Assembly: GCF_003258595.1 (NCBI RefSeq) | Contig: NZ_QHHQ01000002.1 | Location: forward strand, 434,001 to 498,000 | From: Acuticoccus sediminis | GTDB lineage: Bacteria > Pseudomonadota > Alphaproteobacteria > Rhizobiales > Amorphaceae | Reading direction: 5' to 3' | DNA length: 64,000 nt | Shown here: positions 1 to 64,000 of the stretch, piece after piece | Position numbering within the stretch: position 1 is the first letter of the stretch | Layout of the letters: each line of letters begins with the position of its first letter | The notes under the pieces: generated by a model | What the model was told of the DNA's origin: nothing | Seen by the model: the letters and a program-made list of their open reading frames with translations, nothing else | Database searches by the model: none | Position numbers and translations under genes: made by a program

Positions 1-142
1 TCGCCCTCAGGCCGTCGAGCGCGCCCACCGTGGGGTCGGCGGGTGTCGTGGGGACCTTGGTCGTGAGGACGGATCCACCGCCCTCGTCGAACATGACGAC
101 GTCCGTGAACGTGCCGCCGACATCGATGCCAACGCGCCGCAT
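1..142 (-). CDS. Hydantoinase/oxoprolinase family protein, N-terminal fragment (cut by window edge)
   Basis: Only the first 47 codons lie in the window; the gene continues past the left edge. The peptide contains GIDVGGTFTDVV close to its start, the phosphate-binding signature of the hydantoinase A/5-oxoprolinase N-terminal domain (actin-like ATPase fold). Family members hydrolyse cyclic amides such as hydantoins or 5-oxoproline at the cost of ATP, usually with a HyuB partner that would lie further left. The ATG at 140-142 places this motif at the usual distance from the N-terminus. It is transcribed in the same direction as the CoA ligase behind it. The substrate cannot be told from the fragment. 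Confidence 0.85.
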   Translation of the reverse strand, partial: MRRVGIDVGGTFTDVVMFDEGGGSVLTTKVPTTPADPTVGALDGLRA

Positions 143-205
143 GCGCCCTCCCTGTGCCGGGCCATTTGGCGTCCCCGTTGGTCGGGGATCAGTGGCCCGG
201 TCTCG

Positions 206-217
206 TATAACGTTTCA
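206..217. promoter_or_regulatory. Candidate operator TATAACGTTTCA upstream of the hydantoinase gene
   Basis: The 12 bases are the exact reverse complement of 1896-1907 in the next control region. They centre on the palindrome AACGTT and overlap the stop codon of the CoA ligase, about 65 bases before the hydantoinase start. LacI-family operators often look like TGAAACGTTTCA, so a LacI-type regulator outside the window is plausible. This is inferred from sequence only. Confidence 0.45.
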
Positions 218-1813
218 TTTCGGAGAGTGCACAGGCTCCGCCATGCTGTCAACGTGTGCCGTGTCGGCGAGTGGCTCGAGGGCGGGGTAGCGGCCGTCGA
301 CGACGCGGTAGCGGGCGAGCACCGCCTCGCGCGTCCGGTTGCGCACGACCTTGCCCAGCCCGTTGCGCGCGATGGCCTCGACGTCGACGAAGAGGCGCGG
401 GCGTTTGTGCTTCGTCATCGCCTCCAGTGCCGGCGCGAGCGCCGCCTCCCAGCCCTCCGGAGCACCGGCGGCGACGGCGGTGATGATCTCGCCCCAGTAG
501 GCCGAGGGCAGCGACAGGACGACGAGCTCTCCCCCCGGCATCGCCGGGCGGAGCTGCGCCTCGATTTCGTCCGGCGTGACGCGGTAGCCGCCGGTCTTGA
601 TCACGTCGGCCTCGCGCCCGGCGAGGTGGAGGCGCCCTTCGGCGTCGATGAAGCCGAGGTCGCCGGTGCGGTGGAATCCGTCGGGCGGCCTCCGCGTGAT
701 CCCGTTCGGGCCGATCTCGGCGGCCATCATGTGCTGCGCGCGCAGGAGAATCGGCCGCGGCGCGGCCCGGTCGTCGCCCGCTGGCGCGGCGCCGTCCGGA
801 TCGTCGTCGTCGCCGAGCGCGATCTCGACCCCGCTCGCCGGCCAGCCGACGCAGTTGGACGCGGCGGCCGCCGGGGACGCGTACCAGCGGTCGGTCTCTG
901 CGGGCGTCAGGACGGTGATGGGGTTGAACGTCTCGGTCTTTCCGTAGGTGATCCGCACCACCGGGCCGAAGATCGCCTTCGCTGCGTGGTAGACGTCGGG
1001 GGTGAGCGGCGCTGTCCCCGTGTAGATCGCGCGAATGTGCCGGTAATCCCGCCCCGCGAACGCTTCGGCAAAGCGCACGAGGACCGAGGGAGAGGCGAAG
1101 ATCTGGTCGACAGTCTTGTCCTCAAGCGCGTTCGTTACGCGCGGAAGGTCGATCCCGGGGAGAAGCGTCACCGCCGCGCCGCCGTCCAGGAACGCCTGCG
1201 TGACGAGGCTTGCGCCGTGCGAGTAGGGCGTCATCAGGAGGACGTTGCAGCCCTCGACCGGCGCGATCTGCAGCGAGGCGCGCTGCAGGATGTTGGCGAT
1301 CCACCGCCCGCCGTGGGTGTGGACGATGCCCTTCGGTTTTCCCGTCGTCCCCGAGGTGAACATGATGCGCCCCGGCGCGTCGGCGTCGACATGGACCGCG
1401 GCGAGGTCCGCGATCGGCACCGGAGGGACCGTGCGCGGGTCCAGGATCGGCGCGAGGTCGTCGAGCCTGTCCGCCACCTCCGGCACCGTCAGCAGGCGCG
1501 TCGCGCCGGCGAGGCGGGTGCAGTGGGCGATCTCGTCCGGCGACAGGGCGGGGTTGATCGGCGCCTCGGTGAGGCCCGCCATCGCGACGCCGTAGCTCGC
1601 CGCGACGGCGTGTCGCCCGTTCGGCATGACGGTCGCGACGACGGCGTCCGCGGGCATGTCCGCGAGCGCGGCGGCGACGCCGGCGGCGTGGTCGAACAGC
1701 GCCGCGTAGGTGATGGCGCCGTCGGTGTCGACCACGGCGGTGTGGTCGGCGAAGCGGGCGGCGGCGGGCGCCCATTCGTGCCGCCAGGCGATCGAGTTCA
1801 TGCGGCCGTTCAT
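215..1813 (-). CDS. AMP-dependent acyl-CoA synthetase/ligase
   Basis: This is a cytoplasmic ANL-superfamily enzyme that activates a carboxylic acid to acyl-AMP and then to acyl-CoA. Visible motifs, numbered from the chosen start, are the P-loop TSGTTGKPKG at about 153-162, YGKTE at 290-294, TGD at 383-385, and the C-terminal catalytic lysine in RNGLGK at about 488. At 532 residues it has the usual length. I chose the ATG at 1813 over a GTG at 1828 because GGAGG lies eight bases before it. The divergent CoA-transferase and hydratase genes suggest a shared pathway that degrades an organic acid through CoA esters. The acid is not identifiable. Confidence 0.9.
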   Translation of the reverse strand: MNGRMNSIAWRHEWAPAAARFADHTAVVDTDGAITYAALFDHAAGVAAALADMPADAVVATVMPNGRHAVAASYGVAMAGLTEAPINPALSPDEIAHCTRLAGATRLLTVPEVADRLDDLAPILDPRTVPPVPIADLAAVHVDADAPGRIMFTSGTTGKPKGIVHTHGGRWIANILQRASLQIAPVEGCNVLLMTPYSHGASLVTQAFLDGGAAVTLLPGIDLPRVTNALEDKTVDQIFASPSVLVRFAEAFAGRDYRHIRAIYTGTAPLTPDVYHAAKAIFGPVVRITYGKTETFNPITVLTPAETDRWYASPAAAASNCVGWPASGVEIALGDDDDPDGAAPAGDDRAAPRPILLRAQHMMAAEIGPNGITRRPPDGFHRTGDLGFIDAEGRLHLAGREADVIKTGGYRVTPDEIEAQLRPAMPGGELVVLSLPSAYWGEIITAVAAGAPEGWEAALAPALEAMTKHKRPRLFVDVEAIARNGLGKVVRNRTREAVLARYRVVDGRYPALEPLADTAHVDSMAEPVHSPK

Positions 1814-1895
1814 CGGCGCGTCCTCCACTTCGGAGCGGTGTGTCCGCCCGTGTTCATGCCGGCGCCGGGGCGGGCGCCGACGGGTCGATTTATCG

Positions 1896-1913
1896 TGAAA
1901 CGTTATATTGACC
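1896..1913 (+). promoter_or_regulatory. Candidate operator TGAAACGTTATA abutting a -35-like TTGACC
   Basis: This lies in the divergent gap between the CoA ligase and the CoA-transferase operon. Bases 1896-1907 repeat the 206-217 motif in inverse orientation with 12 of 12 identity. They are followed directly by TTGACC (1908-1913), a plausible -35 for the rightward operon; the best -10 nearby (TAGTGT, 1932-1937) is weak. A repressor bound here would block the -35. Confidence 0.45.
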
Positions 1914-1963
1914 CGGCCCTTGAGGCCACCCTAGTGTGCGCTCAACGAGAAACGAGGTTTGGG

Positions 1964-3088
1964 ATGGACGCCAACAAGCCGCTCGACGGTGTGACCGTCA
2001 TCGAACTCGGCCACAGCGTCGCGGCGCCGTATGCGGGAATGATTCTCGCCGATCTCGGCGCCCGCGTCATCAAGGTCGAGAACCCCGGCAAGGGGGACTA
2101 TGCCCGCGGGTGGGGTCCCCCGTTCTGGGGCGACACCGCCTCCGCCTTCGCCTGCCTCAACCGCGGCAAGGAGGGCATCACCATCAACCTGTCCGACCGC
2201 GACGACGCCGCGCACCTGCGCCGCCTCATGACCGAGGAGGCGGACGCCGTCATCCAGAACCTGCGACCCGGCATCCTGGAGAAGTTCGGCTTCAACGCCG
2301 ACGAGATCCGTGCCGAGCGGCCGTCGCTGATCTGGTGCGACCTCGGCGCGTTCGGCGCCGTCGGCCCGCTGGCCTCCAAGCCCGGCTACGACCCGCTCGC
2401 CCAGGCGACCTCCGGCATCATGAGCGTCACCGGAGAGGGCGACCGCCCGCCGGTCCGCGTGGGCGTGTCGCTGGTGGACATGGGCTCGGGCATGTGGAGC
2501 GTCATCGGCATGCTCGCCGCGCTCTTCGCCCGCGAGCGCTCGGGGGAGGGGACGCGCATCTCCACCTCGCTGTTCGAGACGGGGCTGGCGTGGATGACCG
2601 TGCCGCTGGCCGGCTACGAGGCCAACGGCGAGGTGCGCAAGCCCTACGGCTCGGGCGTCGCCGAGATCTGCCCCTACCAGGCGTTCGAGACGCGCGACGG
2701 CTGGATGATGATCGCCGCCGGCAACGACAACCTCTTCGCCAAGCTCTGCCGTGTCCTCGACCTGCCGCTCGCCGACGATCCGGACTTCGCCACCAACGCC
2801 GGGCGCGTCACCAACCGGGACCGGCTGCTGCCGATGATCGCCGCGAAGGTCGCCGAATGGCGGTTCGACGCGCTCGCCGCCGCGCTGGATGCCGTGGGGC
2901 TGCCGAACTCGCCGCTCCTCACGGTCGACGCCGTCTCACGCCATCCGCAGACGGAGGCGCTCGGGATGAGCGTCGAGGCCGGCGGGTTGCGCCTCATGGG
3001 CGTGCCGCTGACCATGGGCGGCGAGCGGCCGCGCGCCACGACGCCGGCCCCGGCCCTCGGCGAACACGACAACAGGATCAAGGCATGA
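1964..3088 (+). CDS. CaiB/BaiF family III CoA-transferase
   Basis: The enzyme moves CoA between an acyl-CoA and a free acid through an aspartyl-CoA thioester. The 374-residue product opens with the family hallmark PLDGVTVIELGHSVAAPYAG and carries the likely catalytic Asp172 in VGVSLVDMGSG. The ATG at 1964 is preceded by a GAGG element and gives the standard N-terminus; an upstream extension of the same frame has no family similarity. Its stop overlaps the hydratase start by four bases (ATGA), so the two are probably translationally coupled. Substrates in this family vary widely, so only the reaction class is assigned. Confidence 0.92.
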   Translation: MDANKPLDGVTVIELGHSVAAPYAGMILADLGARVIKVENPGKGDYARGWGPPFWGDTASAFACLNRGKEGITINLSDRDDAAHLRRLMTEEADAVIQNLRPGILEKFGFNADEIRAERPSLIWCDLGAFGAVGPLASKPGYDPLAQATSGIMSVTGEGDRPPVRVGVSLVDMGSGMWSVIGMLAALFARERSGEGTRISTSLFETGLAWMTVPLAGYEANGEVRKPYGSGVAEICPYQAFETRDGWMMIAAGNDNLFAKLCRVLDLPLADDPDFATNAGRVTNRDRLLPMIAAKVAEWRFDALAAALDAVGLPNSPLLTVDAVSRHPQTEALGMSVEAGGLRLMGVPLTMGGERPRATTPAPALGEHDNRIKA

Positions 3089-3903
3089 GCGCCCTCCCGA
3101 TGCCCCCGGCGCTGCCGGACTTCACGACCATCACGCTGGAGCGCCCGGCCGAGCACGTCCTCCTCGTGGTCCTCGACCGGCCCGACGCGCGCAATGCGAT
3201 GAACACGCAGATGGGCCTCGACCTGATGGCCCTCTTCGAGCGCTTCCAGGTCACCACCGACGGCGCGCGCGTCGTGGTGCTGACCGGGCGGGGCGACAAG
3301 GCGTTCTGCGCCGGCGGCGACCTCAAGGAGCGTCGCGGCATGAGCGACGAGACATGGGCGACGCAGCACGCGATCTTCGAGCGGATGGTGCGGGCGATCG
3401 TGAACTGCCCGATTCCGGTGATCGCCGCGGTCAACGGCGCGGCGTACGGCGGCGGCTGCGAGATCTCGGCCGCGTGCGACTTCGTCTACGCCTCGGACAC
3501 GGCGAAGTTCGCGCTGACGGAGGTCACGCTCGGCATCATGCCCGGCGCCGGCGGCACGCAGAACCTCGCCCGCGCCGTCGGCTCGCGCCGCGCCAAGGAG
3601 ATCACCCTCACCGGGCGCCCCTTCAGCGCGGCGGACGGCGAGCGGTGGGGCTTCGTCAACCAGGTCTGCACGCCGCAGAGCCTCCTCGACGAGGCGATCG
3701 CCACGGCGACGCGCATCGCCGAGAACGCGCCGATCTCGGTGCGGCAGATCAAGCAGTCCATCGGCCGCGGCATCGACATGAGCCTCGCCGACGGTCTCGC
3801 CTACGAGATCGAGGCCTACAATCGCATGGTGCCTACCGAAGACCGCCACGAGGGCGTCAACGCCTTCAACGAGAAGCGCAAACCGAACTTCAGGGGCCGC
3901 TGA
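3085..3903 (+). CDS. Enoyl-CoA hydratase/isomerase (crotonase) family protein
   Basis: This 272-residue crotonase-fold enzyme has the oxyanion-hole stretch FCAGGDL (74-80) and both glutamates expected of a true hydratase: Glu126 in GGGCE and Glu146 in TEVTLGIMPGAGGTQ. Hydration of an enoyl-CoA is therefore likely, although the family also includes isomerases and decarboxylases. It sits in the middle of a three-gene operon, overlapping the CoA-transferase by four bases and the MBL hydrolase by one. Activation, CoA transfer and hydration by neighbouring genes fit one beta-oxidation-like route. Confidence 0.92.
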   Translation: MSALPMPPALPDFTTITLERPAEHVLLVVLDRPDARNAMNTQMGLDLMALFERFQVTTDGARVVVLTGRGDKAFCAGGDLKERRGMSDETWATQHAIFERMVRAIVNCPIPVIAAVNGAAYGGGCEISAACDFVYASDTAKFALTEVTLGIMPGAGGTQNLARAVGSRRAKEITLTGRPFSAADGERWGFVNQVCTPQSLLDEAIATATRIAENAPISVRQIKQSIGRGIDMSLADGLAYEIEAYNRMVPTEDRHEGVNAFNEKRKPNFRGR

Positions 3904-4772
3904 TGCTGCCGACGGAACAGATCCCCGGAGTCTACCACCGCAAGGTGGGCGACATCCTCGTCACCGCCCTCACCGACGGCTATCTCGACGCCGGGTACGG
4001 CATCTTCCACAGCGTTTCCGCCGACGAGGCGGCGTCGATCCTCGACGAGGGGCGTGAGCCGAGCCCGCCGCGGATCTCGGTCAACATGTTCCTGGTGCGG
4101 GGCAACGGGCGGACGGCGCTCGTCGACACCGGCTCGTCCGACTGCATGGGCGACACGCTCGGCCTCCTGCCGCAGTCGCTGGCGGCGGCCGGCGTCACGC
4201 CGGAGGAGATCGACACGATCCTCCTCACCCACATGCACCCTGACCACTCCGCCGGCCTGCTGACGCCGGAGGGGAAGGTGCAGTTCCCCAACGCCGAGGT
4301 GGTGGTGGGCGAGGCGGACTATGCCCTGTGGCACGACGACGCCGCGATGGCCTCCACCGACGAGCGCCGCCGCATGCGCTACTTCGAGTGGAGCCGCAAG
4401 CAGATCGCGCCCTACCGCGACCGGCTCGTCTGGGCCGAGGGGGACGTGATGCCGGGGGTGACCACGGTGCCGCTGCCGGGACACACGCCCGGGCACTGCG
4501 GCTATCTCATCCACTCCGGCAACGACAGCATGCTCGTGTGGGGCGACACGGTGCACGTGCCGGGCGTCCAGGTGCCGCGCCCCGAAGCGTCGATGGTGTT
4601 CGACTGGGAGCCGGACCGGGCGGTCGAGAGCCGCCGGCGCGTGTTCGACATGGTGGCAAGCGAGAACACGCTGGTCGCGGGCATGCACATCCACTTCCCC
4701 GGCTTCGGCCGCATGATCCGCACCGGCGACGGCTATCGCCTGGTGCCGGAGGCGTGGACGTTCACTCTCTGA
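3903..4772 (+). CDS. MBL-fold metallohydrolase
   Basis: The 289-residue protein has the metallo-beta-lactamase-fold metal site THMHPDH (His110, His112, Asp114, His115), further ligands in PGHTPGH and WGDTVH, and a late histidine in GMHIHFPG. It has no signal peptide and should be cytoplasmic. The closest kind by layout is the AHL-lactonase/quinoprotein-relay-like group that hydrolyses esters, thioesters or lactones. It starts one base inside the hydratase stop codon (TGATG), so it is the third gene of the operon and may release CoA or open a lactone. The substrate is unknown. Confidence 0.88.
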   Translation: MLPTEQIPGVYHRKVGDILVTALTDGYLDAGYGIFHSVSADEAASILDEGREPSPPRISVNMFLVRGNGRTALVDTGSSDCMGDTLGLLPQSLAAAGVTPEEIDTILLTHMHPDHSAGLLTPEGKVQFPNAEVVVGEADYALWHDDAAMASTDERRRMRYFEWSRKQIAPYRDRLVWAEGDVMPGVTTVPLPGHTPGHCGYLIHSGNDSMLVWGDTVHVPGVQVPRPEASMVFDWEPDRAVESRRRVFDMVASENTLVAGMHIHFPGFGRMIRTGDGYRLVPEAWTFTL

Positions 4773-4780
4773 CCAACGGA

Positions 4781-4805
4781 CGGCGGCCGCAGGACGTGGC
4801 CGCCG
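4781..4805. terminator. Hairpin between convergent genes
   Basis: CGGCGGCC (4781-4788) and GGCCGCCG (4798-4805) form an eight-base-pair stem with a nine-base loop, eight bases after the MBL gene and 45 bases past the end of the leftward aminotransferase. There is no T-run, so it may act with Rho or simply protect 3' ends. Confidence 0.45.
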
Positions 4806-4850
4806 GGCCGATCCCACGGACCCGCCCCGCCTGACGCCGTGCCGAGCGAC

Positions 4851-5792
4851 TCAGGTGTACTTCAGGTACTGCGCGGGGAAGTCGAAGTTCACGAAGTCGA
4901 CGTAGGCGTCCGTCAGCTGCTTCGTGACCGGCCCGGGAACCGGGGCGCCGCCGCCGACGGGGTTGCCGTTGAACGTCCTGGCGGGGACGATGCACCAGGA
5001 CGTCGAGGTGATGAAGATCTCGTCCGCGTTGAGCGCGTCGAAGATGTCGACGTCCGCCTCGTGCATCGGAATTCCGGACTTCCGCGCGAGGTCGATCACG
5101 GTCTGGCGGCTGATTCCGGCGAGCACGAACTGGGAGCGCGGCGTGCGGATCTCCCCGTTCGTCACCAGGAAGATGTTGCTCCCCGTGCCCTCGGCGAGGT
5201 TGCCGTTGACGTCGAGCAGGATCGACAGCGCCTCGGGGTTGAACGCCTTGGCGTCCATGTCCGCGGTGATGAGGTTGAGGTAGTTGTGCGTCTTGGCGCG
5301 CGGGCTGAGGGCGTCCGGGGCCGTGCGGCGCACCGCCGGGACGACGATATCCACCCCGTCGCGGAACTGCCGGGCGCGCTGGCGCAGCGGCAGCGGCGTG
5401 CACTCCACGATCACCGACGGGCCGGTGTGCTCGAACCCTTCGTCGCCGACGGCGTCGATCCCGCGCGACACGCGCTGACCGAGCCAGTAGTCGTCGCCGC
5501 CGTCGAGAAGATGGAGGTTGCGCTCGAGCACCGCCTCGCTGGCGTCGATCATCTCCTTCGGCGACAGGCCCGGGTCGATGCGAAGGTAGCGCAGCGACTG
5601 GTAGAAGCGGTCGATATGCTCCTTCAGCTTGAAGGGGCGGTGGCCGAAGGTGCGCGTCATGTCGAACGCCCCGTCGCCGAACTTGAAGCTGCGATCCCGG
5701 AAGGAGACCATGACTTCCGATTCCGGCACGATCTTGCCGTTGAAGTAGGCGACGCGCTGGTTGGCGAATGCGGGTTCGGCGGCGGCGGACAT
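4851..5792 (-). CDS. Class IV PLP-dependent aminotransferase (branched-chain/D-amino-acid type)
   Basis: At 313 residues this fits fold-type IV aminotransferases. The PLP lysine is Lys167 in AKTHNYLN, and the phosphate-side signature is LAEGTGSN with Glu201. It transfers an amino group between a branched-chain, D- or omega-amino acid and a keto acid in the cytoplasm. A second class IV enzyme starts 150 bases away on the other strand, and the two differ clearly in sequence. The ATG at 5792 gives the standard start of the family. Its neighbours suggest a catabolic role rather than valine/leucine biosynthesis, but the substrate is not fixed by sequence. Confidence 0.88.
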   Translation of the reverse strand: MSAAAEPAFANQRVAYFNGKIVPESEVMVSFRDRSFKFGDGAFDMTRTFGHRPFKLKEHIDRFYQSLRYLRIDPGLSPKEMIDASEAVLERNLHLLDGGDDYWLGQRVSRGIDAVGDEGFEHTGPSVIVECTPLPLRQRARQFRDGVDIVVPAVRRTAPDALSPRAKTHNYLNLITADMDAKAFNPEALSILLDVNGNLAEGTGSNIFLVTNGEIRTPRSQFVLAGISRQTVIDLARKSGIPMHEADVDIFDALNADEIFITSTSWCIVPARTFNGNPVGGGAPVPGPVTKQLTDAYVDFVNFDFPAQYLKYT

Positions 5793-5942
5793 CGGCGGCA
5801 CCTTCTGGCGATGGATCGGACGACCGTAGGGATCGCCGGGATGCGCTGCAAGCAGGATGCCGGACGCCGTCGACGGACGGGCCCGGCGCTTGCACGCGAC
5901 CCGACACCAGATGCCGCGGCATACCGCCGGAACGAGGACCCG

Positions 5943-6857
5943 ATGCCCACTGCCCCCTACATGTATCTGGACGGTTCGATCGTTCCCTACGCGGACGCGA
6001 AGGTCCACGCCTTCTCCGGCGTGGTCAAATACGGCTGCGGCGTGTTCGAGGGGCTGAGGGCCTACCGCAGCGCGTCCGGCAACCTCCTCCTGTTTCGCCT
6101 CGCCGAGCACATCGACCGGCTGCGCTTCGGCATGAAGGCGATGCGCTACGAGCGGATTCTTCCCCACGACGAGATCGAGGAGGCGGTCGTCTCGATGCTG
6201 CGCGCCAACGACCTGCGCGAGGACACGCACGTGCGCGTCATCGCCTACCTCGGCGGCGACGACCCGCTGCACCAGACAGGGCCGGTGGGGCTGATCGCCG
6301 GGGCGCTGCCGCGGCCGTCCCGCGGCGTCGGCGGCGGCCTTCATGCCACCGTGTCGAGCTGGCGGCGCATTGCCGACAGTGCGTTGCCGCCCCGGGTGAA
6401 GTGCACGGGGAACTACGTCAACAACCGGACCGCCGAGATCGAGGCGGTCCAGGACGGCTACGATGCGGTGCTGATGATGACCGCGGACGGCAAGCTCGCC
6501 GAGGGGTCGGGGGCCTGCCTCGTGCTCGTGCGCGACGGCCGGCTCGTCACGCCGGACGTGGGGAGCGACATCCTCGAGGGGATCACGCGCGACACGATCC
6601 TGCGGCTCGGCGCGGATATCACCGACCGGCCCGTCGCCGAGCGCCGTGTCGACCGCACGGAGCTCTTCGCGGCCGAGGAGGCGTTCCTGTGCGGCTCCGG
6701 CCAGGAGGTCACGCCGATCCTCTCGGTGGACCGCCTGCCGGTCGGATCCGGGGAGCCCGGCCCCGTCACCCTGGCGCTGCAGGAGCGATACTTCGCCATC
6801 GTTCGCGGCGAGATCCCGGAGTACGCCGCGTGGCTCACGCCCGTTTGGGAGGACTAG
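5943..6857 (+). CDS. Branched-chain amino acid aminotransferase-like protein (class IV)
   Basis: The 304-residue protein resembles IlvE: the N-terminus matches YLDGSIVPYADAKVHAFSG, the PLP lysine is Lys153 in PRVKCTGNYVN, a VSSWRR element sits at about 137-142, and Glu187 lies in LAEGSG. It is divergent from the class IV gene at 4851-5792 and convergent, with six bases between them, with the hydroxyacid dehydrogenase. The combination of transaminase and 2-hydroxyacid dehydrogenase suggests that an amino acid is converted to a keto acid and then to a hydroxy acid, or the reverse. Whether it is the housekeeping ilvE cannot be decided here. Confidence 0.88.
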   Translation: MPTAPYMYLDGSIVPYADAKVHAFSGVVKYGCGVFEGLRAYRSASGNLLLFRLAEHIDRLRFGMKAMRYERILPHDEIEEAVVSMLRANDLREDTHVRVIAYLGGDDPLHQTGPVGLIAGALPRPSRGVGGGLHATVSSWRRIADSALPPRVKCTGNYVNNRTAEIEAVQDGYDAVLMMTADGKLAEGSGACLVLVRDGRLVTPDVGSDILEGITRDTILRLGADITDRPVAERRVDRTELFAAEEAFLCGSGQEVTPILSVDRLPVGSGEPGPVTLALQERYFAIVRGEIPEYAAWLTPVWED

Positions 6858-6863
6858 CGCAGG

Positions 6864-7802
6864 TCACGACACCGGCGTCAGGTAGCGGCCCTCGCGCAGG
6901 TAGACGTCGACGTTGTCGAGGACGGCGGTGATCACGTCCTGCCAGGTCTCGTCCGTCGACCCTGCCGCGTGCGGGCCGAGGACGACGTTGTCCATGGCGA
7001 TGAGCTCGGCGGGAACCTGCGGCTCGTCGGTGAACACGTCGAGACCGGCTCCGGCGATGGTCCCGGTCCGGAGCGCCTCGATCAGGGCCGGCTGGTCGAC
7101 GACGCTCCCCCGCGCGATGTTGACGAGGATGCCGCGCGGCCCCAGCGCCTTCAGGACCGAACGGTCGACCGCCCCGCTCGTCTCCGGCGTGGCAGGGACG
7201 GCGCAGAAGAGCACGTCGACCGCCTCGGCGAGGTCGAGGAGCCGCGCGTGGTGCCGGTACGGGACGCCCTCACGCGGGCGGCGCGTGCAGTAGTGCACAT
7301 CCATCGCGAAGCCGGTCGCCCGTTTCGCGATCTCCTCGCCGATGCTGCCGAGGCCCCAGATGCCGGCGCGCCGGTGGCTGACCCGGCGCGTCGTCGCGGG
7401 GCGCCCGGCGAGCCACCGGCCTTCGCGGACGAAGCGGTCGTTCGTGACGATCTCCCGACCGACCGCGAGGTAGAGCCCCATCGCCATGTCGGCGACGCAC
7501 GTCGCCGTCGCGCTCGGCGCGTTGCAGACGCCGATGCCGCGGGCCTTAGCGGCCGCCACGTCGATCCGGTCGAAGCCCGCCCCGGTGACGACGATGAGGC
7601 CGAGGTGGGGCAGACGGTCCATCAGCGCCGCGTCGACGGTGAAGCCACCGCCGCTCACCAGCGCGCGCACCACGGGAGCGGCCGCCGCGAGAACCGGCTC
7701 GCGGTCCGTCCCGGCGCCGATCCGATGGAGCGTGTGGTGCGCGGCGACGGTCTCCATCCAGTGTTCGGCCGCCGTTCGCCCCGTGACAAGAATTTCAGCC
7801 AT
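6864..7802 (-). CDS. D-isomer-specific 2-hydroxyacid dehydrogenase
   Basis: This NAD(P)-dependent oxidoreductase interconverts a 2-keto acid and a D-2-hydroxy acid. The Rossmann motif is GLGSIG at 150-155. The catalytic triad is visible as Arg231 (NIARGS), Glu260 (DVFTDEP) and His278 (GPHAAGST). Its length of 312 residues is typical of glyoxylate/hydroxypyruvate reductase-like members. It is divergent from the enolase-superfamily gene with a 79-base gap, so the two may share a control region. The C-terminus nearly touches the convergent aminotransferase gene. Confidence 0.92.
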   Translation of the reverse strand: MAEILVTGRTAAEHWMETVAAHHTLHRIGAGTDREPVLAAAAPVVRALVSGGGFTVDAALMDRLPHLGLIVVTGAGFDRIDVAAAKARGIGVCNAPSATATCVADMAMGLYLAVGREIVTNDRFVREGRWLAGRPATTRRVSHRRAGIWGLGSIGEEIAKRATGFAMDVHYCTRRPREGVPYRHHARLLDLAEAVDVLFCAVPATPETSGAVDRSVLKALGPRGILVNIARGSVVDQPALIEALRTGTIAGAGLDVFTDEPQVPAELIAMDNVVLGPHAAGSTDETWQDVITAVLDNVDVYLREGRYLTPVS

Positions 7803-7881
7803 AATCCTCTCCTCGGCCTCTCGTTTGCTTTAGACGAATGGCGATTCGCCCAAGACACCGTTCCGACCGCAAAGACCGCAC

Positions 7882-9000
7882 ATGCGTATCACTGAAGTCG
7901 AAACCATCCTCGTCAGCCTTCCGGAGATCCGGGATATCGGCGACGGGTGCCAGGACCTCCTGATCATCAGGATCCACACCGACGCCGGCATCACCGGCCT
8001 GGGCGAGGTGCATACCAATGCGCTCGCGGCCAAAGCGGTGATCGAGGCGCCGCTGATGTCGGTCTCGGCGTCGGGAATGGGGCGGCTCCTGATCGGCGAG
8101 GACCCGCGCGACATCAACCGCCTGTGGGACATGCTCTACAAGCGGACGTCGAGCTACGGCCGCCGGGGCCTTGCCATCCACGTCCTGTCGGGCATCGACA
8201 TCGCGCTGTGGGACATCCTCGGCAAGTCGCTCGGCGTTCCGGTCTGGCGCCTTCTGGGCGGTGCGCGCCGCACGGGTGTGCCGGCCTACGCCAGCGACCT
8301 CGATCCCGGCGACCCGGCCGCGCTGATCGACCTCGCGCAGAAGCACGTGGCGAACGGTTTCCGCGCCATGAAATTCGGCTGGGGTGGCCTCGGAACGGAC
8401 GTGAAGGGGACGGTCCGGACCGTCGCCGAGATCCGCAAGGCGATCGGCGACGAGCCCGACATCATGATCGACCTCGGCTTCGCCGCGCCGCTGGAGGACG
8501 CGATCTACCTCGGCCGGGGCCTCGCCGACCACGGTGTCTTCTTCCTGGAGGAGCCGCTCGATCCGGACGACCTGGAGGGCTTCGCGCGGCTGACCGCCGT
8601 CTCGCCGACGCCGATCGCCACCGGCGAGAAGGAATCGATGCTGCGCCCCTACCTCGACCTGATGGACCGGGGCGGGCTGCGGATCATCCAGCCGGACGTG
8701 GCGCGCGTCGGCGGGATCTCCGAGACGATGCGCATCCTGCATGCCGCGGAGGCGAGGGGCGTGAGGGTCATCCCGCATTGCTGGTCGGCCGATATCCTGA
8801 TCGCCGCGACGCTGCATGTCCTCGCCGTCGCCCGCGACGCGCCATACCTTGAGTTCAACGCCACCGACAACCCGCTGCGGTGCGAACTCGCCGCGAACCC
8901 GTTCCGGCCGGTCGACGGCATCGTCGCGATGCCCGAGGCGCCCGGCCTCGGCGTCGAGCTCGACGAGGAGGCGGTCGAGCGCTACCGGGTCGCCGTCTGA
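7882..9000 (+). CDS. Mandelate racemase/muconate lactonizing enzyme family protein
   Basis: This 372-residue enolase-superfamily enzyme abstracts a proton next to a carboxylate, usually to dehydrate or epimerise a sugar acid or hydroxy acid. The metal ligands appear to be Asp197, Glu223 in FLEEPL and Glu249 in TGEK. The general base candidates are Lys164 in MKFGWG and the His299/Asp272 pair in IPHCW and QPDVARVGG, as in the mandelate racemase subgroup. The second lysine of the usual KxK motif is glycine here. It overlaps the threonine aldolase start by one base, so the two are co-translated. Confidence 0.88.
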   Translation: MRITEVETILVSLPEIRDIGDGCQDLLIIRIHTDAGITGLGEVHTNALAAKAVIEAPLMSVSASGMGRLLIGEDPRDINRLWDMLYKRTSSYGRRGLAIHVLSGIDIALWDILGKSLGVPVWRLLGGARRTGVPAYASDLDPGDPAALIDLAQKHVANGFRAMKFGWGGLGTDVKGTVRTVAEIRKAIGDEPDIMIDLGFAAPLEDAIYLGRGLADHGVFFLEEPLDPDDLEGFARLTAVSPTPIATGEKESMLRPYLDLMDRGGLRIIQPDVARVGGISETMRILHAAEARGVRVIPHCWSADILIAATLHVLAVARDAPYLEFNATDNPLRCELAANPFRPVDGIVAMPEAPGLGVELDEEAVERYRVAV

Positions 9001-10022
9001 TGGTCGACCTGCGCAGCGACAATGTCGCCGGGGCGGCGCCGCAGATCGTCGAGGCGGTCGTGCGCGCGTCGACCGGCACCGCCCGCAGCTACGGCGCCGA
9101 CGAGTGGACCGCGCGGCTGCAGACGGCCTTTAGCGAGCTGTTCGAGCACGATTGCGTCGTCCAGCCGACCCTGACCGGGACCGCGACCAACGCACTGGCG
9201 CTCTCGCTGCTTGTGCCGGCCTGGGGCGCGGTCTGCTGCAGCGGCGTCGCCCACATCCACGACAGCGAATGCGGCGCCGGGGAGATGTTCACCGGCGGCG
9301 CCAAGCTGATTCCGCTCGGCCACGAGGAGGGGCGCCTGCGGCCGGCGGTATTGGAGCGCTATCTGGCGAAGGCGGCCGGGGCAGGGACGGCGGTCGCGCC
9401 GCCGAAGGTCCTGTCGCTCACCGAGGCGACGGAATGCGGCACGCTCTACAACGTGGATGAGGTGGCGGAGCTTGCGGCGGTCGCCCGCGGCTTCGGCCTG
9501 CGTGTCCACATGGACGGGGCGCGGTTCGCCAACGCCGTGGCCGCGCTCGGCTGCACCCCGGCGGAATTGACCTGGCGGTCCGGGGTCGACGTCCTCTCGT
9601 TCGGGGCGACGAAGAACGGGGCGCTGGCGGCCGAGGCGGTGGTGGCGTTCGACCCCGCGCTCGCCGAGGCGCTGCGCTATCGCGCGCGGAAGGCCGGACA
9701 GGTTCTGTCCAAGATGCGCTTCGTCTCGGCACAGCTCGATGCCTACGTCGCAGACGGACTTTGGCTGAATCTGGCAGGACATGCCAACAAGATGGCGGCG
9801 CGACTGGCCGGCGGGATGCGCAGTATCGATGGTATCGCGCTCCTCTATCCTGTCGATATCAATGAAATTTTCTGCAGAGTTGACGAGGTATTGAGCAGCA
9901 GGCTTGACGCCGCAAACGTCGGATTCTTCGACCGGGGAGAGGGCGAGATACGGATGGTGACGGCCTTCTCGAATACGGCCGATGAGATGGATGAAATCAT
10001 CAATATACTGCATAGCGCCTAA
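9000..10022 (+). CDS. Low-specificity threonine aldolase-like (beta-eliminating lyase) protein
   Basis: The 340-residue fold-type I PLP enzyme starts with VDLRSDNVAG, close to the family DLRSDT signature. It has the PLP-contacting HMDGARF at 170-176 and Lys205 in SFGATKNG as Schiff-base lysine. Such enzymes cleave threonine, allo-threonine or 3-hydroxy amino acids to glycine and an aldehyde. Its ATG shares one base with the stop of the enolase-superfamily gene. That pairing suggests degradation of a hydroxylated amino acid. GC content drops noticeably over its last 200 bases. Confidence 0.9.
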   Translation: MVDLRSDNVAGAAPQIVEAVVRASTGTARSYGADEWTARLQTAFSELFEHDCVVQPTLTGTATNALALSLLVPAWGAVCCSGVAHIHDSECGAGEMFTGGAKLIPLGHEEGRLRPAVLERYLAKAAGAGTAVAPPKVLSLTEATECGTLYNVDEVAELAAVARGFGLRVHMDGARFANAVAALGCTPAELTWRSGVDVLSFGATKNGALAAEAVVAFDPALAEALRYRARKAGQVLSKMRFVSAQLDAYVADGLWLNLAGHANKMAARLAGGMRSIDGIALLYPVDINEIFCRVDEVLSSRLDAANVGFFDRGEGEIRMVTAFSNTADEMDEIINILHSA

Positions 10023-10057
10023 ATGTTAGGCTCCGGTCCGGCGTATCAGTCGACCGC

Positions 10058-10073
10058 TGGCATGCCACTTGCT
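10058..10073 (+). promoter_or_regulatory. Sigma-54 (-24/-12) promoter upstream of the Opp-type operon
   Basis: The sequence TGGCATG-CCAC-TTGCT matches the RpoN consensus TGGCACG-N4-TTGCW with one mismatch. GG (10059-10060) and GC (10071-10072) are exactly 12 bases apart. It lies 75 bases before the binding-protein start, giving an expected transcript start near 10084. An enhancer-binding activator is required but none is encoded in the window. Confidence 0.7.
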
Positions 10074-10147
10074 GTTTGTCGCAGGACCGCTGGCGGCCGA
10101 GACCTCTGATCGCATGGCGGCATGTCGACCAGCTGACGGAGCGACGA

Positions 10148-11740
10148 ATGACTTCTCGGAACAGGACACCGGCCTGGTTGGCCGGGATTAGCGTCGCGGC
10201 CTTGTTTGCCGCTGCCGCCCCCGCGATGGCCGCGTGGGAGTGCCCCGAGACGGGCGGCGACCTCACGTTCGGGCAGGAGGCCAAGGTCAACAGCCTCGAT
10301 ATGCACGCGAGCTCGACGATCTCCACCCGCAACGTCGCGATGCACATCTTCGAATCGCTGATGACGCGCGACGAGACCAACAACCCGATCCTCGAGCTCG
10401 CGGAGGCCGTGGACACGTCCGAGGACGGCCTCACCTACACCTTCACCCTGCGCGACGGGATCACCTTCCACGACGGCAGCGACATGACGTCCGCCGATGT
10501 CGCGGCGTCGTTCGACCGGTACAGCAAGATCGGCGTCGAGCGCGGCATCCTCTCCAACGTCGAGAGCTGGGAGACGCCGGACGACCTCACGTTCGTCGTC
10601 CACATGTCCCAGGCGCAGCCCACGTTCCTGGAGGACCTCAGCTCCTTCAGCGTGCCGATCGTGATCATCCCGTCGGAGAACGCCGGCGCCGATCCCTTGA
10701 AGCTCGAGCCGGTCGGGACGGGGCCGTTCGAGCTGGTGGAGTTCGTCGCCGACAGCCACGTGAAGCTGAAGCGCTTCGACGGCTACAAGCCCAACGAGGC
10801 CTACGACGAGCGCACCGGCTTCGGCGGCTACAAGGTCGCCTGCGTCGACACCGTGACCTTCCGCATCGTCACCGAGCCGGGCTCGCGCGTTGCGGGTCTC
10901 GAGACCGGCGAGCTCGACGCCGTGGAGGACGTGCCGCAGGCGAGCGTGGAGCGGCTGTCGTCCAACCCCGACATCGCGATGATCCCGTACGAGAACTTCT
11001 GGATCCATCTCGCCACGCCGAACTTCGAGAAGCCGCCGACCGACAAGAAGCTGGTCCGCCAGGCGATCGCGGCCGCACTCGACATGGAAGAGATCATGCT
11101 GGTCGCCACGGACGGCGCCTACAACGTCAACTTCGGCTTCCAGACGCAGGATCGCGCGGTCTATTCGGACGCCGGCAAGGAGTACTTCAACCTCGCCGAC
11201 CCGGAGAAGGCGAAGGCGCTGCTCGAGGAGGCCGGCTACGACGGCGAGGAGCTCGTCCTCCTGACCAACCGCGACTACTCGACGATGTACAACGCCGCGC
11301 TCGTCATGTCCGAGCAGCTTCAGGACATCGGCATGAACGTGCGCGTCGAGGTCCAGGACTGGCCGGCCACCATCGCCACGCGCAACAAGAACCCGGACGC
11401 GTGGAACTACCACTTCACCGGCTGGGGCACGAACACCTCGCTCGGCTATCTCGCGGTCTTCAAGTTCCTCGCGCCGCCGCAGCCGATCTACGCCATGTCC
11501 GATCCGGAAAAGAACATGGATGAGGCGTTCAACACCGCCTACACGGAGATGATGAACGGCGCGAACTTCGAGGTGCGCAAGGAGGCCTTCGCCGAGGCGC
11601 AGCGGGTCGTCATGGAGGACGGCCTCGCACTGCCGTTCGGCTGGCTCACCAAGAACCAGGCGGCCCGCTCCAACGTGCACAACTTCGTCCCGTTCCGGAT
11701 CCCGCGGATGTACAACGTCTGGATGGGCTCGACCTCCTGA
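10148..11740 (+). CDS. ABC transporter substrate-binding protein, family 5 (peptide/opine/nickel type)
   Basis: This 530-residue periplasmic binding protein has a cleavable signal peptide (hydrophobic stretch about 10-26, cleavage probably after AMA at 28). The mature part follows the family 5 pattern, with the N-terminal QEAKVNSLDMH region and the FTLRDGITFHDGSDMTSADVA... type signature, PTFLEDLSSF, and a C-terminal lid region. A GGAG element precedes the ATG. It is the first gene of an operon with two permeases and two ATPases, and it would define the specificity of the system. The C-terminal deacylase gene hints at an N-acylated or peptide-like ligand. Confidence 0.93.
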   Translation: MTSRNRTPAWLAGISVAALFAAAAPAMAAWECPETGGDLTFGQEAKVNSLDMHASSTISTRNVAMHIFESLMTRDETNNPILELAEAVDTSEDGLTYTFTLRDGITFHDGSDMTSADVAASFDRYSKIGVERGILSNVESWETPDDLTFVVHMSQAQPTFLEDLSSFSVPIVIIPSENAGADPLKLEPVGTGPFELVEFVADSHVKLKRFDGYKPNEAYDERTGFGGYKVACVDTVTFRIVTEPGSRVAGLETGELDAVEDVPQASVERLSSNPDIAMIPYENFWIHLATPNFEKPPTDKKLVRQAIAAALDMEEIMLVATDGAYNVNFGFQTQDRAVYSDAGKEYFNLADPEKAKALLEEAGYDGEELVLLTNRDYSTMYNAALVMSEQLQDIGMNVRVEVQDWPATIATRNKNPDAWNYHFTGWGTNTSLGYLAVFKFLAPPQPIYAMSDPEKNMDEAFNTAYTEMMNGANFEVRKEAFAEAQRVVMEDGLALPFGWLTKNQAARSNVHNFVPFRIPRMYNVWMGSTS

Positions 11741-11751
11741 CCGGACCACTC

Positions 11752-11778
11752 CCGATCGGCCGGTCCCCGGCCGATCGG
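11752..11778 (+). terminator. Strong hairpin between binding-protein and permease genes
   Basis: CCGATCGGCCGG (11752-11763) and CCGGCCGATCGG (11767-11778) form a perfect 12-base-pair stem with a three-base loop, 11 bases after the binding-protein stop. No T-run follows. It most likely stabilises the 3' end of the binding-protein message or lets part of the transcription stop there, so that more binding protein than permease is made. Confidence 0.6.
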
Positions 11779-11849
11779 ACCTTCGGCGCCCCTACGTCAG
11801 ACCGCGAGGCCACGGCTGTGCCCGGAACCCGAGCCCCTCTCGCCGACCG

Positions 11850-12786
<937 letters not shown>

Positions 12787-12800
<14 letters not shown>

Positions 12801-13679
12801 TGCGGCGCGCGGGGCGGTCCCGTCGGAGCCGGCGGCGCCGCGTCGGCGCAGGAGCGGTCTCTGGATCCGCCTCCTCAGCCACCGCCTGTTCGTGACCGGC
12901 TTCGTGCTGATGGCGCTCGTGACCTTCGGCGCGGTGTTCGCGGACGTCCTGACGACGGCGAACCCGGTCAAGATGTCCGTGCGCACGCGCTTCGAGCCGC
13001 CGAGCTTCGAGTACATCTTCGGCACCGACAACTTCGGCCGCAGCCAGTGGGCGCGCGTCCTCTACGGCGCGCGGCTGTCGCTCATGATCGGCCTCGGCGT
13101 CGTTCTCCTCAACGCGGTGTTCGGCACGCTGGTCGGCGCGCTCGCGGGCTACTTCAAGCGCCTCGACAACGTGCTGATGCGGATCGCGGACGCGTTCATG
13201 GCCTTCCCGGTCATCCTGCTCGCCATCGGCATCACAGCAGCGCTGGGGCCGAGCTCGATGAACGCGGTCATCGCCCTCGCCGCGGTCTACACGCCCCGCA
13301 CCGCGCGCGTCGTGCGCGCCTCGGTGCTGGTGGCGCGCGAGATGGAGTACGTGCAGGCGGCGCGCGCGTGCGGGGCAGGGGACTGGCGCATCCTGCGCCG
13401 GCATGTCCTGCCGAACTGCATGGCGCCTCTCATCGTGCAGCTCACCTTCATCTTCGCATACTCTGTGCTGTCGGAGGCGGTGCTCTCCTTCCTCGGGCTC
13501 GGTGCGCAGCCGCCGGTCCCGACCTGGGGCAACATCATCGCCGAGGGGCGCACCTACATCCGCGAGGCGGCGTGGATCACGCTGATCCCTGGCCTCGTGC
13601 TCGCCGCCACCGTGCTCGGCCTCAACCTCCTCGGCGACGGCCTGCGCGACGTTCTCGACCCCCGTCTCAAGGTGCAGCA

Positions 13680-13683
<4 letters not shown>
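12787..13683 (+). CDS. ABC transporter permease, DppC/OppC type
   Basis: The 298-residue protein has a polar N-terminal tail of about 35 residues, a first helix, and the FGTDNFGRSQWARVLYGAR motif at about residues 78-96 that marks DppC-like permeases. The EAA-type cytoplasmic loop is at about 175-195 (VQAARACGAGDWRILRRHVLPN). Its start overlaps the DppB gene by 14 bases and its stop overlaps the first ATPase by four, so all transport genes are coupled. Confidence 0.93.
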
Positions 13684-14677
<994 letters not shown>

Positions 14678-14681
<4 letters not shown>

Positions 14682-15688
14682 CGCCGACGAGGCCGCTCGT
14701 CGAGGCCGTCGGCCTCACGAAGCATTTCCCGATCAGGGGCGGACCGCTCGGCCGGCAGGCCAACGTGGTGCGCGCGGTGGACGGGGTGGACGTGACCATC
14801 GGGCCGGGCGAGACGCTCGGCCTCGTCGGCGAGTCCGGCTGCGGCAAGACGACGACCGGGCGGATGCTGGTCAGGCTGATCGACCCGACCGATGGCCGGA
14901 TCACCTTCGACGGCCAGAGCATCGAGGACCTCGACGCTGCCGCGATGCGCGCCGTGCGCCGCGACATGCAGATCATCTTCCAGGACCCGTACGGCTCGCT
15001 CAACCCGCGCATGAGCGTGCAGGACATCATCGCCGAGCCGCTCGAGATCCTGAACATCGGCAACGCCAGCTCCCGGCGGGAGCAGGTGGCCGAGCTCCTC
15101 AGGGTGGTCGGTCTCGCGCCCTACCACGCCGAGCGCTTCCCGCACGAGTTCTCCGGCGGCCAGCGCCAGCGCATCGGCATCGCACGCGCGCTCGCGGTGC
15201 GGCCCAAGCTCGTGGTGTGCGACGAGCCGGTCTCCGCGCTCGACGTCTCGATCCAGGCGCAGGTGGTGAACCTCCTGAAGGACCTGCAGGCCGAGTTCGG
15301 CCTCACCTACCTCTTCATCAGTCACGACCTCGGTGTTGTGCGCCACATCTCCGACCGCGTGATGGTGATGTACCTCGGCAAGGCGGTCGAGGTGGCGCCC
15401 AAGCGCGAGCTCTACGCCAACCCGCAGCACCCCTACACGCAGGCGCTGCTCTCGGCGATCCCGATCCCCGACCCGAAGCGGCGGACCAGCCGAAAGGTCA
15501 TCCGCGGCGACATTCCGAGCCCCGCCAATCCGCCCAGCGGCTGCCGCTTCCACACGCGCTGCCCGCACGTGATGGACGTCTGCCGCGAACTCGAGCCGCA
15601 GCTTCTCAAGGGCGCGCCGGACCATCGCGTGGCCTGTCATCTCGTTCACCCGCCTTCGACCGCGAGAGCGGAGAACGCGACGACCTGA
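14678..15688 (+). CDS. ABC transporter ATP-binding protein, DppF/OppF type
   Basis: The 336-residue partner ATPase has Walker A GESGCGKT at 51-58, signature FSGGQRQRI, Walker [13 protein letters not shown], and the C-terminal oligopeptide domain [15 protein letters not shown]. Its start overlaps the first ATPase by four bases. It completes the transporter; the next gene follows after 21 bases and is probably co-transcribed. Confidence 0.93.
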
Positions 15689-15709
15689 CCGCAACCCCAG
15701 AAGGCGCAC

Positions 15710-16753
15710 ATGAGCGAACTTGAGAGCCGCATCTCCAGTCCCGTGGACTTCGAGAAGAACGGCAAGCAGACCGGCTATCTCCGGCTCCCGTACTCGTCGA
15801 ACGTGTCGGCGTACGGGTGGATCGGCATCCCCATCGCCGTCATCAGGAACGGGACCGGGCCGACCGTCTATCTGGGCGCCGGCAACCACGGCGACGAGTA
15901 CGAGGGGCAGATCACCCTGGTGCGCCTCATCCGCGAGCTCGACCCGGCGCAGATCCAGGGGCGGCTCATCATTCTGCCGGCGACCAACACGCCGGCCGCG
16001 ATGAACCACAGCCGGACCTCGCCCATCGACCACGGCAACCTCAACCGCAGCTTCCCCGGCGAGCCCTGGGCGCCGGACCACCGCCCGACCGGCGCGATCG
16101 CGCACTACATCGCCAACGCGATCCTGCCGCTGTGCGACGCCTCGCTCGACATGCACTCCGGCGGCAAGACCCTCGACTACATCCCGAGCGCCCTGATCCG
16201 CCGTGACGGGGACGACGGGCATTTCCAGAAGAAGCTCGCGGCGCTGCGGGCGTTCGGCGCGCCGATCGGCTACATCGTGGAAGGGGGGAGCCCCTCGGCC
16301 GGCGGCGGCCAGCGGCCCCCGACGCTCAACGCCCATTCCGACGCCTTCGGGGCGATCAGCCTCGGCACCGAGCTCGGCGGGGCGGGCACCGTCACGCGCA
16401 CCACTCTCGGGGTCGCGCGACGCGGCGTCTACAACTTCCTCACCCACCTCGGCGTTCTGGAGAGCGGGCATCCTTACGCCCAGATGGGCCACGAGCCGCG
16501 GCTCCTGACGGTCGGCGGGCCGGACTACTACGTCCATGCGCCGACCCGCGGCGCGTTCGAGCCGGCCTTCGACCTCGGCGACGAGGTGAATGCCGGCGAT
16601 CTCGCCGGCTGGATCCACCAGATCGACGAGCCGGACCTTCCCGCCCGCGAAGTGTACTTCGAGCGCAGCGGCGTCGCGTTCTGCAAGCGGCCGATCGTGG
16701 CCGTGGAGCGGGGCGACTGCCTCGCCCACCTCGGCACCGACTGGACCGGCTGA
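15710..16753 (+). CDS. Succinylglutamate desuccinylase/aspartoacylase family deacylase, DoeB-like
   Basis: This 347-residue zinc amidohydrolase removes an acyl group from an N-acyl amino acid. The zinc site is His60 and Glu63 in GNHGDEYEG with His149 in DMHSGG, and the substrate-binding Arg is in LNRSFPG. The N-terminal layout (PVDFEKNGKQTGYLRLPYS...) resembles DoeB, the N-alpha-acetyl-diaminobutyrate deacetylase of ectoine breakdown. No other ectoine gene (DoeA, EutD, ectoine ABC) is present, so the true substrate is probably whatever the Opp-type transporter imports. An AGAAGG ribosome site precedes the ATG. Confidence 0.85.
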   Translation: MSELESRISSPVDFEKNGKQTGYLRLPYSSNVSAYGWIGIPIAVIRNGTGPTVYLGAGNHGDEYEGQITLVRLIRELDPAQIQGRLIILPATNTPAAMNHSRTSPIDHGNLNRSFPGEPWAPDHRPTGAIAHYIANAILPLCDASLDMHSGGKTLDYIPSALIRRDGDDGHFQKKLAALRAFGAPIGYIVEGGSPSAGGGQRPPTLNAHSDAFGAISLGTELGGAGTVTRTTLGVARRGVYNFLTHLGVLESGHPYAQMGHEPRLLTVGGPDYYVHAPTRGAFEPAFDLGDEVNAGDLAGWIHQIDEPDLPAREVYFERSGVAFCKRPIVAVERGDCLAHLGTDWTG

Positions 16754-16762
16754 CGGCGGTGC

Positions 16763-16782
16763 CCGGCGGCGTGGGCCGCCGG
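16763..16782. terminator. Hairpin between convergent deacylase and creatininase-family genes
   Basis: CCGGCGGC (16763-16770), loop GTGG, and GCCGCCGG (16775-16782) form a perfect eight-base-pair stem ten bases after the deacylase stop. No T-run is present. It could serve transcripts from both sides. Confidence 0.5.
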
Positions 16783-16831
16783 CCGACCGTTGCGTCGGGC
16801 GTGCTGCGCCCGAAGCGGTGAGGGGCGGCGG

Positions 16832-17701
16832 TCAGCGCCGCCCGGTCGGCCTCGCGCGGCGCTTCAGCTCCTCGACGTCGGCGTCGCGGTAGTCCGGCGG
16901 CGGCAGGATCTCGCGCTGGCGGATCTCGTCGATGATCTCCGAGACCTCGTTCGCGGCCGCCTCGAGCGCGGCCTCGCCCTTCTCCGCCGTCGCCTTGGTG
17001 GGGTCGCCCCGGACGCCGGTCGCCGACCCCGTGGCGAAGTACTCCATGACGACCAGCGGGACCGTCGAGTCGGGATCGGGCCGGCGGCCCGTCAGGTCGG
17101 ACCAGAAGTGGGGGCCGCGGCGGAACGAGTAGTCGGCGACGGCCTGCTCCATGTCGACCCGGTCGGGATCGATCGCGAGGTAGGCGGCGGTCTCCAGCTC
17201 GCACGCGTGGCTCGTATGCTCGCTCTCCTGCAGCGGCTGGAAGGCCTTCGCCACGGCGCCCAGCGCGAACCACGACTGCCCGGCGACGAGCGCCTCGGGA
17301 TGCTTGATCTGCGACAGGCGCACGATCAGGTCGAGCAGCGGCCGGTTCGAGCCGTGCCCGTTGATGATGAGGATGCGCTTGAAGCCGCCGCGGATGAGCG
17401 AGGAGACGACGCACACGCCGTACTTGACGAGCAGGTCCCAGTCGACGTCGATCGTGCCCGGCCAGGCCATGTGATGGGCCTCGAAGCCGAACGCCATCGG
17501 CGTCATGACCAGGCTGTTGGGGTTGCGCTTCGCGGCGCGCACGCAGACCTCCGACGCGAGGCGCAGGTCGACGTCGACGGGAAGGTGCGGTCCGTGCTGC
17601 TCGATCGACGCGAACGGGATGATGACGACCTTGTCGGCCGCGGCCGCTTCGCGGATCTTCGGCCAGGTCAGGCGTTCGTAGTAGATTTCGTCGGTGCGCA
17701 T
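16832..17701 (-). CDS. Creatininase family amidohydrolase
   Basis: The 289-residue protein carries the creatininase metal-binding signature: Glu34 and His36 in SIEQHGPH, Asp45 in PVDVDLR, a histidine in INGHGSN at 116, and the HACELET region at about 165-171. Positions Glu34, His36 and Asp45 coincide with those known for the Pseudomonas creatininase. The family opens cyclic amides (creatinine) or hydrolyses formamides and mycofactocin-like peptides. Genes nearby encode other amide and C-N hydrolases, so a cyclic amide intermediate is a reasonable guess. It is leftward and 124 bases from the aldolase gene. Confidence 0.9.
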   Translation of the reverse strand: MRTDEIYYERLTWPKIREAAAADKVVIIPFASIEQHGPHLPVDVDLRLASEVCVRAAKRNPNSLVMTPMAFGFEAHHMAWPGTIDVDWDLLVKYGVCVVSSLIRGGFKRILIINGHGSNRPLLDLIVRLSQIKHPEALVAGQSWFALGAVAKAFQPLQESEHTSHACELETAAYLAIDPDRVDMEQAVADYSFRRGPHFWSDLTGRRPDPDSTVPLVVMEYFATGSATGVRGDPTKATAEKGEAALEAAANEVSEIIDEIRQREILPPPDYRDADVEELKRRARPTGRR

Positions 17702-17825
17702 CGCCCGCGGTCTCCGAGGCAGATTTCAGGACTTTTCGATTGCGGACCGGCAGACGGTGCGGGTCCGCCGGGTTCCGGTGCAACGTTCGGGCCGCCCGGC
17801 CCGGCAGGCGTGGTGCGCCGGGCGT

Positions 17826-18590
17826 TCAGGACGCGTAGTCGGGCTCCTCGCGGTCCAGGATGCGGCGCCACGCGTCGAGGTGCAGGCGCGCGTCGAAGAC
17901 GTCGCTCCAGGGGCCGCGGTGGGTCTTGCGGAACTCGGGCTTCATCTGGCGCAGCGGCAGTCCGGTCGACATCGCCGTCATCTGGTACATGCAGGTGCGC
18001 TCGGCCATGTAGAGCTCGTCGAACGCGTCGTGGATCGTCGGTCCGACCACCGAGACACCGTGGCTCGCCATGACCAGGATGGTGAGGTCGCCAAGCACGC
18101 CGGCGAGCCGGTCGCCCTCCTCCTCGTCGAGGACGATGCCGCCGAAGTCGTCGTCGTAGGCGATACGCTCAGCGAGGATCATCTCGTTCTGGTGCGCGAA
18201 GGCCATGCGGCCCTTGTCGATCAGGGAGAGCGCGGTCAGGAAGCGCGGATGGGTGTGCAGCACGCACCGCGCGGCCGGGTGCATCAGGTGGATGCGGGCG
18301 TGGATGTAGAAGGCGACGCGGCGCAGCTCGCCATCTCCCTGGAGCACCTCGCCCCTGAGGTTGCAGGTGAGGAGATCGCTCGCCCGGATCTCCTTCCAGT
18401 GGAGGCCGCGCGGGTTGATCAGGAAGCGCTGTTCGCCGCTGCCGTCGTCGGGCAGCATCATGGAGTTGTGCCCCCCGATCTGCTCGTTCATGCCTTCGCG
18501 CGCGCAGACCCGGAACACGGCGGCGAGGTCGCAGCGCAGATCCCATTCGGTGGCTTCGGCGGGCGGGGCGACGTCCACGGTGGCGTCCAT
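17826..18590 (-). CDS. Class II aldolase/adducin family protein
   Basis: The 254-residue zinc-dependent protein has histidines in VLHTHP (112 and 114) and in MASHGVSVVG, which form the aldolase metal site with a catalytic glutamate or aspartate nearby. Members cleave sugar phosphates or decarboxylate aldol-type acids. The ATG at 18590 is the first start that gives the family N-terminus; longer extensions of the frame run into the downstream end of the amidase gene. Two palindromes in the 131-base gap before it suggest its own promoter and regulator. The substrate is unknown. Confidence 0.85.
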   Translation of the reverse strand: MDATVDVAPPAEATEWDLRCDLAAVFRVCAREGMNEQIGGHNSMMLPDDGSGEQRFLINPRGLHWKEIRASDLLTCNLRGEVLQGDGELRRVAFYIHARIHLMHPAARCVLHTHPRFLTALSLIDKGRMAFAHQNEMILAERIAYDDDFGGIVLDEEEGDRLAGVLGDLTILVMASHGVSVVGPTIHDAFDELYMAERTCMYQMTAMSTGLPLRQMKPEFRKTHRGPWSDVFDARLHLDAWRRILDREEPDYAS

Positions 18591-18663
18591 GTCGCGTTCT
18601 CCTTCGCGGGCGGGGGAGCGGAGCCTCGATGGAATGCTACGCCCGGTGCGGAGCCGAACAAAA

Positions 18664-18701
18664 TGCCAAATTTTTGGCAATCCGGCACAATTGCGCGCAA
18701 T
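18664..18701. promoter_or_regulatory. Two adjacent palindromes upstream of the class II aldolase gene
   Basis: TGCCAAA-TT-TTTGGCA (18664-18679) and the uninterrupted 12-base palindrome ATTGCGCGCAAT (18690-18701) lie 74 to 111 bases before the aldolase start, in an AT-richer patch between two leftward genes. They are good operator candidates for dimeric regulators, and the first is the size of a GntR or LysR box. Confidence 0.5.
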
Positions 18702-18721
18702 CGCCGACGGCAGGCCTGCAA

Positions 18722-20884
18722 CTACGCGCCGGCCGTGAACCGTGCCAAGACGTTCTGCAGTATCCGCGCGACGCCGTTGTCGAAGTCGTTCCACGGAAGG
18801 CTGCCGCAGAAGGTGATGGACCCGGTCGAGAACACCTGACCGCCGCCCGGCGTCGGCATCAGCACCATCTCGGCGCGCACGAGATCGCGGGGAGGCTCGC
18901 CGGTGACGGTGCGCAGGTGGCTGAGCAGCTCTTCCGGCACGACCACGAAGCTGTCGCTGTGCGCCTCGCTGCGGGCGAGGATCACCGCGTTGTCCGGCGT
19001 GCCGAGCTCGTGGTCGGCGCGGTCGAGTTCGAAGCCGGCGGCGCCGCCGCCGGAAAAGCCGTAGTCGCCGATCTTCTCCTCGTCGACACCGTCGAACACC
19101 CAGGCGACCGCGGGGTGATAGGAGGCCTCGGTGCGCCGGTAGTAGGACCCCTCGAACAGGCCCTGGCTGGAGAAGCCGACGCCGACGAGCTCCTGCGGCG
19201 GGCGGCCGTTGCGCCGCCACAGGCCGCCGTACTCGCCGTCGAGCGCGTGGTAGTTCTCGCCCGCCTCGGTGGCCCAGGCGCGGATGCCGCCCTCGGCGCG
19301 GCGCACCTCCAGAATGCCCGGCGCCAGCGGTGAGGTGGCGATGCGCCAGTAGAACCCGTTGCCGCCGAGATAGGCGAGGTGCCCACCGGTCTCGGTGTAC
19401 GCCTTGAGGGCGTCGAGGGTCTGGCGGGTGTGGTACTCGGGGTGCGAGCTCGTGACCACCGCCGGATAGCCGGCGATCAGGTCGGCCCCCTCACGGTGCA
19501 GGTCCTCGTCCGTGACGACGTCGAAGGCGATCCCCTTGCGGCGGAAGAACTCCGTGAGGTGGGAGTCCGCCGGGAAATGCCGCAGGCCGGACACGTAGCC
19601 TTCGCCGGCGAACGTCAGGAACCCCGGCCGCATGGTCAGGACCGGCCGCAGCCGGGACGAGTAGGCCGTGCCCGAGCCGTCCGGATGGAAGTTGTAGGTG
19701 GAGAAGCCGTACTGCGGGTGGCTGTCCGGCCCTTCCGGTGTCCCCCACGCCTCGATCCGCTCGCGCATCGCCGCGTCAAGGTTGCCGCGGGCATGGTTGG
19801 CGTACGCCTGGTAGGTGAAGGTCGAGGCGAGGAAGACGACGTCCGCCGTCCGCTTCCCCCGCGGCGGCAGGACGTAGAAGGGAATGACGTCCGACGTGCC
19901 GGCGTGGCTGAGGCGGACGCCGTAGATCCCGCTCGGGCAGCCGTCCGGGATGGGCACCTCGAGGTCGGTCCCCCAGCCGGCGTTGCCGATGTCGTCCTCG
20001 TGGAAGTGGACCGCGGCGTAGTGGTCCGGCTTGTGGATCCAGCGGTGCTCGGTGCCGTCCCAGCGCGAGCCGCGCACCGCCCGCATCGGGAAATTGACGA
20101 AGCGCCCGTTCAGCGCCTGCGGACCGGCGTCGACGATCGCCTGGGTCTCGATGCCGCGGGAGAAGTCCCAGAACGCGAGGCAGGAGCCGTGCGCGTCCTC
20201 GAGGGAGGTGAGGCGCCGGACCCGGACATCCTCGATGCGGCCGTTGAAGTGATCGCGCATGCGGCCATCGCGTTCCGCCGCCGCGATGCAGAGCGGCGCG
20301 TCGACGGGCGGCGGCGGGGCCGTCCACGCGGTCTCCGCCGTCGCGGCCTCGCCTCGCCCCAGCGGTACGACGGAGAGCATCGCCCGGCCGACGCTCGTTC
20401 CCAGCGTCAGCGTCACCCGGTACCAGACGCGGCGCTTCATCTCGAAGGGGAGGGCGCAGCCGGACGGCTCCGTCCCCCCGGCGTCGCAGCGCACCTCCGA
20501 CCGGGTCGCCGCGATGGTGAAGCCGCCGCCGACCGCGATCAGCGCGCTCGGCGTATCGCGCAGCAGCCAGGGCTGCATGTTGAAGGAGATGGCGACGGTC
20601 GCGCCCTGCAGGACGTCCCCGGTCGGCACCACGCCGTAGGAGCCGAGCGCGATCTCCTGCCGCCGCGCCGGGAAGGTGCCGAGGTCGCCGCCCTCGACCG
20701 GGACGATGGCGACGCCGGGGCCGTCAGGGTTGGCGTCGGCGCTGCCGATCGCGACGAGTTCGGCCGCGACCTCACCCTCGCCGGTGGCGCTCGACTTCAG
20801 GGCGAGCCGCCCGCCGGGGCGGACGGAGATCTCGTCCAGATAGCCCGTGATCGCGAGGTCTTTGACGACGGTCGAAGGGGCCAC
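18722..20884 (-). CDS. N,N-dimethylformamidase beta-subunit-like protein
   Basis: The 720-residue protein matches the large (beta) subunit family of N,N-dimethylformamidase. It has an N-terminal beta-rich, lectin-like region (about 1-260, with NGRIEDVRVRR and AFWDFSRG), then the conserved core with DVVFLASTFTYQAYANHARG, YGFSTYNFHPDGSG and YLGGNGFYWR. The characterised Paracoccus enzyme uses a mononuclear iron held by two tyrosines and a glutamate. Candidate tyrosines are visible, but I cannot assign the ligands without alignment. No small alpha subunit gene is adjacent. The start is GTG, with AGGA nine bases before it. The likely reaction is hydrolysis of an amide bond in a compound brought in by the TRAP transporter. 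Confidence 0.82.
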   Translation of the reverse strand: MAPSTVVKDLAITGYLDEISVRPGGRLALKSSATGEGEVAAELVAIGSADANPDGPGVAIVPVEGGDLGTFPARRQEIALGSYGVVPTGDVLQGATVAISFNMQPWLLRDTPSALIAVGGGFTIAATRSEVRCDAGGTEPSGCALPFEMKRRVWYRVTLTLGTSVGRAMLSVVPLGRGEAATAETAWTAPPPPVDAPLCIAAAERDGRMRDHFNGRIEDVRVRRLTSLEDAHGSCLAFWDFSRGIETQAIVDAGPQALNGRFVNFPMRAVRGSRWDGTEHRWIHKPDHYAAVHFHEDDIGNAGWGTDLEVPIPDGCPSGIYGVRLSHAGTSDVIPFYVLPPRGKRTADVVFLASTFTYQAYANHARGNLDAAMRERIEAWGTPEGPDSHPQYGFSTYNFHPDGSGTAYSSRLRPVLTMRPGFLTFAGEGYVSGLRHFPADSHLTEFFRRKGIAFDVVTDEDLHREGADLIAGYPAVVTSSHPEYHTRQTLDALKAYTETGGHLAYLGGNGFYWRIATSPLAPGILEVRRAEGGIRAWATEAGENYHALDGEYGGLWRRNGRPPQELVGVGFSSQGLFEGSYYRRTEASYHPAVAWVFDGVDEEKIGDYGFSGGGAAGFELDRADHELGTPDNAVILARSEAHSDSFVVVPEELLSHLRTVTGEPPRDLVRAEMVLMPTPGGGQVFSTGSITFCGSLPWNDFDNGVARILQNVLARFTAGA

Positions 20885-20923
20885 GGGACTGTTCCTGTCG
20901 TGCGTTCGTCCCTCAGCGCACCG

Positions 20924-20995
20924 GCGCGGGCGGGTGTTGTCAAGCCCGCGCGCCTTCGCTCCTCCCCACCCGGCGGTGCATCCCCGCCGGCGGGG
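20924..20995. terminator. Two hairpins downstream of the TRAP transporter operon
   Basis: The palindrome CCCCGCCGGCGGGG (20982-20995) lies seven bases past the TRAP permease stop. A second stem, GCGCGGGC (20924-20931) with GCCCGCGC (20944-20951), follows in the direction of transcription. Together they probably end or slow the TRAP transcript before the dimethylformamidase-like gene. Neither has a clear T-run. Confidence 0.5.
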
Positions 20996-21001
20996 CGCCG
21001 T

Positions 21002-22918
21002 TCAGGCGTTGGTGCGGCGGACGCCGAAGGCGGCGTTGACACTGGGGAGGAGCCCGGCGGCCAGGAACGCGAGGCCGAGGGCGTCCAGCATCAGGCTCGC
21101 GGGGAACAGCAGGATCAGCCCCGCCATGCCGAAGAGGCCGCGCCGGACCGGGCCGATGCGCCCGCCGATCGGGTCCGCCCCCTGGAGCGCCACCGCCAGC
21201 GCCAGCACGCCGAGGAGGTAGGCGATCGTGGAATGCACGATGTCGAACGTATCCCCCATCAGCAGGATCCCCGGGACGTAGGCGAAGGTGAACGGCATCA
21301 GGATCAGCGTCATGCCGTACTTCAGCGCGGCGAGCCCGGTCTTCATCGGGTCCGCGCCCGCGATCGCCGCGCCGGCGAAGGCGGCGACGCACACCGGCGG
21401 CGTGATGTTCGACAGGCACGCCGCGTAGAAGACGGCGAGGTGCGCCGCCACCGTCGGCACCCCGAGCTGGATGAGGGCGGGTGCCGCCACAACGGACAGG
21501 ATGATGTAGGACCCCGTCGTGCTCGACCCCATGCCGATGATGATCGAGATCAGCGTCACGAGGATCAGCGCGAGGAACAGGTAGCCGCCGGAGAAGTCCA
21601 CCAGCACGGCGGAGAACTTCAGCCCCAGCCCGGCGAGGACGATGCCGCCGATGATGATGCCGAGCGAGCCGATGGCCGCGCCCGCCGCCGCGTTGCTCTG
21701 CGCCCCGCCGACGAGGCTCTGGCCGATGCGCGACGGCCCCATCCGCGTGTCCTTGCGGATCCACGACAGCGCGATGGTCGCGAGCGTCCCCCAGAAGGCG
21801 CAGAACTCTGGCGTGTAGCCGTTGAAGAGGAGACCGATCACGACGACGAGCGGCAGGAAGAAGTACCAGCCGCCGGCGAGTACGGAGCGTACGCTCGGCG
21901 TCTCGGACGGGGGCAGGCCCTTCAGGCCCGTGCGCACCGCCTCGAGGTCCACCATCATCAGGACGAAGACGAAGAACATCGTCGCGGGGATGATGTTCAT
22001 CAGCGCGATGGTGAGGTAGCTCGTCTCCGTCAGCGTCGCGAGGATGAAGACGCCCGCGCCCATCACCGGCGGCATGAACTGCCCGCCCGTGGAGGCGATC
22101 GCCTCGATCGCGCCGGCGTGGTGCGGCTTGAAGCCGGTGCGCTTCATCAGCGGGATGGTAAAGGCGCCGGTGGTGACGACGTTCGCCACCGAGGAGCCGG
22201 AGATCGACCCGAACAGCGCCGAGGTCAGCACCGAGATCTTCGCCGGTCCGCCGCGCCAGCGCCCGGCGACCGCCGTCCCGAGCTCCATGAAGAAGGCGCC
22301 CGCGCCGGAGCGCTCCAGGAACGCGCCGAAGATGATGAACGGGAACACGAACGTCGCGAAGGTCGCCGCGACGACGCCGAACATCGCCTCCTGGGTGGAG
22401 AACGTGAACTCCAGGATGCGCTCGACGCTCATCCCCGGATGCGACAGCCGGCCCGGCAGCCAAGGCCCGAAGTAGAGCTGCAGCAGGAAGAGGATCGCGA
22501 TGACCGGGATGACGGGGCCGAGCGCGCGCCGGCTCGTCTCCAGCATCACCACGATCGCGACCCCGCCCATCCAGAGATCGTAGGCGTTGGGGGATGAGAC
22601 GCGGAAGATCGCGTAGCTGACGTACTGGTCGATCCAGTAGCCGAGGCTGACCACGGCCGCGACGATGAAGACGAGGTCCAGGATCTCCGGCCGGGTCTTC
22701 GGCGACCAGCGGCCGGCGGGGAAGATCAGGAAGACGAGCACCGACGTCAGCATCAGGTAGATGCCGCGGTTGCTCTCGGTCGAGAAGATCCCGAACCCGG
22801 ACGTGTAGAGGTAGAAGGCGCAGAAGCCGATCGCCACGAGATTGAAGGCCAGCGCCGGCACGCCCGTCAGCGTGCGCTTGCTGCCATATACGTTGAAGAG
22901 CCAGTTGCTGCGCTGCAT
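21002..22918 (-). CDS. TRAP transporter fused permease (4TM/12TM), TAXI type
   Basis: The 638-residue inner-membrane protein fuses the small (DctQ-like) and large (DctM-like) TRAP subunits, the arrangement typical of TAXI systems. Around 16 or more hydrophobic segments are visible. The DctM core has SALFGSISGSSVANVVTTG and IASTGGQFMPPVMG, with a repeat-like IIIGMGSSTTGSYIIL later, marking the two sodium/substrate sites. It is 65 bases downstream of the TAXI binding-protein gene and works with it to import an organic anion using the sodium gradient. Confidence 0.93.
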   Translation of the reverse strand: MQRSNWLFNVYGSKRTLTGVPALAFNLVAIGFCAFYLYTSGFGIFSTESNRGIYLMLTSVLVFLIFPAGRWSPKTRPEILDLVFIVAAVVSLGYWIDQYVSYAIFRVSSPNAYDLWMGGVAIVVMLETSRRALGPVIPVIAILFLLQLYFGPWLPGRLSHPGMSVERILEFTFSTQEAMFGVVAATFATFVFPFIIFGAFLERSGAGAFFMELGTAVAGRWRGGPAKISVLTSALFGSISGSSVANVVTTGAFTIPLMKRTGFKPHHAGAIEAIASTGGQFMPPVMGAGVFILATLTETSYLTIALMNIIPATMFFVFVLMMVDLEAVRTGLKGLPPSETPSVRSVLAGGWYFFLPLVVVIGLLFNGYTPEFCAFWGTLATIALSWIRKDTRMGPSRIGQSLVGGAQSNAAAGAAIGSLGIIIGGIVLAGLGLKFSAVLVDFSGGYLFLALILVTLISIIIGMGSSTTGSYIILSVVAAPALIQLGVPTVAAHLAVFYAACLSNITPPVCVAAFAGAAIAGADPMKTGLAALKYGMTLILMPFTFAYVPGILLMGDTFDIVHSTIAYLLGVLALAVALQGADPIGGRIGPVRRGLFGMAGLILLFPASLMLDALGLAFLAAGLLPSVNAAFGVRRTNA

Positions 22919-22930
22919 CGTCCCTCACCC

Positions 22931-22962
22931 AAAAAGGAACGGCGCGGCCGAAGACCGCGCCG
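22931..22962 (-). terminator. Leaky intrinsic terminator between TAXI binding protein and TRAP permease
   Basis: In the leftward transcript the stem CGGCGCGG / CCGCGCCG (22955-22962 with 22940-22947, seven-base loop) is followed by a T-rich stretch containing five consecutive T residues (22935-22931). This is the best intrinsic-terminator shape in the window. Because the permease starts only 13 bases further on, it is likely an attenuator giving excess binding protein. Confidence 0.65.
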
Positions 22963-22983
22963 CGTCATCCGCCTGACGTCGGA

Positions 22984-23940
22984 TCAGGACTCCGGCCAGA
23001 GGCCGTTTTCCTTGTAGTAGGCCTCCGCGCCCGGGTGCATCGGACGGCCGAGCTTCTCGAAGTTCTCGACGTCCGGCTTCATCTGGGCCCAGGCCTTGTG
23101 GCCCTGCGCGAGGGTGTCCTGCGCGTCGTAGGCGGCGGCGACGATCCTCTTCACCACGTCCTCCGGCACCCGCTCGTGCGCGACCCAGTAGACGGTCGTG
23201 TACGGCATGTCGGTGGCCGGTACGCCCGTGTACATCGTCTCGGGCATGGTGCCGGTGTGGTAGAAGGGGAACGCCTCGCCGATCTTGCCGAGCTCGTCGT
23301 CGCTGTAGGTGAGGATCTTCACGCCCTGCGTCTCGGCGAGCTCGGAGACCGCCGCGGCCGGCGCTGAGGACTGGCAGAACGCGTCCACCTGGCCGTTGGC
23401 GAGCGCGCGGCCGGCGTCCGCGAAGGTCATCAGGCGCGGGGTGATATCGCCGAGGATGCCGAGCGCGGTGAGGATGTTCGAGCAGTTGAAGACCGTGCCC
23501 GAACCCGGCGGACCGAGCGCCACCGTCTTGCCGGCGAGGTCCGCGATCGAGGTCAGCTCGTCGTTGCCCTTGAGGGTGACGAAGTAGGTCGGCCCCTCGT
23601 AGGCCATGGCGACGCCGCGCAGCATGGTGCCCTTCTCGCCGTTCTCGAACGGGCCCTCGGGCTTCTGCGCCATGTAGACGTGGCTGCCGTAGACGATGCC
23701 CATGTCGAGCTCGCCCTTGATGAGGCGCTTGGCGTTCTCGGTGGAGCCGCCGGTGGTCACCTGCGTGATGTTGATGTCCGGCAGCGCCTTGCCGAGCTCG
23801 GTGCCCGCGACGCCGACCATGTAGTACATCACGCCGCCGGGGTTCGAGCCGCCCCAGGCGACGTCCGTCTTGTCCTGGGCGAGTGCCGTCGACGAGACAG
23901 CGAGCGCCGCGACGGCCCCCGCGATCCAGAGATTCTTCAT
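22984..23940 (-). CDS. TAXI family TRAP transporter solute-binding protein
   Basis: The 318-residue periplasmic protein has a clear signal peptide (about 1-22, ending STALAQ) and the TAXI-family core: WGGSNPGGVMYYMVG, TTGGSTENAKRL, and DLAGKTVALGPPGSGTVFN. It captures an organic acid or amino-acid-like anion and delivers it to the fused permease encoded next. A strong GGGAGGA ribosome site precedes the ATG, in keeping with high expression. A hairpin after the gene separates it from the permease. Confidence 0.93.
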   Translation of the reverse strand: MKNLWIAGAVAALAVSSTALAQDKTDVAWGGSNPGGVMYYMVGVAGTELGKALPDINITQVTTGGSTENAKRLIKGELDMGIVYGSHVYMAQKPEGPFENGEKGTMLRGVAMAYEGPTYFVTLKGNDELTSIADLAGKTVALGPPGSGTVFNCSNILTALGILGDITPRLMTFADAGRALANGQVDAFCQSSAPAAAVSELAETQGVKILTYSDDELGKIGEAFPFYHTGTMPETMYTGVPATDMPYTTVYWVAHERVPEDVVKRIVAAAYDAQDTLAQGHKAWAQMKPDVENFEKLGRPMHPGAEAYYKENGLWPES

Positions 23941-23961
23941 TGCCTTCCTCCCAGTGTTGGC

Positions 23962-24068
23962 GGCCGGGTTCGCGTCCCGGCCCTGTCTGTGGTGCGGGGC
24001 GGGAGCCGCCCCTGGCACGTGTCGCGTCGTGTCCGCGGTCTCGCGGGGTCGCGCCGCCGGGGCGGCGC
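23962..24068. terminator. Hairpins between FAH-family and TAXI binding-protein genes
   Basis: GCGCCGCC (24051-24058) with GGCGGCGC (24061-24068) forms a tight stem 12 bases past the FAH-family stop. GGCCGGG (23962-23968) with CCCGGCC (23976-23982) forms a second stem just before the TAXI gene. The first looks like the end of the FAH transcript; the second lies in the probable leader of the TAXI message. Confidence 0.4.
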
Positions 24069-24079
24069 GCGGCGGGCGG

Positions 24080-24946
24080 TCAGCCGATGGGGTTCGTCAG
24101 CTCCCCGAGCTTCGAGATCGCGACCTTCACGACGTCGCCCGGCGCCAGATACTTCGGCGGGCTGAAGCCGATGCCGACGCCCACCGGCGTCCCGGTGGCG
24201 ATGATGTCCCCCGGGAGCAGCGTCATTGTGGCCGAGAGCGTCTCGATGAGGGTCGGGATGTCGAAGATGAGGTCTCGCACGCAGGCGGACTGGCGCGTCT
24301 CCCCGTTGACGGTCGTCGTCAGCTCCAGCGCGGTGACGTCGCCCACCTCGTCCGCCGTCACCAGCCAGGGCCCCATCGGGCAGAAGGTGTCGATGCCTTT
24401 GCCGATGACCCACTGATTGTGCTTGCGCTGAAGCTCGCGCGAGGTGACGTCGTTGATGATGACGTAGCCGAAGACGACGTCGTAGGCGTCCGCCGCCGGG
24501 ACCTGGAACGCGCGCTTGCCGATGACGAGGCCGAGCTCGCCCTCGTAGTCGACCGTCGACGTCGGGTCGAGCGAGGCTTTTACCGTGTCGCCCGGGCCGA
24601 CGACGCTGGTCGTCGCCTTGGTGAAGATGATCGGCGCGGTGGGCGTCGCCTCCTTGCCGCTCGAGTCGAAGCCGCTGTCGTGAAACTCGCGGGCGTGCTC
24701 GTAGTAGTTCTTCCCGACGCAGAAGATGTCGCGGACCGGCGCCGGGAACGGCGCGGTCAGCTCCACCTCGGCCAGCGGCACGCGCCGGGTGGCCGAGGCG
24801 GCGAAGGCGGCGACGTCGCCCCCGTTCGCCACCAGGTCGCGCAGCGCGGTGCGCGCCTCGGCGCCCTCGCGGCACACGGCGATCTCTTCACCCTCGAGAA
24901 CGCCGGCGAGATGGGTGCCGTTGGCGCGGCAGGTGACCAGTTTCAT
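24080..24946 (-). CDS. Fumarylacetoacetate hydrolase family protein
   Basis: The 288-residue enzyme has the FAH-family metal site: Glu135 and Glu137 in DYEGELGLVIG and Asp166 in INDVTSRELQ. The FCVGKNYYEHA segment at about 75-85 is typical of the hydrolase/ureidoglycolate-lyase-like branch. Members cleave C-C bonds of beta-diketo acids, or C-N bonds in ureidoglycolate. It heads the leftward run of transporter, amidase, aldolase and creatininase genes and faces the GntR gene across a 123-base control region, so it is probably regulated by that protein. Confidence 0.9.
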   Translation of the reverse strand: MKLVTCRANGTHLAGVLEGEEIAVCREGAEARTALRDLVANGGDVAAFAASATRRVPLAEVELTAPFPAPVRDIFCVGKNYYEHAREFHDSGFDSSGKEATPTAPIIFTKATTSVVGPGDTVKASLDPTSTVDYEGELGLVIGKRAFQVPAADAYDVVFGYVIINDVTSRELQRKHNQWVIGKGIDTFCPMGPWLVTADEVGDVTALELTTTVNGETRQSACVRDLIFDIPTLIETLSATMTLLPGDIIATGTPVGVGIGFSPPKYLAPGDVVKVAISKLGELTNPIG

Positions 24947-24995
24947 GATATCGACAAATCCTCTGATTCTCGATAATCCATAAATTCATATTGAA

Positions 24996-25039
24996 ACCGA
25001 CCTGTCAAACGCCGCGTGCCGGGATAAGGTCAGGTCGGT
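24996..25039. promoter_or_regulatory. Inverted repeat in the FAH/GntR divergent promoter
   Basis: ACCGACCTG (24996-25004) and CAGGTCGGT (25031-25039) are perfect nine-base inverted repeats, 35 bases apart, in the control region between the two divergent genes. Just left of them is an unusually AT-rich stretch (about 24950-24992). The repeats are the best candidates for the binding site of the GntR protein encoded at 25070. Confidence 0.5.
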
Positions 25040-25069
25040 GACGCGGCACGATTCGAGGGTGAAGGGCGT

Positions 25070-25804
25070 ATGGGCGGGTCGTGGAGGCTTTCCGAGGAAC
25101 TCAGCGCGCAGGACCCCGCGCGGCTCGACGGCGAGACGCTGGCCGACTTCGCCTACCGTGCGATCCGCAGCGACATCATCAGCGGCGTCCGCCCGCCCGG
25201 CGAACGGCTGCAGATCGAGAAGCTGAAGAAGATCTACGAGATCGGGCCGACGCCCATCCGCGAGGCGCTGCAGAAGCTGAGCGTGGAGCAGCTCGTCTTC
25301 GGGGAGGGCAATCGCGGCTTCACCGTCGCGCCGCTGGACCCTGCCGAGTTCCATGACCTCAACATCGCGCGCACCGAGGTGGAGATGGCCGCGCTCCGCC
25401 GCGCGATCGAACTGGGCGACGGGGCCTGGGAGGCGCGCGTCGTCGCCGCCGCCTACACGATGAAGAAGGCCGACGCCGACCTGCCGGAGGAGGGCAGCGT
25501 GTCGGACGGCTGGGAGCGGGCGAACGCGGCCTTCCACCGCGCGATGGTCGATGCCTGCGGCTCGCACTGGCTGTTGCGCACCCGCTCGATGCTGCAGGAC
25601 CTGTGCGAGCGCTACCGCCGCGCGTCGCTGCGTGACAAGCGGCGCGAGCGGGACCTCGGTGCCGAGCATGCGGCCATCGCCGAGGCCGTCCTCGCGCGCG
25701 ACGCCGACGCCGCGTGCGAGCTCACCCGGCGCCATTTCCAGATCACCGCCGCCCACCTCGACGTGGCCACCTCCGCCCCGCTTCGCGGCGCCGGCCGGCG
25801 CTGA
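25070..25804 (+). CDS. GntR family transcriptional regulator, FadR/FCD type
   Basis: The 244-residue protein has an N-terminal winged helix-turn-helix (about 24-90, with the recognition segment GPTPIREALQKLSVEQLV) and an all-helical FCD effector domain (about 100-235) with metal-ligand-like histidines in NAAFHRAMVD and GAEHAAIAEAV. Such regulators repress catabolic genes until an organic acid binds. It is divergent from the FAH-family gene and likely controls the leftward amide/TRAP cluster and itself. Confidence 0.93.
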   Translation: MGGSWRLSEELSAQDPARLDGETLADFAYRAIRSDIISGVRPPGERLQIEKLKKIYEIGPTPIREALQKLSVEQLVFGEGNRGFTVAPLDPAEFHDLNIARTEVEMAALRRAIELGDGAWEARVVAAAYTMKKADADLPEEGSVSDGWERANAAFHRAMVDACGSHWLLRTRSMLQDLCERYRRASLRDKRRERDLGAEHAAIAEAVLARDADAACELTRRHFQITAAHLDVATSAPLRGAGRR

Positions 25805-25827
25805 CCGGCGGCCGCGGACCGACAGCG

Positions 25828-25850
25828 GGCGCCGGCGGGATGGCGGCGCC
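25828..25850. terminator. Hairpin between convergent GntR and VOC genes
   Basis: GGCGCCG (25828-25834) and CGGCGCC (25844-25850) form a seven-base-pair stem with a nine-base loop in the 70-base gap between the two converging genes. It has no T-run. Confidence 0.4.
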
Positions 25851-25874
25851 GGTCCCGGAGATCGCCGGCGGCCG

Positions 25875-26495
25875 TCAGCCGGCGGACAGGACGAAGCGGC
25901 CCTTCCGGCCCTCGATGTCGGCGACCAGCCTCGGCGCCTCGGCCTCCGTGACGGGGACCGCGAGGCCGAGCTCGTCGTAGAAGCCACGCAGGAACTCCGC
26001 GCGCGGGTGCTCGACGTTCAGGCTGACCAGCCGGCAGCCGCTCGGTGCCTCGCTCGACGGGTGCGACGGGGTGAGCCACGTCTTGATGATCGGCATGCCG
26101 GCGCCGAGCGAACGGTCCGGGACGGCGAGCGTCTGCCACTCGTAGCGTTCGCCGTTGGCGCCGGTCCGGCCGCCCGGCTTGATCTCGGTCGCGAAGCCGT
26201 GGCGGTCCAGCACCGCCTGCGCGGCGGAGAGGTGGCCCGTCTGCACCGCGAACCGGCTCAGCACCGGGGCCGCGAGGGCGGCGAGCGTCGCGCCGTAGTT
26301 CCCCTCCAGCGTCTGCTCCGGATCGGGGCCGTCGATCGCGAGGTAGATCTCGTCGCCGAGGTCCACCAGCGCGTTGCGGCTGCCGAGGCCGACGTGGCGC
26401 CCTCCGGTCATCGGCTCGACCCCGCTCATCCCGGCGAAGGCGGCGACGGCGTCGTCGAGCGAGCGCGAGGCCCAGACGAGGTGGTCCAGTTTCAT
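25875..26495 (-). CDS. VOC (glyoxalase-like) family protein
   Basis: The 206-residue protein begins MKLDHLVWASRSLDDAVAAF, the first beta-alpha unit of the vicinal-oxygen-chelate fold. It has a longer middle and a C-terminal half (NVEHPRAEFLRGFYDELGLAVPV) that looks like a second VOC repeat, matching the glyoxalase-like domain group of about 200 residues. Metal ligands could be His4 and a later Glu, but I cannot confirm the set. It is the last gene of the leftward run that includes the flavoprotein and the first Pot-type transporter. No function beyond the fold is claimed. Confidence 0.8.
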   Translation of the reverse strand: MKLDHLVWASRSLDDAVAAFAGMSGVEPMTGGRHVGLGSRNALVDLGDEIYLAIDGPDPEQTLEGNYGATLAALAAPVLSRFAVQTGHLSAAQAVLDRHGFATEIKPGGRTGANGERYEWQTLAVPDRSLGAGMPIIKTWLTPSHPSSEAPSGCRLVSLNVEHPRAEFLRGFYDELGLAVPVTEAEAPRLVADIEGRKGRFVLSAG

Positions 26496-26572
26496 CAGTT
26501 CAGCCTTTGTGTCGTTTCGGGAAATGCCGCGGCCGGACGCACGCGCCGGGGCGAACGCGCGGCGCCGGCGGT

Positions 26573-28192
26573 TCAGCGGTTGGCGGACATGATCGAGTTG
26601 GCGCAGATGAAGCCCCAGGTCATGTAGGCGCCGAGCGTCGTTCCCACCTGGCTCGGCGTGCGCATCCCGGTCGGGTTCGCCATGACGTTGCCGGCGCAGT
26701 AGAGGCCCGGGATCGCCGACCCGTCCGGCCGCAGGGCCTGTCCGCCGGCGTTGGTGCGGATGCCGCCCTTGGTGCCGAGGATCGAGGGGCGGAACTGGAA
26801 GGCGACGAAGGGCGGCCGCTCGATCGGCGCCATCAGCCCCTTGTCCGCCGCGAGGCGCGCCTCGTAGTCGGAGACGGTGCCGCGGTGGAAGTCCTCGTCG
26901 ACGCCGTTCGCGGCGAAGCGGTTGAAGCGCGCGACCGTCTCCTTCAGCGCGTCGGCCGGAAGGCCCGTCCGCTGCGCCAGCTCGTCGAGGGTTCGGGCCT
27001 TGATGAGCCAGCCCGGCTTGTTGTGCTTGTACCAGTTGATGAGCCAGGCGCGCCTGACCATCGGCCAGTGGCTGATGAGCCAGGCCGGGCGCTTCAGGTC
27101 CGCCCCGCGCGCGGTCGAGGTCACCGTCCAGTCGGCGATGTTGAACTCGTACTCGCTGGTGAAGCGCCGGCCCCCGGCGTCGACCAGGATCGCGTCCGGC
27201 TCGGCGTGGATGCGAAGCGGCAGGCCGTGCAGCACGTCCTCGTAGTAGACCGGCGGCTGGATCATGATGTTGGCCTGATCCATGTTCGCGGTCGCGGCGC
27301 CGATCCGCGTCGCCATCTTCAGCCCGTCGCCGGTGTTCGTGCTGGGGCTGCTCAGGAACTCCGCGTCGCCGGGGAAGTGGGCCTTGAGGAGCTCCGCGTC
27401 CCACTCGAAGCCGCCCGTCGCCAGCACGACGCCGCGCCGCGCGCGTAGGGTCCGCCGCGCGCCCCCCTGCTCGACCGTGACGCCGGTGACGCCGCCCAGC
27501 TCGTCGTCGACGAGGAGGTCGACCACGCGCGCCTCGGTCTCGAGCCGCACGCCAGCCGCGAGGCAGCCGCGCAGGAGTCCGATGACGAGGCCGCTGCCCT
27601 TGCCGCGGGAGCGGGTCAGGCGACGCGCGGCGATGGTGCCGGCGTAGCGCAGGTGCGCCCGGACCGGATGGCGCATCATGTCGGACTCGACCGACTCGTT
27701 GTAGGTCAGGTCCTGCGGGATGGTCGAGCGACGGACCTTGCCGAACAGCGCGCCGAGCTCGCGGCCGCTGACCGCGCCGGGCGCGAGCAGCCGCCCCCGC
27801 TCCTTGGCGCCGGGCTTTTCCATGTGCGGGTCGGGGACCGGGGCGATGACGTAGCGGACGGGGGAGTTGTCGAGCACGAAGTCCAGCATCGCCGGCCCGT
27901 GCGTGACCTGCGCCTGCCAGAGCGTGTCCTCGCGCGCCGCCCAGCCCTCGGGGGCCGTGGCGCGGATGTAGGTGAGGGCCTCGTCCTCGCTGTCCTCGAG
28001 GCCGGCCTCGCGCATCAGCCGGTTGGCCGGGACCCAGGTCATGCCGCCCGACATCGCGCTCGTGCCGCCGAGCTTGGCCGTCTTCTCCAGCACGGTGACC
28101 GAAGCGCCGAGCGCCGCGGCCCGGAGCGCCGCCACGAGGGCGGCAGCTCCCGAGCCGACGACGACGACATCGCTTTCACTAGCGTCTAGCAT
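26573..28192 (-). CDS. FAD-dependent oxidoreductase (3-ketosteroid dehydrogenase/fumarate reductase flavoprotein type)
   Basis: The 539-residue flavoprotein has the FAD-binding Rossmann motif VVVGSGAAALVAALRA at about 10-25, then GGTSAMSGGMTWVPANRLM, and a second nucleotide-binding segment GVVLATGGFEWD near 265. The C-terminal GGIRTNAGGQALRPDG...PGLYCAGN motif closes the FAD domain. This pattern is shared by 3-ketosteroid delta-1-dehydrogenases and fumarate-reductase-like enzymes, which insert or remove a double bond next to a carbonyl. Nothing nearby is steroid-specific. It is 185 bases downstream of the permease, behind two hairpins. Confidence 0.87.
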   Translation of the reverse strand: MLDASESDVVVVGSGAAALVAALRAAALGASVTVLEKTAKLGGTSAMSGGMTWVPANRLMREAGLEDSEDEALTYIRATAPEGWAAREDTLWQAQVTHGPAMLDFVLDNSPVRYVIAPVPDPHMEKPGAKERGRLLAPGAVSGRELGALFGKVRRSTIPQDLTYNESVESDMMRHPVRAHLRYAGTIAARRLTRSRGKGSGLVIGLLRGCLAAGVRLETEARVVDLLVDDELGGVTGVTVEQGGARRTLRARRGVVLATGGFEWDAELLKAHFPGDAEFLSSPSTNTGDGLKMATRIGAATANMDQANIMIQPPVYYEDVLHGLPLRIHAEPDAILVDAGGRRFTSEYEFNIADWTVTSTARGADLKRPAWLISHWPMVRRAWLINWYKHNKPGWLIKARTLDELAQRTGLPADALKETVARFNRFAANGVDEDFHRGTVSDYEARLAADKGLMAPIERPPFVAFQFRPSILGTKGGIRTNAGGQALRPDGSAIPGLYCAGNVMANPTGMRTPSQVGTTLGAYMTWGFICANSIMSANR

Positions 28193-28307
28193 TTCCGTTC
28201 CGATCGAATCGTTGGGTGCGTGCGGCGTCCGGACGGGTCCGGTCGCCGCGGCTTTCGGGACGAGCGCGCCTTGCGCTCGCGGGCCGTCGCCCGAGCGGGG
28301 AGGGATC

Positions 28308-28363
28308 GCGCCGGCGGGGCCGGCGCCCGTGTGGTCTGGCGGGCGGTCCGAGCGGGCCGCCCG
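28308..28363 (-). terminator. Two hairpins at the end of the first Pot-type transporter operon
   Basis: CGGGCGG/CCGCCCG (28340-28346 with 28357-28363) and then GCGCCGGC/GCCGGCGC (28308-28315 with 28319-28326, three-base loop) follow the permease stop in the direction of transcription. The second is a perfect eight-pair stem. They probably reduce read-through into the flavoprotein gene. Confidence 0.5.
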
Positions 28364-28377
28364 GAGCGGTCGTCAGC

Positions 28378-29166
28378 TCATCGCTTCAGGAACCGGTCGA
28401 GGCGGGCGACGCGTGCGGACACGACGAGCACCACCAGGGTCAGGAGGATCACGCCCGAGGAGATCGCGGTCAGCGTCGGGTCCATAGGCATCCATTCGAG
28501 CGCCGAGTAGATGTAGACCGGCAGCGTGACGGTGGTGCTGGAGGAGAGGAAGAGCGAGACCTCGAGCGCGCCGAACGAGACCATGAAGGCGAACCCCCAG
28601 CCGCTGAGGAGGCTCCAGCCGATGAGCGGCAGCGTGATGCGCAGCAGCACCTGCCGGGGCGGTGCCCCGAGGCTGCGCGCGGCCGCCTCCAGCGACGGGT
28701 TCAGCCCGTTGAGGCCGACCGCCACCATCGAGATCGCGAACGGCATCGCCAGCACGACGTGCCCCGCCAGCAGCGCCGGCATGCCGCGCAGGTGAAGCTG
28801 GGAGTAGGTGACGAGGAGGGCGAGGCCGAGGAAGACCGCCGGCAGCATCGCCGGCGTGATCGCGAGCGCGCGCAGGACGCGGTAGATGGGCGCGTTGCTC
28901 CGGCGGCTCGCGTTGGCGATGAGGAAGGCCACCGCGGTCGAGATCGTCGCGGCCGTGGCCGCGAGGATGAGGCTGAACTTCAGCGCGTCGATCGCCTGCC
29001 GCTGGCCGAGCGCGGCCTCGTACCACTTCAGCGTCAGGCCCTGCGGCGGGAAGACCACGTAGGCCGTCTCGGTGAGCGCGCCGGCGGTGATCGAGACGAT
29101 GGGCGCCAGGATGAAGACGCAGATCAGCGTGACGTAGAGGCCGAGGAGGATGCGCGATCCGGTCAT
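28378..29166 (-). CDS. ABC transporter permease, PotC type (system 1)
   Basis: The 262-residue inner-membrane protein has about six helices and the EAA-type coupling loop near residue 170 (LEAAARSLGAPPRQVLLRITLPL). It pairs with the PotB-type permease whose gene overlaps it by four bases. Spermidine/putrescine-type importers have this layout, but the family also moves iron, thiamine, 2-aminoethylphosphonate and opines. The ATG at 29166 is set by the overlap; a longer open frame upstream lies inside the partner gene. Confidence 0.92.
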   Translation of the reverse strand: MTGSRILLGLYVTLICVFILAPIVSITAGALTETAYVVFPPQGLTLKWYEAALGQRQAIDALKFSLILAATAATISTAVAFLIANASRRSNAPIYRVLRALAITPAMLPAVFLGLALLVTYSQLHLRGMPALLAGHVVLAMPFAISMVAVGLNGLNPSLEAAARSLGAPPRQVLLRITLPLIGWSLLSGWGFAFMVSFGALEVSLFLSSSTTVTLPVYIYSALEWMPMDPTLTAISSGVILLTLVVLVVSARVARLDRFLKR

Positions 29167-30026
29167 TGCACCACTCCGCGGCGAAGCCGGCCGAATGTCC
29201 CGAGGATGTAGGCGAAGGTGAGCACCAGCGCGGTCATCACCAGCAGGAGCACCGCGAGCGCCGCCCCGGCCGGCCAGTTGAAGAGGCTGACGGACTGCTG
29301 GTAGACGAGCGTCGAGATGAACTTGTAGCGCGGGCCGCCGAGGACGCCGGGGATGGCGTAGGCGCTCATGCTGAGCGCGAAGACGAGGAGCGCGCCGGCA
29401 CGGATGCCGGGCAGGCACAGCGGCAGCGTGACGCGCAGGAACACCGACACCGGACCCGCGCCGAGGCTGCGTGCTGCCAGCGACAGGGCCGGGTTGATGC
29501 CGTGCAGCGACCCTGCGATGGCAATCACCATGAAGACGACGAAGATGTGCACAAGGCCGACGACGATCGCCGGCTCGTTGTGCATCAGCGGGGCGGGGTC
29601 CGACAGGATGCCGATGCCGACGAGCACCGAGTTCACCAGCCCCTGACGGCCGAGCAGGATGAGCCAGCCGTAGGACATCACCGTCACCGACGTCACCAGC
29701 GGCGTCAGCAGGATGATGAAGACCAGAAGCTGCCGCCAGCCGCGCGCCGAGACGAGGTAGTAGCTGACCGGGAAGGCGAGCAGCAGGCACAGGAGCGTCG
29801 TCAGCAGGCTCAGCCGCAGCGTACGCCAGGCGACCTCCCAGAAGAACGAATCCGTGGCGAGCTCCCGGTAGTTCGCCAGCGACAGTGTCCAGTCCACGCC
29901 TTCGGTCTGGCTGTGCTGGGCGAAGCTCATCGCCACCAGGTAGGCGACGGGGAGCGCGAAGAAGACGAGCATCAGCAGCGCCGCGAGGAGCGCCGCGTAG
30001 GGGGTGGAACGGCGCGCCTCAGTCAT
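29163..30026 (-). CDS. ABC transporter permease, PotB type (system 1)
   Basis: The 287-residue permease starts with a short polar tail and a first helix at about 10-32. It then shows the long periplasmic loop with SQTEGVDWTLSLANYREL and the coupling loop LSLAARSLGAGPVSVFLRVTLPL. It overlaps the ATPase gene by eight bases upstream and the second permease by four downstream, so the three are one translational unit. Confidence 0.92.
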   Translation of the reverse strand: MTEARRSTPYAALLAALLMLVFFALPVAYLVAMSFAQHSQTEGVDWTLSLANYRELATDSFFWEVAWRTLRLSLLTTLLCLLLAFPVSYYLVSARGWRQLLVFIILLTPLVTSVTVMSYGWLILLGRQGLVNSVLVGIGILSDPAPLMHNEPAIVVGLVHIFVVFMVIAIAGSLHGINPALSLAARSLGAGPVSVFLRVTLPLCLPGIRAGALLVFALSMSAYAIPGVLGGPRYKFISTLVYQQSVSLFNWPAGAALAVLLLVMTALVLTFAYILGTFGRLRRGVVQ

Positions 30027-31104
30027 CGTCGCCGCCGATGAGGACGGTGGCGTCCACCGGCCAGCTCAGGGTCACCGGCTGGCCGGGGGCGGGGTCGACC
30101 GCGTCGGTCTCGGCCGCGATCTGCACCTGCATCTCGCCGACGCGGATGCGCGCCTCGACCCGCGGGCCGAGGAAGGTCGCATGTTCCAGCGTGCCGTTCA
30201 GGCGGTTGAATCCCGCCGCGGCGCCGCCTTCGGCTCGGGGCAGGATGCGGATCTTCTCCGGGCGGACCAGCGCGTAGCGGACGCGGTGCGCGAGGTCGTC
30301 CGGCGGTGTCTCGGCAAGGATCTCGCCGACACCCGGCACGTCGACCGCGACATGGGAGCCGGCGGCGCGGAGCCCCTGGATGGGAAAGAGGTTCGATTCG
30401 CCGAGGAACTCGCCGACGAAGCGGCTGTTGGGGTGGCGGTAGAGGTCGCGCGGCGCGCCGATCTGGCGGATGCGGCCCGCCCGCATCACCGCGATGCGGT
30501 GGCCGATCGCCATCGCCTCGTCCTGGTCGTGGGTGACCATCAGCGTCGCGATGTCGAGGCCCTCGAGGAGCTCCAGCAGCTCGGCCCGCATCGTCAGCCT
30601 CAACCGGGCGTCGAGGTTGGAGAACGGCTCGTCGAGGAGGAGGAGGCGGGGGCGGATGACGATGGCGCGGGCGAAGGCGATGCGCTGCTGCTCCCCGCCG
30701 GAGAGCTGCGAGGGCATGTTGCGCGCCTTGTGCTCCAGCCGCACGACCTTGAGGGCCTCGCCGACGCGCGCCTTGATCTCCCGGCGCGGGACCTGCCGCA
30801 TCCGGAGCCCGAAGGCGACGTTCTCGAAGACCGTCATGTGCGGGAACAGCGCGTAGTTCTGGAACATGATCCCGATGTTGCGCTTCTCCGAGGGCAACCC
30901 GGTGATCTCCTCGCCGGCGACGCTGATCCGTCCGGATGCCGGCTGGATGAACCCGGCGATCGCCTGCAGCGTCGTGGTCTTGCCGCAGCCGGACGGCCCC
31001 AGCAGGCAGAGCCGCTCGCCGGCCTCGATCGAGAAGGACACGTCGTCGATGGCGGTGAAGTCACCGTACTTGTGGATCAGGCCGTCGACCTGCAGATAAC
31101 TCAT
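30019..31104 (-). CDS. ABC transporter ATP-binding protein, PotA type (system 1)
   Basis: The roughly 361-residue ATPase has Walker A GPSGCGKTT at about 36-44, signature LSGGEQQR at about 134-141, Walker B LLLLDEPFSNLD, and a C-terminal TOBE domain. Three starts are possible. The ATG at 31149 falls inside the intergenic hairpin. The ATG at 31116 has no purine-rich site before it. The ATG at 31104 has GGAT six bases before it and gives the usual family N-terminus, so I prefer the last. Confidence 0.92.
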   Translation of the reverse strand: MSYLQVDGLIHKYGDFTAIDDVSFSIEAGERLCLLGPSGCGKTTTLQAIAGFIQPASGRISVAGEEITGLPSEKRNIGIMFQNYALFPHMTVFENVAFGLRMRQVPRREIKARVGEALKVVRLEHKARNMPSQLSGGEQQRIAFARAIVIRPRLLLLDEPFSNLDARLRLTMRAELLELLEGLDIATLMVTHDQDEAMAIGHRIAVMRAGRIRQIGAPRDLYRHPNSRFVGEFLGESNLFPIQGLRAAGSHVAVDVPGVGEILAETPPDDLAHRVRYALVRPEKIRILPRAEGGAAAGFNRLNGTLEHATFLGPRVEARIRVGEMQVQIAAETDAVDPAPGQPVTLSWPVDATVLIGGDDD

Positions 31105-31130
31105 CGCGCGATCCATTGGAGAGGCAGTGT

Positions 31131-31155
31131 CGGACGGTGCCTCACGCACCGTCCG
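31131..31155 (-). terminator. Hairpin between binding-protein and ATPase genes (system 1)
   Basis: CGGACGGTGC (31131-31140), loop CTCAC, and GCACCGTCCG (31146-31155) make a perfect ten-base-pair stem 22 bases after the binding-protein stop. No T-run follows. It is likely to stabilise or partly end the binding-protein message. Confidence 0.6.
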
Positions 31156-31176
31156 GCGGACAGGGGTCGGGTCGGT

Positions 31177-32211
31177 TCAGCGCTCGATTTCCTGGTTCCA
31201 GCGCTTGGTCCACTCGGGGCGGTTGGCGTTGATCGTCGACCAGTCGACCGGCAGCAGGCTGTCCACCGCGTCGCCGTAGATCACGCCCTCGGCCTCCGCC
31301 TCGCTCAGCTCGACGTTCTTGTTGACCGGGCCGAGCTTCGAGTTCACCGCGAACATCTTCTGGATCTTCTCGCCGACGAGGTAGTTGATGAGGTTCGCGC
31401 CCATCTCGGTGTTCGGCGAGTCCTTCACGAGGTTCAGCATCGGCATCACCACCGGCGCGCCTTCCTCGGGATAGACGAACTTGAGCGGGAAACCGGAGTT
31501 CTTCACGAAGCGATTCATCTCGGAGTTGGTCCAGACGGTGATCCAGGCCTCGCCCTGCTGGAAGTAGGGCGTCATGTCGGTGCCCTTCACGAAGGCGCCG
31601 ATGTTCTGCGCGACCTCCTTCATCTTCGCGAAGCCGGGGTCGATGTCGTCGACACCGCCGCCGTTCGCCTTCGCCAGCATCATCAGCGCGAAGAGGCCGG
31701 GCGTGTTGTCGATCGTGCCCATGACGACGTGGCCCTTGAAGCGCGGGTCGGCGAGGTCGTTCCAGGATGTCGGTGGCTCGATGCCCGCCTTTTCCAGAGC
31801 TTCGGGGTTGTAGACGAGGCCCATGGCGAGGAGGCCGTAGCCGACGCCGCTGGAGTCCTTGCCGATCGCGGCCGGGACGACGTCGGCGAGCGCCGGGACG
31901 CTCTCCGCCGTCAGCGGCTCGAGCAGGCCGAGGTCACGCGCGACCGACTGCGGGCCGTCGTCCATGCAGGCGACGTCGATCTCGGGCGAGCCCTTCTGGG
32001 CCTGGAGCTGGGAGACGAAGTACGTCGAACCGCCGGGCACGTAGCGCACGGTCACGCCGTACTTCTCCTCGAACTCCGGCAGGATGTTGGTCTGGAAGTT
32101 CTGCTGCGAGGCGCCGCCCCAGCACGCGAACACCACATCCTCCGCCTGGGCCTGGGCGGCGCCGAGTGCCGTGAGGGCCGCTGCGGCAACAGTTGTCGTC
32201 CATCGCATCAT
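31177..32211 (-). CDS. ABC transporter substrate-binding protein, spermidine/putrescine type (system 1)
   Basis: The 344-residue periplasmic protein has a signal peptide ending near AQAQAED (about residue 23). Its family 1 core includes VVFACWGGASQQNFQTNILPEFEEKYGVTVRY and the NDLADPRFKGHVVMG hinge. The ATG at 32211 is chosen because AGGAG lies seven bases before it; a GTG six bases earlier would leave only one base of spacing. It leads the first Pot-type operon. The XRE-type regulator gene is divergent, 489 bases away. The ligand is unknown. Confidence 0.92.
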   Translation of the reverse strand: MMRWTTTVAAAALTALGAAQAQAEDVVFACWGGASQQNFQTNILPEFEEKYGVTVRYVPGGSTYFVSQLQAQKGSPEIDVACMDDGPQSVARDLGLLEPLTAESVPALADVVPAAIGKDSSGVGYGLLAMGLVYNPEALEKAGIEPPTSWNDLADPRFKGHVVMGTIDNTPGLFALMMLAKANGGGVDDIDPGFAKMKEVAQNIGAFVKGTDMTPYFQQGEAWITVWTNSEMNRFVKNSGFPLKFVYPEEGAPVVMPMLNLVKDSPNTEMGANLINYLVGEKIQKMFAVNSKLGPVNKNVELSEAEAEGVIYGDAVDSLLPVDWSTINANRPEWTKRWNQEIER

Positions 32212-32470
32212 CGTCACGCTCCTGGTTCGTTGTGATCGCGCTGCCCGCCGCTGGCGCCGGTCGGGCGGGGCCCGGAAGCGGAGCGCAAGGCGAGCGCCGT
32301 CGTCCCCTCGAGAGGGTCGGGTACGGTGGGGCTTCGGGGAGGGTCGTCGTGTCGCGCGTTCAGGCCGCTTGGCGAGCGCCGGACGACGCGTGTCGGTCTC
32401 TCGTGTTCAGTCTATGGTCGCGCATGCGCGGCGGCATCGGCGACGCGCTCTCTCGGTCTCATCTGCGGTC

Positions 32471-32504
32471 TGCTCAGTTTCTGGCAATGCCAACGATCTG
32501 AGCA
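32471..32504. promoter_or_regulatory. Nested dyads in the SBP/XRE divergent region
   Basis: TGCTCAG (32471-32477) and CTGAGCA (32498-32504) are seven-base inverted repeats that enclose a second dyad, TGGCA-A-TGCCA (32482-32492), with almost the same centre. The 489-base gap between the leftward binding protein and the rightward regulator has no convincing gene, so this is a strong operator candidate. Confidence 0.5.
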
Positions 32505-32548
32505 TTGCACCACTTTTCGCCGGTTTCACTACAAATTTTATTCGCAGG

Positions 32549-32566
32549 TTGACGCGACTTGACGCG
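32549..32566 (+). promoter_or_regulatory. Tandem TTGACGCG repeats upstream of the XRE regulator
   Basis: TTGACGCG occurs at 32549-32556 and again at 32559-32566, ten bases apart, one helical turn. Each begins with TTGACG, a good -35 hexamer. Matches to a -10 downstream (GATGAT near 32581) are modest. The repeats may be an operator, a promoter or both. They lie 135 to 152 bases before the regulator start. Confidence 0.4.
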
Positions 32567-32700
32567 CTTTCATGAACGTTGATGATGACCCCCGGCGCCG
32601 AGCGGGCGGCCGCCCGGCGGGTCGCCTTGGCGCCCATGCGGAACGGCATGTCCGCGCCCCGGCCGCCGCCCGACGAGGCTCCATCAACTCAGGAGCGACG

Positions 32701-33546
32701 ATGTCCCGCTCGAGACTGACCGCCGCCGACCAGCGTGCGAACTACAGGGACAACCTGCTGTTCTGCTGCGACCACTACCGGTCCATCTCCGACCTCTGCC
32801 GCAGGGTCGGCATCAACCGGCAGCAGTTCAACCGCTATCTTTCCGGCGAGTCCCTGCCGTCGCGCCACAATCACAAGAAGATCAGCGACTTCTTCGGGCT
32901 CGAGTTCGACGAATTGCTCCTGCCGCACCGGCAGTTCATCGCAACGTTCGGCCGGCGCAAGGTCGAGTCCTTCATGCCGCCAGACCTCGAGAGCTTCTCG
33001 TACTTCATGAAGAGCATGGCCGGTCCCCGCGCCCGCCTGCTGGAGGACTACCAGGGCTTCTATTTCCGGCACTTCTTCAACTTCCATGGCGATGGCCGGA
33101 TCAAGCGGGAGCTGGTCCACTGGCGCCTCGACGACGGTGTCCTCGTCTCGACCACCAAGCAGCGCTACATGAGCGGGCCGGGCGCGGCCCAGCGCCTCCA
33201 GTTCGTCACGTACCGCGGGGTCGTCGGCAGCGTCGGCGACCGGCTGTTCTCGATCGGCGCCGACCGCATCGGCGGCCGCGACCTCGGCATGTCCATGCTC
33301 TATCCGACCGTGCAGAAGCTGCAGCGGCTGGAGGGCATCATGATGGGGATCGGCCCGAACTCGGCCCGGCAGATCGTCTCCGGCCGGGTCGTCCTCGACT
33401 TCCTGGGGCGGCGCATCGACCGGCGCGACGCGATGCGCCGGCTGGGCACGTTCGCGCTCGACGATCCGGCCGTCGCCGACGACATCAAGGTGTCCATCCA
33501 GAACGACATCTCGCCGACGGAAGGCCTCCTGATCGCGCGGATCTAG
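32701..33546 (+). CDS. Helix-turn-helix (XRE-like) regulator with uncharacterised C-terminal domain
   Basis: The 281-residue protein has a lambda-repressor-like helix-turn-helix at about 28-70 (SISDLCRRVGINRQQFNRYLSG, then an FFGLEFDEL helix). The rest, about 90-281, is a domain I do not recognise: it is rich in aromatic residues at first (YFRHFFNF) and then predicted alternating strands. CAGGAG lies a few bases before the ATG. It sits alone between two Pot-type transporter operons transcribed leftward, which makes it the likely regulator of one or both. Confidence 0.85.
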   Translation: MSRSRLTAADQRANYRDNLLFCCDHYRSISDLCRRVGINRQQFNRYLSGESLPSRHNHKKISDFFGLEFDELLLPHRQFIATFGRRKVESFMPPDLESFSYFMKSMAGPRARLLEDYQGFYFRHFFNFHGDGRIKRELVHWRLDDGVLVSTTKQRYMSGPGAAQRLQFVTYRGVVGSVGDRLFSIGADRIGGRDLGMSMLYPTVQKLQRLEGIMMGIGPNSARQIVSGRVVLDFLGRRIDRRDAMRRLGTFALDDPAVADDIKVSIQNDISPTEGLLIARI

Positions 33547-33582
33547 CCGCCGCGCGATGGCCCTGCCGGTGCCGCCGGGCGG

Positions 33583-34371
33583 CTACTTCTGGCCGATGAA
33601 CCGGTCGAGGCCGATGAGGCGGTCCATCAGGGCGACGAGGGCGATCGTCACCAGCGACATCAGCGTCGCCATCGCCGCGACGGTGGGGTCGTCGAAGTCG
33701 CGGATGTGCTCGTAGGCGGCGATCGGCAGCGTCTTGGAGCCGCGGTCGGCGAGGAAGACGTTGATCGAGAAGTTGTCCACCGTCTCCACGAAGATGAAGA
33801 CGCCACCCGCCATCAGCCCGGGCCGGAGCTGCGGCAGGAGCACCTTGAACCACGTCTGCACCCGCGAGGCGCCGAGGTTGCGCGCCGCCTCCTCCGCCTG
33901 CCGGTTGAGCCCGTGGTAGCTGGCGCTGATCGCCCGCACCGCGAAGGGGAGGCAGAAGATCGTCATCGCCACCGTGAGGCGGAAGAAGCCGTCGCGGATG
34001 TCGAGGACGCCGAAGGCGGACAGGAAGGCGATGCCGGTCACGACGCCCGGCATGATCAGCGGCGACAGGATGAGGTTGTTGAGGAGCTCGCGCCCGCGGA
34101 AGTTGCCGCGCACGATGAGGTGCGCGGTCGGGACCGCGAAGAGCAGGCAGAGCACCGTGACCACGGCCGCGAGCATCACCGTGTTCTGCAGCGCGCGCAT
34201 GAAGATGCGGCTGTCGAAGAACTCCTCATACCAGCGGAAGGAGAACGTCGTCATCGGCAGCTGGAAGTAGACGGCGTCGTTCAGCGAATAGATGGCGATG
34301 AAGACCACCGGTCCGAGCAGGAAGACGAAGAAGGCGGTGAGATAGAGCCGCCAGAGGATGCGGGAGATCAT
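33583..34371 (-). CDS. ABC transporter permease, PotC type (system 2)
   Basis: The 262-residue inner-membrane protein has the PotC pattern (AIYSLNDAVYFQLPMTTFSFRWYEEFF near the N-terminus) and a coupling loop at about 170-192 (AEEAARNLGASRVQTWFKVLLPQ). It overlaps the PotB-type gene by four bases. It is the last gene of the second transporter operon and ends 36 bases from the convergent XRE gene. Confidence 0.92.
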   Translation of the reverse strand: MISRILWRLYLTAFFVFLLGPVVFIAIYSLNDAVYFQLPMTTFSFRWYEEFFDSRIFMRALQNTVMLAAVVTVLCLLFAVPTAHLIVRGNFRGRELLNNLILSPLIMPGVVTGIAFLSAFGVLDIRDGFFRLTVAMTIFCLPFAVRAISASYHGLNRQAEEAARNLGASRVQTWFKVLLPQLRPGLMAGGVFIFVETVDNFSINVFLADRGSKTLPIAAYEHIRDFDDPTVAAMATLMSLVTIALVALMDRLIGLDRFIGQK

Positions 34372-35240
34372 GCGCCCTTGCCTCCGAAGCCGCCGACGGC
34401 GACGCGCCGGGCGTGGTTCTGCACCAGGGTCAGCAGCGTCAGCGCGGTCAGCGCCACCACGAGGAAGATCAGCGATACCGCCGCCGCGAACGGACGGTCG
34501 AAGGCGACGAAGACCTGATCGTAGATGAAGTTGGAGAGGAGCCGCACCCGGCCGCCGCCCAGCACCAGCGGGAAGACGAAGGCCGACATCGCCAGCGAGA
34601 AGACGATGGCGAGCCCGCCCGCGATCGCCGGGAAGGTCAGCGGGATGACGACCTTCGCCATCACCGTCAGCCGCCCGGCCCCGAGGTTGCGGGCCGACTC
34701 CTCGAGGCTGACCGGGAGGTTCTTGATCGACCCGAACACGGTCAGCACGAAGAACGGCAGCAGGAAGTGGACGAGCGCGATCGAGACGCCGAGCTCGTTG
34801 TAGACGAGCGGCACCGTCTCGTCCGTCAGGCCGGTCCAGAGCAGGAAGGAGTTGATGAGGCCGCGATTGCCCAGGATGACGAGCCAGCTGTAGGCGCGGC
34901 TCACCGAACCGGCGAGCATCGTCACCACCAGCGCTCCCAGCATGAAGCGGCGCAGGAACGAGGATGGCGTGCGGGCGATGAAGTAGGCGACGGGGTAGCC
35001 GAGGAGCGCGGCGAGGACCGCGAGCAACGCCGAGAGCCAGAGGGTGCGCCACAGGATCGCGAGATAGCTCGGCTCGAGCAGGAACCGGGCGTAGTTGTCG
35101 AGCGTCACGGGCCCCGCGACGTCGGCGGTGTTGGGCACGGCCGTGAGGAGGCCGACCGCGAAGAACACGGCGTAGGCCCCGAACAGCACCGAGAGGACGA
35201 GCGCGGCCGGGAGGCCGAGGAGGATGCGGCCGGGCGTCAC
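34368..35240 (-). CDS. ABC transporter permease, PotB type (system 2)
   Basis: The 290-residue permease has six or so helices and the coupling loop LEESARNLGAGRLTVMAKVVIPL. The start is GTG at 35240: GTGA overlaps the ATPase stop by four bases and gives the expected N-terminus. An upstream ATG in the same frame would add about 42 arginine- and proline-rich residues encoded inside the ATPase gene and is rejected. Confidence 0.9.
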   Translation of the reverse strand: MTPGRILLGLPAALVLSVLFGAYAVFFAVGLLTAVPNTADVAGPVTLDNYARFLLEPSYLAILWRTLWLSALLAVLAALLGYPVAYFIARTPSSFLRRFMLGALVVTMLAGSVSRAYSWLVILGNRGLINSFLLWTGLTDETVPLVYNELGVSIALVHFLLPFFVLTVFGSIKNLPVSLEESARNLGAGRLTVMAKVVIPLTFPAIAGGLAIVFSLAMSAFVFPLVLGGGRVRLLSNFIYDQVFVAFDRPFAAAVSLIFLVVALTALTLLTLVQNHARRVAVGGFGGKGA

Positions 35241-36283
35241 GCGGGGAGGATCACGGTCTCGGCGGGATCGGCGGACACGCTGATGCGGGTGCCGGCCGCC
35301 GCGCGGGGGTCGGTGCGGGGGAGGTTGACGGTGAGCTCGCCGCCAGCGTCGAGGCGCACCTCGCACACGTAGTGCGACCCGGTGAGCGTCGCGAAGGAGA
35401 CCTCGCCCGGAAGGCCGGCCGGATCGAGGCGCAGCGCGTCGGGACGCAGAGCGAGCAGCGCGTCGCCGTTGGCCTCGCCGCCGGTCGCGGGCAGGGCGAA
35501 GGTGCCGTAGCGCTCGGCCTCGAAGACGCGGCCGCCGCCGCTCGCGCGGACCCGGCCCGGGATCATGTTGGAGACGCCCATGAAGTCCGCCACGAAGCGC
35601 GAGCGCGGACGGTCATAGACCTCGCGCGGGGCGCCGAACTGCTCCACCCGGCCGTGGTTCATCACGGCGATGTAGTCGGAGAGGGCGAGCGCCTCCTGCT
35701 GGTCGTGGGTGACGAGGACGGTGGTGATGCCGAGCTGCTGCTGCAGCTTGCGCAGCTCCGTCTGCATCCCCTCGCGCAGATGCCGGTCGAGCGCGCCGAA
35801 GGGCTCGTCGAGCAGCAGCACCTTGGGTTCGATGACGAGGCAGCGGGCGAGCGCCGCGCGCTGCTGCTGGCCGCCGGACAGCTCGCCCGGATACCGCCTG
35901 GCGAAGTCGCCGAGCCGCACGAGGTCCAGCGCCTCGTTCACCTTCCGGGTCAGCGCGGCGCGCTTCTCGCGCCGGAGCCGCAGGCCGAAGGCGACGTTGT
36001 CGAAGACCGTCATGTGCGGGAAGAGCGCGTAGTTCTGGAAGACCATCGCGGTGCCGCGCTTCTCCGGCGGCACGCGGGTCACGTCGACACCGTCGAGGAG
36101 GATCTCGCCGCGGGACGGATCGACGAAGCCGGCGATCATCCGCAGCACCGTCGTCTTGCCGCAACCGGACGGGCCGAGGAGGGTCAGCAGCGTGCCTTTC
36201 GGCAGGTCGAGCGCCACCTTGTCCACGGCCGTTACCGCGTCGTAGTCCTTGCCGATGTCCTTCAGGTGGACGCCGTCACTCAT
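35237..36283 (-). CDS. ABC transporter ATP-binding protein, PotA type (system 2)
   Basis: The 348-residue ATPase has Walker A GPSGCGKTT at about 37-45, signature LSGGQQQR, Walker B VLLLDEPFGALD, and a C-terminal TOBE domain. The ATG at 36283 (MSDGVHLKDIGKDYD) has GAGG seven bases before it and is preferred over an ATG at 36310. Its gene is separated from the binding-protein gene by 96 bases containing a strong hairpin. Confidence 0.92.
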   Translation of the reverse strand: MSDGVHLKDIGKDYDAVTAVDKVALDLPKGTLLTLLGPSGCGKTTVLRMIAGFVDPSRGEILLDGVDVTRVPPEKRGTAMVFQNYALFPHMTVFDNVAFGLRLRREKRAALTRKVNEALDLVRLGDFARRYPGELSGGQQQRAALARCLVIEPKVLLLDEPFGALDRHLREGMQTELRKLQQQLGITTVLVTHDQQEALALSDYIAVMNHGRVEQFGAPREVYDRPRSRFVADFMGVSNMIPGRVRASGGGRVFEAERYGTFALPATGGEANGDALLALRPDALRLDPAGLPGEVSFATLTGSHYVCEVRLDAGGELTVNLPRTDPRAAAGTRISVSADPAETVILPA

Positions 36284-36327
36284 CGATACCCTCGTCAAGT
36301 TGGCCAGCACGCGCTGCGCCAGGGTGG

Positions 36328-36353
36328 CGCCGCCGGGACCGGACCCGGCGGCG
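36328..36353 (-). terminator. Hairpin between binding-protein and ATPase genes (system 2)
   Basis: CGCCGCCGGG (36328-36337) and CCCGGCGGCG (36344-36353) form a perfect ten-base-pair stem with a six-base loop, 26 bases after the binding-protein stop. No T-run is seen. It occupies the same place as the hairpin of system 1 but is unrelated in sequence. Confidence 0.6.
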
Positions 36354-36379
36354 GCCGTCTGCGGTCGCCGCGGCGCGCC

Positions 36380-37414
36380 CTACTGGGCGATCTCGCGCTG
36401 GAAGCGCTCGTTCCACTCGCCGATGCTGGCGTTCACCTTCGCCTCGTCGAAGGAGACGGTGTTCTCCGGGTCCGGCTTGATCGCCTGCAGCGCTTCGGCG
36501 ACCGGCGCCGTCTTGCTGACCGGGAACTGGTTGAGCCGCTCGGAGATGAGGGCCTGCGATTCCGGCGACAGGACGTAGGCGATGAACTTCGCGGCGGCGT
36601 CGGCGCGGGGCGTGTCGACGAGGGTCATGACGTCGAACAGCATCGGCGTCGGTGCGGGCGTCGCGACTTCGACCTCGACGCCCTGGTCGCGCATGCGCTT
36701 GGCCTGGGCGGGGGTGGCGACCAGGGTGGAGACCTCGCCCTGCGCCAGCGCCTGACGCGCGGTCGCGTCGGACGAATAGAACATGACGACGTTCGGCGAG
36801 AGCGACTTCAGGCCCTCGAAGCCGGGGTCGATGTCGTCGATGGAGCCACCGTTGGCGAGCGCGGAGATGAGGAGCGAGCGGCCGGCATAGGTGGTGATGT
36901 CGGGGATCGCGATCGACTTCTCGAAGCGCTTGTCCCACAGGTCCGACCAGGTCTTGACCGGCTCGTCCACCATGTCGGTGCGGTAGATGACCGACATCGG
37001 GTAGTAGTAGGCGGCCGCGTAGCGCGGGGCGACGGCGCCGTCGACGAGGTCGCCCGACATCTCGGTGACGCCGGCGGGCAGGTCGAGGAAGAGGTCGTCG
37101 TTCTGCGTCGCGCGGGCGGCGAGGCTCGAGGTGGTGAACCACACGTCGATCTCGGGATCCTCACCGGCGCTCTGCAGGCGCACGAGGCCCTCGGACGAGG
37201 AGGCCTGGGTGACAGGGATCACGGCGATGCCGGTCTCGTCCTCGAACCGGTCGGCGATGTCCTGGAAGGCGGACTGCCAGGTGGTGCCCCAGATCTGGAC
37301 GTAGATCTCGTCGGTATCGGCGGCCGCCGGCAGGGCGGACGCGACGAGGGGGATGGCGGCGAGCGCGCCGAGCACCGCGCGCCGGGTGGCGCCGGACAGG
37401 AAACGGTTCGTCAT
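36380..37414 (-). CDS. ABC transporter substrate-binding protein, spermidine/putrescine type (system 2)
   Basis: The 344-residue periplasmic protein has a signal peptide with ATRRAVLGALAAIPLVASALPAAA; the RR pair before a moderate hydrophobic stretch could be a weak Tat signal. The mature protein follows the family 1 binding-protein pattern (YVQIWGTTWQSAFQDIADRFEDETGIAVIPV). It is as long as the system 1 protein but only distantly similar, so the two systems probably bind different ligands. It lies 17 bases downstream of the M20 peptidase gene. Confidence 0.92.
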   Translation of the reverse strand: MTNRFLSGATRRAVLGALAAIPLVASALPAAADTDEIYVQIWGTTWQSAFQDIADRFEDETGIAVIPVTQASSSEGLVRLQSAGEDPEIDVWFTTSSLAARATQNDDLFLDLPAGVTEMSGDLVDGAVAPRYAAAYYYPMSVIYRTDMVDEPVKTWSDLWDKRFEKSIAIPDITTYAGRSLLISALANGGSIDDIDPGFEGLKSLSPNVVMFYSSDATARQALAQGEVSTLVATPAQAKRMRDQGVEVEVATPAPTPMLFDVMTLVDTPRADAAAKFIAYVLSPESQALISERLNQFPVSKTAPVAEALQAIKPDPENTVSFDEAKVNASIGEWNERFQREIAQ

Positions 37415-37431
37415 TCAGGCTGCTTTCGTCT

Positions 37432-38646
37432 CTAGATGGCGGGGGAGGAAGAGGCGTGGGCGAGGGTGCCCGGGAGCTCTGCGATCAAGGCGGCGAAGAA
37501 CGCGGCGCGCTCTTTGACCGAGGAGAGGATGATGCGCTCGCGGCGCGAGCAGGTGTCGAAGCAGACCGGTCCGAGCCCATCGAGCGTCGGCACGCCGAGC
37601 GCCGCGCCGAAGGAGCCGTCCGAGCCGCCGCGGGTGGCGTGGCAGGCGACCTCGACGCCGGCCGCCGCGGCGATCCCCTGGTAGAGGGCGACGAGCGGCG
37701 CGCTGACCTCGGCGGGGAAGGCCGGCCGGGTGACGCCGCCCGACACCGTGATTTCGACCCCAGGGCTCGCGGCGGCCGCGTCGGCCGCGGCCCTGCGCAC
37801 CGTCGCGGCCATCATCTCGGCGCTCGGCTGGTCGGGGGCGCGCAGGTCGACGTGCATCTCCGCCGCGTCCGGCACTACCTGCCGTGCGGATCCGGCCTTC
37901 AGGATCCCGACGGTGGCGAGGCGGCCGAGGGAGAGGTCGGTCATCGCCTCGATGGTGCCGACGATCCCGGCGAGCGGGCCGAGGGCGCTGCGGCCTTCTT
38001 CCGGGTTCACCGCGATGTGGGCGGTGCGTCCCGTGGCGCGGAGGATCATCGCACCCACCGCGCCGCGCGCGCCGACGATGCCGCCGTCCGGCCGGGCGGG
38101 CTCCAGCACGAGCACCCAGTCGGACGCCTTCGCCTCGGCCTCGATGCGGGCGCGCGAGCCAGGTGAGCCGAGCTCCTCGTCCGGGACCAGCAGGACAGCG
38201 ATCTCGCCGACCGCGTCGAACCCCTCGGCGAGCAGCGCCTCCACGGCGAGGAGCGCCATCACCAGGCCGCCCTTCATGTCGCCCACGCCGGGGCCGGTGG
38301 CGAGTGTCCCGCCGTCCCCGCTCCCGCCGCCGTCCGTCTCGGCGTAGGTCCAGCCGGCGGAGGCGGCGCCCGGCCACACCGTGTCGAGGTGGCCGAGGAT
38401 CATCACCCGGCCCTTGCCTCCCATGCGGCGGGTCATCAGGCGGATGTCGCCGAAGCCCGCGACGGGGTCGCGCCGCGCCTCGAAGCCGAGGCGCTGCCAT
38501 TCGCGGGCGAGGATGTCGCCGACCGCGTCGACCGAGGCGGCCTCGTACGAGCCGGAGGGGCTGTCCACCAGCTCCTTCAGCACGTTGCGCGCGTGCGGCC
38601 AGAGGGCGTCGAGGGCGGCGGCGTAGGGAAGGGGGGCGGCGGTCAT
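37432..38646 (-). CDS. M20 family metallopeptidase (carboxypeptidase G2-like)
   Basis: The 404-residue di-zinc hydrolase has the M20 ligands His86 and Asp88 in LGHLDTVWP, Asp123 in GPGVGDMKGG, the catalytic Glu157-Glu158 in PDEELGS, and a dimerisation domain in the middle. Relatives remove glutamate or other amino acids from N-acyl conjugates. No signal peptide is visible, so it works in the cytoplasm. Its place directly before a binding-protein gene suggests it cleaves what this transporter imports. It is ten bases from the aldolase gene upstream. Confidence 0.9.
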   Translation of the reverse strand: MTAAPLPYAAALDALWPHARNVLKELVDSPSGSYEAASVDAVGDILAREWQRLGFEARRDPVAGFGDIRLMTRRMGGKGRVMILGHLDTVWPGAASAGWTYAETDGGGSGDGGTLATGPGVGDMKGGLVMALLAVEALLAEGFDAVGEIAVLLVPDEELGSPGSRARIEAEAKASDWVLVLEPARPDGGIVGARGAVGAMILRATGRTAHIAVNPEEGRSALGPLAGIVGTIEAMTDLSLGRLATVGILKAGSARQVVPDAAEMHVDLRAPDQPSAEMMAATVRRAAADAAAASPGVEITVSGGVTRPAFPAEVSAPLVALYQGIAAAAGVEVACHATRGGSDGSFGAALGVPTLDGLGPVCFDTCSRRERIILSSVKERAAFFAALIAELPGTLAHASSSPAI

Positions 38647-38656
38647 GGTCGTGCCG

Positions 38657-39424
38657 TCAGCCGCGGCGCCAGTCGGGGTCGATCCGGTCGAGACGGCGCA
38701 GCATCGCCGGCCACATCCGCATGCCCGCCTTCGGGGGGTCGATGCTGGACGTGAACTGGCCCGAGGCCATGTCGATCACCTGACGATCCGGCCAGCAGAT
38801 CTGCCGGCCGCTGGCGAGCGCGGTCATCTGCACCCGGCAGGCCTGCTCCAGGTAGTAGGTGAGGTAGAAGGCGGCGGGGATCGATGCGCCGACGGTCAGA
38901 AGCCCGTGGTTGCGCAGGATGAGCCCGACCTTGCCCTCGAGGTCGCGCTGCAGCCGCGGCCCCTCGTCGGTGTTGAAGGCGATGCCCTCGTAATCGTGAA
39001 TACCGATCCGGTTATGGAACTCGATGGCGAACTGGTTGATCGGCAGCACGCCGTCCTCGAGGCTCGAGACCGCGACGCCCGCTGTCGTGTGCGTGTGGAT
39101 CACGCACTCGAGGTCCGGCCGCCCCCGCAGGATCGAGGCGTGGATGACGTAGCCGGCGGCGTTGGTCTTGGTCGTCCCGTCGGCGTTGACGTGCTTGTCG
39201 TACTCGATTTTGACCAGGCTGTCGGGCGTGATTTCGTCGAAGAGATAGCCGAACGGGTTCAGGAGGAACGCGTTTTCACCGGGAATGCGACAGGACGCGT
39301 GCGTAAAGATCGTGTCATCCAGACCATAGTGCGCCAGAAGACGATACACGGCTGTCAAATGTATCCGGGCGTCTTTCTCGTTCTTGATGTTTAAATCGTC
39401 TGGCGATGCGTCTTTTACTAACAT
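38657..39424 (-). CDS. Class II aldolase/adducin family protein
   Basis: The 255-residue protein has the zinc histidines in VIHTHTTAGV and LRNHGLLTVG, the N-terminal RIHLTAVYRLLAHYGLDDTIFTHASCRIPG, and the FNTDEGPRLQRDL region. I place the start at 39424, with AGGG eight bases before it; the longer frame would run over the start of the divergent DUF1028 gene. It opens the six-gene operon of the second Pot-type transporter. It is clearly different from the aldolase at 17826-18590. The substrate is unknown. Confidence 0.87.
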   Translation of the reverse strand: MLVKDASPDDLNIKNEKDARIHLTAVYRLLAHYGLDDTIFTHASCRIPGENAFLLNPFGYLFDEITPDSLVKIEYDKHVNADGTTKTNAAGYVIHASILRGRPDLECVIHTHTTAGVAVSSLEDGVLPINQFAIEFHNRIGIHDYEGIAFNTDEGPRLQRDLEGKVGLILRNHGLLTVGASIPAAFYLTYYLEQACRVQMTALASGRQICWPDRQVIDMASGQFTSSIDPPKAGMRMWPAMLRRLDRIDPDWRRG

Positions 39425-39468
39425 CGTTCGTGCCCTATGCTGGACGGTATTCGAGATTGGAGTCCAAG

Positions 39469-40113
39469 ATGACGTTTTCACTTGTCGCGCGGTGCACGCG
39501 AACCGGTCACCTCGGAGTGGCGGTCGCCACGTCGAGCGTGGCCGTCGGCGGTCGCAGCGCGGCGATCGACGGCAAGGTCGCGGTGGTCGCGACGCAGAAC
39601 CGGACGGACCCGTCGATCGGGCCGCGCCTCATCGCGGCGCTCGCCGCCGGCACGGCCGCAGGGGCCGCCCTCGACGCGGTGATCGCCGGGACCGTCTCGC
39701 CGGAATGGCGCCAGGTGGCGGCCGTCACGGCGGGCGGCGAGATCGTCACGTTCCACGGCGCCCGCTGCAGCGGCATCCATGCCGAGGCGCGCGGGGTCGA
39801 CTGCGCGGCCGTCGGCAACATCCTCGCCAACACCGGCGTCCCCTCGGCGATGGTCGCCGCCTTCGAGAGCGCGGACGGCCCGCTGGAACACCGCCTCGTC
39901 GCGGCGCTGAAGGCCGGCGACGCCGCTGGCGGCGAGCTGAAGCCGCTGCGGTCCGCCGCGCTGCGCGTCGCGGGCGCCGAGCCGTTCCCCTGGTGCGACC
40001 TGCGCGTCGACGCGGCGGAGGACCCGATCGGCAAGCTCGAGGCGCTGCTCGCCGAGTGGGACAGCGTGGCGCCGACGGTGCACCACTGGGCGGTGGACCC
40101 CGGCTCGGTATAG
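39469..40113 (+). CDS. DUF1028 family protein
   Basis: The 214-residue protein opens TFSLVARCTRTGHLGVAVATSSVAVGGR, the hallmark of DUF1028, a family related to Ntn hydrolases with no firmly assigned reaction. It also has the family's ATQNRTDPSIGPR and GNILANTGVPSAM segments. A GGAG site precedes the ATG at 39469. Members are often found beside peptidase and transporter genes, as here. The start is only 44 bases from the divergent aldolase start, so the two promoters must overlap coding sequence. Confidence 0.87.
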   Translation: MTFSLVARCTRTGHLGVAVATSSVAVGGRSAAIDGKVAVVATQNRTDPSIGPRLIAALAAGTAAGAALDAVIAGTVSPEWRQVAAVTAGGEIVTFHGARCSGIHAEARGVDCAAVGNILANTGVPSAMVAAFESADGPLEHRLVAALKAGDAAGGELKPLRSAALRVAGAEPFPWCDLRVDAAEDPIGKLEALLAEWDSVAPTVHHWAVDPGSV

Positions 40114-40141
40114 GCCGAGGCGGAAGGGGCGCGGCGGCGGC

Positions 40142-40849
40142 TCATGCCGCGCCGGTCCCGTCGCCGTCCCTGCCCTTCGCAGCGGGCGTCCCCGCGAGCG
40201 CCATCAGGCGGTCGAAGGCGAAGCGCAGGTGCGCCCGCATCGCATCGTCCGCCGCGTCCGGCTCGCGGTTGGCGATCAGCTCGGCGATCTTCACGTGGTC
40301 GTCGAGCGCGTGCGTCGATTCCTCGGTCCGGTAGCGCTTCAGGATGTGCGGGCTGACGAGGATGCTCTCGTAGTCCGCCGCCAGCCGCGAGATGCGCGGC
40401 GAGTGCGCCGCGGCGATGATCGCGGCGTGAAATGCGCGGTTCAGCGCGGCGCGGGCGGTGACGTCGGAGAGGTCCGTCGCCTGGCTCTGCCGGGCGAGGC
40501 GCATGATCTCGGCGTGCTCCGCGTCGCTGCCGCGGACGGCGGCCAGCCGGGCGGCCATCCCCTCGATCGCCTCGCGCAGGAGGTGCACGTCGGTGACGTC
40601 GCGCTTGACGTCGACGACGGTCCACCCGTTGGAGGCCGAGGCCTCGATCAGGCCGGCCTGCTGCAGCTTGCCGAACGCGTCGCGCACCGGCGTGCGGCTG
40701 ACGTTCAGCATGTCGGCGACGGCGACCTCGGTGAGGCGCTCGCCGGTGGTGAGCTCGCCGGAGAGGATCGCCTCGCGCAGGCGCTGGTAGGCGAACTCCG
40801 CCGCGGTGACGGGGCCGCCGGGCGCGGCGCCGAGGCTGCGCTTAACCAT
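40142..40849 (-). CDS. GntR family transcriptional regulator, FCD type
   Basis: The 235-residue regulator has a winged helix-turn-helix at about 15-80 (EVAVADMLNVSRTPVRDAFGKLQQAGLI) and an FCD effector domain with ARAALNRAFHAAIIAA. Its ATG lies eight bases inside the end of the HpaB-like gene, so it is translated from the same message and can act on its own promoter. The likely target is the dyad-rich gap 42342-42450 between the HpaB-like and flavin-reductase genes. Confidence 0.92.
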   Translation of the reverse strand: MVKRSLGAAPGGPVTAAEFAYQRLREAILSGELTTGERLTEVAVADMLNVSRTPVRDAFGKLQQAGLIEASASNGWTVVDVKRDVTDVHLLREAIEGMAARLAAVRGSDAEHAEIMRLARQSQATDLSDVTARAALNRAFHAAIIAAAHSPRISRLAADYESILVSPHILKRYRTEESTHALDDHVKIAELIANREPDAADDAMRAHLRFAFDRLMALAGTPAAKGRDGDGTGAA

Positions 40850-42341
40850 GACCGACCTTCAGGCGCGGCGCAGCCTCGGGGGCGGCGGTCGCCGCCGGCT
40901 CGATGCCGGCCATGCGGCGGGCCAGCGCCATCGATTCCTCGCGATCATAGGTGGCGAAGAGGGCGTTCTCCTGCGCGAAGATCGGCGTTTCGGCGAAGAG
41001 CTGGTAGGACTGCGTCCGGCCGGCGTACGCCGACGCGGTGAGCTCGCGGGCGAGGTGCATGGCGCGCAGCCGCGTCGGCGCGTCGTACCCGGCGCCGGCG
41101 AAATACTTCATCACGTCGTCGCGGGTCTCGGGCGAGTTCAGCATCGCCTCGCCCGGCAGCATGACCGGCTGGCCGCCGATGATCTCGCGCAGGAGCTGTA
41201 CCATCGTCGCGTAGGTCTGCGAGCAGTAGATGCGTCCGGCGTTCTGGATCGACTGGTTGGGCATCGCGAGGCCCGACGGCGTCTCCTCGCATGCGGCCTC
41301 GGCCGCCAGCAGGAACGCCTCCACCGCCTGACGGTGCATCATGAGCTGGCTGATCTTGGAGCGGACCGGCGGAATCTTGATGGTGCCGGAGTGCTCCGAG
41401 ACGAGGAGCGCGGTGCCGACGAGGAGGTCGGCCTTGGCGAGGCAGCGGGTGAGGTAGCCCTGCGCCGCCCAGCGCCCCAGTTCGCCGCGCATCAGCGCCG
41501 CGAGCTCGGGCTGGCGGGCGAACATGACGTCCTCCCACGGGATGAAGACGTCGTCGAACACGATCAGCGTGTCCACCTCGTCGAACCCGCCGGTAAGCGG
41601 GTACTCGAACCGGTTCGCGTTGGCCGCGCCCCCGTGGTACTGCGGCAGGCGGCAGATCATCCGCACGCCCGGGGCGTTGAGGCGCACCACGCAGGCGATC
41701 GCGAAGTCCGCGTTCTGCGGCGACCAGTTGCCGACCGTCGGCTTGATGAAGGCGACGTGCGCGTACGGCGCGCCGGTCTCGAACTTCGCGCCGCGCAGGA
41801 CGACGCCGTCCGGCCGCTCCTCCACCACGCGGGTGTTGAGGTCGAGGTCGTCCTGCTCGAACGGCTGGCGGGAGCGGTCGCCCTTCGGATCGGTGTTGCC
41901 GCTCGTCATGAAGAGGTTTTCGCGCTGCAGGAGGTCGAGCCAGCGCGCCGCGTTCCGGGCGTAGCGGGTATCGAACCGGTCGAGCAGGTCCTGCCGGTCC
42001 ACGAGGGTGAAAAGGGCGGTGACCGTCTCATCCCCGAAGCGGTCCATGGTGGGGCAGATCTCGCGCAGGACGCGGGTCGTCATCTGCCGGCGCAGCGCGA
42101 GGTCCTCGCGGTTCGCGGGGGCCTTGTAGAAGCGCGAGCCGACGATGCCGTCGCTGCGCTCGAACGTCATCAGGTCGGCGTGGGCGGGGTCGTTGTGCAG
42201 GTCGTAGATGCGCGCGACCGTCTCGACCATCGGCGCGAGCGCGGGGTGGCTGCGAACGTCGCCAACCGTCTTGCCGTCGACGAGGACCTTCCGGCCGTCG
42301 TCGAGGCTGTCGAGATAATTCTGGCGCGTCATCAGCCCCAT
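40842..42341 (-). CDS. 4-hydroxyphenylacetate 3-monooxygenase/4-hydroxybutyryl-CoA-dehydratase-like oxygenase (HpaB family)
   Basis: The 499-residue protein has the length and pattern of the HpaB oxygenase component: TRQNYLDSLDDGRKVLVDGKTVGDV at the start, then DDVFIPWEDVMFAR and SHGTIKIPPVRSKISQLM-like segments. These two-component enzymes hydroxylate a phenol with reduced flavin supplied by a separate reductase, which the divergent gene at 42451 encodes. It has 499 residues from the ATG at 42341; an ATG nine bases later is possible. The substrate may be a phenol or aromatic acid, not necessarily 4-hydroxyphenylacetate. Confidence 0.88.
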   Translation of the reverse strand: MGLMTRQNYLDSLDDGRKVLVDGKTVGDVRSHPALAPMVETVARIYDLHNDPAHADLMTFERSDGIVGSRFYKAPANREDLALRRQMTTRVLREICPTMDRFGDETVTALFTLVDRQDLLDRFDTRYARNAARWLDLLQRENLFMTSGNTDPKGDRSRQPFEQDDLDLNTRVVEERPDGVVLRGAKFETGAPYAHVAFIKPTVGNWSPQNADFAIACVVRLNAPGVRMICRLPQYHGGAANANRFEYPLTGGFDEVDTLIVFDDVFIPWEDVMFARQPELAALMRGELGRWAAQGYLTRCLAKADLLVGTALLVSEHSGTIKIPPVRSKISQLMMHRQAVEAFLLAAEAACEETPSGLAMPNQSIQNAGRIYCSQTYATMVQLLREIIGGQPVMLPGEAMLNSPETRDDVMKYFAGAGYDAPTRLRAMHLARELTASAYAGRTQSYQLFAETPIFAQENALFATYDREESMALARRMAGIEPAATAAPEAAPRLKVGHG

Positions 42342-42397
42342 GGGATCGGTCTTCCTCTGAACGGCTTCGCGCCGCTACTCGCTTGATTGACTATGAA

Positions 42398-42422
42398 TGT
42401 ATACAGTACACATGCCCATGTG
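42398..42422. promoter_or_regulatory. Two dyads in the hpaB/hpaC-like divergent region
   Basis: TGTATACA (42398-42405) is a perfect eight-base palindrome of the kind bound by FadR-type GntR proteins. CACATG-CC-CATGTG (42409-42422) is a second perfect dyad four bases further on. Both lie between the divergent oxygenase and reductase genes in an AT-richer stretch. They are the natural targets of the GntR regulator at 40142. Confidence 0.6.
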
Positions 42423-42450
42423 ATGCGCAAGCCTAATTTGAGGTCACTTG

Positions 42451-43035
42451 ATGACTGAACCCGAGCCAGCAGCGTTTCCCGCACCGCCGACGAGCGGGGA
42501 GAACGCCGCGCCGTCCGTCGACCGCGCGGCGTTCCGAGGGGCGATGTCCCGCCTCGCCGCGGCGGTCAGCGTGGTCACGTCGGATGGTCCGGCGGGCCGC
42601 GTCGGCTTCACCGCGTCGGCCGTGTGCAGCGTGACGGACGCGCCGCCGACGATCCTCGTGTGCATGAACGCCGCGAGCGCGCAGAACGCCGCGCTGGTGA
42701 CCAACGGGGTGATGTGCGTGAACACGCTGTGCGGTCATCAGGCGGCTCTGTCGGCGCGCTTCGCCGGCCAGACCGGCGTCACCGGCGCGGCCCGCTTCGA
42801 CGCCCACCCCCACTCGGTGGCCGCGACCGGCGCGCCGGTCCTCGCCGACGCCCTCGTCTCGCTCGACTGCCGCATCGAGCGCATCGTGCGGATCGGGACG
42901 CACGACGTGATCTTCGGCCGCGTCGAGGCGATCGTCCACGGCCCCGGCGAGGTCGAGAGCCTCGTCTACTTCGGCCGCGGCTACCACCGCCTGCCCGCGA
43001 CGCCCGGTGAGAGCACGGGGCAGTCGGGCGGATGA
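42451..43035 (+). CDS. Flavin reductase family protein (HpaC-like)
   Basis: The 194-residue FMN-binding split-barrel protein has the FRGAMSRLAAAVSVVTSDG start, the VGFTASAVCSVTDAPPTILVCMN core, and GHDVIFGRVEAI-like strands of the flavin reductase/HpaC family. It supplies reduced flavin to the HpaB-like oxygenase encoded divergently. The ATG at 42451 has GAGG seven bases before it, which excludes a TTG three bases earlier. A disordered alanine- and proline-rich tail of about 25 residues precedes the domain. Confidence 0.9.
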   Translation: MTEPEPAAFPAPPTSGENAAPSVDRAAFRGAMSRLAAAVSVVTSDGPAGRVGFTASAVCSVTDAPPTILVCMNAASAQNAALVTNGVMCVNTLCGHQAALSARFAGQTGVTGAARFDAHPHSVAATGAPVLADALVSLDCRIERIVRIGTHDVIFGRVEAIVHGPGEVESLVYFGRGYHRLPATPGESTGQSGG

Positions 43036-43071
43036 GGCGGCCGGCCGTCGGCGATGTCGCCCCGGTCGCGA

Positions 43072-43100
43072 GGCGGCCCGGACCCCGCCCGCGGGCCGCC
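43072..43100. terminator. Hairpin between flavin reductase and cytochrome c genes
   Basis: GGCGGCCCG (43072-43080) and CGGGCCGCC (43092-43100) form a perfect nine-base-pair stem with an 11-base loop, directly after the stop of the leftward cytochrome c gene. It probably closes the multicopper oxidase operon and also the converging reductase transcript. No T-run is visible. Confidence 0.55.
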
Positions 43101-43101
43101 G

Positions 43102-44160
43102 TCAGCGCCGGTCCGCCGCCCCTGCAGGCTCGATGGACACCCACCGGGAGAGGTCCGGACGGTCGATGGCGCGCAGGAGGCACGCCCTGGTGAGGTCGCG
43201 CCCGCACGCCAGCGCCGCGTCGGCTGCGACCTGACCGGCCAGATATGTCTCGGCGACAGGGCGGGCGGTTCCCGACAGGAGCGTGACCCGATCCGTCGCT
43301 TCCGTTGTGTCGAGAGCGTCCGGCATCGCGATCACCCGGTCGAACCGGCCCGCCGCCGGCGTCTCCCCCGGACCGATGACGAGAAGCGTGGCCGCATCCT
43401 CGCGCAGCACGATGCCCGCGTCGCGCAGCGCATCGGTCCACGACGCGTCCGCGGACGTCAGGCTCACGGCGCCGATGCGCTGGCGTGACAGGAAGGCGAC
43501 GACGGTGCCGCGCACCGCCCGGTCCAGCGCCGCGCCGACCGGCGTGCGGGCCTCGTCGGCGGTGAGGATGGCGGGCCCTTCGTCTGCGATCACGAAACGT
43601 CGGCCCCAGGCGCCGCCGGCTTCGTTCGCCTCGCCGAGCGCGGCCTCGAAGGCGAGCCGCTCGCCGTGCTCCGACGGCGCCGCGAGGCGCACCTCCCGCG
43701 CCGTCACCCCCCGGCGCGCACGCCGGCTGAGGTCGCCGAGGTAGGCGGCAAGGTCCGTCAACACGGCATCGTCGGCCTCGAAGCGCGGCATCTTGGTGGA
43801 GAGCGCGCGCCCGTCCGGCGCCGCGCCGAGGGTGACCGCACGCGCCAGAGCCTTGACGTCATAGCCCCCGTCGGGCCGCAGCGGATCGGTCAGCGCCTCC
43901 CAGACGACGGGCGGAAACTCCACCCCGCCTTCGCGGCCGCCCTCACCGTCGGCACCATGGCACCCGGCGCACGCGAAGCTCGCTGCCGGGACGCGCACAC
44001 GGCCATCGGCCAGAACCGCCGTCGCGCCGGCGCCTTCCTCGTAGAGCGCCGCGCCGGGGCCGGGCGCCTCCTCGGCGTCCGCCGCGCCGCCTGCCGCCAG
44101 CGCGCCGAGACCCAGTGTCCCGGCACCCAGCGCGATCAGGGCGGCGCGCGTCAGTCGCAT
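43102..44160 (-). CDS. Cytochrome c fused to a periplasmic-binding-like domain
   Basis: The 352-residue protein has a signal peptide (about 1-28), then a class I cytochrome c domain with the haem site CAGCH at 64-68 and a likely axial Met124 in STKMPRF. From about 150 the sequence GERLAFEAALGEANEAGGAWGRRFVI resembles the first strand and helix of type 1 periplasmic-binding proteins, but the domain is only about 200 residues, shorter than usual. It is the last gene of the multicopper oxidase operon, overlapping the Sco1 gene by ten bases. A role passing electrons to or from the oxidase is plausible but unproven. Confidence 0.85.
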   Translation of the reverse strand: MRLTRAALIALGAGTLGLGALAAGGAADAEEAPGPGAALYEEGAGATAVLADGRVRVPAASFACAGCHGADGEGGREGGVEFPPVVWEALTDPLRPDGGYDVKALARAVTLGAAPDGRALSTKMPRFEADDAVLTDLAAYLGDLSRRARRGVTAREVRLAAPSEHGERLAFEAALGEANEAGGAWGRRFVIADEGPAILTADEARTPVGAALDRAVRGTVVAFLSRQRIGAVSLTSADASWTDALRDAGIVLREDAATLLVIGPGETPAAGRFDRVIAMPDALDTTEATDRVTLLSGTARPVAETYLAGQVAADAALACGRDLTRACLLRAIDRPDLSRWVSIEPAGAADRR

Positions 44161-44756
44161 CGCGGCTGGGCACGCACGAGCGCCACGAGGTCGTCGGGTG
44201 TGACCGCCCCTCTCAGGCGTGTGTAGCGCCCCGTGCAGGGCTGGCCGACGAGGTAGGTCTCCACATGGTCTTCGAGCGGGCCCGGATGGAAGTTGAGCGC
44301 CTGCAGCAGGGGCCGGGTTCCGCGCGGCCCGCCCGTCAGCCACAGCCAGTCGGGCCCCGCCCCGAAGGTTCTCGCGGTCTCGGCGAGCCGCTCGGGCGTG
44401 TCGCCGACGGGGTCGATCGCCACCGTCACCAGCGTCGCCTCGCGCGCCTCGCCGGCGCCGAGCTCGTCGTCCACGACCATCAGCACCGCATGCACACCGG
44501 GACAGATCGTGGTGCAGGACATGTAGGTGAAGGCGAGGATCAGCGGTCGGTCGCCGGGAAGGCGCGAACGAAAGCCGCCCTCCACGCCGTCCTTGTCGCG
44601 GACCGGAAGGTCCGGCAGGCGCAGCATCTCCTCGCCCGAGACGACTTCGGTCATCGGCGTGGCGTGGTGCATGTGCTCGTGCTGCGCCGAGGCCGGCCCG
44701 AGGGGCGCCCACATCGACACGAGCGCGGCGACCGCAAGCGACTGCATCCGGTTCAT
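44151..44756 (-). CDS. Sco1/SenC family copper chaperone
   Basis: The 201-residue periplasmic thioredoxin-fold protein has a signal peptide (about 1-24), a histidine-rich start of the mature part (QHEHMHHA), and the Sco copper site: Cys81 and Cys85 in SCTTICPGVH with His164 in LEDHVETYLVG. Sco proteins deliver copper or reduce cysteines for cytochrome oxidases and related copper enzymes. Here it sits between the propeller-like protein (four-base overlap) and the cytochrome c (ten-base overlap), downstream of a giant multicopper oxidase, so copper loading of that enzyme is its likely job. Confidence 0.92.
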   Translation of the reverse strand: MNRMQSLAVAALVSMWAPLGPASAQHEHMHHATPMTEVVSGEEMLRLPDLPVRDKDGVEGGFRSRLPGDRPLILAFTYMSCTTICPGVHAVLMVVDDELGAGEAREATLVTVAIDPVGDTPERLAETARTFGAGPDWLWLTGGPRGTRPLLQALNFHPGPLEDHVETYLVGQPCTGRYTRLRGAVTPDDLVALVRAQPRCD

Positions 44757-46567
44757 CGCGGTCCCTCCTCGAGAACGATCGGTTCGAAGATGTGCCCGCC
44801 CGGCGCCGCGACGGTCACCGCGACGAGGCTCCCCGGGGGCAGGGTGTAGACGGCGCTCGACGTGCCGTCGGTCCCCGTCCTGATCGGCACGCGCTCCCGC
44901 CACGCGCCGGTGAACTCGGAGAACGTGAGGACGCCGCGCACGGCGAGCGGCGCGCCGGACCCGTCCGACAGCCTGAAGCGCAGCCCGGTGCCGTCCTCCG
45001 CGGCGACGGCGGCGATGCGGCCCTCAAGCGGCGCGTCGGGATCGTCGGGCGTCGCCACCGGCAGCGCGGAGCAGAAGGAGAGGCTGCCGAGGCCGGTGGT
45101 CGCGACGAGTTCCCAGCGCCCCGGCCCGGGGAGGCTCGCGACGGTGCGGAAGGTCCCCGCCGGCGCTTCCCGGAAGCTCCGGTCGAGGGTCGCGATCCGC
45201 CGCGGCACGCCGCCCATCAGCTTTGTCGCCGTCATGGCCGGGGCGTTGCCCATCGCGGACGCCTCGGCGATCCGGTACGCCTGACGGCTCTTCACGTTGA
45301 GCGCGAGCACGCCGTGGTCGGGGTAGAGGGAGGCGAGGAGGCCGTCGTCGACGCGGGGCGTCGCGCGCTTCTCGCCGATCGGGACCTCGCGGAACTCGGC
45401 CGCCTCGCCGCGGCCGAGGGCGACGAGGTCGAGGACGCCCACCCGGCTCTGGTCGGCCAGCATCAGGTACGCCGTCCGGTCGCTGATCATGACCTCCGAG
45501 ACGGGCACCTCGGTGCCGTCGCGGTCGCGCGCGTGGGAGACCTGCACCAACGCGCTGCGGGCGATGTCGACGATCGCCACCGGGCCGCCGGCCGGGTCGT
45601 AGGCGACCACGAAGCGCCCGTCCCCGGCGACGGCGAGCCGACGCGGATTTACAGGAACGTCGATCGCCACCGGATGGCGGGGGTCGTCCAGGTAGTGCAC
45701 GGCGAGGCGGCCCCCGGAGGCGGCGGTCAGGAGCGCGAACGGCTTGCCGTCACGGGCGAGCACGGCCGCCGCTGTCGCGGCCTCGCGCGTTCGCGCCATC
45801 ACGGCCCCGTCGCGCAGCGAGAAGGCGGCGGCGCCCTCCGTGCCCCAGACCGCGGCGGCGTCATGAGCCCCGCCCGCCAGCCCGTCCGCGACGAGCGGCG
45901 GCACCGAGGGCCCCTTGGGGACGCGCACGAGCCGCCGGGCGGCGGCGTCCTGCACCAGGGCGCCGCCGCCGGGCACCGGCACCACCGTCACCGGGCGGCC
46001 GAGGTCCCGCGCGACCTCCGTCACCGAACCGGCGGCATCGACGGCGACGAGCCGCCCCTCGTCGCTGAGCGGCAACAGGAACCGGCGCGCATGCTCGTCC
46101 GTGACGAGCGTCGCCGGACGGCTGCCGAGGCGGCTCGCCGCCAGCAGGTTGGCGGTCGCGAGCGAGAACTCCGGATCCACGAGCGTGACGGCGTCGTCCT
46201 CGGTGAGGACGCCGATGACGGGGTCGTTGAGGAAGACGGTGCCGGTGGACAGGCGGCCGGTGCGCAGGAACGCCTCGGCCGTTTCCGCGCACGGCAGGTC
46301 GGTCTCCTTCTGCCGCCGCAGCCAGCCGAAGAGGGTCAGCCCCTTCGGTGCCTCGCCGCCGCCGTGGCCGGTGATCGTCACGGTTACGGCGAACGGCTCG
46401 TGCGGGGCGATGGGCGCGGCCGGCGTGCCGTCCAGCGCCGTCAGCGTCACCTCGGCGGTGAGCGCGGGCTTCAGCTCGTCGCCCGGCTGCGCCATCGCGG
46501 TTGGGACACTAGGCACGGCCGCCAGCAGACCCGCGAGCGGGGCGGCGAGACGGGCACGGCAGCGCAT
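44753..46567 (-). CDS. Secreted beta-propeller-like protein of the multicopper oxidase operon
   Basis: The 604-residue protein has a signal peptide (about 1-26, ending TAMA) and an Ig-like first region with HEPFAVTVTITGHGG. A central part of about 350 residues consists of short, repeated strand pairs (for example GRLVAVDAAGSVTEVARDLGR and RFVVAYDPAGGPVAIVDIAR) that read like WD40/YVTN propeller blades. The last 100 residues look like another Ig-like domain. I recognise no enzyme motif. It begins nine bases after the oxidase gene and overlaps the Sco1 gene by four, so it is an integral operon member, perhaps a scaffold or electron-transfer partner. Confidence 0.75.
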   Translation of the reverse strand: MRCRARLAAPLAGLLAAVPSVPTAMAQPGDELKPALTAEVTLTALDGTPAAPIAPHEPFAVTVTITGHGGGEAPKGLTLFGWLRRQKETDLPCAETAEAFLRTGRLSTGTVFLNDPVIGVLTEDDAVTLVDPEFSLATANLLAASRLGSRPATLVTDEHARRFLLPLSDEGRLVAVDAAGSVTEVARDLGRPVTVVPVPGGGALVQDAAARRLVRVPKGPSVPPLVADGLAGGAHDAAAVWGTEGAAAFSLRDGAVMARTREAATAAAVLARDGKPFALLTAASGGRLAVHYLDDPRHPVAIDVPVNPRRLAVAGDGRFVVAYDPAGGPVAIVDIARSALVQVSHARDRDGTEVPVSEVMISDRTAYLMLADQSRVGVLDLVALGRGEAAEFREVPIGEKRATPRVDDGLLASLYPDHGVLALNVKSRQAYRIAEASAMGNAPAMTATKLMGGVPRRIATLDRSFREAPAGTFRTVASLPGPGRWELVATTGLGSLSFCSALPVATPDDPDAPLEGRIAAVAAEDGTGLRFRLSDGSGAPLAVRGVLTFSEFTGAWRERVPIRTGTDGTSSAVYTLPPGSLVAVTVAAPGGHIFEPIVLEEGPR

Positions 46568-46576
46568 CGCCGCGCC

Positions 46577-49500
46577 CTACCGCGTAGCGGTGCCGGCGGA
46601 CGCGGCGTCGGACACGGTGAGAAGCCCCCACGTGCCCGCCGAGCGCAGGAAGAGCGGGCCGTCGTGCCACACGGCGACGCCCTTCGTCGCCGCCGGCCAC
46701 AGCCACGCCGAGATCGCCTTGCCCGGTGCCAGAAGGGCCGAGCGCGGGAAACCGAAGCCGGGGAAGAGGTCGAGGTAGGAGTAACCGTTCATCGCGAAGG
46801 CCCGCTGGCGCGCCCTGCCGCCGGGATGGACCACGCGGATCACCAGCTGCTCCCCCGTCTCGGCCCTGAGGTTCATCGTTTCCGGCGCGGCCACGAGGTA
46901 GTCGGCCGGGAAGCGGTACGCGTTGAGGTCCTGGTGCCGGCGGATCGTCCCCTCCGCCCCGAGGTCGGTACCCGGCAGCAGCTCGCGCAGCACGCGGTGG
47001 AAGCCCGGCGACATGTAGCTGACCCCCGCCTCGCCGAGATCGTAGCTGTCGTCGCAGATGCCGCAGTCCGGCACCATCATGGCGGTCCGCCCGTCCGCGT
47101 CCCTGACCGGGCCGCCCGACGAGGGGGCGTCCTTCCAGCGCCAGGGGAGGGGCTTGTCGCTGTCCCAGAGGTTCAGCCCGTCCTGCCAGAAGAGGACGAA
47201 CTCGCGCAGGCGCACCGTCTCTCCGTCCTCGGCCTCGGCCGAATAGGTCATCGCGTTGCCCTGTCCTTCCGGCCGCGCGTAGCCGGCCGCGCAGCGCACC
47301 CAGCCGTCGCCGGCGTCGGCGTCGCAGTGGACGCCGGTGTCGCCCACCGCCGTCCACGTCACCGGGGTGACGTCGATGGCGCCGAAGAGGCCGTGCGGGC
47401 CCTGGGTGATGACGTCGGCCGCCGGATGCACCGGGACCGCGCCGAACGCGTAGGGGATGAAATGCGTGTACTCGTCCAGCGCCTCGAGGAGGGCCGCCTT
47501 GAGCTGAGTTGCGAGCACCTCGGTGATATCGGCCCGGTTGCCGGTCCCCGTTCCGTCCGCCGCCGTGAAGAGCGTCGCGTCGCGGTCCGGCGCGGCGGCC
47601 GGCCCGGTGAGCGTCACGGTCTCGCCGCCGCGGGCGAGCGTCACGACGTAGCCGCGCCCGAGAACCGTAGCGAGGCCCTGTTCCGACCCCTGCGCGCTGG
47701 CGACGGTGATGCCGAGGGGCGCATCGCCGCTGAGACCAAGGGTGTCGGGGGTGATCCGCGCGGCGAGGCGATCCTCCGCGCCGAACGCGAGCGCGTCCCG
47801 CGCCGCGCCCGGGTCCGATGGCAGCGCCGAGCGCACACGCCCCGCATATGCGACGATCACGTTCGAGACCCTGACGCCGCCGCGGCCGCCCTCGAGCGCC
47901 GGCTTGTTGTAGCCATAGCCCGCCGGAACGTCGCGGATCAGGTCGAGCCCGGGCAGGCCCAGCGACAGTGCGAGACGCGCGCTCGGCCGCAGATTCGCGT
48001 TGGAGGGGAGGCCGTGGCCGGTGTCGGGGAGCGGCTCGAGGAGCCCGACCGACCGTCCGGTCCCGTCGAAGTCGTCGTCGACCTCGGGCGTCGGGTCGTT
48101 GTTGAGGGTCACGATGCGCGGCAGCAGGGCGTCGCCCAGCAGGTCGCGCATGGCCGGCTCCTTCGCTTCGCCCATGAGGTTGAGGAGGCGCAGCCGCAGG
48201 CAGTCCCCCGCCGTCACCCGCAGCACGAAGGGTTCCGGCTGCTCGTCGTACGCGGCGCGGATCGCCTCGATCACCCCGTCGGCGGTGAGCGCACCGAACC
48301 CGCCGCCGTCGCCGAGCGACAGCACCCCGAGGTCGGCCGGCGACAGGAGCGCCAGGAACAGTCCGTCCGGGTCGGTCAGCTTCTCGCCGTACCGTGTCCC
48401 GTCTTGGTCCGGGAAGACGCGGCGTGTCTCCACGGCGACGATGGCCGTCTCGACGATGCGCTGCGTCTCGCCCTTCTGCGGATCCGGAATGGGGCAGGCG
48501 AGCCCGTTCTCGGACCTGGCGTCGTCGGCGACGGCCACGTTCTCCGGCTTGACCCGGGGCAAGGTGAGGAGTCTCTCGCCGATCGCGGCCGGATCGGTCC
48601 CCGGGGACGGTGCGACGGCGAGAGTGTTCGGGTCTTTCGCGTCCTCGTCCTCGAAGATGCGGATGAGGCCCCAGGCCCCGTTCCACAGGGCGTCGACGGT
48701 GCCGAAGCTGTAGAAATAGTCGGACGAGCGCATCGGCACGCCGTCCGCCGACAGGTCGTCACCCGCCGGGATCGCCGCGAACTCGGTGGCCTCGGCGCTC
48801 AGGCCGACGTCGAAGCGCAGCGAGCCCTGCATCTCGAAGTGTTCCGAGATGCCGATCTCCTGCGCGAAGGAGAACCCTTCCGCATTGTCGCACTCCGCGA
48901 GCGCCTCCTCGTAGAGCGCCCACCACCCGATCTCGTCGTCGGTCATGAGGCCGTCGCTCTTGAGGCGTTCGGGGACGCCGTCCAGCCAGAGGCGGTACTG
49001 CGACGGACGGGTGTTGATCAGTTCGTCCCGCTCGAAGCACCGTGCCTGGAGGTTCGGACTGTCCTTGAAGCGGCCGGAGACGCCGAGCGGCTGCATCCCC
49101 CGCATCCAGTGCTGGTCGATGTTGCGCTTGAAGGGTTGGCCGACGACGTTGAACGTGTGCTGCACCTCCTGCGCGCCCTGGATCATGCGCAGCACGATCC
49201 GGTCGTCGTGATAGGCCTGCAGCACCGGCGTCTCGGGATCGCCGTGGAGGCGCGAGCTCAGCGCCAGCCCGAGGTCGCCGCCTTCCGCGTCGGTGCGCTG
49301 GTAGGCGACCGAGCATTCCTCGAAGCTCCGGTTCTCGAGCGCCTCGACGACGGGGCTCTTACCCTCCGGTTCGCGGCCGGCGATCGTCATCGGCTTCAGC
49401 GCGCAGTCGGGCGACGCGCTGCCATCCTTCTCCTTCGTCCCGACGCGCAGCGGGATGGGCGCGCCGCGATAGTTGACGAGGTAGGGGTCGTGGTGGTCGA

Positions 49501-52500
49501 CCGAGATCGACTCCGGGCGCTCCGGCGCCGCGATCGGCTGGGCCATCGCCGCATGCGCGCCCGGCTTCTCCCCGTTGCCGCCGGCGGCCATCTGGCGGTA
49601 GGCGACGAGGTGCTTGCGCAGCGCGTCGATCTCGCTTGAGCCGCGGAAGAGGTCGCCGACATACCACCATTTATGATGGTCGTCGCGGTTCACGCCGCCC
49701 GCCACCCATGCCGGCGGGACCTCGCCGGGATAGGACCGGCTCGTCGTCTCGTCGCGCACGGGCGGGGTGAGGCACACGTTCTCCATCGCCCAGGGCTGCA
49801 GGCGCCACAGCGCCTCGCACCAGAGCTTGGCCATGCCCTCCAGCGTGCCCGGGTCCTTGCCCTCTTTGGCGACGTTGGCGATCAGCGAGTGCGGCGTGCG
49901 CTGGCGCGGATCGTAGAGCAGCGCGAAGTCGGCGATGGAGAGGGCGAACTCGCGGTAGTTCGGGTGCTCGAACGCGCCGCTGAAGCGCTCCGCGTCGGCC
50001 GCGTTGCGTGTGGTCACGATGCGCTTGCGCGTCCCCTCCCAGGGCTTGCTGCCCCACGCGACGCTCGTCAGCCGGTCCGTGTCCGGCAGCGGCCCGACGC
50101 AGCCCTCGTCCGCGTCGGAAGCCTGCTTCTCGCTCGGGCAGACGCTGGGAAGATAGTGGGACGGCACCTGCGAGCCCTCGGACCACTCGCCGGAGTGGTG
50201 CGTGCCCGGCTCGACAACGAGGGCCGCGTAGAAGCCGTGCTGCTGGATCGAGGAGGGGCCGAAGTGGTCGTGCGTGAAGACCGTGCGCATGGTCCGGTCC
50301 ACCGTGTCGCCGTTGTCGGCGATCGACAGGATCGGGTCGGCGAACCAGCGCTGCGTCGTCGTCTGGAACAGCTCGGGGCTGGCCGCGCGCACCTTGCGCC
50401 AGTGCTCCTGGCCCGGCTCTTCCGCGGCCTTGCATTCTGCCTCGCCCGCCGGTGTGAGCGAGCCCTCGCCCGTCACGGTGCCGCCCACCGCCGCACGCGC
50501 CGCGCAGCGCCGCACGAGGAGCTCGTCCGGCGCGAAGGTGCCGTCCTCGTAGTTGAAGCCGTTGCCGGACCCGTCGGACGAGGTGACGTCGAACTTCACC
50601 AGGTGGATGTGCTGGCCGATGGTGTCGGTCGGCGTCTTCACCTGGAAGTCGTCGAGTTCCAGCTCCTTCGGCAGCTCGTTGGTGTGGCGGAACTCGATGC
50701 ACTCGCCGGAGAGGGCGCGGAAGAAGAACGGCTCCTCGCTGTCGGAGATCTTCGGGGAGACGCGCCAGGGCGGTCCGTCCTTGTACCGTCCCGCCTCCGC
50801 CGTCAGCACGTCGATGCGCGCCTGCGGATCATGCCAGCCGGCGCGGTTGACGATCATGTCGAGCTGCACGGCGGAGACCTCGTAGCGCCGGAACCCGTTC
50901 AGCATCGGGTCGGGGATGAAGTCCTCCCCGTCGATGAGGCCCTTCACGAACGGATCCGGCCCCCTGGTGGTCGCCGTCAGGATGCCGTCGCTCCGGAACG
51001 GCGCGCGGGCGGCGATGCCGACCCCGCACGGGTCGGCGAACGGCGCCCCCGGCTTGGGCGGGCTGGCGTTGACTCCGAAGAGCGCGGTCGGCGCCGGCGC
51101 GGCGGTATCGCCGGGCAAGGGGGCGCGCGTCGTCGGGTAGCCGCCCTCGGTGAACGCGACCCCGTGGGAGGCGGCGCCGCCGGTCGGCGACGGGGCCGCG
51201 ACCACCGAAGCAAGCTTCAGCGCGGTGCCGCTCTTGCCGTCCTCCTCGTAGAGGTGCCCGTTCCAGTGGAAGCCCATCGCTGCGCGCTCCAGCCGCGTGC
51301 CCCAGTGGCTCAGAGTTTCGATGTTGGCGCGCGTGAGCTTGGCCGAGAGGTCGCCGAGCGCGAACGCCTTGGCGACGAGCTGCGCGGCGAACGCCTCGCG
51401 CCGCTCGCCCTCGAGGGCCTTCACCGGCGTTCCGTCCGCGACGGTCTCGGGCACCTCGATCCCCATCTTGCGCTCGGACCGGTCGGCGACGACGTGGCGG
51501 CCGAGGCCGCCGTCGAGCCACTGCGGCTCGCCCGCCGTGTCGACCGCGCTCCGGCCGTCGATGGTGCCGTCCAGACCGGGCGAGGGGCCGAAGTTGCGGG
51601 CGATGTCGAGCGGCGCCTGCGGCGGTCGGTGCCCCGGCTGGCCGGCGATGTAGAACGGGTAGCCGGGCATCGGCGTCGCCGCCTCGGCGCTGAGCTGGCC
51701 GTCGGCGTCGACGTCGCCGTCGTCGGCATAGGTCGGGATCAGCGGCAGCGGCTCGCCGGGGAGCGGCACCAGGGCGGGGATCGGCGTGCCGAGCCCGTCG
51801 CCGGTCGCGGGATCGGGCGCGAGCCACCGGCCCGAGATGCGGTCCACGCTGCCGGTTCGCCGGTGCGCGTTGTCCGGCCGGAAGTCGACCGAAAGGCCCT
51901 CGTCGGCCTGCCCGTCGGGCAGCCGCCGCGTTCCGTCCTCGAAGACGTCGTGCACGCGCCACAGCTCCCACATGCCCTGCGCGAAGTGCGGGTAGAGGTG
52001 GCAGTGAAAGATCGAGTCGCCGATCGTGCGGTTGCGGTTGCCGGAGCCGGCGGTGTCCCACCAGCCCTTGTCGCCGCCGTTCACCCCGCGAAGCCCGCCG
52101 TGGTAGATGTTGTAGGTGAAGCCCTGCTGCGGGCCGACGGTCTGGCTGTCGAGATAGCTGCCGCGGTTGGGATCGTTGCCGGCGAACCACTGATGGGCGT
52201 GCAGGTGGAAGACGTGCGTCTCCTTCGGCCCGGCATGAAAGTTCCGGAACACGACGGGATCGTTGAGGTAGCTGTGATGCACGTTGGACGGGTCGTCCGC
52301 GTACCACTCCAGCAGCGCCGGGTCGCCGTTCGCCCATGAGGTGAGGAAGAACTCCTCGTAGAGGCACTCCATGCACTCCGCGGCGGGGCCGATGCCCTTG
52401 CGGTTGGCGAGCACCATCGGCCCCATGCCGGACGCCCCGTAATTGATCCCGAAGCCGTCGCGCACGCCGGCGAGCTGGCCGAACTGCGCGAGCTCGCGGA

Positions 52501-53824
52501 AGTTCTTGGTGTAGAACGTCTTCAGCTCGTCGTGGAAGAAGACGGAGAACTCGCGGAACGCGCGGTAGGCCGGCTCGACCGTCGGCGCCATCCCGTCGGT
52601 GTCGTCCCGGCAGTTGGCGCCCGGCAGGCGTTCGTCGCACCAGATGATCGCGCTGACGTCGGTGTGCACGAGCTGCACGTGCCTGGCGCTGGCGAAGGCC
52701 TCCTGCCCGGCGTCGAGCGCGTGCGCCATGTTGAGGATCGGAACCCCGCCCGCGCCGATCGCCTCGTAGTCGATGGCGCCCCGCCGCGCGTGGCGCGGGC
52801 CGTTCGGGTCCACGGGCCAGGCCGTGTCGAGCGCGTGGGCGCTGACCTGGCTGCGGTACCAGCGTGAACCGGCCCGCTCGGCGAGGACGGCCCCGAACGC
52901 CCCGTGGACGATGGACCCGCCGTCACCCTCGCCGCCCGCCGGCGCCGCCAGCGAGGCGAAGAAGTAGGTCCCCTCCTGGTCGATGCCGTAGAGGCAGTGG
53001 AAGCTCTCGCCCGGCGGCACGGCGCCGGTCCCGCGGCAGGCGGGGTGGACGTCGGCCTCGCCGGGGAGCGGCTCCGGATGAAGGCCCTGCGCCACGAGGT
53101 TCACGAGCCGGGTCTGCGGCCAGTCCGGTTCCGCCGCGGGGAGATTGTCGCCAACGCCGTTCTGCGCCGCCTCGGCGCCGAGGCAGTCCGCCTCCGTATG
53201 CTCGATCCACCGCTTCTCGTTCGCCGCGGGCTCGCCGTCGCGCCTCGGCGCCTCCCGAACGTGGACCCGGACCTTGCGGCGTCCCGCGTCGTGCGGCTCC
53301 GCGGCCTTGCAGAAGTCGGAGGAGAAGTCCGGCGCGTCCGGCAACGCGAGCAGGTTTTCCACCTTCACGAGCAGCTTGTCGCCGACGTTGACCCTGAGCA
53401 CCATCGGGCGAGGCCGCTCGCAGTCCTTCAGCCGCACGTCGCCGGGCGACAGGTCCCCGGCCACGGTCTCCGTCCCGTCCTTCCCGTCGCGGCACAGCGT
53501 GGCATCGACATGGCCGGCGTCACTGCCGTCCGGGGCCGCCGGCGCGAGGTCGCGGCGCAGCGCGAAGATCATGCCGAACGGGTTGTACGAGCCGAACCGG
53601 TTGTAGACGAGCGTCTGATCGAGCGCCGCGAGGTCGGCGCAGACCACACGCCCCGTCCCGTCCGCGGTCACACCCATGCAGGCCGCCTCGAACGCTTCCT
53701 CCGCCGCCGTCTCGGCCGTCGCCGGGCCGGCGGCCGGCGCCGAAATTGCCCCAATCATGGTCAGGAGGGAGAGGGTCGCTGCCTGGACATGCGCGCGCGG
53801 ACTGAATCGGGCAATGGTCATCAT
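46577..53824 (-). CDS. Giant secreted multicopper oxidase, MnxG/McoA type
   Basis: The 2415-residue protein has a Sec-type signal peptide (about 1-38, no twin arginine). Copper motifs are visible: HVFHLHAHQW (537-546) and FHCHLYPHFAQGMWELW (606-622) give type 1 and type 3 ligands, including Cys608, His613 and Met618. HIHLVKFD (1072-1079) and FTHDHFGPSSIQQHG (1183-1197) give further histidines, and QHTFNVVGQPF (1555-1565) marks another cupredoxin-like unit. The HCH motif comes early, not near the C-terminus as in laccases, as known for giant manganese oxidases such as MnxG and McoA. The last 700 residues hold no HCH motif. Two adjacent ATGs (53824, 53821) could both start it. Oxidation of Mn(II) or another metal outside the cell is the leading hypothesis. 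Confidence 0.88.
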   Translation of the reverse strand: MMTIARFSPRAHVQAATLSLLTMIGAISAPAAGPATAETAAEEAFEAACMGVTADGTGRVVCADLAALDQTLVYNRFGSYNPFGMIFALRRDLAPAAPDGSDAGHVDATLCRDGKDGTETVAGDLSPGDVRLKDCERPRPMVLRVNVGDKLLVKVENLLALPDAPDFSSDFCKAAEPHDAGRRKVRVHVREAPRRDGEPAANEKRWIEHTEADCLGAEAAQNGVGDNLPAAEPDWPQTRLVNLVAQGLHPEPLPGEADVHPACRGTGAVPPGESFHCLYGIDQEGTYFFASLAAPAGGEGDGGSIVHGAFGAVLAERAGSRWYRSQVSAHALDTAWPVDPNGPRHARRGAIDYEAIGAGGVPILNMAHALDAGQEAFASARHVQLVHTDVSAIIWCDERLPGANCRDDTDGMAPTVEPAYRAFREFSVFFHDELKTFYTKNFRELAQFGQLAGVRDGFGINYGASGMGPMVLANRKGIGPAAECMECLYEEFFLTSWANGDPALLEWYADDPSNVHHSYLNDPVVFRNFHAGPKETHVFHLHAHQWFAGNDPNRGSYLDSQTVGPQQGFTYNIYHGGLRGVNGGDKGWWDTAGSGNRNRTIGDSIFHCHLYPHFAQGMWELWRVHDVFEDGTRRLPDGQADEGLSVDFRPDNAHRRTGSVDRISGRWLAPDPATGDGLGTPIPALVPLPGEPLPLIPTYADDGDVDADGQLSAEAATPMPGYPFYIAGQPGHRPPQAPLDIARNFGPSPGLDGTIDGRSAVDTAGEPQWLDGGLGRHVVADRSERKMGIEVPETVADGTPVKALEGERREAFAAQLVAKAFALGDLSAKLTRANIETLSHWGTRLERAAMGFHWNGHLYEEDGKSGTALKLASVVAAPSPTGGAASHGVAFTEGGYPTTRAPLPGDTAAPAPTALFGVNASPPKPGAPFADPCGVGIAARAPFRSDGILTATTRGPDPFVKGLIDGEDFIPDPMLNGFRRYEVSAVQLDMIVNRAGWHDPQARIDVLTAEAGRYKDGPPWRVSPKISDSEEPFFFRALSGECIEFRHTNELPKELELDDFQVKTPTDTIGQHIHLVKFDVTSSDGSGNGFNYEDGTFAPDELLVRRCAARAAVGGTVTGEGSLTPAGEAECKAAEEPGQEHWRKVRAASPELFQTTTQRWFADPILSIADNGDTVDRTMRTVFTHDHFGPSSIQQHGFYAALVVEPGTHHSGEWSEGSQVPSHYLPSVCPSEKQASDADEGCVGPLPDTDRLTSVAWGSKPWEGTRKRIVTTRNAADAERFSGAFEHPNYREFALSIADFALLYDPRQRTPHSLIANVAKEGKDPGTLEGMAKLWCEALWRLQPWAMENVCLTPPVRDETTSRSYPGEVPPAWVAGGVNRDDHHKWWYVGDLFRGSSEIDALRKHLVAYRQMAAGGNGEKPGAHAAMAQPIAAPERPESISVDHHDPYLVNYRGAPIPLRVGTKEKDGSASPDCALKPMTIAGREPEGKSPVVEALENRSFEECSVAYQRTDAEGGDLGLALSSRLHGDPETPVLQAYHDDRIVLRMIQGAQEVQHTFNVVGQPFKRNIDQHWMRGMQPLGVSGRFKDSPNLQARCFERDELINTRPSQYRLWLDGVPERLKSDGLMTDDEIGWWALYEEALAECDNAEGFSFAQEIGISEHFEMQGSLRFDVGLSAEATEFAAIPAGDDLSADGVPMRSSDYFYSFGTVDALWNGAWGLIRIFEDEDAKDPNTLAVAPSPGTDPAAIGERLLTLPRVKPENVAVADDARSENGLACPIPDPQKGETQRIVETAIVAVETRRVFPDQDGTRYGEKLTDPDGLFLALLSPADLGVLSLGDGGGFGALTADGVIEAIRAAYDEQPEPFVLRVTAGDCLRLRLLNLMGEAKEPAMRDLLGDALLPRIVTLNNDPTPEVDDDFDGTGRSVGLLEPLPDTGHGLPSNANLRPSARLALSLGLPGLDLIRDVPAGYGYNKPALEGGRGGVRVSNVIVAYAGRVRSALPSDPGAARDALAFGAEDRLAARITPDTLGLSGDAPLGITVASAQGSEQGLATVLGRGYVVTLARGGETVTLTGPAAAPDRDATLFTAADGTGTGNRADITEVLATQLKAALLEALDEYTHFIPYAFGAVPVHPAADVITQGPHGLFGAIDVTPVTWTAVGDTGVHCDADAGDGWVRCAAGYARPEGQGNAMTYSAEAEDGETVRLREFVLFWQDGLNLWDSDKPLPWRWKDAPSSGGPVRDADGRTAMMVPDCGICDDSYDLGEAGVSYMSPGFHRVLRELLPGTDLGAEGTIRRHQDLNAYRFPADYLVAAPETMNLRAETGEQLVIRVVHPGGRARQRAFAMNGYSYLDLFPGFGFPRSALLAPGKAISAWLWPAATKGVAVWHDGPLFLRSAGTWGLLTVSDAASAGTATR

Positions 53825-53874
53825 CAGATCAATCAGCCAGTTAAGTCTTGATGCGAAATGCGGTGGTCGGCAAA

Positions 53875-53897
53875 ATTATACTTAATGCTATCATTAA
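53875..53897 (-). promoter_or_regulatory. Promoter and dyad of the multicopper oxidase operon
   Basis: Read leftward, 53880-53875 is a perfect TATAAT -10 hexamer, about 50 bases before the oxidase start. Directly upstream is the dyad TTAATG-CTAT-CATTAA (53882-53897), which fills the -10/-35 spacer. No good -35 hexamer is present, so activation by a regulator bound at the dyad is likely. The whole gap 53825-53944 is far richer in A and T than the genes around it and also serves the divergent protease gene. Confidence 0.6.
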
Positions 53898-53944
53898 TAC
53901 TGGATATTGCCAAACGGCTGCGAGCCGAGCATTGAGAGAGCCCG

Positions 53945-56827
53945 ATGCCAGCATTTCATGACATCAGAAAACTCGTTGAAGGATTTGAAGATTTCCCGGC
54001 ATTGCTGGGGCAGGATGCGCCCGGTATTGCACGAATTCGATCGATTATTTCCAGTGAGCGTCCCGTGGCCAGACTCGGCGCCACGGGGATCCCCGATTCT
54101 GTCCCCGACGAGATGACCGAGCTGCCTAAGCTTGGCGAGTGGGCGGGTTTCATCGCCCTCGCGTCGGCCTCCGTCGGCCAGATCCGGGTCGAGGTCGGCG
54201 GGCGGACGTTCGCGGTCGGCACGGCCTTCCGGGTCGGCAATGACGACCGCCGCGTCGCGACGGCGGCGCACGTCGTCGGCACGATGCTGCCACACCAGAC
54301 GTCGATCGCGGCCGGGATCGACCCAGTGCCGAAGCGCCGGGACGTTCCGTCCGCCTTCCTCCCGGCTCACGTCTTCTTCGAAGCGGCGGAGGCCGACGGC
54401 CGGGCGTTCGCGGCCGAGACCGTCGACGTCGAGGCGGTCGAGCTGCTCTCGGCGGACTACGACATCATGATCTGCCGGCTGGCGGCGGATTCGCGGCGCC
54501 CCTCGCTCCGCCTCGCCGACCCCGGTCAAGCGGGGGAGGACAGGCCGATGTGCGTCGTCGGCTATCCGATCACGCCGCGAACGGCCGACAAGGCCCTCTA
54601 CGACAAAGTCTTCGGGGCCGCGCCGCAGACGCCGGCGGAGGCCGCGATGGAGCCGCGCAAGTGCGCCTCGCCGGGGCTCATGAAGCGTCACGGCACCCGC
54701 TTCAGCACCTCGCACGACGCCACCACGCTGCCCGGCAGCTCGGGATCGCCCTGCATCGCGCTCGACGATGGCGGCGTGGTCGGACTTCACTTCCGCGGCC
54801 GCCAGTCGAGCGGCGATCTCAACGCGCTGCGGCATCTCGCACTGCTGGCGGAGACGCCGGAGCTCGCCGAGCGGATGGATCTCGCGGCGAACGGCCCGCC
54901 GTCCGCGCCGTTCGGCGGGAAGGCGGCGACCTGGACCTCCCGCCAGCCCGACGCGGCGCCCGACGACGGGGGGACGGACGAAGGCGCGGTCCCGTCCGGC
55001 GCGCCGCCCGCCTTCAGCGCGTCGCCTGCCGTGCTGGCCGACCGGCGGGACATTCGCGACCGCCACTACCGCCCCTCGCTCATCAGGGCGGAGGCGAGGG
55101 TGTGCCCGGAAGCCGGCACGCTGCACCTCCTGGAGCAGCAGTCGGACGGCGACTGTGTCGGCTACGCGATGGCCGCTGCCATCAACCGGCACCTCACCCA
55201 GCAGAACCGCCTTCCCCCCGGCGGGGTCAGCGCGCGGATGATCTACGAGATGGCCCGCGCGCACGACGAGTTCGTCGACGACCTGCCCGCCGGGACGTCG
55301 CTGCGCGGCGGCATGAAGGGGTTCTTCCACAACGGCGTCTGCCCCGCGGAGCTGGTGCCGAAGACGCCAGCCTTCCACCTGACGGTGGAGATGGCCAAGG
55401 CGGCGCGCAGCGTCGCCCTCGGCGCCTACTACCGCCTGTCCGCCAGCCTTTCCGACTTCCAGATGGCGATCCAGGAGGTCGGTGCCGTCGTCGTCTCGGC
55501 CCGGCTCCATTCCGGCTGGGCGGAGCCGGTGGACGGGCGCATCGTGAACACGGGCGAGCGGCGCGCCGGCCACGCCTTCGTGCTCGTCGGCTACGACTCC
55601 GAGGGGTTCCTCGTCCAGAACTCCTGGGGGCCGGACTGGGGGGGCTTCGACGGACTGAAGGGCGTCGCCCACTGGAGCTACGGGGACTTCGCCCAGAACG
55701 TGATCGACGCCTGGGTCCTGCAGCTCGCCCCGTCCGCGCCGCAGGCGCACAACATCCAGCTCCGCGCCTATGGGCCCGACGACCCGGCGACCGACGCGTC
55801 CCCGCCCGACCCGCTCGCCGCGCTCCCCGAGCCGCGCCGCAGCGCGATCATCGGGCATATCGTGCATGCCGAGCGCTCGGGCCTCGTCGATCTCGATCGG
55901 CTCGGCGCGGGCCAGGCGACGCTCCGCGAGACCGCCATGTGGCTCGCCGACGACGAGAGCTGGGAGCGCTATCCGCGGCTCGTCTTCGTCTTCCATGATC
56001 CGTTCCTGGGAGCCGAGGCGGCGGCGCGCCTGACGATGCACACGGTCGAGCGCTTCAAGGCGGCCGGCACCTATCCCATCAACGTCCTCTACGGCGCGGA
56101 CGAGCTCAGGTCGCTGACCGCCAGGATGCGCGACGAGGCCGACTTCTGCCGCAAGATCTCCGGCGGAGCCGCGGACCTCACCGCCTACCTCGACCGGCGG
56201 GCGCAGGTGGTGGCGAAGCCGATGCTGGAAGGCTATGCCACCGGGCTGACGGAGGCCGCCGCGCCGGGCGGCGCGCTGTGGCGCGTCCTCGCCTCGATCG
56301 GCTTCGAGGCCTTCCGACGCCCGAAGCCGAAAGGAGGGGAGGACAGGCGCGCGGTCCATGTGGTGGCGTTCGGACTCGGATCGTTCGCCGCGCAGGTCGC
56401 GATCGCCAGCCTCGCCGATGCGGGGTTCTGCCACGACCACGCCCACGCGTTGCCTCTGGGCGCGGCCCCGTCCGATCCCGGGGCGCCGCGGCGCAAGGCG
56501 TACAAGCTGGGGTCGGTCAGCCTGCTCGCGCCCGTCGCACCGCTGTCCGCTCACGGCGACGGCGACCCCTGGTGGATCTGGCCCAAGCGCGAGCCGGCCG
56601 TCTACACGCTGGGACCGGACCGCCCGTCCGGCGCGGCGATGCCGGGGTACCGGGGGGACTGGGGCGACCTCGTCTCCGCCCTGCTGCCGGCTACCAGCCA
56701 CCGCCCGCGTGGCGCCGATCAGGGCGCGGGGCGGCTCGCCGAGCTCCTCATCGACGGCAGCGTCCTCAACGACGTGCTGCGCAGGATCACCGGCGGGGAC
56801 TCGCTGGCGCCGCTGAAGCGGTTCTAG
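53945..56827 (+). CDS. Trypsin-like/papain-like double protease with alpha/beta-hydrolase-like C-terminus
   Basis: The 960-residue protein lacks a signal peptide and should be cytoplasmic. After about 60 helical residues comes a trypsin-fold domain with His109 (ATAAHVVG), Asp173 (DYDIMI) and Ser266 (PGSSGSP). A linker of about 60 residues leads to a papain-like domain with Gln398, Cys404 (SDGDCVGYA), His543 (GHAFVLVGY) and Asn559 (VQNSWGPDWGG). Residues about 620-950 resemble an alpha/beta hydrolase, but the nucleophile elbow reads AFGLGS, with Gly where Ser is expected. Both protease triads are complete. Its gene is divergent from the oxidase operon, 120 bases away. I know no characterised protein with this order of domains. 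Confidence 0.85.
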   Translation: MPAFHDIRKLVEGFEDFPALLGQDAPGIARIRSIISSERPVARLGATGIPDSVPDEMTELPKLGEWAGFIALASASVGQIRVEVGGRTFAVGTAFRVGNDDRRVATAAHVVGTMLPHQTSIAAGIDPVPKRRDVPSAFLPAHVFFEAAEADGRAFAAETVDVEAVELLSADYDIMICRLAADSRRPSLRLADPGQAGEDRPMCVVGYPITPRTADKALYDKVFGAAPQTPAEAAMEPRKCASPGLMKRHGTRFSTSHDATTLPGSSGSPCIALDDGGVVGLHFRGRQSSGDLNALRHLALLAETPELAERMDLAANGPPSAPFGGKAATWTSRQPDAAPDDGGTDEGAVPSGAPPAFSASPAVLADRRDIRDRHYRPSLIRAEARVCPEAGTLHLLEQQSDGDCVGYAMAAAINRHLTQQNRLPPGGVSARMIYEMARAHDEFVDDLPAGTSLRGGMKGFFHNGVCPAELVPKTPAFHLTVEMAKAARSVALGAYYRLSASLSDFQMAIQEVGAVVVSARLHSGWAEPVDGRIVNTGERRAGHAFVLVGYDSEGFLVQNSWGPDWGGFDGLKGVAHWSYGDFAQNVIDAWVLQLAPSAPQAHNIQLRAYGPDDPATDASPPDPLAALPEPRRSAIIGHIVHAERSGLVDLDRLGAGQATLRETAMWLADDESWERYPRLVFVFHDPFLGAEAAARLTMHTVERFKAAGTYPINVLYGADELRSLTARMRDEADFCRKISGGAADLTAYLDRRAQVVAKPMLEGYATGLTEAAAPGGALWRVLASIGFEAFRRPKPKGGEDRRAVHVVAFGLGSFAAQVAIASLADAGFCHDHAHALPLGAAPSDPGAPRRKAYKLGSVSLLAPVAPLSAHGDGDPWWIWPKREPAVYTLGPDRPSGAAMPGYRGDWGDLVSALLPATSHRPRGADQGAGRLAELLIDGSVLNDVLRRITGGDSLAPLKRF

Positions 56828-56903
56828 CGCCCCGCCCCGGATCGCCCCGGCCGTCAGCGGACAGGCTGCGGCAGGTCGGGCCGGTCGTCGGCGGCGCGGT
56901 GCG

Positions 56904-57584
56904 TCATCCCATGCCGGAGGCGTCCCTGCGGGCGGCCGCGCGGCGGCGGTCGTCGTTGAGGCTCCAGAGGGCGATGCCGCCCCATACCGTGCAGTAGGCG
57001 AGGCCCGCGGCGATCACGAGCCAGCCGGGGAGCGGGCCGATCCGGGCGCGTTCGACGAACTGGCCGAAGGTGTGCACCGGTTCGGGATGAACCGACAGCT
57101 TGCCGGCGTAGGCGAGCGTCTGGATGAGCAGGATCCAGAAGTAGTTGCGTCGGATCCTGCGGCCGATCGCGACGATCATCGAGACGTGGTAGCGCGGGTG
57201 CCAGTAGTCGTTGGCGAGCGTCTGCTGCCACCCGTCCTCCAGATGCAGGTCGCCGTCGGTCAGCATCGGCGCGAAGAAGTGCTTCTCCATCCAGCGGCAC
57301 CGCGCGCGCCAGACGTTGAAATAACGGTAGCGCCGCGCCTCGAGCATCAGGAAGAAGTGGATGAGGATGCCGACGAGGATCAGCGGCAGCGCCGACGCCT
57401 CCGGCGAGGCGAACGTGATCGAGAGCGCCACCCCGAGCGTGACCACGGCCCAGTTCGTTGTGGTGTCGAGCCGCGTGCGCCAGATCGTCGAGCGGTAGAC
57501 CTCCCCGCGGTAGAGGTGCGCGACCGCGCCGATTTCCGCCACGGTCAGGTCCTTGCGCATCTTTGCCGGGTCGCCTTCGGCCAT
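56904..57584 (-). CDS. DUF2270 family membrane protein
   Basis: The 226-residue protein carries the DUF2270 signature LYRGEVYRSTIWRTRLDTTTNWAVV near residues 24-48. Two hydrophobic segments follow at once (about 46-62 and 66-82), with another pair near 150-165 and 190-210, so four membrane helices are likely. The function of the family is unknown. The ATG at 57584 is preceded by GGGGGAG at good spacing and is preferred over one at 57611. It converges with the double protease gene and is not in an operon. Confidence 0.8.
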   Translation of the reverse strand: MAEGDPAKMRKDLTVAEIGAVAHLYRGEVYRSTIWRTRLDTTTNWAVVTLGVALSITFASPEASALPLILVGILIHFFLMLEARRYRYFNVWRARCRWMEKHFFAPMLTDGDLHLEDGWQQTLANDYWHPRYHVSMIVAIGRRIRRNYFWILLIQTLAYAGKLSVHPEPVHTFGQFVERARIGPLPGWLVIAAGLAYCTVWGGIALWSLNDDRRRAAARRDASGMG

Positions 57585-58108
57585 GTCTCTCCCCCGGCGG
57601 TCGCCCGCCATCCGGAGGGGAGCCTACCACAAAGCGCTCGCGGCGGACGGGGACGGCCCCCGCGACGATCGGATGTCCCGGTCGCGAACCCGTGGTCCGC
57701 GCTTACCGGCAGAGTCAAAAGGGAGGCCTGATGGCGACGTCGAATTGTGTAGGGCAGGGCGGTGTAGCGGCCTGCCGGCGCCGGTCCCCTCGGGTCCCGG
57801 CGGTCCGGAGCGCCGGGCGTGCGCGACAAATGTGATCCGAAGACCGGGGAATCGGCGACATCATGCAGGTCAACGACTATATGGTGGCGCGGAACGCTCG
57901 GCTCAGGGGTGCATCCTCTGTGGCCAGGGGGGGCGTCGAGCGCTTGACGGTGCGGGTCGGCCACCGGGCCGTGCGTCCGTCCGCGGTCGGCTCGAACGCA
58001 CTTGACCGGCGTCCACTCGATTGCTGCAGGATCGGATCACGTGACCGCTCCGGGCCGTCCGGAACTAAGGAGACGGCATTGGGCTCTTCGATCTGATATG
58101 ATGAGGGT
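57585..58108. other. Intergenic region without a supported gene
   Basis: This 524-base gap is lower in coding character than its surroundings. Short open frames occur but none has a convincing ribosome site together with normal composition. It contains GC-rich inverted stretches (about 57765-57820) and the palindrome TCACGTGA (58037-58044). Promoters for the leftward DUF2270 gene and the rightward export genes must lie here, but I cannot assign them. Confidence 0.5.
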
Positions 58109-58525
58109 ATGAAGGACATCGCCGAACGCCAGGGCACCGTTGATCGCGCGAATGGCTCCGGCCGTTCGTACGTCCGCGCGGCCGCCGTGGTGCTCGGGCT
58201 GGCGTTCCTCTACGTCGGCGTCGCCCTCGGCGCGCCCACGCCGAACCTGCGGTCCGTCCATGGCGAGCAGTCGCTCCAGGCCGAGACCGAGACCCGCTAT
58301 CTCTTCGCGAGCCGTGGCGACGCCCGCCTGACCGTCGCGTTCGAGCGGAGCGACTCGCGCCTTCCGCTCCTTTCCGGCGCCCCGGTGATCACACCGGCCA
58401 TCGCCGACCTTCCCCCCTCCGCCGCGCACGCGATCCGGGCGAACGCGCCCCGCGCGCCGCCGGCCTGCGCGGCCGAGCGCCGCCACGCGCACCAGTCGCG
58501 CGCTCCCCCGTCCGTCACCGCCTGA
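58109..58525 (+). CDS. Small hypothetical protein with one membrane segment
   Basis: The 138-residue frame encodes a polar start, one hydrophobic segment (about 23-41, VRAAAVVLGLAFLYVGVAL), and an alanine- and proline-rich tail. I recognise no family. The GAGGG before the ATG is too close for an ideal ribosome site, and a competing frame exists on the other strand. It lies 83 bases before secDF in the same direction. It is not YajC, the usual SecDF neighbour. Treat it as tentative. Confidence 0.45.
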   Translation: MKDIAERQGTVDRANGSGRSYVRAAAVVLGLAFLYVGVALGAPTPNLRSVHGEQSLQAETETRYLFASRGDARLTVAFERSDSRLPLLSGAPVITPAIADLPPSAAHAIRANAPRAPPACAAERRHAHQSRAPPSVTA

Positions 58526-58608
58526 TCTTCGACGACTTTTGATCATGGCGCGCTCATGCGGCCGCTCGGTTCCGGGCGGTCGGCGATGGCGCTTGCACGG
58601 ACACACTC

Positions 58609-61131
58609 ATGCGAACTTCACCCTGGCTCGTGGCCACCTACGTGGTCATCGTTGCCCTCGGCGTGCTCATCGCACTGCCGAACGTCATCCCCCAATCTAC
58701 CCTCGACCGACTGCCGTCTTGGCTGCCCCACGAGCGTGTCGCGCTCGGGCTCGACCTGCGCGGCGGGTCACATCTGGTCCTCGAGGTCGACCGCGCCGCA
58801 CTCGTCAAGGAGCGTCTCGAGACCCTCGCCGGCGACGCGCGCATCGCGCTGCGCACCGCCGGCCTGCGCGGTGCAACGGTCCACCGCACCGACGACGACG
58901 TCACCGTCCGCCTCGCCGGCGCGGACCAGCGCGAGGCGGCGCTGTCGGCCCTCGACGGGCTCGTCGGCACGGTCGGCATCTCCGGCGCGTCGGACCTTTC
59001 CTTCGGCGGCGACGGCACCGCCATCATCCTTACGCCCACCGATGCCGGAATCGCCGAGCGCATGAGCGCGGCGGCCGAGCAGAGCGTGGAGATCATCCGC
59101 CAGCGCATCGACCAGGTCGGCGTCGCCGAGCCGACGATCCAGCGCGCCGGGCCGGACCGCATCCTGGTCCAGCTTCCCGGCGTGCAGGACCCGGCCCGCA
59201 TCCGCGAGCTCCTCGGCTCCACCGCGAAGCTGTCCTTCCACCTCCTCGACGCTACCCGGCCCGGCAACACCCTTCCCGCCGGGGTGAGCCTCCTCCACGA
59301 CGACGCCGGCCAGGCCTACCCGGTCGAGGATCACGTGGAGCTCTCCGGCGACAGGCTGCGCGACGCCCGCGCCGGCTTCGACCAGCGCACCCACGAGCCG
59401 GTCGTGAACTTCCGCTTCGATACCGCCGGCGCGAGCCGCTTCGCCGACATCACCAGCAAGAACGTCGGCCATCCCTTCGCAATCGTCCTCGACGGCAAGG
59501 TGCTGTCCGCGCCGGTGATCCGCGAGCCGATCACCGGCGGCTCCGGCCAGATCTCGGGACGCTTCACGGTGCAGGAGGCGACGGACCTCGCGGCACTGCT
59601 GCGCGCCGGCGCCCTCCCGGCCAGGCTTACCGTGATCGAGGAGCGCACGGTCGGCGCCGACCTCGGCTCCGACGCCATCCGCATGGGCGTCCTGACCGGC
59701 CTCGTCGGGTTCGCGCTCGTCGTCGGCTTCATGGTGCTGCTCTACGGGCCGTGGGGTCTGCTGGCGAACCTCGCGCTCGGGCTCAACGTCGCGCTGACGT
59801 TCGCCGGCCTCACCCTCCTCGGCGCCACGCTCACTCTCCCCGGCATCGCCGGCATCGTGCTCGGGATCGGTCTCGCGGTCGACGCCAACGTCCTCATCAA
59901 CGAGCGGATCAGGGAGGAGACGCGCAAGGGGCGGGGCGCCCTCGCCGCGCTCGACGCGGGCTTCGGCCGCGCCTACGCGACCATCGTCGACAGCAACGTC
60001 ACCAGCCTCATCGCGACCGTGCTCCTCTTCTGGTTCGGCAGCGGGCCGGTGCGCGGCTTTGCCGTCACGATGGGCCTCGGCATCGCGATCTCGATGTTCA
60101 CCGCGGTCTCCATCGTGCGCGTCTCGATGGTCGCGATCGTGCGGCGGCTGAAGCTCAAGCGGCTCGACATCCGGCCGCTCCTGCCGGTCCGCCTCGTGCC
60201 GGACGGGACGCACATCCGCTTCATGCGGGCCCGCTTCTTCGGGATCGGCATGTCGGCGGTGCTGTCGCTGGCCTCCATCGGCCTCTTCATCTCGCCGGGC
60301 CTCAACTACGGCGTCGACTTCCGCGGCGGCATCCAGATGGAGGTGGTGACCGACGGTCCCGCCGACCTCGCCACCTTTCGCGGCAAGCTCGACGGGCTCG
60401 GCCTCGGCGACGTGGCCCTCCAGGAGTTCGGCGACCAGAGCCACATGCTCGTGCGCGTCGAGCGCCAGCCGGGCGGGGAGGAGGCGCAGACCGCCGCCAC
60501 CACCCGCATCAAGACCGCCGTCGCCGAGGTCGACCCCTCCGCGACCGTGGCGCGCACCGAGGTGGTCGGCCCCAAGGTCTCGGGGGAGCTCGCGACGGCC
60601 GGAATCCTCGCCGTCGTCCTCGCGAGCCTGGCGATGCTCGTCTACATCTGGGTCCGCTTCGAGTGGCCGTTCGCCGTCGGCGCCATCGCGACGCTCGTGC
60701 TCGACGTGACGAAGACGGTCGGGTTCTTCGCCCTCACCGGCCTCGACTTCAACCTGACCGCCATCGCCGCGCTCCTGACGCTCATCGGCTACTCGGTGAA
60801 CGACAAGGTGGTCGTCTACGACCGCATGCGTGAGAACATGCGGCGCTACAAGGCGATGCCGCTGCGCGACCTGATCGACCTCTCCATCAACGAGACGCTG
60901 TCGCGAAGCCTCTACACCTCCGTCACCGCCTTCCTCGCGATCCTGCCGATGGCGATCTGGGGCGGCAGCGCCGTGGAGAGCTTCGCCGTGCCGATGGCGT
61001 TCGGGATCATCATCGCGGCGTCGTCCTCGGTGTTCATCGCCGCGCCGATCCTGCTCTTCCTCGGCGACTGGCGGCGCCGGCGCACGGAGGAGCGCGCGCC
61101 GGCCGCCGCCGACGCGCCCGTAGCCACCTGA
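58609..61131 (+). CDS. secDF: Protein translocase subunit SecDF (fused SecD-SecF)
   Basis: The 840-residue inner-membrane protein joins SecD and SecF. The SecD half has a first helix at about 7-25, [14 protein letters not shown] at about 47-60 and a large periplasmic domain. The SecF half begins near 535 with [13 protein letters not shown] at about 566-578 and has the [17 protein letters not shown] motif near 727-743. Twelve membrane segments are expected. SecDF uses the proton gradient to pull proteins through SecYEG. Neither yajC nor the usual rhizobial neighbours are beside it, so this could be an extra copy. It is followed after 14 bases by the Vsr-like gene. Confidence 0.95.
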
Positions 61132-61145
61132 CGGGAGGGCGCGCC

Positions 61146-61526
61146 GTGAACACCACTTCCGGACACCGGGATGCCGTCAGGCGCATCCGCCGGCTGCTGC
61201 ACGCGGCCGGCTACCGCTTCCGCACCCGCGCCGCCGACCTGCCGGGAACGCCGGACATCGTCGTCTCCGGCCGCCGCTGCGTCGTCCTCGTACGGGACTG
61301 CGCGGCGGAGCCGGACGGCGCCCCCGGCTGTTCCGTCTGCGGCCGGTCCGGCGTGCGCGGGAGCGGACCGGAGCGGTGGCAGGGCGCGCCCGGGCCGGAC
61401 GGAAAGGCCGACCTCGAGGCCGGCGGCTGGACGGTGCTCGTCCTCACCACATGCGAGGCCGGCGACCCGTCGCTCGAGGCGCGGCTCGAGGCCGCGCTCG
61501 GCCCGCCTCCCGGCAGATCACGCTGA
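61146..61526 (+). CDS. Vsr-like nuclease-fold protein lacking catalytic histidines
   Basis: The 126-residue protein follows the Vsr (very short patch repair) plan: [27 protein letters not shown] with the metal-binding Asp37, then a cysteine cluster (Cys52, Cys62, Cys65), and [12 protein letters not shown] with Cys103. The histidines of the FWHxHxC segment, which are needed for cutting, are replaced, while the zinc-type cysteines remain. It is therefore probably not an active Vsr endonuclease. No DNA cytosine methylase, the usual Vsr partner, is nearby. A GTG start with GGAGG seven bases before it is clear. It sits between secDF and tatA. Confidence 0.7.
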
Positions 61527-61606
61527 CACGGCCCGGCGGGAATAACCCCGCCGGCGATCCCTTCGCGCGCCAGGCACCGACCGGCGCGCCGCCACCGGAG
61601 TTCACA

Positions 61607-61843
61607 ATGGGAAGCTTCTCGATCGGGCACTGGGTCGTCGTGCTCGCCGTCGTCATGATCCTGTTCGGGCGCGGCAAGGTCTCCGAGCTCATGGGAGACG
61701 TAGCCAAGGGCCTGAAGTCCTTCAAGAAAGGAATGGCCGAGGAGGACGACGCCCGGCCCGGGCCGCCCCGGCCCCTCGCCTCTCTCCCCGCCCCGCCGCG
61801 CGACACCCCGGAGACGGGGACGCCAGAGCGTACCGGAGCCTAG
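61607..61843 (+). CDS. tatA: Sec-independent translocase protein TatA
   Basis: The 78-residue protein has the TatA plan: a short hydrophobic helix ([17 protein letters not shown]), the FG hinge at about 20-21, an amphipathic helix [21 protein letters not shown], and an acidic, proline-rich tail. It is typical of alphaproteobacterial TatA. A GGAG site stands seven bases before the ATG. It multimerises to let folded twin-arginine substrates through the membrane. In the usual arrangement tatB would follow, but here only a 30-codon frame separates it from tatC. Confidence 0.93.
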
Positions 61844-61852
61844 GGTATCGCC

Positions 61853-61945
61853 ATGGTCCACCGCTCGCTGACGTGGCTCCCGGTCGCCGCGGCGACATTC
61901 GACCCGCGCGGGGCGCGGCGCATCGTGGCCGAGGGCCGGCCATGA
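61853..61945 (+). CDS. 30-residue open frame between tatA and tatC
   Basis: This frame starts with ATG nine bases after tatA and ends in an ATGA overlap with tatC. It encodes MVHRSLTWLPVAAATFDPRG and about ten more residues, with no membrane helix of TatB type. It may be a leader that couples translation of tatC to tatA, or chance. There is no good ribosome site before it. Confidence 0.3.
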   Translation: MVHRSLTWLPVAAATFDPRGARRIVAEGRP

Positions 61946-62733
61946 TGCACGACGACATCGAAGCCTCGCGGATGCCTCTGATCGATCACCTGATCGAATT
62001 GCGCTCCCGGCTGATCCGGTCGCTTCTGGCGATCGCGGTCGCCTTCGCCGTCTGCTTCTATTTCGCCGGCGACATCTTCAACCTGCTCACGATCCCCTAC
62101 GAGCGCGCCGCCGGGACGGCGGCCCGCATCCAGCTCATCTACACCGCGCCGCAGGAGTATTTCTTCACGCAGATGAAGCTGGCGCTGTTCGGCGCGCTGT
62201 TCATCGCCTTTCCGGTGATCGCGACGCAGATCTACATGTTCATCGCGCCCGGCCTCTACCGCAACGAGCGCTCGGCGTTCCGCCCCTTCCTGATCGCGAC
62301 GCCGGTCCTGTTCGCGCTCGGGGCGGCGCTCGTCTACTTAATGGTCATGCCGCTCGCGATGTCGTTCTTCCTGTCGATGGAGCAGCAGGGCGACGCGGGG
62401 CAGGCCTCGATCCAGCTGCTGGCCCGCACCAGCGAGTACCTCAACCTCATCATGACGCTGATCTTCGCCTTCGGCATCATGTTCCAGACGCCGGTGATCC
62501 TGACGCTCCTGGGACGGGCGGGCTTCATCACCGCCGACGACCTGAAGCGCAAACGCAAGTACGCCATCGTCATCATCTTCATCCTCGCCGCGGTCCTGAC
62601 GCCGCCGGACCCGGTCAGCCAGATCGGCCTCGCGGTGCCGGGGCTCATCCTCTACGAGCTCTCGATCCTGTCCGTCCGCCGGGTCGACCGGCAGCGCGCG
62701 GAGGCGGACCGCAAGGCGGCGGCGCCCGCCTGA
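61942..62733 (+). CDS. tatC: Sec-independent translocase protein TatC
   Basis: The 263-residue inner-membrane protein has the conserved N-terminal motif PLIDHLIELRSRLIRSL (12-28), which contributes to twin-arginine recognition, six membrane helices, and the AFGIMFQTPVI segment of helix four or five. It is the receptor of the Tat pathway. The ATG at 61942 has GAGGG six bases before it; a second ATG follows immediately. No serS lies downstream, although in many alphaproteobacteria tatC is followed by serS. Confidence 0.95.
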   Translation: MMHDDIEASRMPLIDHLIELRSRLIRSLLAIAVAFAVCFYFAGDIFNLLTIPYERAAGTAARIQLIYTAPQEYFFTQMKLALFGALFIAFPVIATQIYMFIAPGLYRNERSAFRPFLIATPVLFALGAALVYLMVMPLAMSFFLSMEQQGDAGQASIQLLARTSEYLNLIMTLIFAFGIMFQTPVILTLLGRAGFITADDLKRKRKYAIVIIFILAAVLTPPDPVSQIGLAVPGLILYELSILSVRRVDRQRAEADRKAAAPA

Positions 62734-62789
62734 CCCCGCGGCGGACGCCGGCGAAGGCGGCGGCGCGTCGCGTGCCGCTGGTTTGGCGG

Positions 62790-62815
62790 CGGCCGGACAG
62801 GCCCGGTTCCGGCCG
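62790..62815. terminator. Hairpin between convergent tatC and PNPOx-like genes
   Basis: CGGCCGG (62790-62796) and CCGGCCG (62809-62815) form a seven-base-pair stem with a 12-base loop, midway in the 113-base gap between the converging genes. No T-run is present. Confidence 0.45.
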
Positions 62816-62846
62816 TCGCCGATCGACGGTCGGGCCGCAGGACCGA

Positions 62847-63578
62847 TCAGGCGAACTCCGTACCCGCATAGGCAACGGCATAGGCCTCGCTCACGGCTTC
62901 CTCGAGCGGTCGGCCGGCGCGGTAGGGGGCGAGCGTCCCGGGGCGCGCCACGTCGGCAAGCAGGCGCGGGCAGGGCTCGGGGGCGCCGAGGACGGTCTGG
63001 ACCGGCAGCCGCTCGGCGTGGATCGGCAGGGCGTAGTCTTCCTCGTCGTCGGCAACGCCCTTGGCCCTGATCTTGGCCGAGGCGCGCTCGATCTCCATCA
63101 CGACGACCGCCGTGGCCTTGATCTCCTGCGCCGTGATCGGACGCAGGGTCGCGGTGCGGTCGGGAAAGAAGCGATCCACCATCATCGTCAGGGCGCGGAC
63201 CTTTTCGTCCCGGTCGTCGACCAGCACGGCAGTGCCGAAAGCCATGACCGAGCGGTAGTCGGCGGAATGGTTCATGCCTGACCGGGCGAGGACGAGGCTG
63301 TCGAGATGGGTGACGGTCAGGCAGGCCGGCTCCCCGGTTGACAGGTTGCGCAGCATCCGGCTGGCGCTGCTGCCGTGCCAGTAGAGCCGCGTCCCCTCGC
63401 GCCAGAACAGGGTCGGCGTGCAGAAGGGACGCCCGTCGATGACGTAAGCGACGTGAGCGAGCGCGGCCGCGTCGAGCAGCCGGTGAACCGTCGCGTGGTC
63501 GTAGAAGCCCCTGTCATGGCGGCGTTTGACGCGATTGACCGGGTCCACGGGGTATTGCGGCGCGTCCTGTTCGCTCAT
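62847..63578 (-). CDS. Pyridoxamine 5'-phosphate oxidase family protein
   Basis: The 243-residue protein has the flavin-binding split-barrel pattern of the pyridoxamine-phosphate-oxidase-like family: RLLDAAALAHVAYVIDGRPFCTPTLFWREGTRLYWHGSSASRMLRNL, then SVMAFGTAVLVDD. It ends with an extra helical part. It is not the classical PdxH. An AGGAG site lies six bases before the ATG at 63578; a longer frame upstream has no family match. It is divergent from a MocR/PdxR-type regulator that very likely controls it, which suggests a link with vitamin B6 or amino metabolism. Confidence 0.88.
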   Translation of the reverse strand: MSEQDAPQYPVDPVNRVKRRHDRGFYDHATVHRLLDAAALAHVAYVIDGRPFCTPTLFWREGTRLYWHGSSASRMLRNLSTGEPACLTVTHLDSLVLARSGMNHSADYRSVMAFGTAVLVDDRDEKVRALTMMVDRFFPDRTATLRPITAQEIKATAVVVMEIERASAKIRAKGVADDEEDYALPIHAERLPVQTVLGAPEPCPRLLADVARPGTLAPYRAGRPLEEAVSEAYAVAYAGTEFA

Positions 63579-63622
63579 GGCGGGCTCCTGCGGTGGTTGC
63601 GCCATCCGATTTGCGCCGGCAA

Positions 63623-63668
63623 AGTGGTTCGTAAAAGGTACAATTGCGCCGCAATTATTGGAACCACT
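63623..63668. promoter_or_regulatory. Nested inverted repeats between PNPOx-like and MocR-type genes
   Basis: AGTGGTTC (63623-63630) and GAACCACT (63661-63668) are perfect inverted repeats that flank the palindrome AATTGCG-C-CGCAATT (63642-63656). The right arm ends immediately before the ATG of the regulator. This is the likely binding region of the MocR-type protein, and the arrangement would allow it to repress its own gene. Confidence 0.6.
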
Positions 63669-64000
63669 ATGAAGAGAAGCTCCGAGTCGGCGCTCCCGCC
63701 GATCCGGCTCGATCCGTCGATCCGCAACCAGTCCCTGCGCGTTCGCAGCGGCTTGCGGGCGGCCATCGTCGACGGACTGCTGGCACCCGGGCTCCGGCTC
63801 CCGTCCAGCCGCGAGCTGGCTGTTCAGCTCGGCATCGGACGCAACATGGTCGTCGCCGCCTATGAGCAGCTGATGAGCGACGGCCTGATCGAAGCCCGGC
63901 ACGGCTCGGGCACCTACGTCTCGGCCAGCCTTCCGCCGCCGCAATCCGTGGCCACGGCACCGGAGATTCCGCTGAACTTCGGCCGGCGCCGTCCATTCGC
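63669..64000 (+). CDS. MocR/PdxR family regulator, N-terminal part (cut by window edge)
   Basis: The first 110 codons are present. They encode a GntR-type winged helix-turn-helix at about 22-88 (GLRAAIVDGLLAPGLRLPSSRELAVQLGIGRNMVVAAYEQLMSDGLIEARHGSGTYV) with the long, proline-containing linker start typical of MocR proteins. These carry a C-terminal aminotransferase-like domain that binds PLP; that part lies outside the window. The divergent PNPOx-family gene supports a PdxR-like role. Confidence 0.88.
   Translation, partial: MKRSSESALPPIRLDPSIRNQSLRVRSGLRAAIVDGLLAPGLRLPSSRELAVQLGIGRNMVVAAYEQLMSDGLIEARHGSGTYVSASLPPPQSVATAPEIPLNFGRRRPF

Follow-up and report, generated by a model that had tools for sequence, protein, structure and literature searches.

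A probable mnxG-type operon of a distant, longer kind and a divergently oriented protease gene in Acuticoccus sediminis

The window, a stretch of 64,000 nucleotides from Acuticoccus sediminis (contig NZ_QHHQ01000002.1, positions 434,001 to 498,000), carries four head-to-tail genes on its minus strand in the order oxidase, propeller protein, SCO protein and cytochrome c fusion (Table 1). The oxidase and propeller genes are separated by 9 bases, the propeller and SCO genes overlap by 4 bases, and the SCO and cytochrome genes by 10 bases, which reproduces the spacings of +9, -4 and -10 given in an initial annotation made from the sequence alone. The alphaproteobacterial origin suggested there is borne out as well, the host being of the Acuticoccus type. 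By eye, a Sec-type signal peptide is apparent at the N terminus of all four proteins. Genes for HpaB and a flavin reductase adjoin the operon.

The oxidase gene shares its upstream region with a protease gene that points the other way. Each strand of this region has a single match to a sigma-70-like consensus (two between positions 53800 and 53990, against 0.4 expected). Sigma-54 control was considered and found no support: the window holds 38 consensus matches with up to two mismatches, against 47 expected by chance, and the intergenic region holds none, unlike in Pseudomonas.

Table 1. Genes and intergenic region of the locus (positions in the window)
Feature	Position	Strand	Basis or remarks
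MnxG-like giant multicopper oxidase, 2415 aa (P0001)	46577..53824	-	ORF, MnxG profile, structure matches
Beta-propeller protein, 604 aa, predicted secreted	44753..46567	-	AlphaFold2 model and fold matches
SCO1/SenC copper chaperone	44151..44756 (ATG at 44756)	-	Pfam, CxxxC, distal His
c-type cytochrome fusion	43102..44160 (ATG at 44160)	-	Pfam, CAGCH, Met-Pro
Shared intergenic region, 120 bp	53825..53944		between the divergent oxidase and protease genes
Protease gene, 960 aa (P0012)	53945..56827	+	trypsin-like, papain-like and C-terminal hydrolase-like domains

The oxidase matches the NCBIfam MnxG model (NF041487) in seven stretches with 507 bits (E 8.7e-152), and MnxG is the sole NCBIfam family that it matches. 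This score is below the curated equivalog cut-off of 3100 bits, and the protein is therefore classed in the wider MnxG-like family and not as an MnxG equivalog. It is also longer than the model (2415 residues vs a model length of 1894). With Pfam, Cu-oxidase_2 reached 14.1 bits, below its cut-off. A conventional small oxidase was considered too and rejected; Cu-oxidase_3 picks out three other proteins of the genome, the 2415-residue protein not among them. A sequence search of the PDB up to E 10 returned a single match, the Bacillus MnxG of entry 9bxa (E 8.4e-62). The AlphaFold2 model of the catalytic half (residues 411-1215) has a mean pLDDT of 66.0, which is low confidence, and a pTM of 0.81. 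With this low-confidence model, Foldseek gave 9bxa as the sole match at E<=0.001 (E 3.9e-12), laccases being weak by fold (best E 6.7e-3). P0005, the related oxidase of locus L022, likewise finds 9bxa best in the PDB (4.3e-98), followed by small laccases (E 3.8e-5), and also matches nitrite reductases weakly.

In a multicopper oxidase, O2 receives the electrons at the enzyme's own trinuclear cluster. All 12 ligands of the type 1 and trinuclear (type 2, type 3) copper sites are present in the window oxidase. They lie in site C (H537/H540/H542), site D (H607-C608-H609, H613, M618), site A (H1072/H1074) and site B (H1185/H1187), the letters being those that we take from family knowledge. The motif order C-D-A-B, at 537, 607, 1072 and 1185, is identical in 9bxa, and the surrounding sequence is also alike. 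The alanine that 9bxa has in site D at the position of H613 reflects its title, that of an H340A mutant. Across 81 aligned proteins (those of the window, L022 and the 79 named loci), ten of the twelve ligands are kept throughout, and the site B pair H1185/H1187 is kept in 80, the exception being L062, which is cut by the contig end. Six of six further proteins have all twelve intact. The conservation of H613 and M618 is partly by construction, because the loci were scanned for with the peptides HFAQGMW and NGFNYED; the other sites are free of such selection. The giant oxidase of the MnxG kind proposed in the initial annotation, with no copper ligand missing, has thus held up, and the sequence supports its description as a distant, longer MnxG-like giant multicopper oxidase. 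Motif order, surrounding sequence and best fold match are shared with MnxG of Bacillus sp. PL-12 (9bxa), a chain of 1227 residues as against 2415 here. We know of no SCO/cytochrome operon for Bacillus MnxG. This protein is described as working with MnxE/MnxF (PMC5622069).

The propeller protein has no Pfam match above cut-off. Its AlphaFold2 model (mean pLDDT 86.7) matches the YVTN and AztD propellers among many others, and the related protein of L121 matches the YNCE-like propeller of Pfam. The SCO protein passes Pfam SCO1-SenC (41.7 bits vs a cut-off of 22.8) and has a His/Met-rich stretch following its signal. By aligned count, CxxxC is found in 61 of 61 best matches and the distal His in 60, with a gap in the remaining one; the stricter pattern CxxxCP occurs in 34 of the 61. 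The cytochrome fusion passes Pfam Cytochrom_C (26.4 bits vs a cut-off of 21.3). Its CxxCH and Met-Pro are kept in all 18 copies of a hand-chosen alignment set, and CxxCH in 60 of 61 best matches, L090 being without the motif. The C-terminal region of the fusion, which is shorter in the window, aligns with a periplasmic-binding-protein domain of relatives. Peripla_BP_6 is matched there in L121 (E 1.8e-15), L086 (6.5e-47) and L093 (8.8e-27), whereas the window protein has no Pfam match to it.

In protein kinds and gene order (oxidase, propeller, SCO, cytochrome c/binding protein), the four genes resemble the mnxG operon of P. putida GB-1, which according to Table 4 of PMC11409713 comprises mnxG, a YVTN propeller, two SCO proteins, a cytochrome c/ABC binding protein and SurA. 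Measured against that table, the window has one SCO gene, with neither a second SCO nor SurA among the ten flanking ORFs scanned for families; its binding-protein-like region is shorter, and the divergent protease gene is present. An operon of Pseudomonas OF001 is described as resembling that of GB-1 (PMC8218464). From these two accounts, the operon type was already known. In the mofABC genes of Leptothrix discophora and in the Rubrivivax A210 mof operon, as described in PMC8218464, a cytochrome c gene likewise accompanies a large oxidase, and the A210 operon includes a copper metallochaperone. Both differ from the window in a Mip-type mofB, and no propeller is named in that description. For a P. 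putida mnxG/mcoA double knockout, PMC11930936 describes no formation of Mn oxide in the conditions used, and Mn-oxidase genes of this class are given as present in 682 of 2197 genomes (Kurdi et al. 2022 preprint, as cited in PMC11930936).

A scan of genome contigs yielded at least 463 confirmed relatives of the oxidase; the 79 named loci kept are the best-scoring of these and no random sample. The four-gene order, which the initial annotation had thought worth seeking in other genomes, was found in 52 of these 79 (the best of at least 463), is absent from 12, and could not be judged in 15 that are too short. Such recurrence argues that it is not due to chance. Across 87 loci (window, L022, the 79 named and L121-L126), the counts are 58 with the order, 13 without and 16 too short. 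No propeller, SCO or cytochrome partner was found in L059, L060, L070, L079, L082 and L089, and the propeller is the sole partner in L064, L074, L087 and L091. L084 has all three partners in divergent orientation, and L090 has the propeller, then two subtilase-like frames, then SCO. Among the 87, the 13th locus lacking the order is L124, where the record splits the partner frames. The "complete module" of the initial annotation is therefore real as a grouping, but it had already been described in P. putida GB-1 (Table 4 of PMC11409713) and is frequent in relatives.

Run on sampled genomes, the MnxG model gave matches in 4 of 385 from the class (good ones in the host itself and G131, weak ones in G045 and G343) and in 4 of 398 from the phylum (good in the host, G677 and G729, weak in G723); a Pseudomonas MnxG, sought as a match above the model's cut-off, was found in 0 of the 385 and 0 of the 398. 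With the window oxidase as query, 3 of 199 genomes of the order matched, the host included and the other two weakly. The relatives listed from the contig scan include those of Paracoccus, other Paracoccaceae, Methylobacterium, Nitrosomonas, Nitrospira, Myxococcota and more. The oxidase matches 30 plasmid records, in 11 of which a single place covers 80% or more of the protein; the sources of such plasmids, among the matches listed, are Paracoccus, Roseivivax, Shinella and Methylobacterium. The annotation reads "hypothetical protein" in 12 of the best 13 plasmid rows, and the remaining record is unannotated. These labels suggest that annotation may understate the potential for Mn oxidation. Culturable Paracoccus strains would allow the operon to be tested.

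The four genes probably represent a divergent mnxG-type operon, horizontally acquired, that codes for an exported, SCO-metallated Mn(II) oxidase and its accessory partners. To judge from the sequence, Mn(II) oxidation by the oxidase is likely. The enzyme would be exported, with the co-encoded SCO protein helping to supply its copper, and would oxidise Mn(II), probably by one-electron steps. Electrons would then pass via the type 1 copper to the trinuclear copper cluster, where O2 would be reduced. The propeller and the cytochrome c/binding-protein fusion would act as accessory factors in assembly, or in substrate or electron handling.

It is unlikely that the protein, while an MnxG homologue by descent, acts on another substrate, such as Fe(II), Cu(I) or phenolic compounds, within a copper-handling or laccase-like system. 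Its sequence is distant from those of the MnxG proteins that have been tested, the HpaB and flavin reductase genes lie next to the operon, and the L022 relative matches small laccases, all of which would fit such an activity. However, the window oxidase itself finds MnxG alone in the PDB, laccases are weak by fold, and the accessory gene set is that listed for the mnxG operon in PMC11409713. A limited literature search found no functional datum for members of the window oxidase's clade. Very doubtful is the view that the co-encoded cytochrome c takes up the Mn(II) electrons from the oxidase and feeds them into the respiratory chain, with energy conserved by the module: the cytochrome motifs are conserved in all 18 aligned copies, the gene has its place in the four-gene order at 52 of the 79 named loci (the best of at least 463), and a role of cytochrome c maturation genes in P. 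putida Mn oxidation is stated in PMC11409713, but the oxidase keeps its complete O2-reducing cluster, and no gene for a propeller, SCO or cytochrome was seen downstream in the loci of Nitrosomonas (L060, L079) and Nitrospira (L070, L082). The possible link to the electron-transfer chain suggested in the initial annotation thus loses ground, as a cytochrome or SCO partner is also missing from 10 of the 64 named loci of judgeable length.

Returning to the mnxG-type operon, its position in the oxidase tree bears on its origin. The NCBI lineage of Acuticoccus is Hyphomicrobiales, Amorphaceae. Two of the 10 genomes from the host family carry the oxidase, as do two of the 8 from the genus; both counts include the host's own. 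The tree comprises 84 rows and comes from a quick search without bootstrap, with a midpoint root; L034 (an apparent duplicate of L031) and L050 and L076 (split frames) were excluded. The window falls in a 14-row clade with an SH-aLRT of 99 (inner sets 97 and 96), the other 13 rows being 11 labelled Paracoccaceae and plasmids of Roseivivax marinus and Paracoccus aminovorans. Genome G599, ranked in the same genus as the window, is Acuticoccus mangrovi, and all 14136 of 14136 31-mers of L122 occur in L072. The oxidase copy of A. mangrovi falls in another clade than that of the window. The nesting of the window copy among Paracoccaceae makes horizontal acquisition probable, and the two Acuticoccus copies are read as separate acquisitions, loss and paralogy being the alternatives. 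An Acuticoccus-type host would have obtained the operon from a Paracoccaceae pool, and the divergent protease gene along with it.

While the operon itself is a distant, longer form of a known type, the divergent protease is the part of the locus worth following. Its trypsin-like domain (residues 92-281, with H109/D173/S266) reaches 51.4 bits with Pfam Trypsin_2, against a cut-off of 27.6, and the match of its papain-like domain (C404/H543/N559) is borderline, at 20.6 bits against 20.7. A signal peptide is not evident by eye. The trypsin His/Asp/Ser and papain Cys/His/Asn residues, which we take to be catalytic, are kept in all 12 full-length relatives, the window included. Each of these 12 genes adjoins the oxidase divergently: in the window, in nine of the 79 named loci (L025, L026, L028, L029, L030, L032, L039, L044 and L050; 13 of the 79 have less than 3 kb upstream of the oxidase), and in L124 and L125. 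Within the 14-row clade of the window, 11 rows have the protease, L073 has the trypsin part alone, and in L027 and L037 none was seen. Pairwise identities of protease and oxidase are correlated (rho 0.63; 66 pairs from 12 loci; 0 of 2000 shuffles), and on this sequence comparison the protease gene is co-inherited with the oxidase.

At the same place, the A. mangrovi clade, of six rows (L033, L035, L046, L048, L072 and L122, the last two being one genome), has a caspase-domain protein of about 900 residues, the type being assigned by profile in L122. A profile comparison indicates that the two protein types share a domain (probability 84.5, E 6.9e-6, from one comparison of shallow alignments). 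The label "hydrolase-like" for this domain rests on a GHSAG motif, recognised by eye; the window has AFGLG where the caspase type of L072 has GHSAG, so that the serine seems to be lost. A trypsin part by itself lies close to the oxidase in L061 and L068, trypsin and subtilase genes lie near it in Shinella, and in L022 and L077 a subtilase directly follows the cytochrome.

The protease parts would thus have been swapped on a shared hydrolase-like domain, which suggests a dedicated proteolytic switch. We tentatively propose, as a possibility that falls somewhat short of even chances, that the mnx locus of alphaproteobacteria includes a fifth component of this kind, a divergent multidomain protease that varies by clade: trypsin with papain and hydrolase-like parts, hydrolase-like with caspase, or trypsin with or without subtilase. 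Such a switch might serve to mature the oxidase system or to turn it over, or be a device for self-destruction linked to the formation of mineral outside the cell. Co-inherited divergent proteases would give a new way to approach the question of why cells oxidise Mn(II). A necessary link between protease and oxidase is opposed by 20 other upstream frames, 15 of which gave no protease family. These are, at 20 hand-chosen loci, the longest minus-strand frames with an end no more than 900 bases upstream of the oxidase frame, and some may be false frames; Peptidase_C14 was found in five and no Pfam match in 11, and the frames of L031, L042, L058 and L066 gave non-protease families. The window protease is matched in 11 of 289 genomes of the class, its own included; the other ten matches are partial, and that of G131 is far from the G131 oxidase. 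A literature search on MnxG with caspase found no paper. Anti-phage defence was also considered, and the window protease has no PADLOC match up to E 0.01. The PADLOC "caspase" model matches the caspase proteins of two relatives, and its "subtilase" model matches the subtilase of L022.

Elsewhere in the host genome there are three frames for conventional multicopper oxidases, which need to be taken into account in any deletion test of the giant oxidase. A single animal-haem-peroxidase match was also found in the host genome (31.1 bits, cut-off 25), spanning just 77 of the 530 positions. The 732-aa frame that contains it is a possible but doubtful MopA-like candidate.

Downstream of the giant oxidase copies of Nitrosomonas and Nitrospira (L060, L070, L079 and L082), the propeller, SCO and cytochrome genes are absent. 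In the database record of the Roseivivax marinus plasmid (L124), the partner genes 3' of the oxidase are broken into several frames, reflecting either sequencing errors or decay. In Methylocystis silviterrae, the cytochrome gene is directly followed by a frame that is related (E 1.4e-38) to the caspase proteins in their N-terminal portion.

Features inside and outside the operon's surroundings (G000, host genome; C, contig; L041, Methylocystis silviterrae locus)
Feature	Location	Size	Remark
Conventional multicopper oxidases (3)	G000:C15:25069-30419; G000:C2:868240-869493	498, 495, 603 aa	host genome
Animal-haem-peroxidase match	G000:C3:212401-212655		
Caspase-related frame	L041:19987-20955	322 codons	
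Fused SecDF protein	window 58609-61131		75% identity to a fused SecDF protein of the Xaviernesmea oryzae genome (L052)

Near the fused SecDF gene, a DUF2270 membrane protein is encoded.
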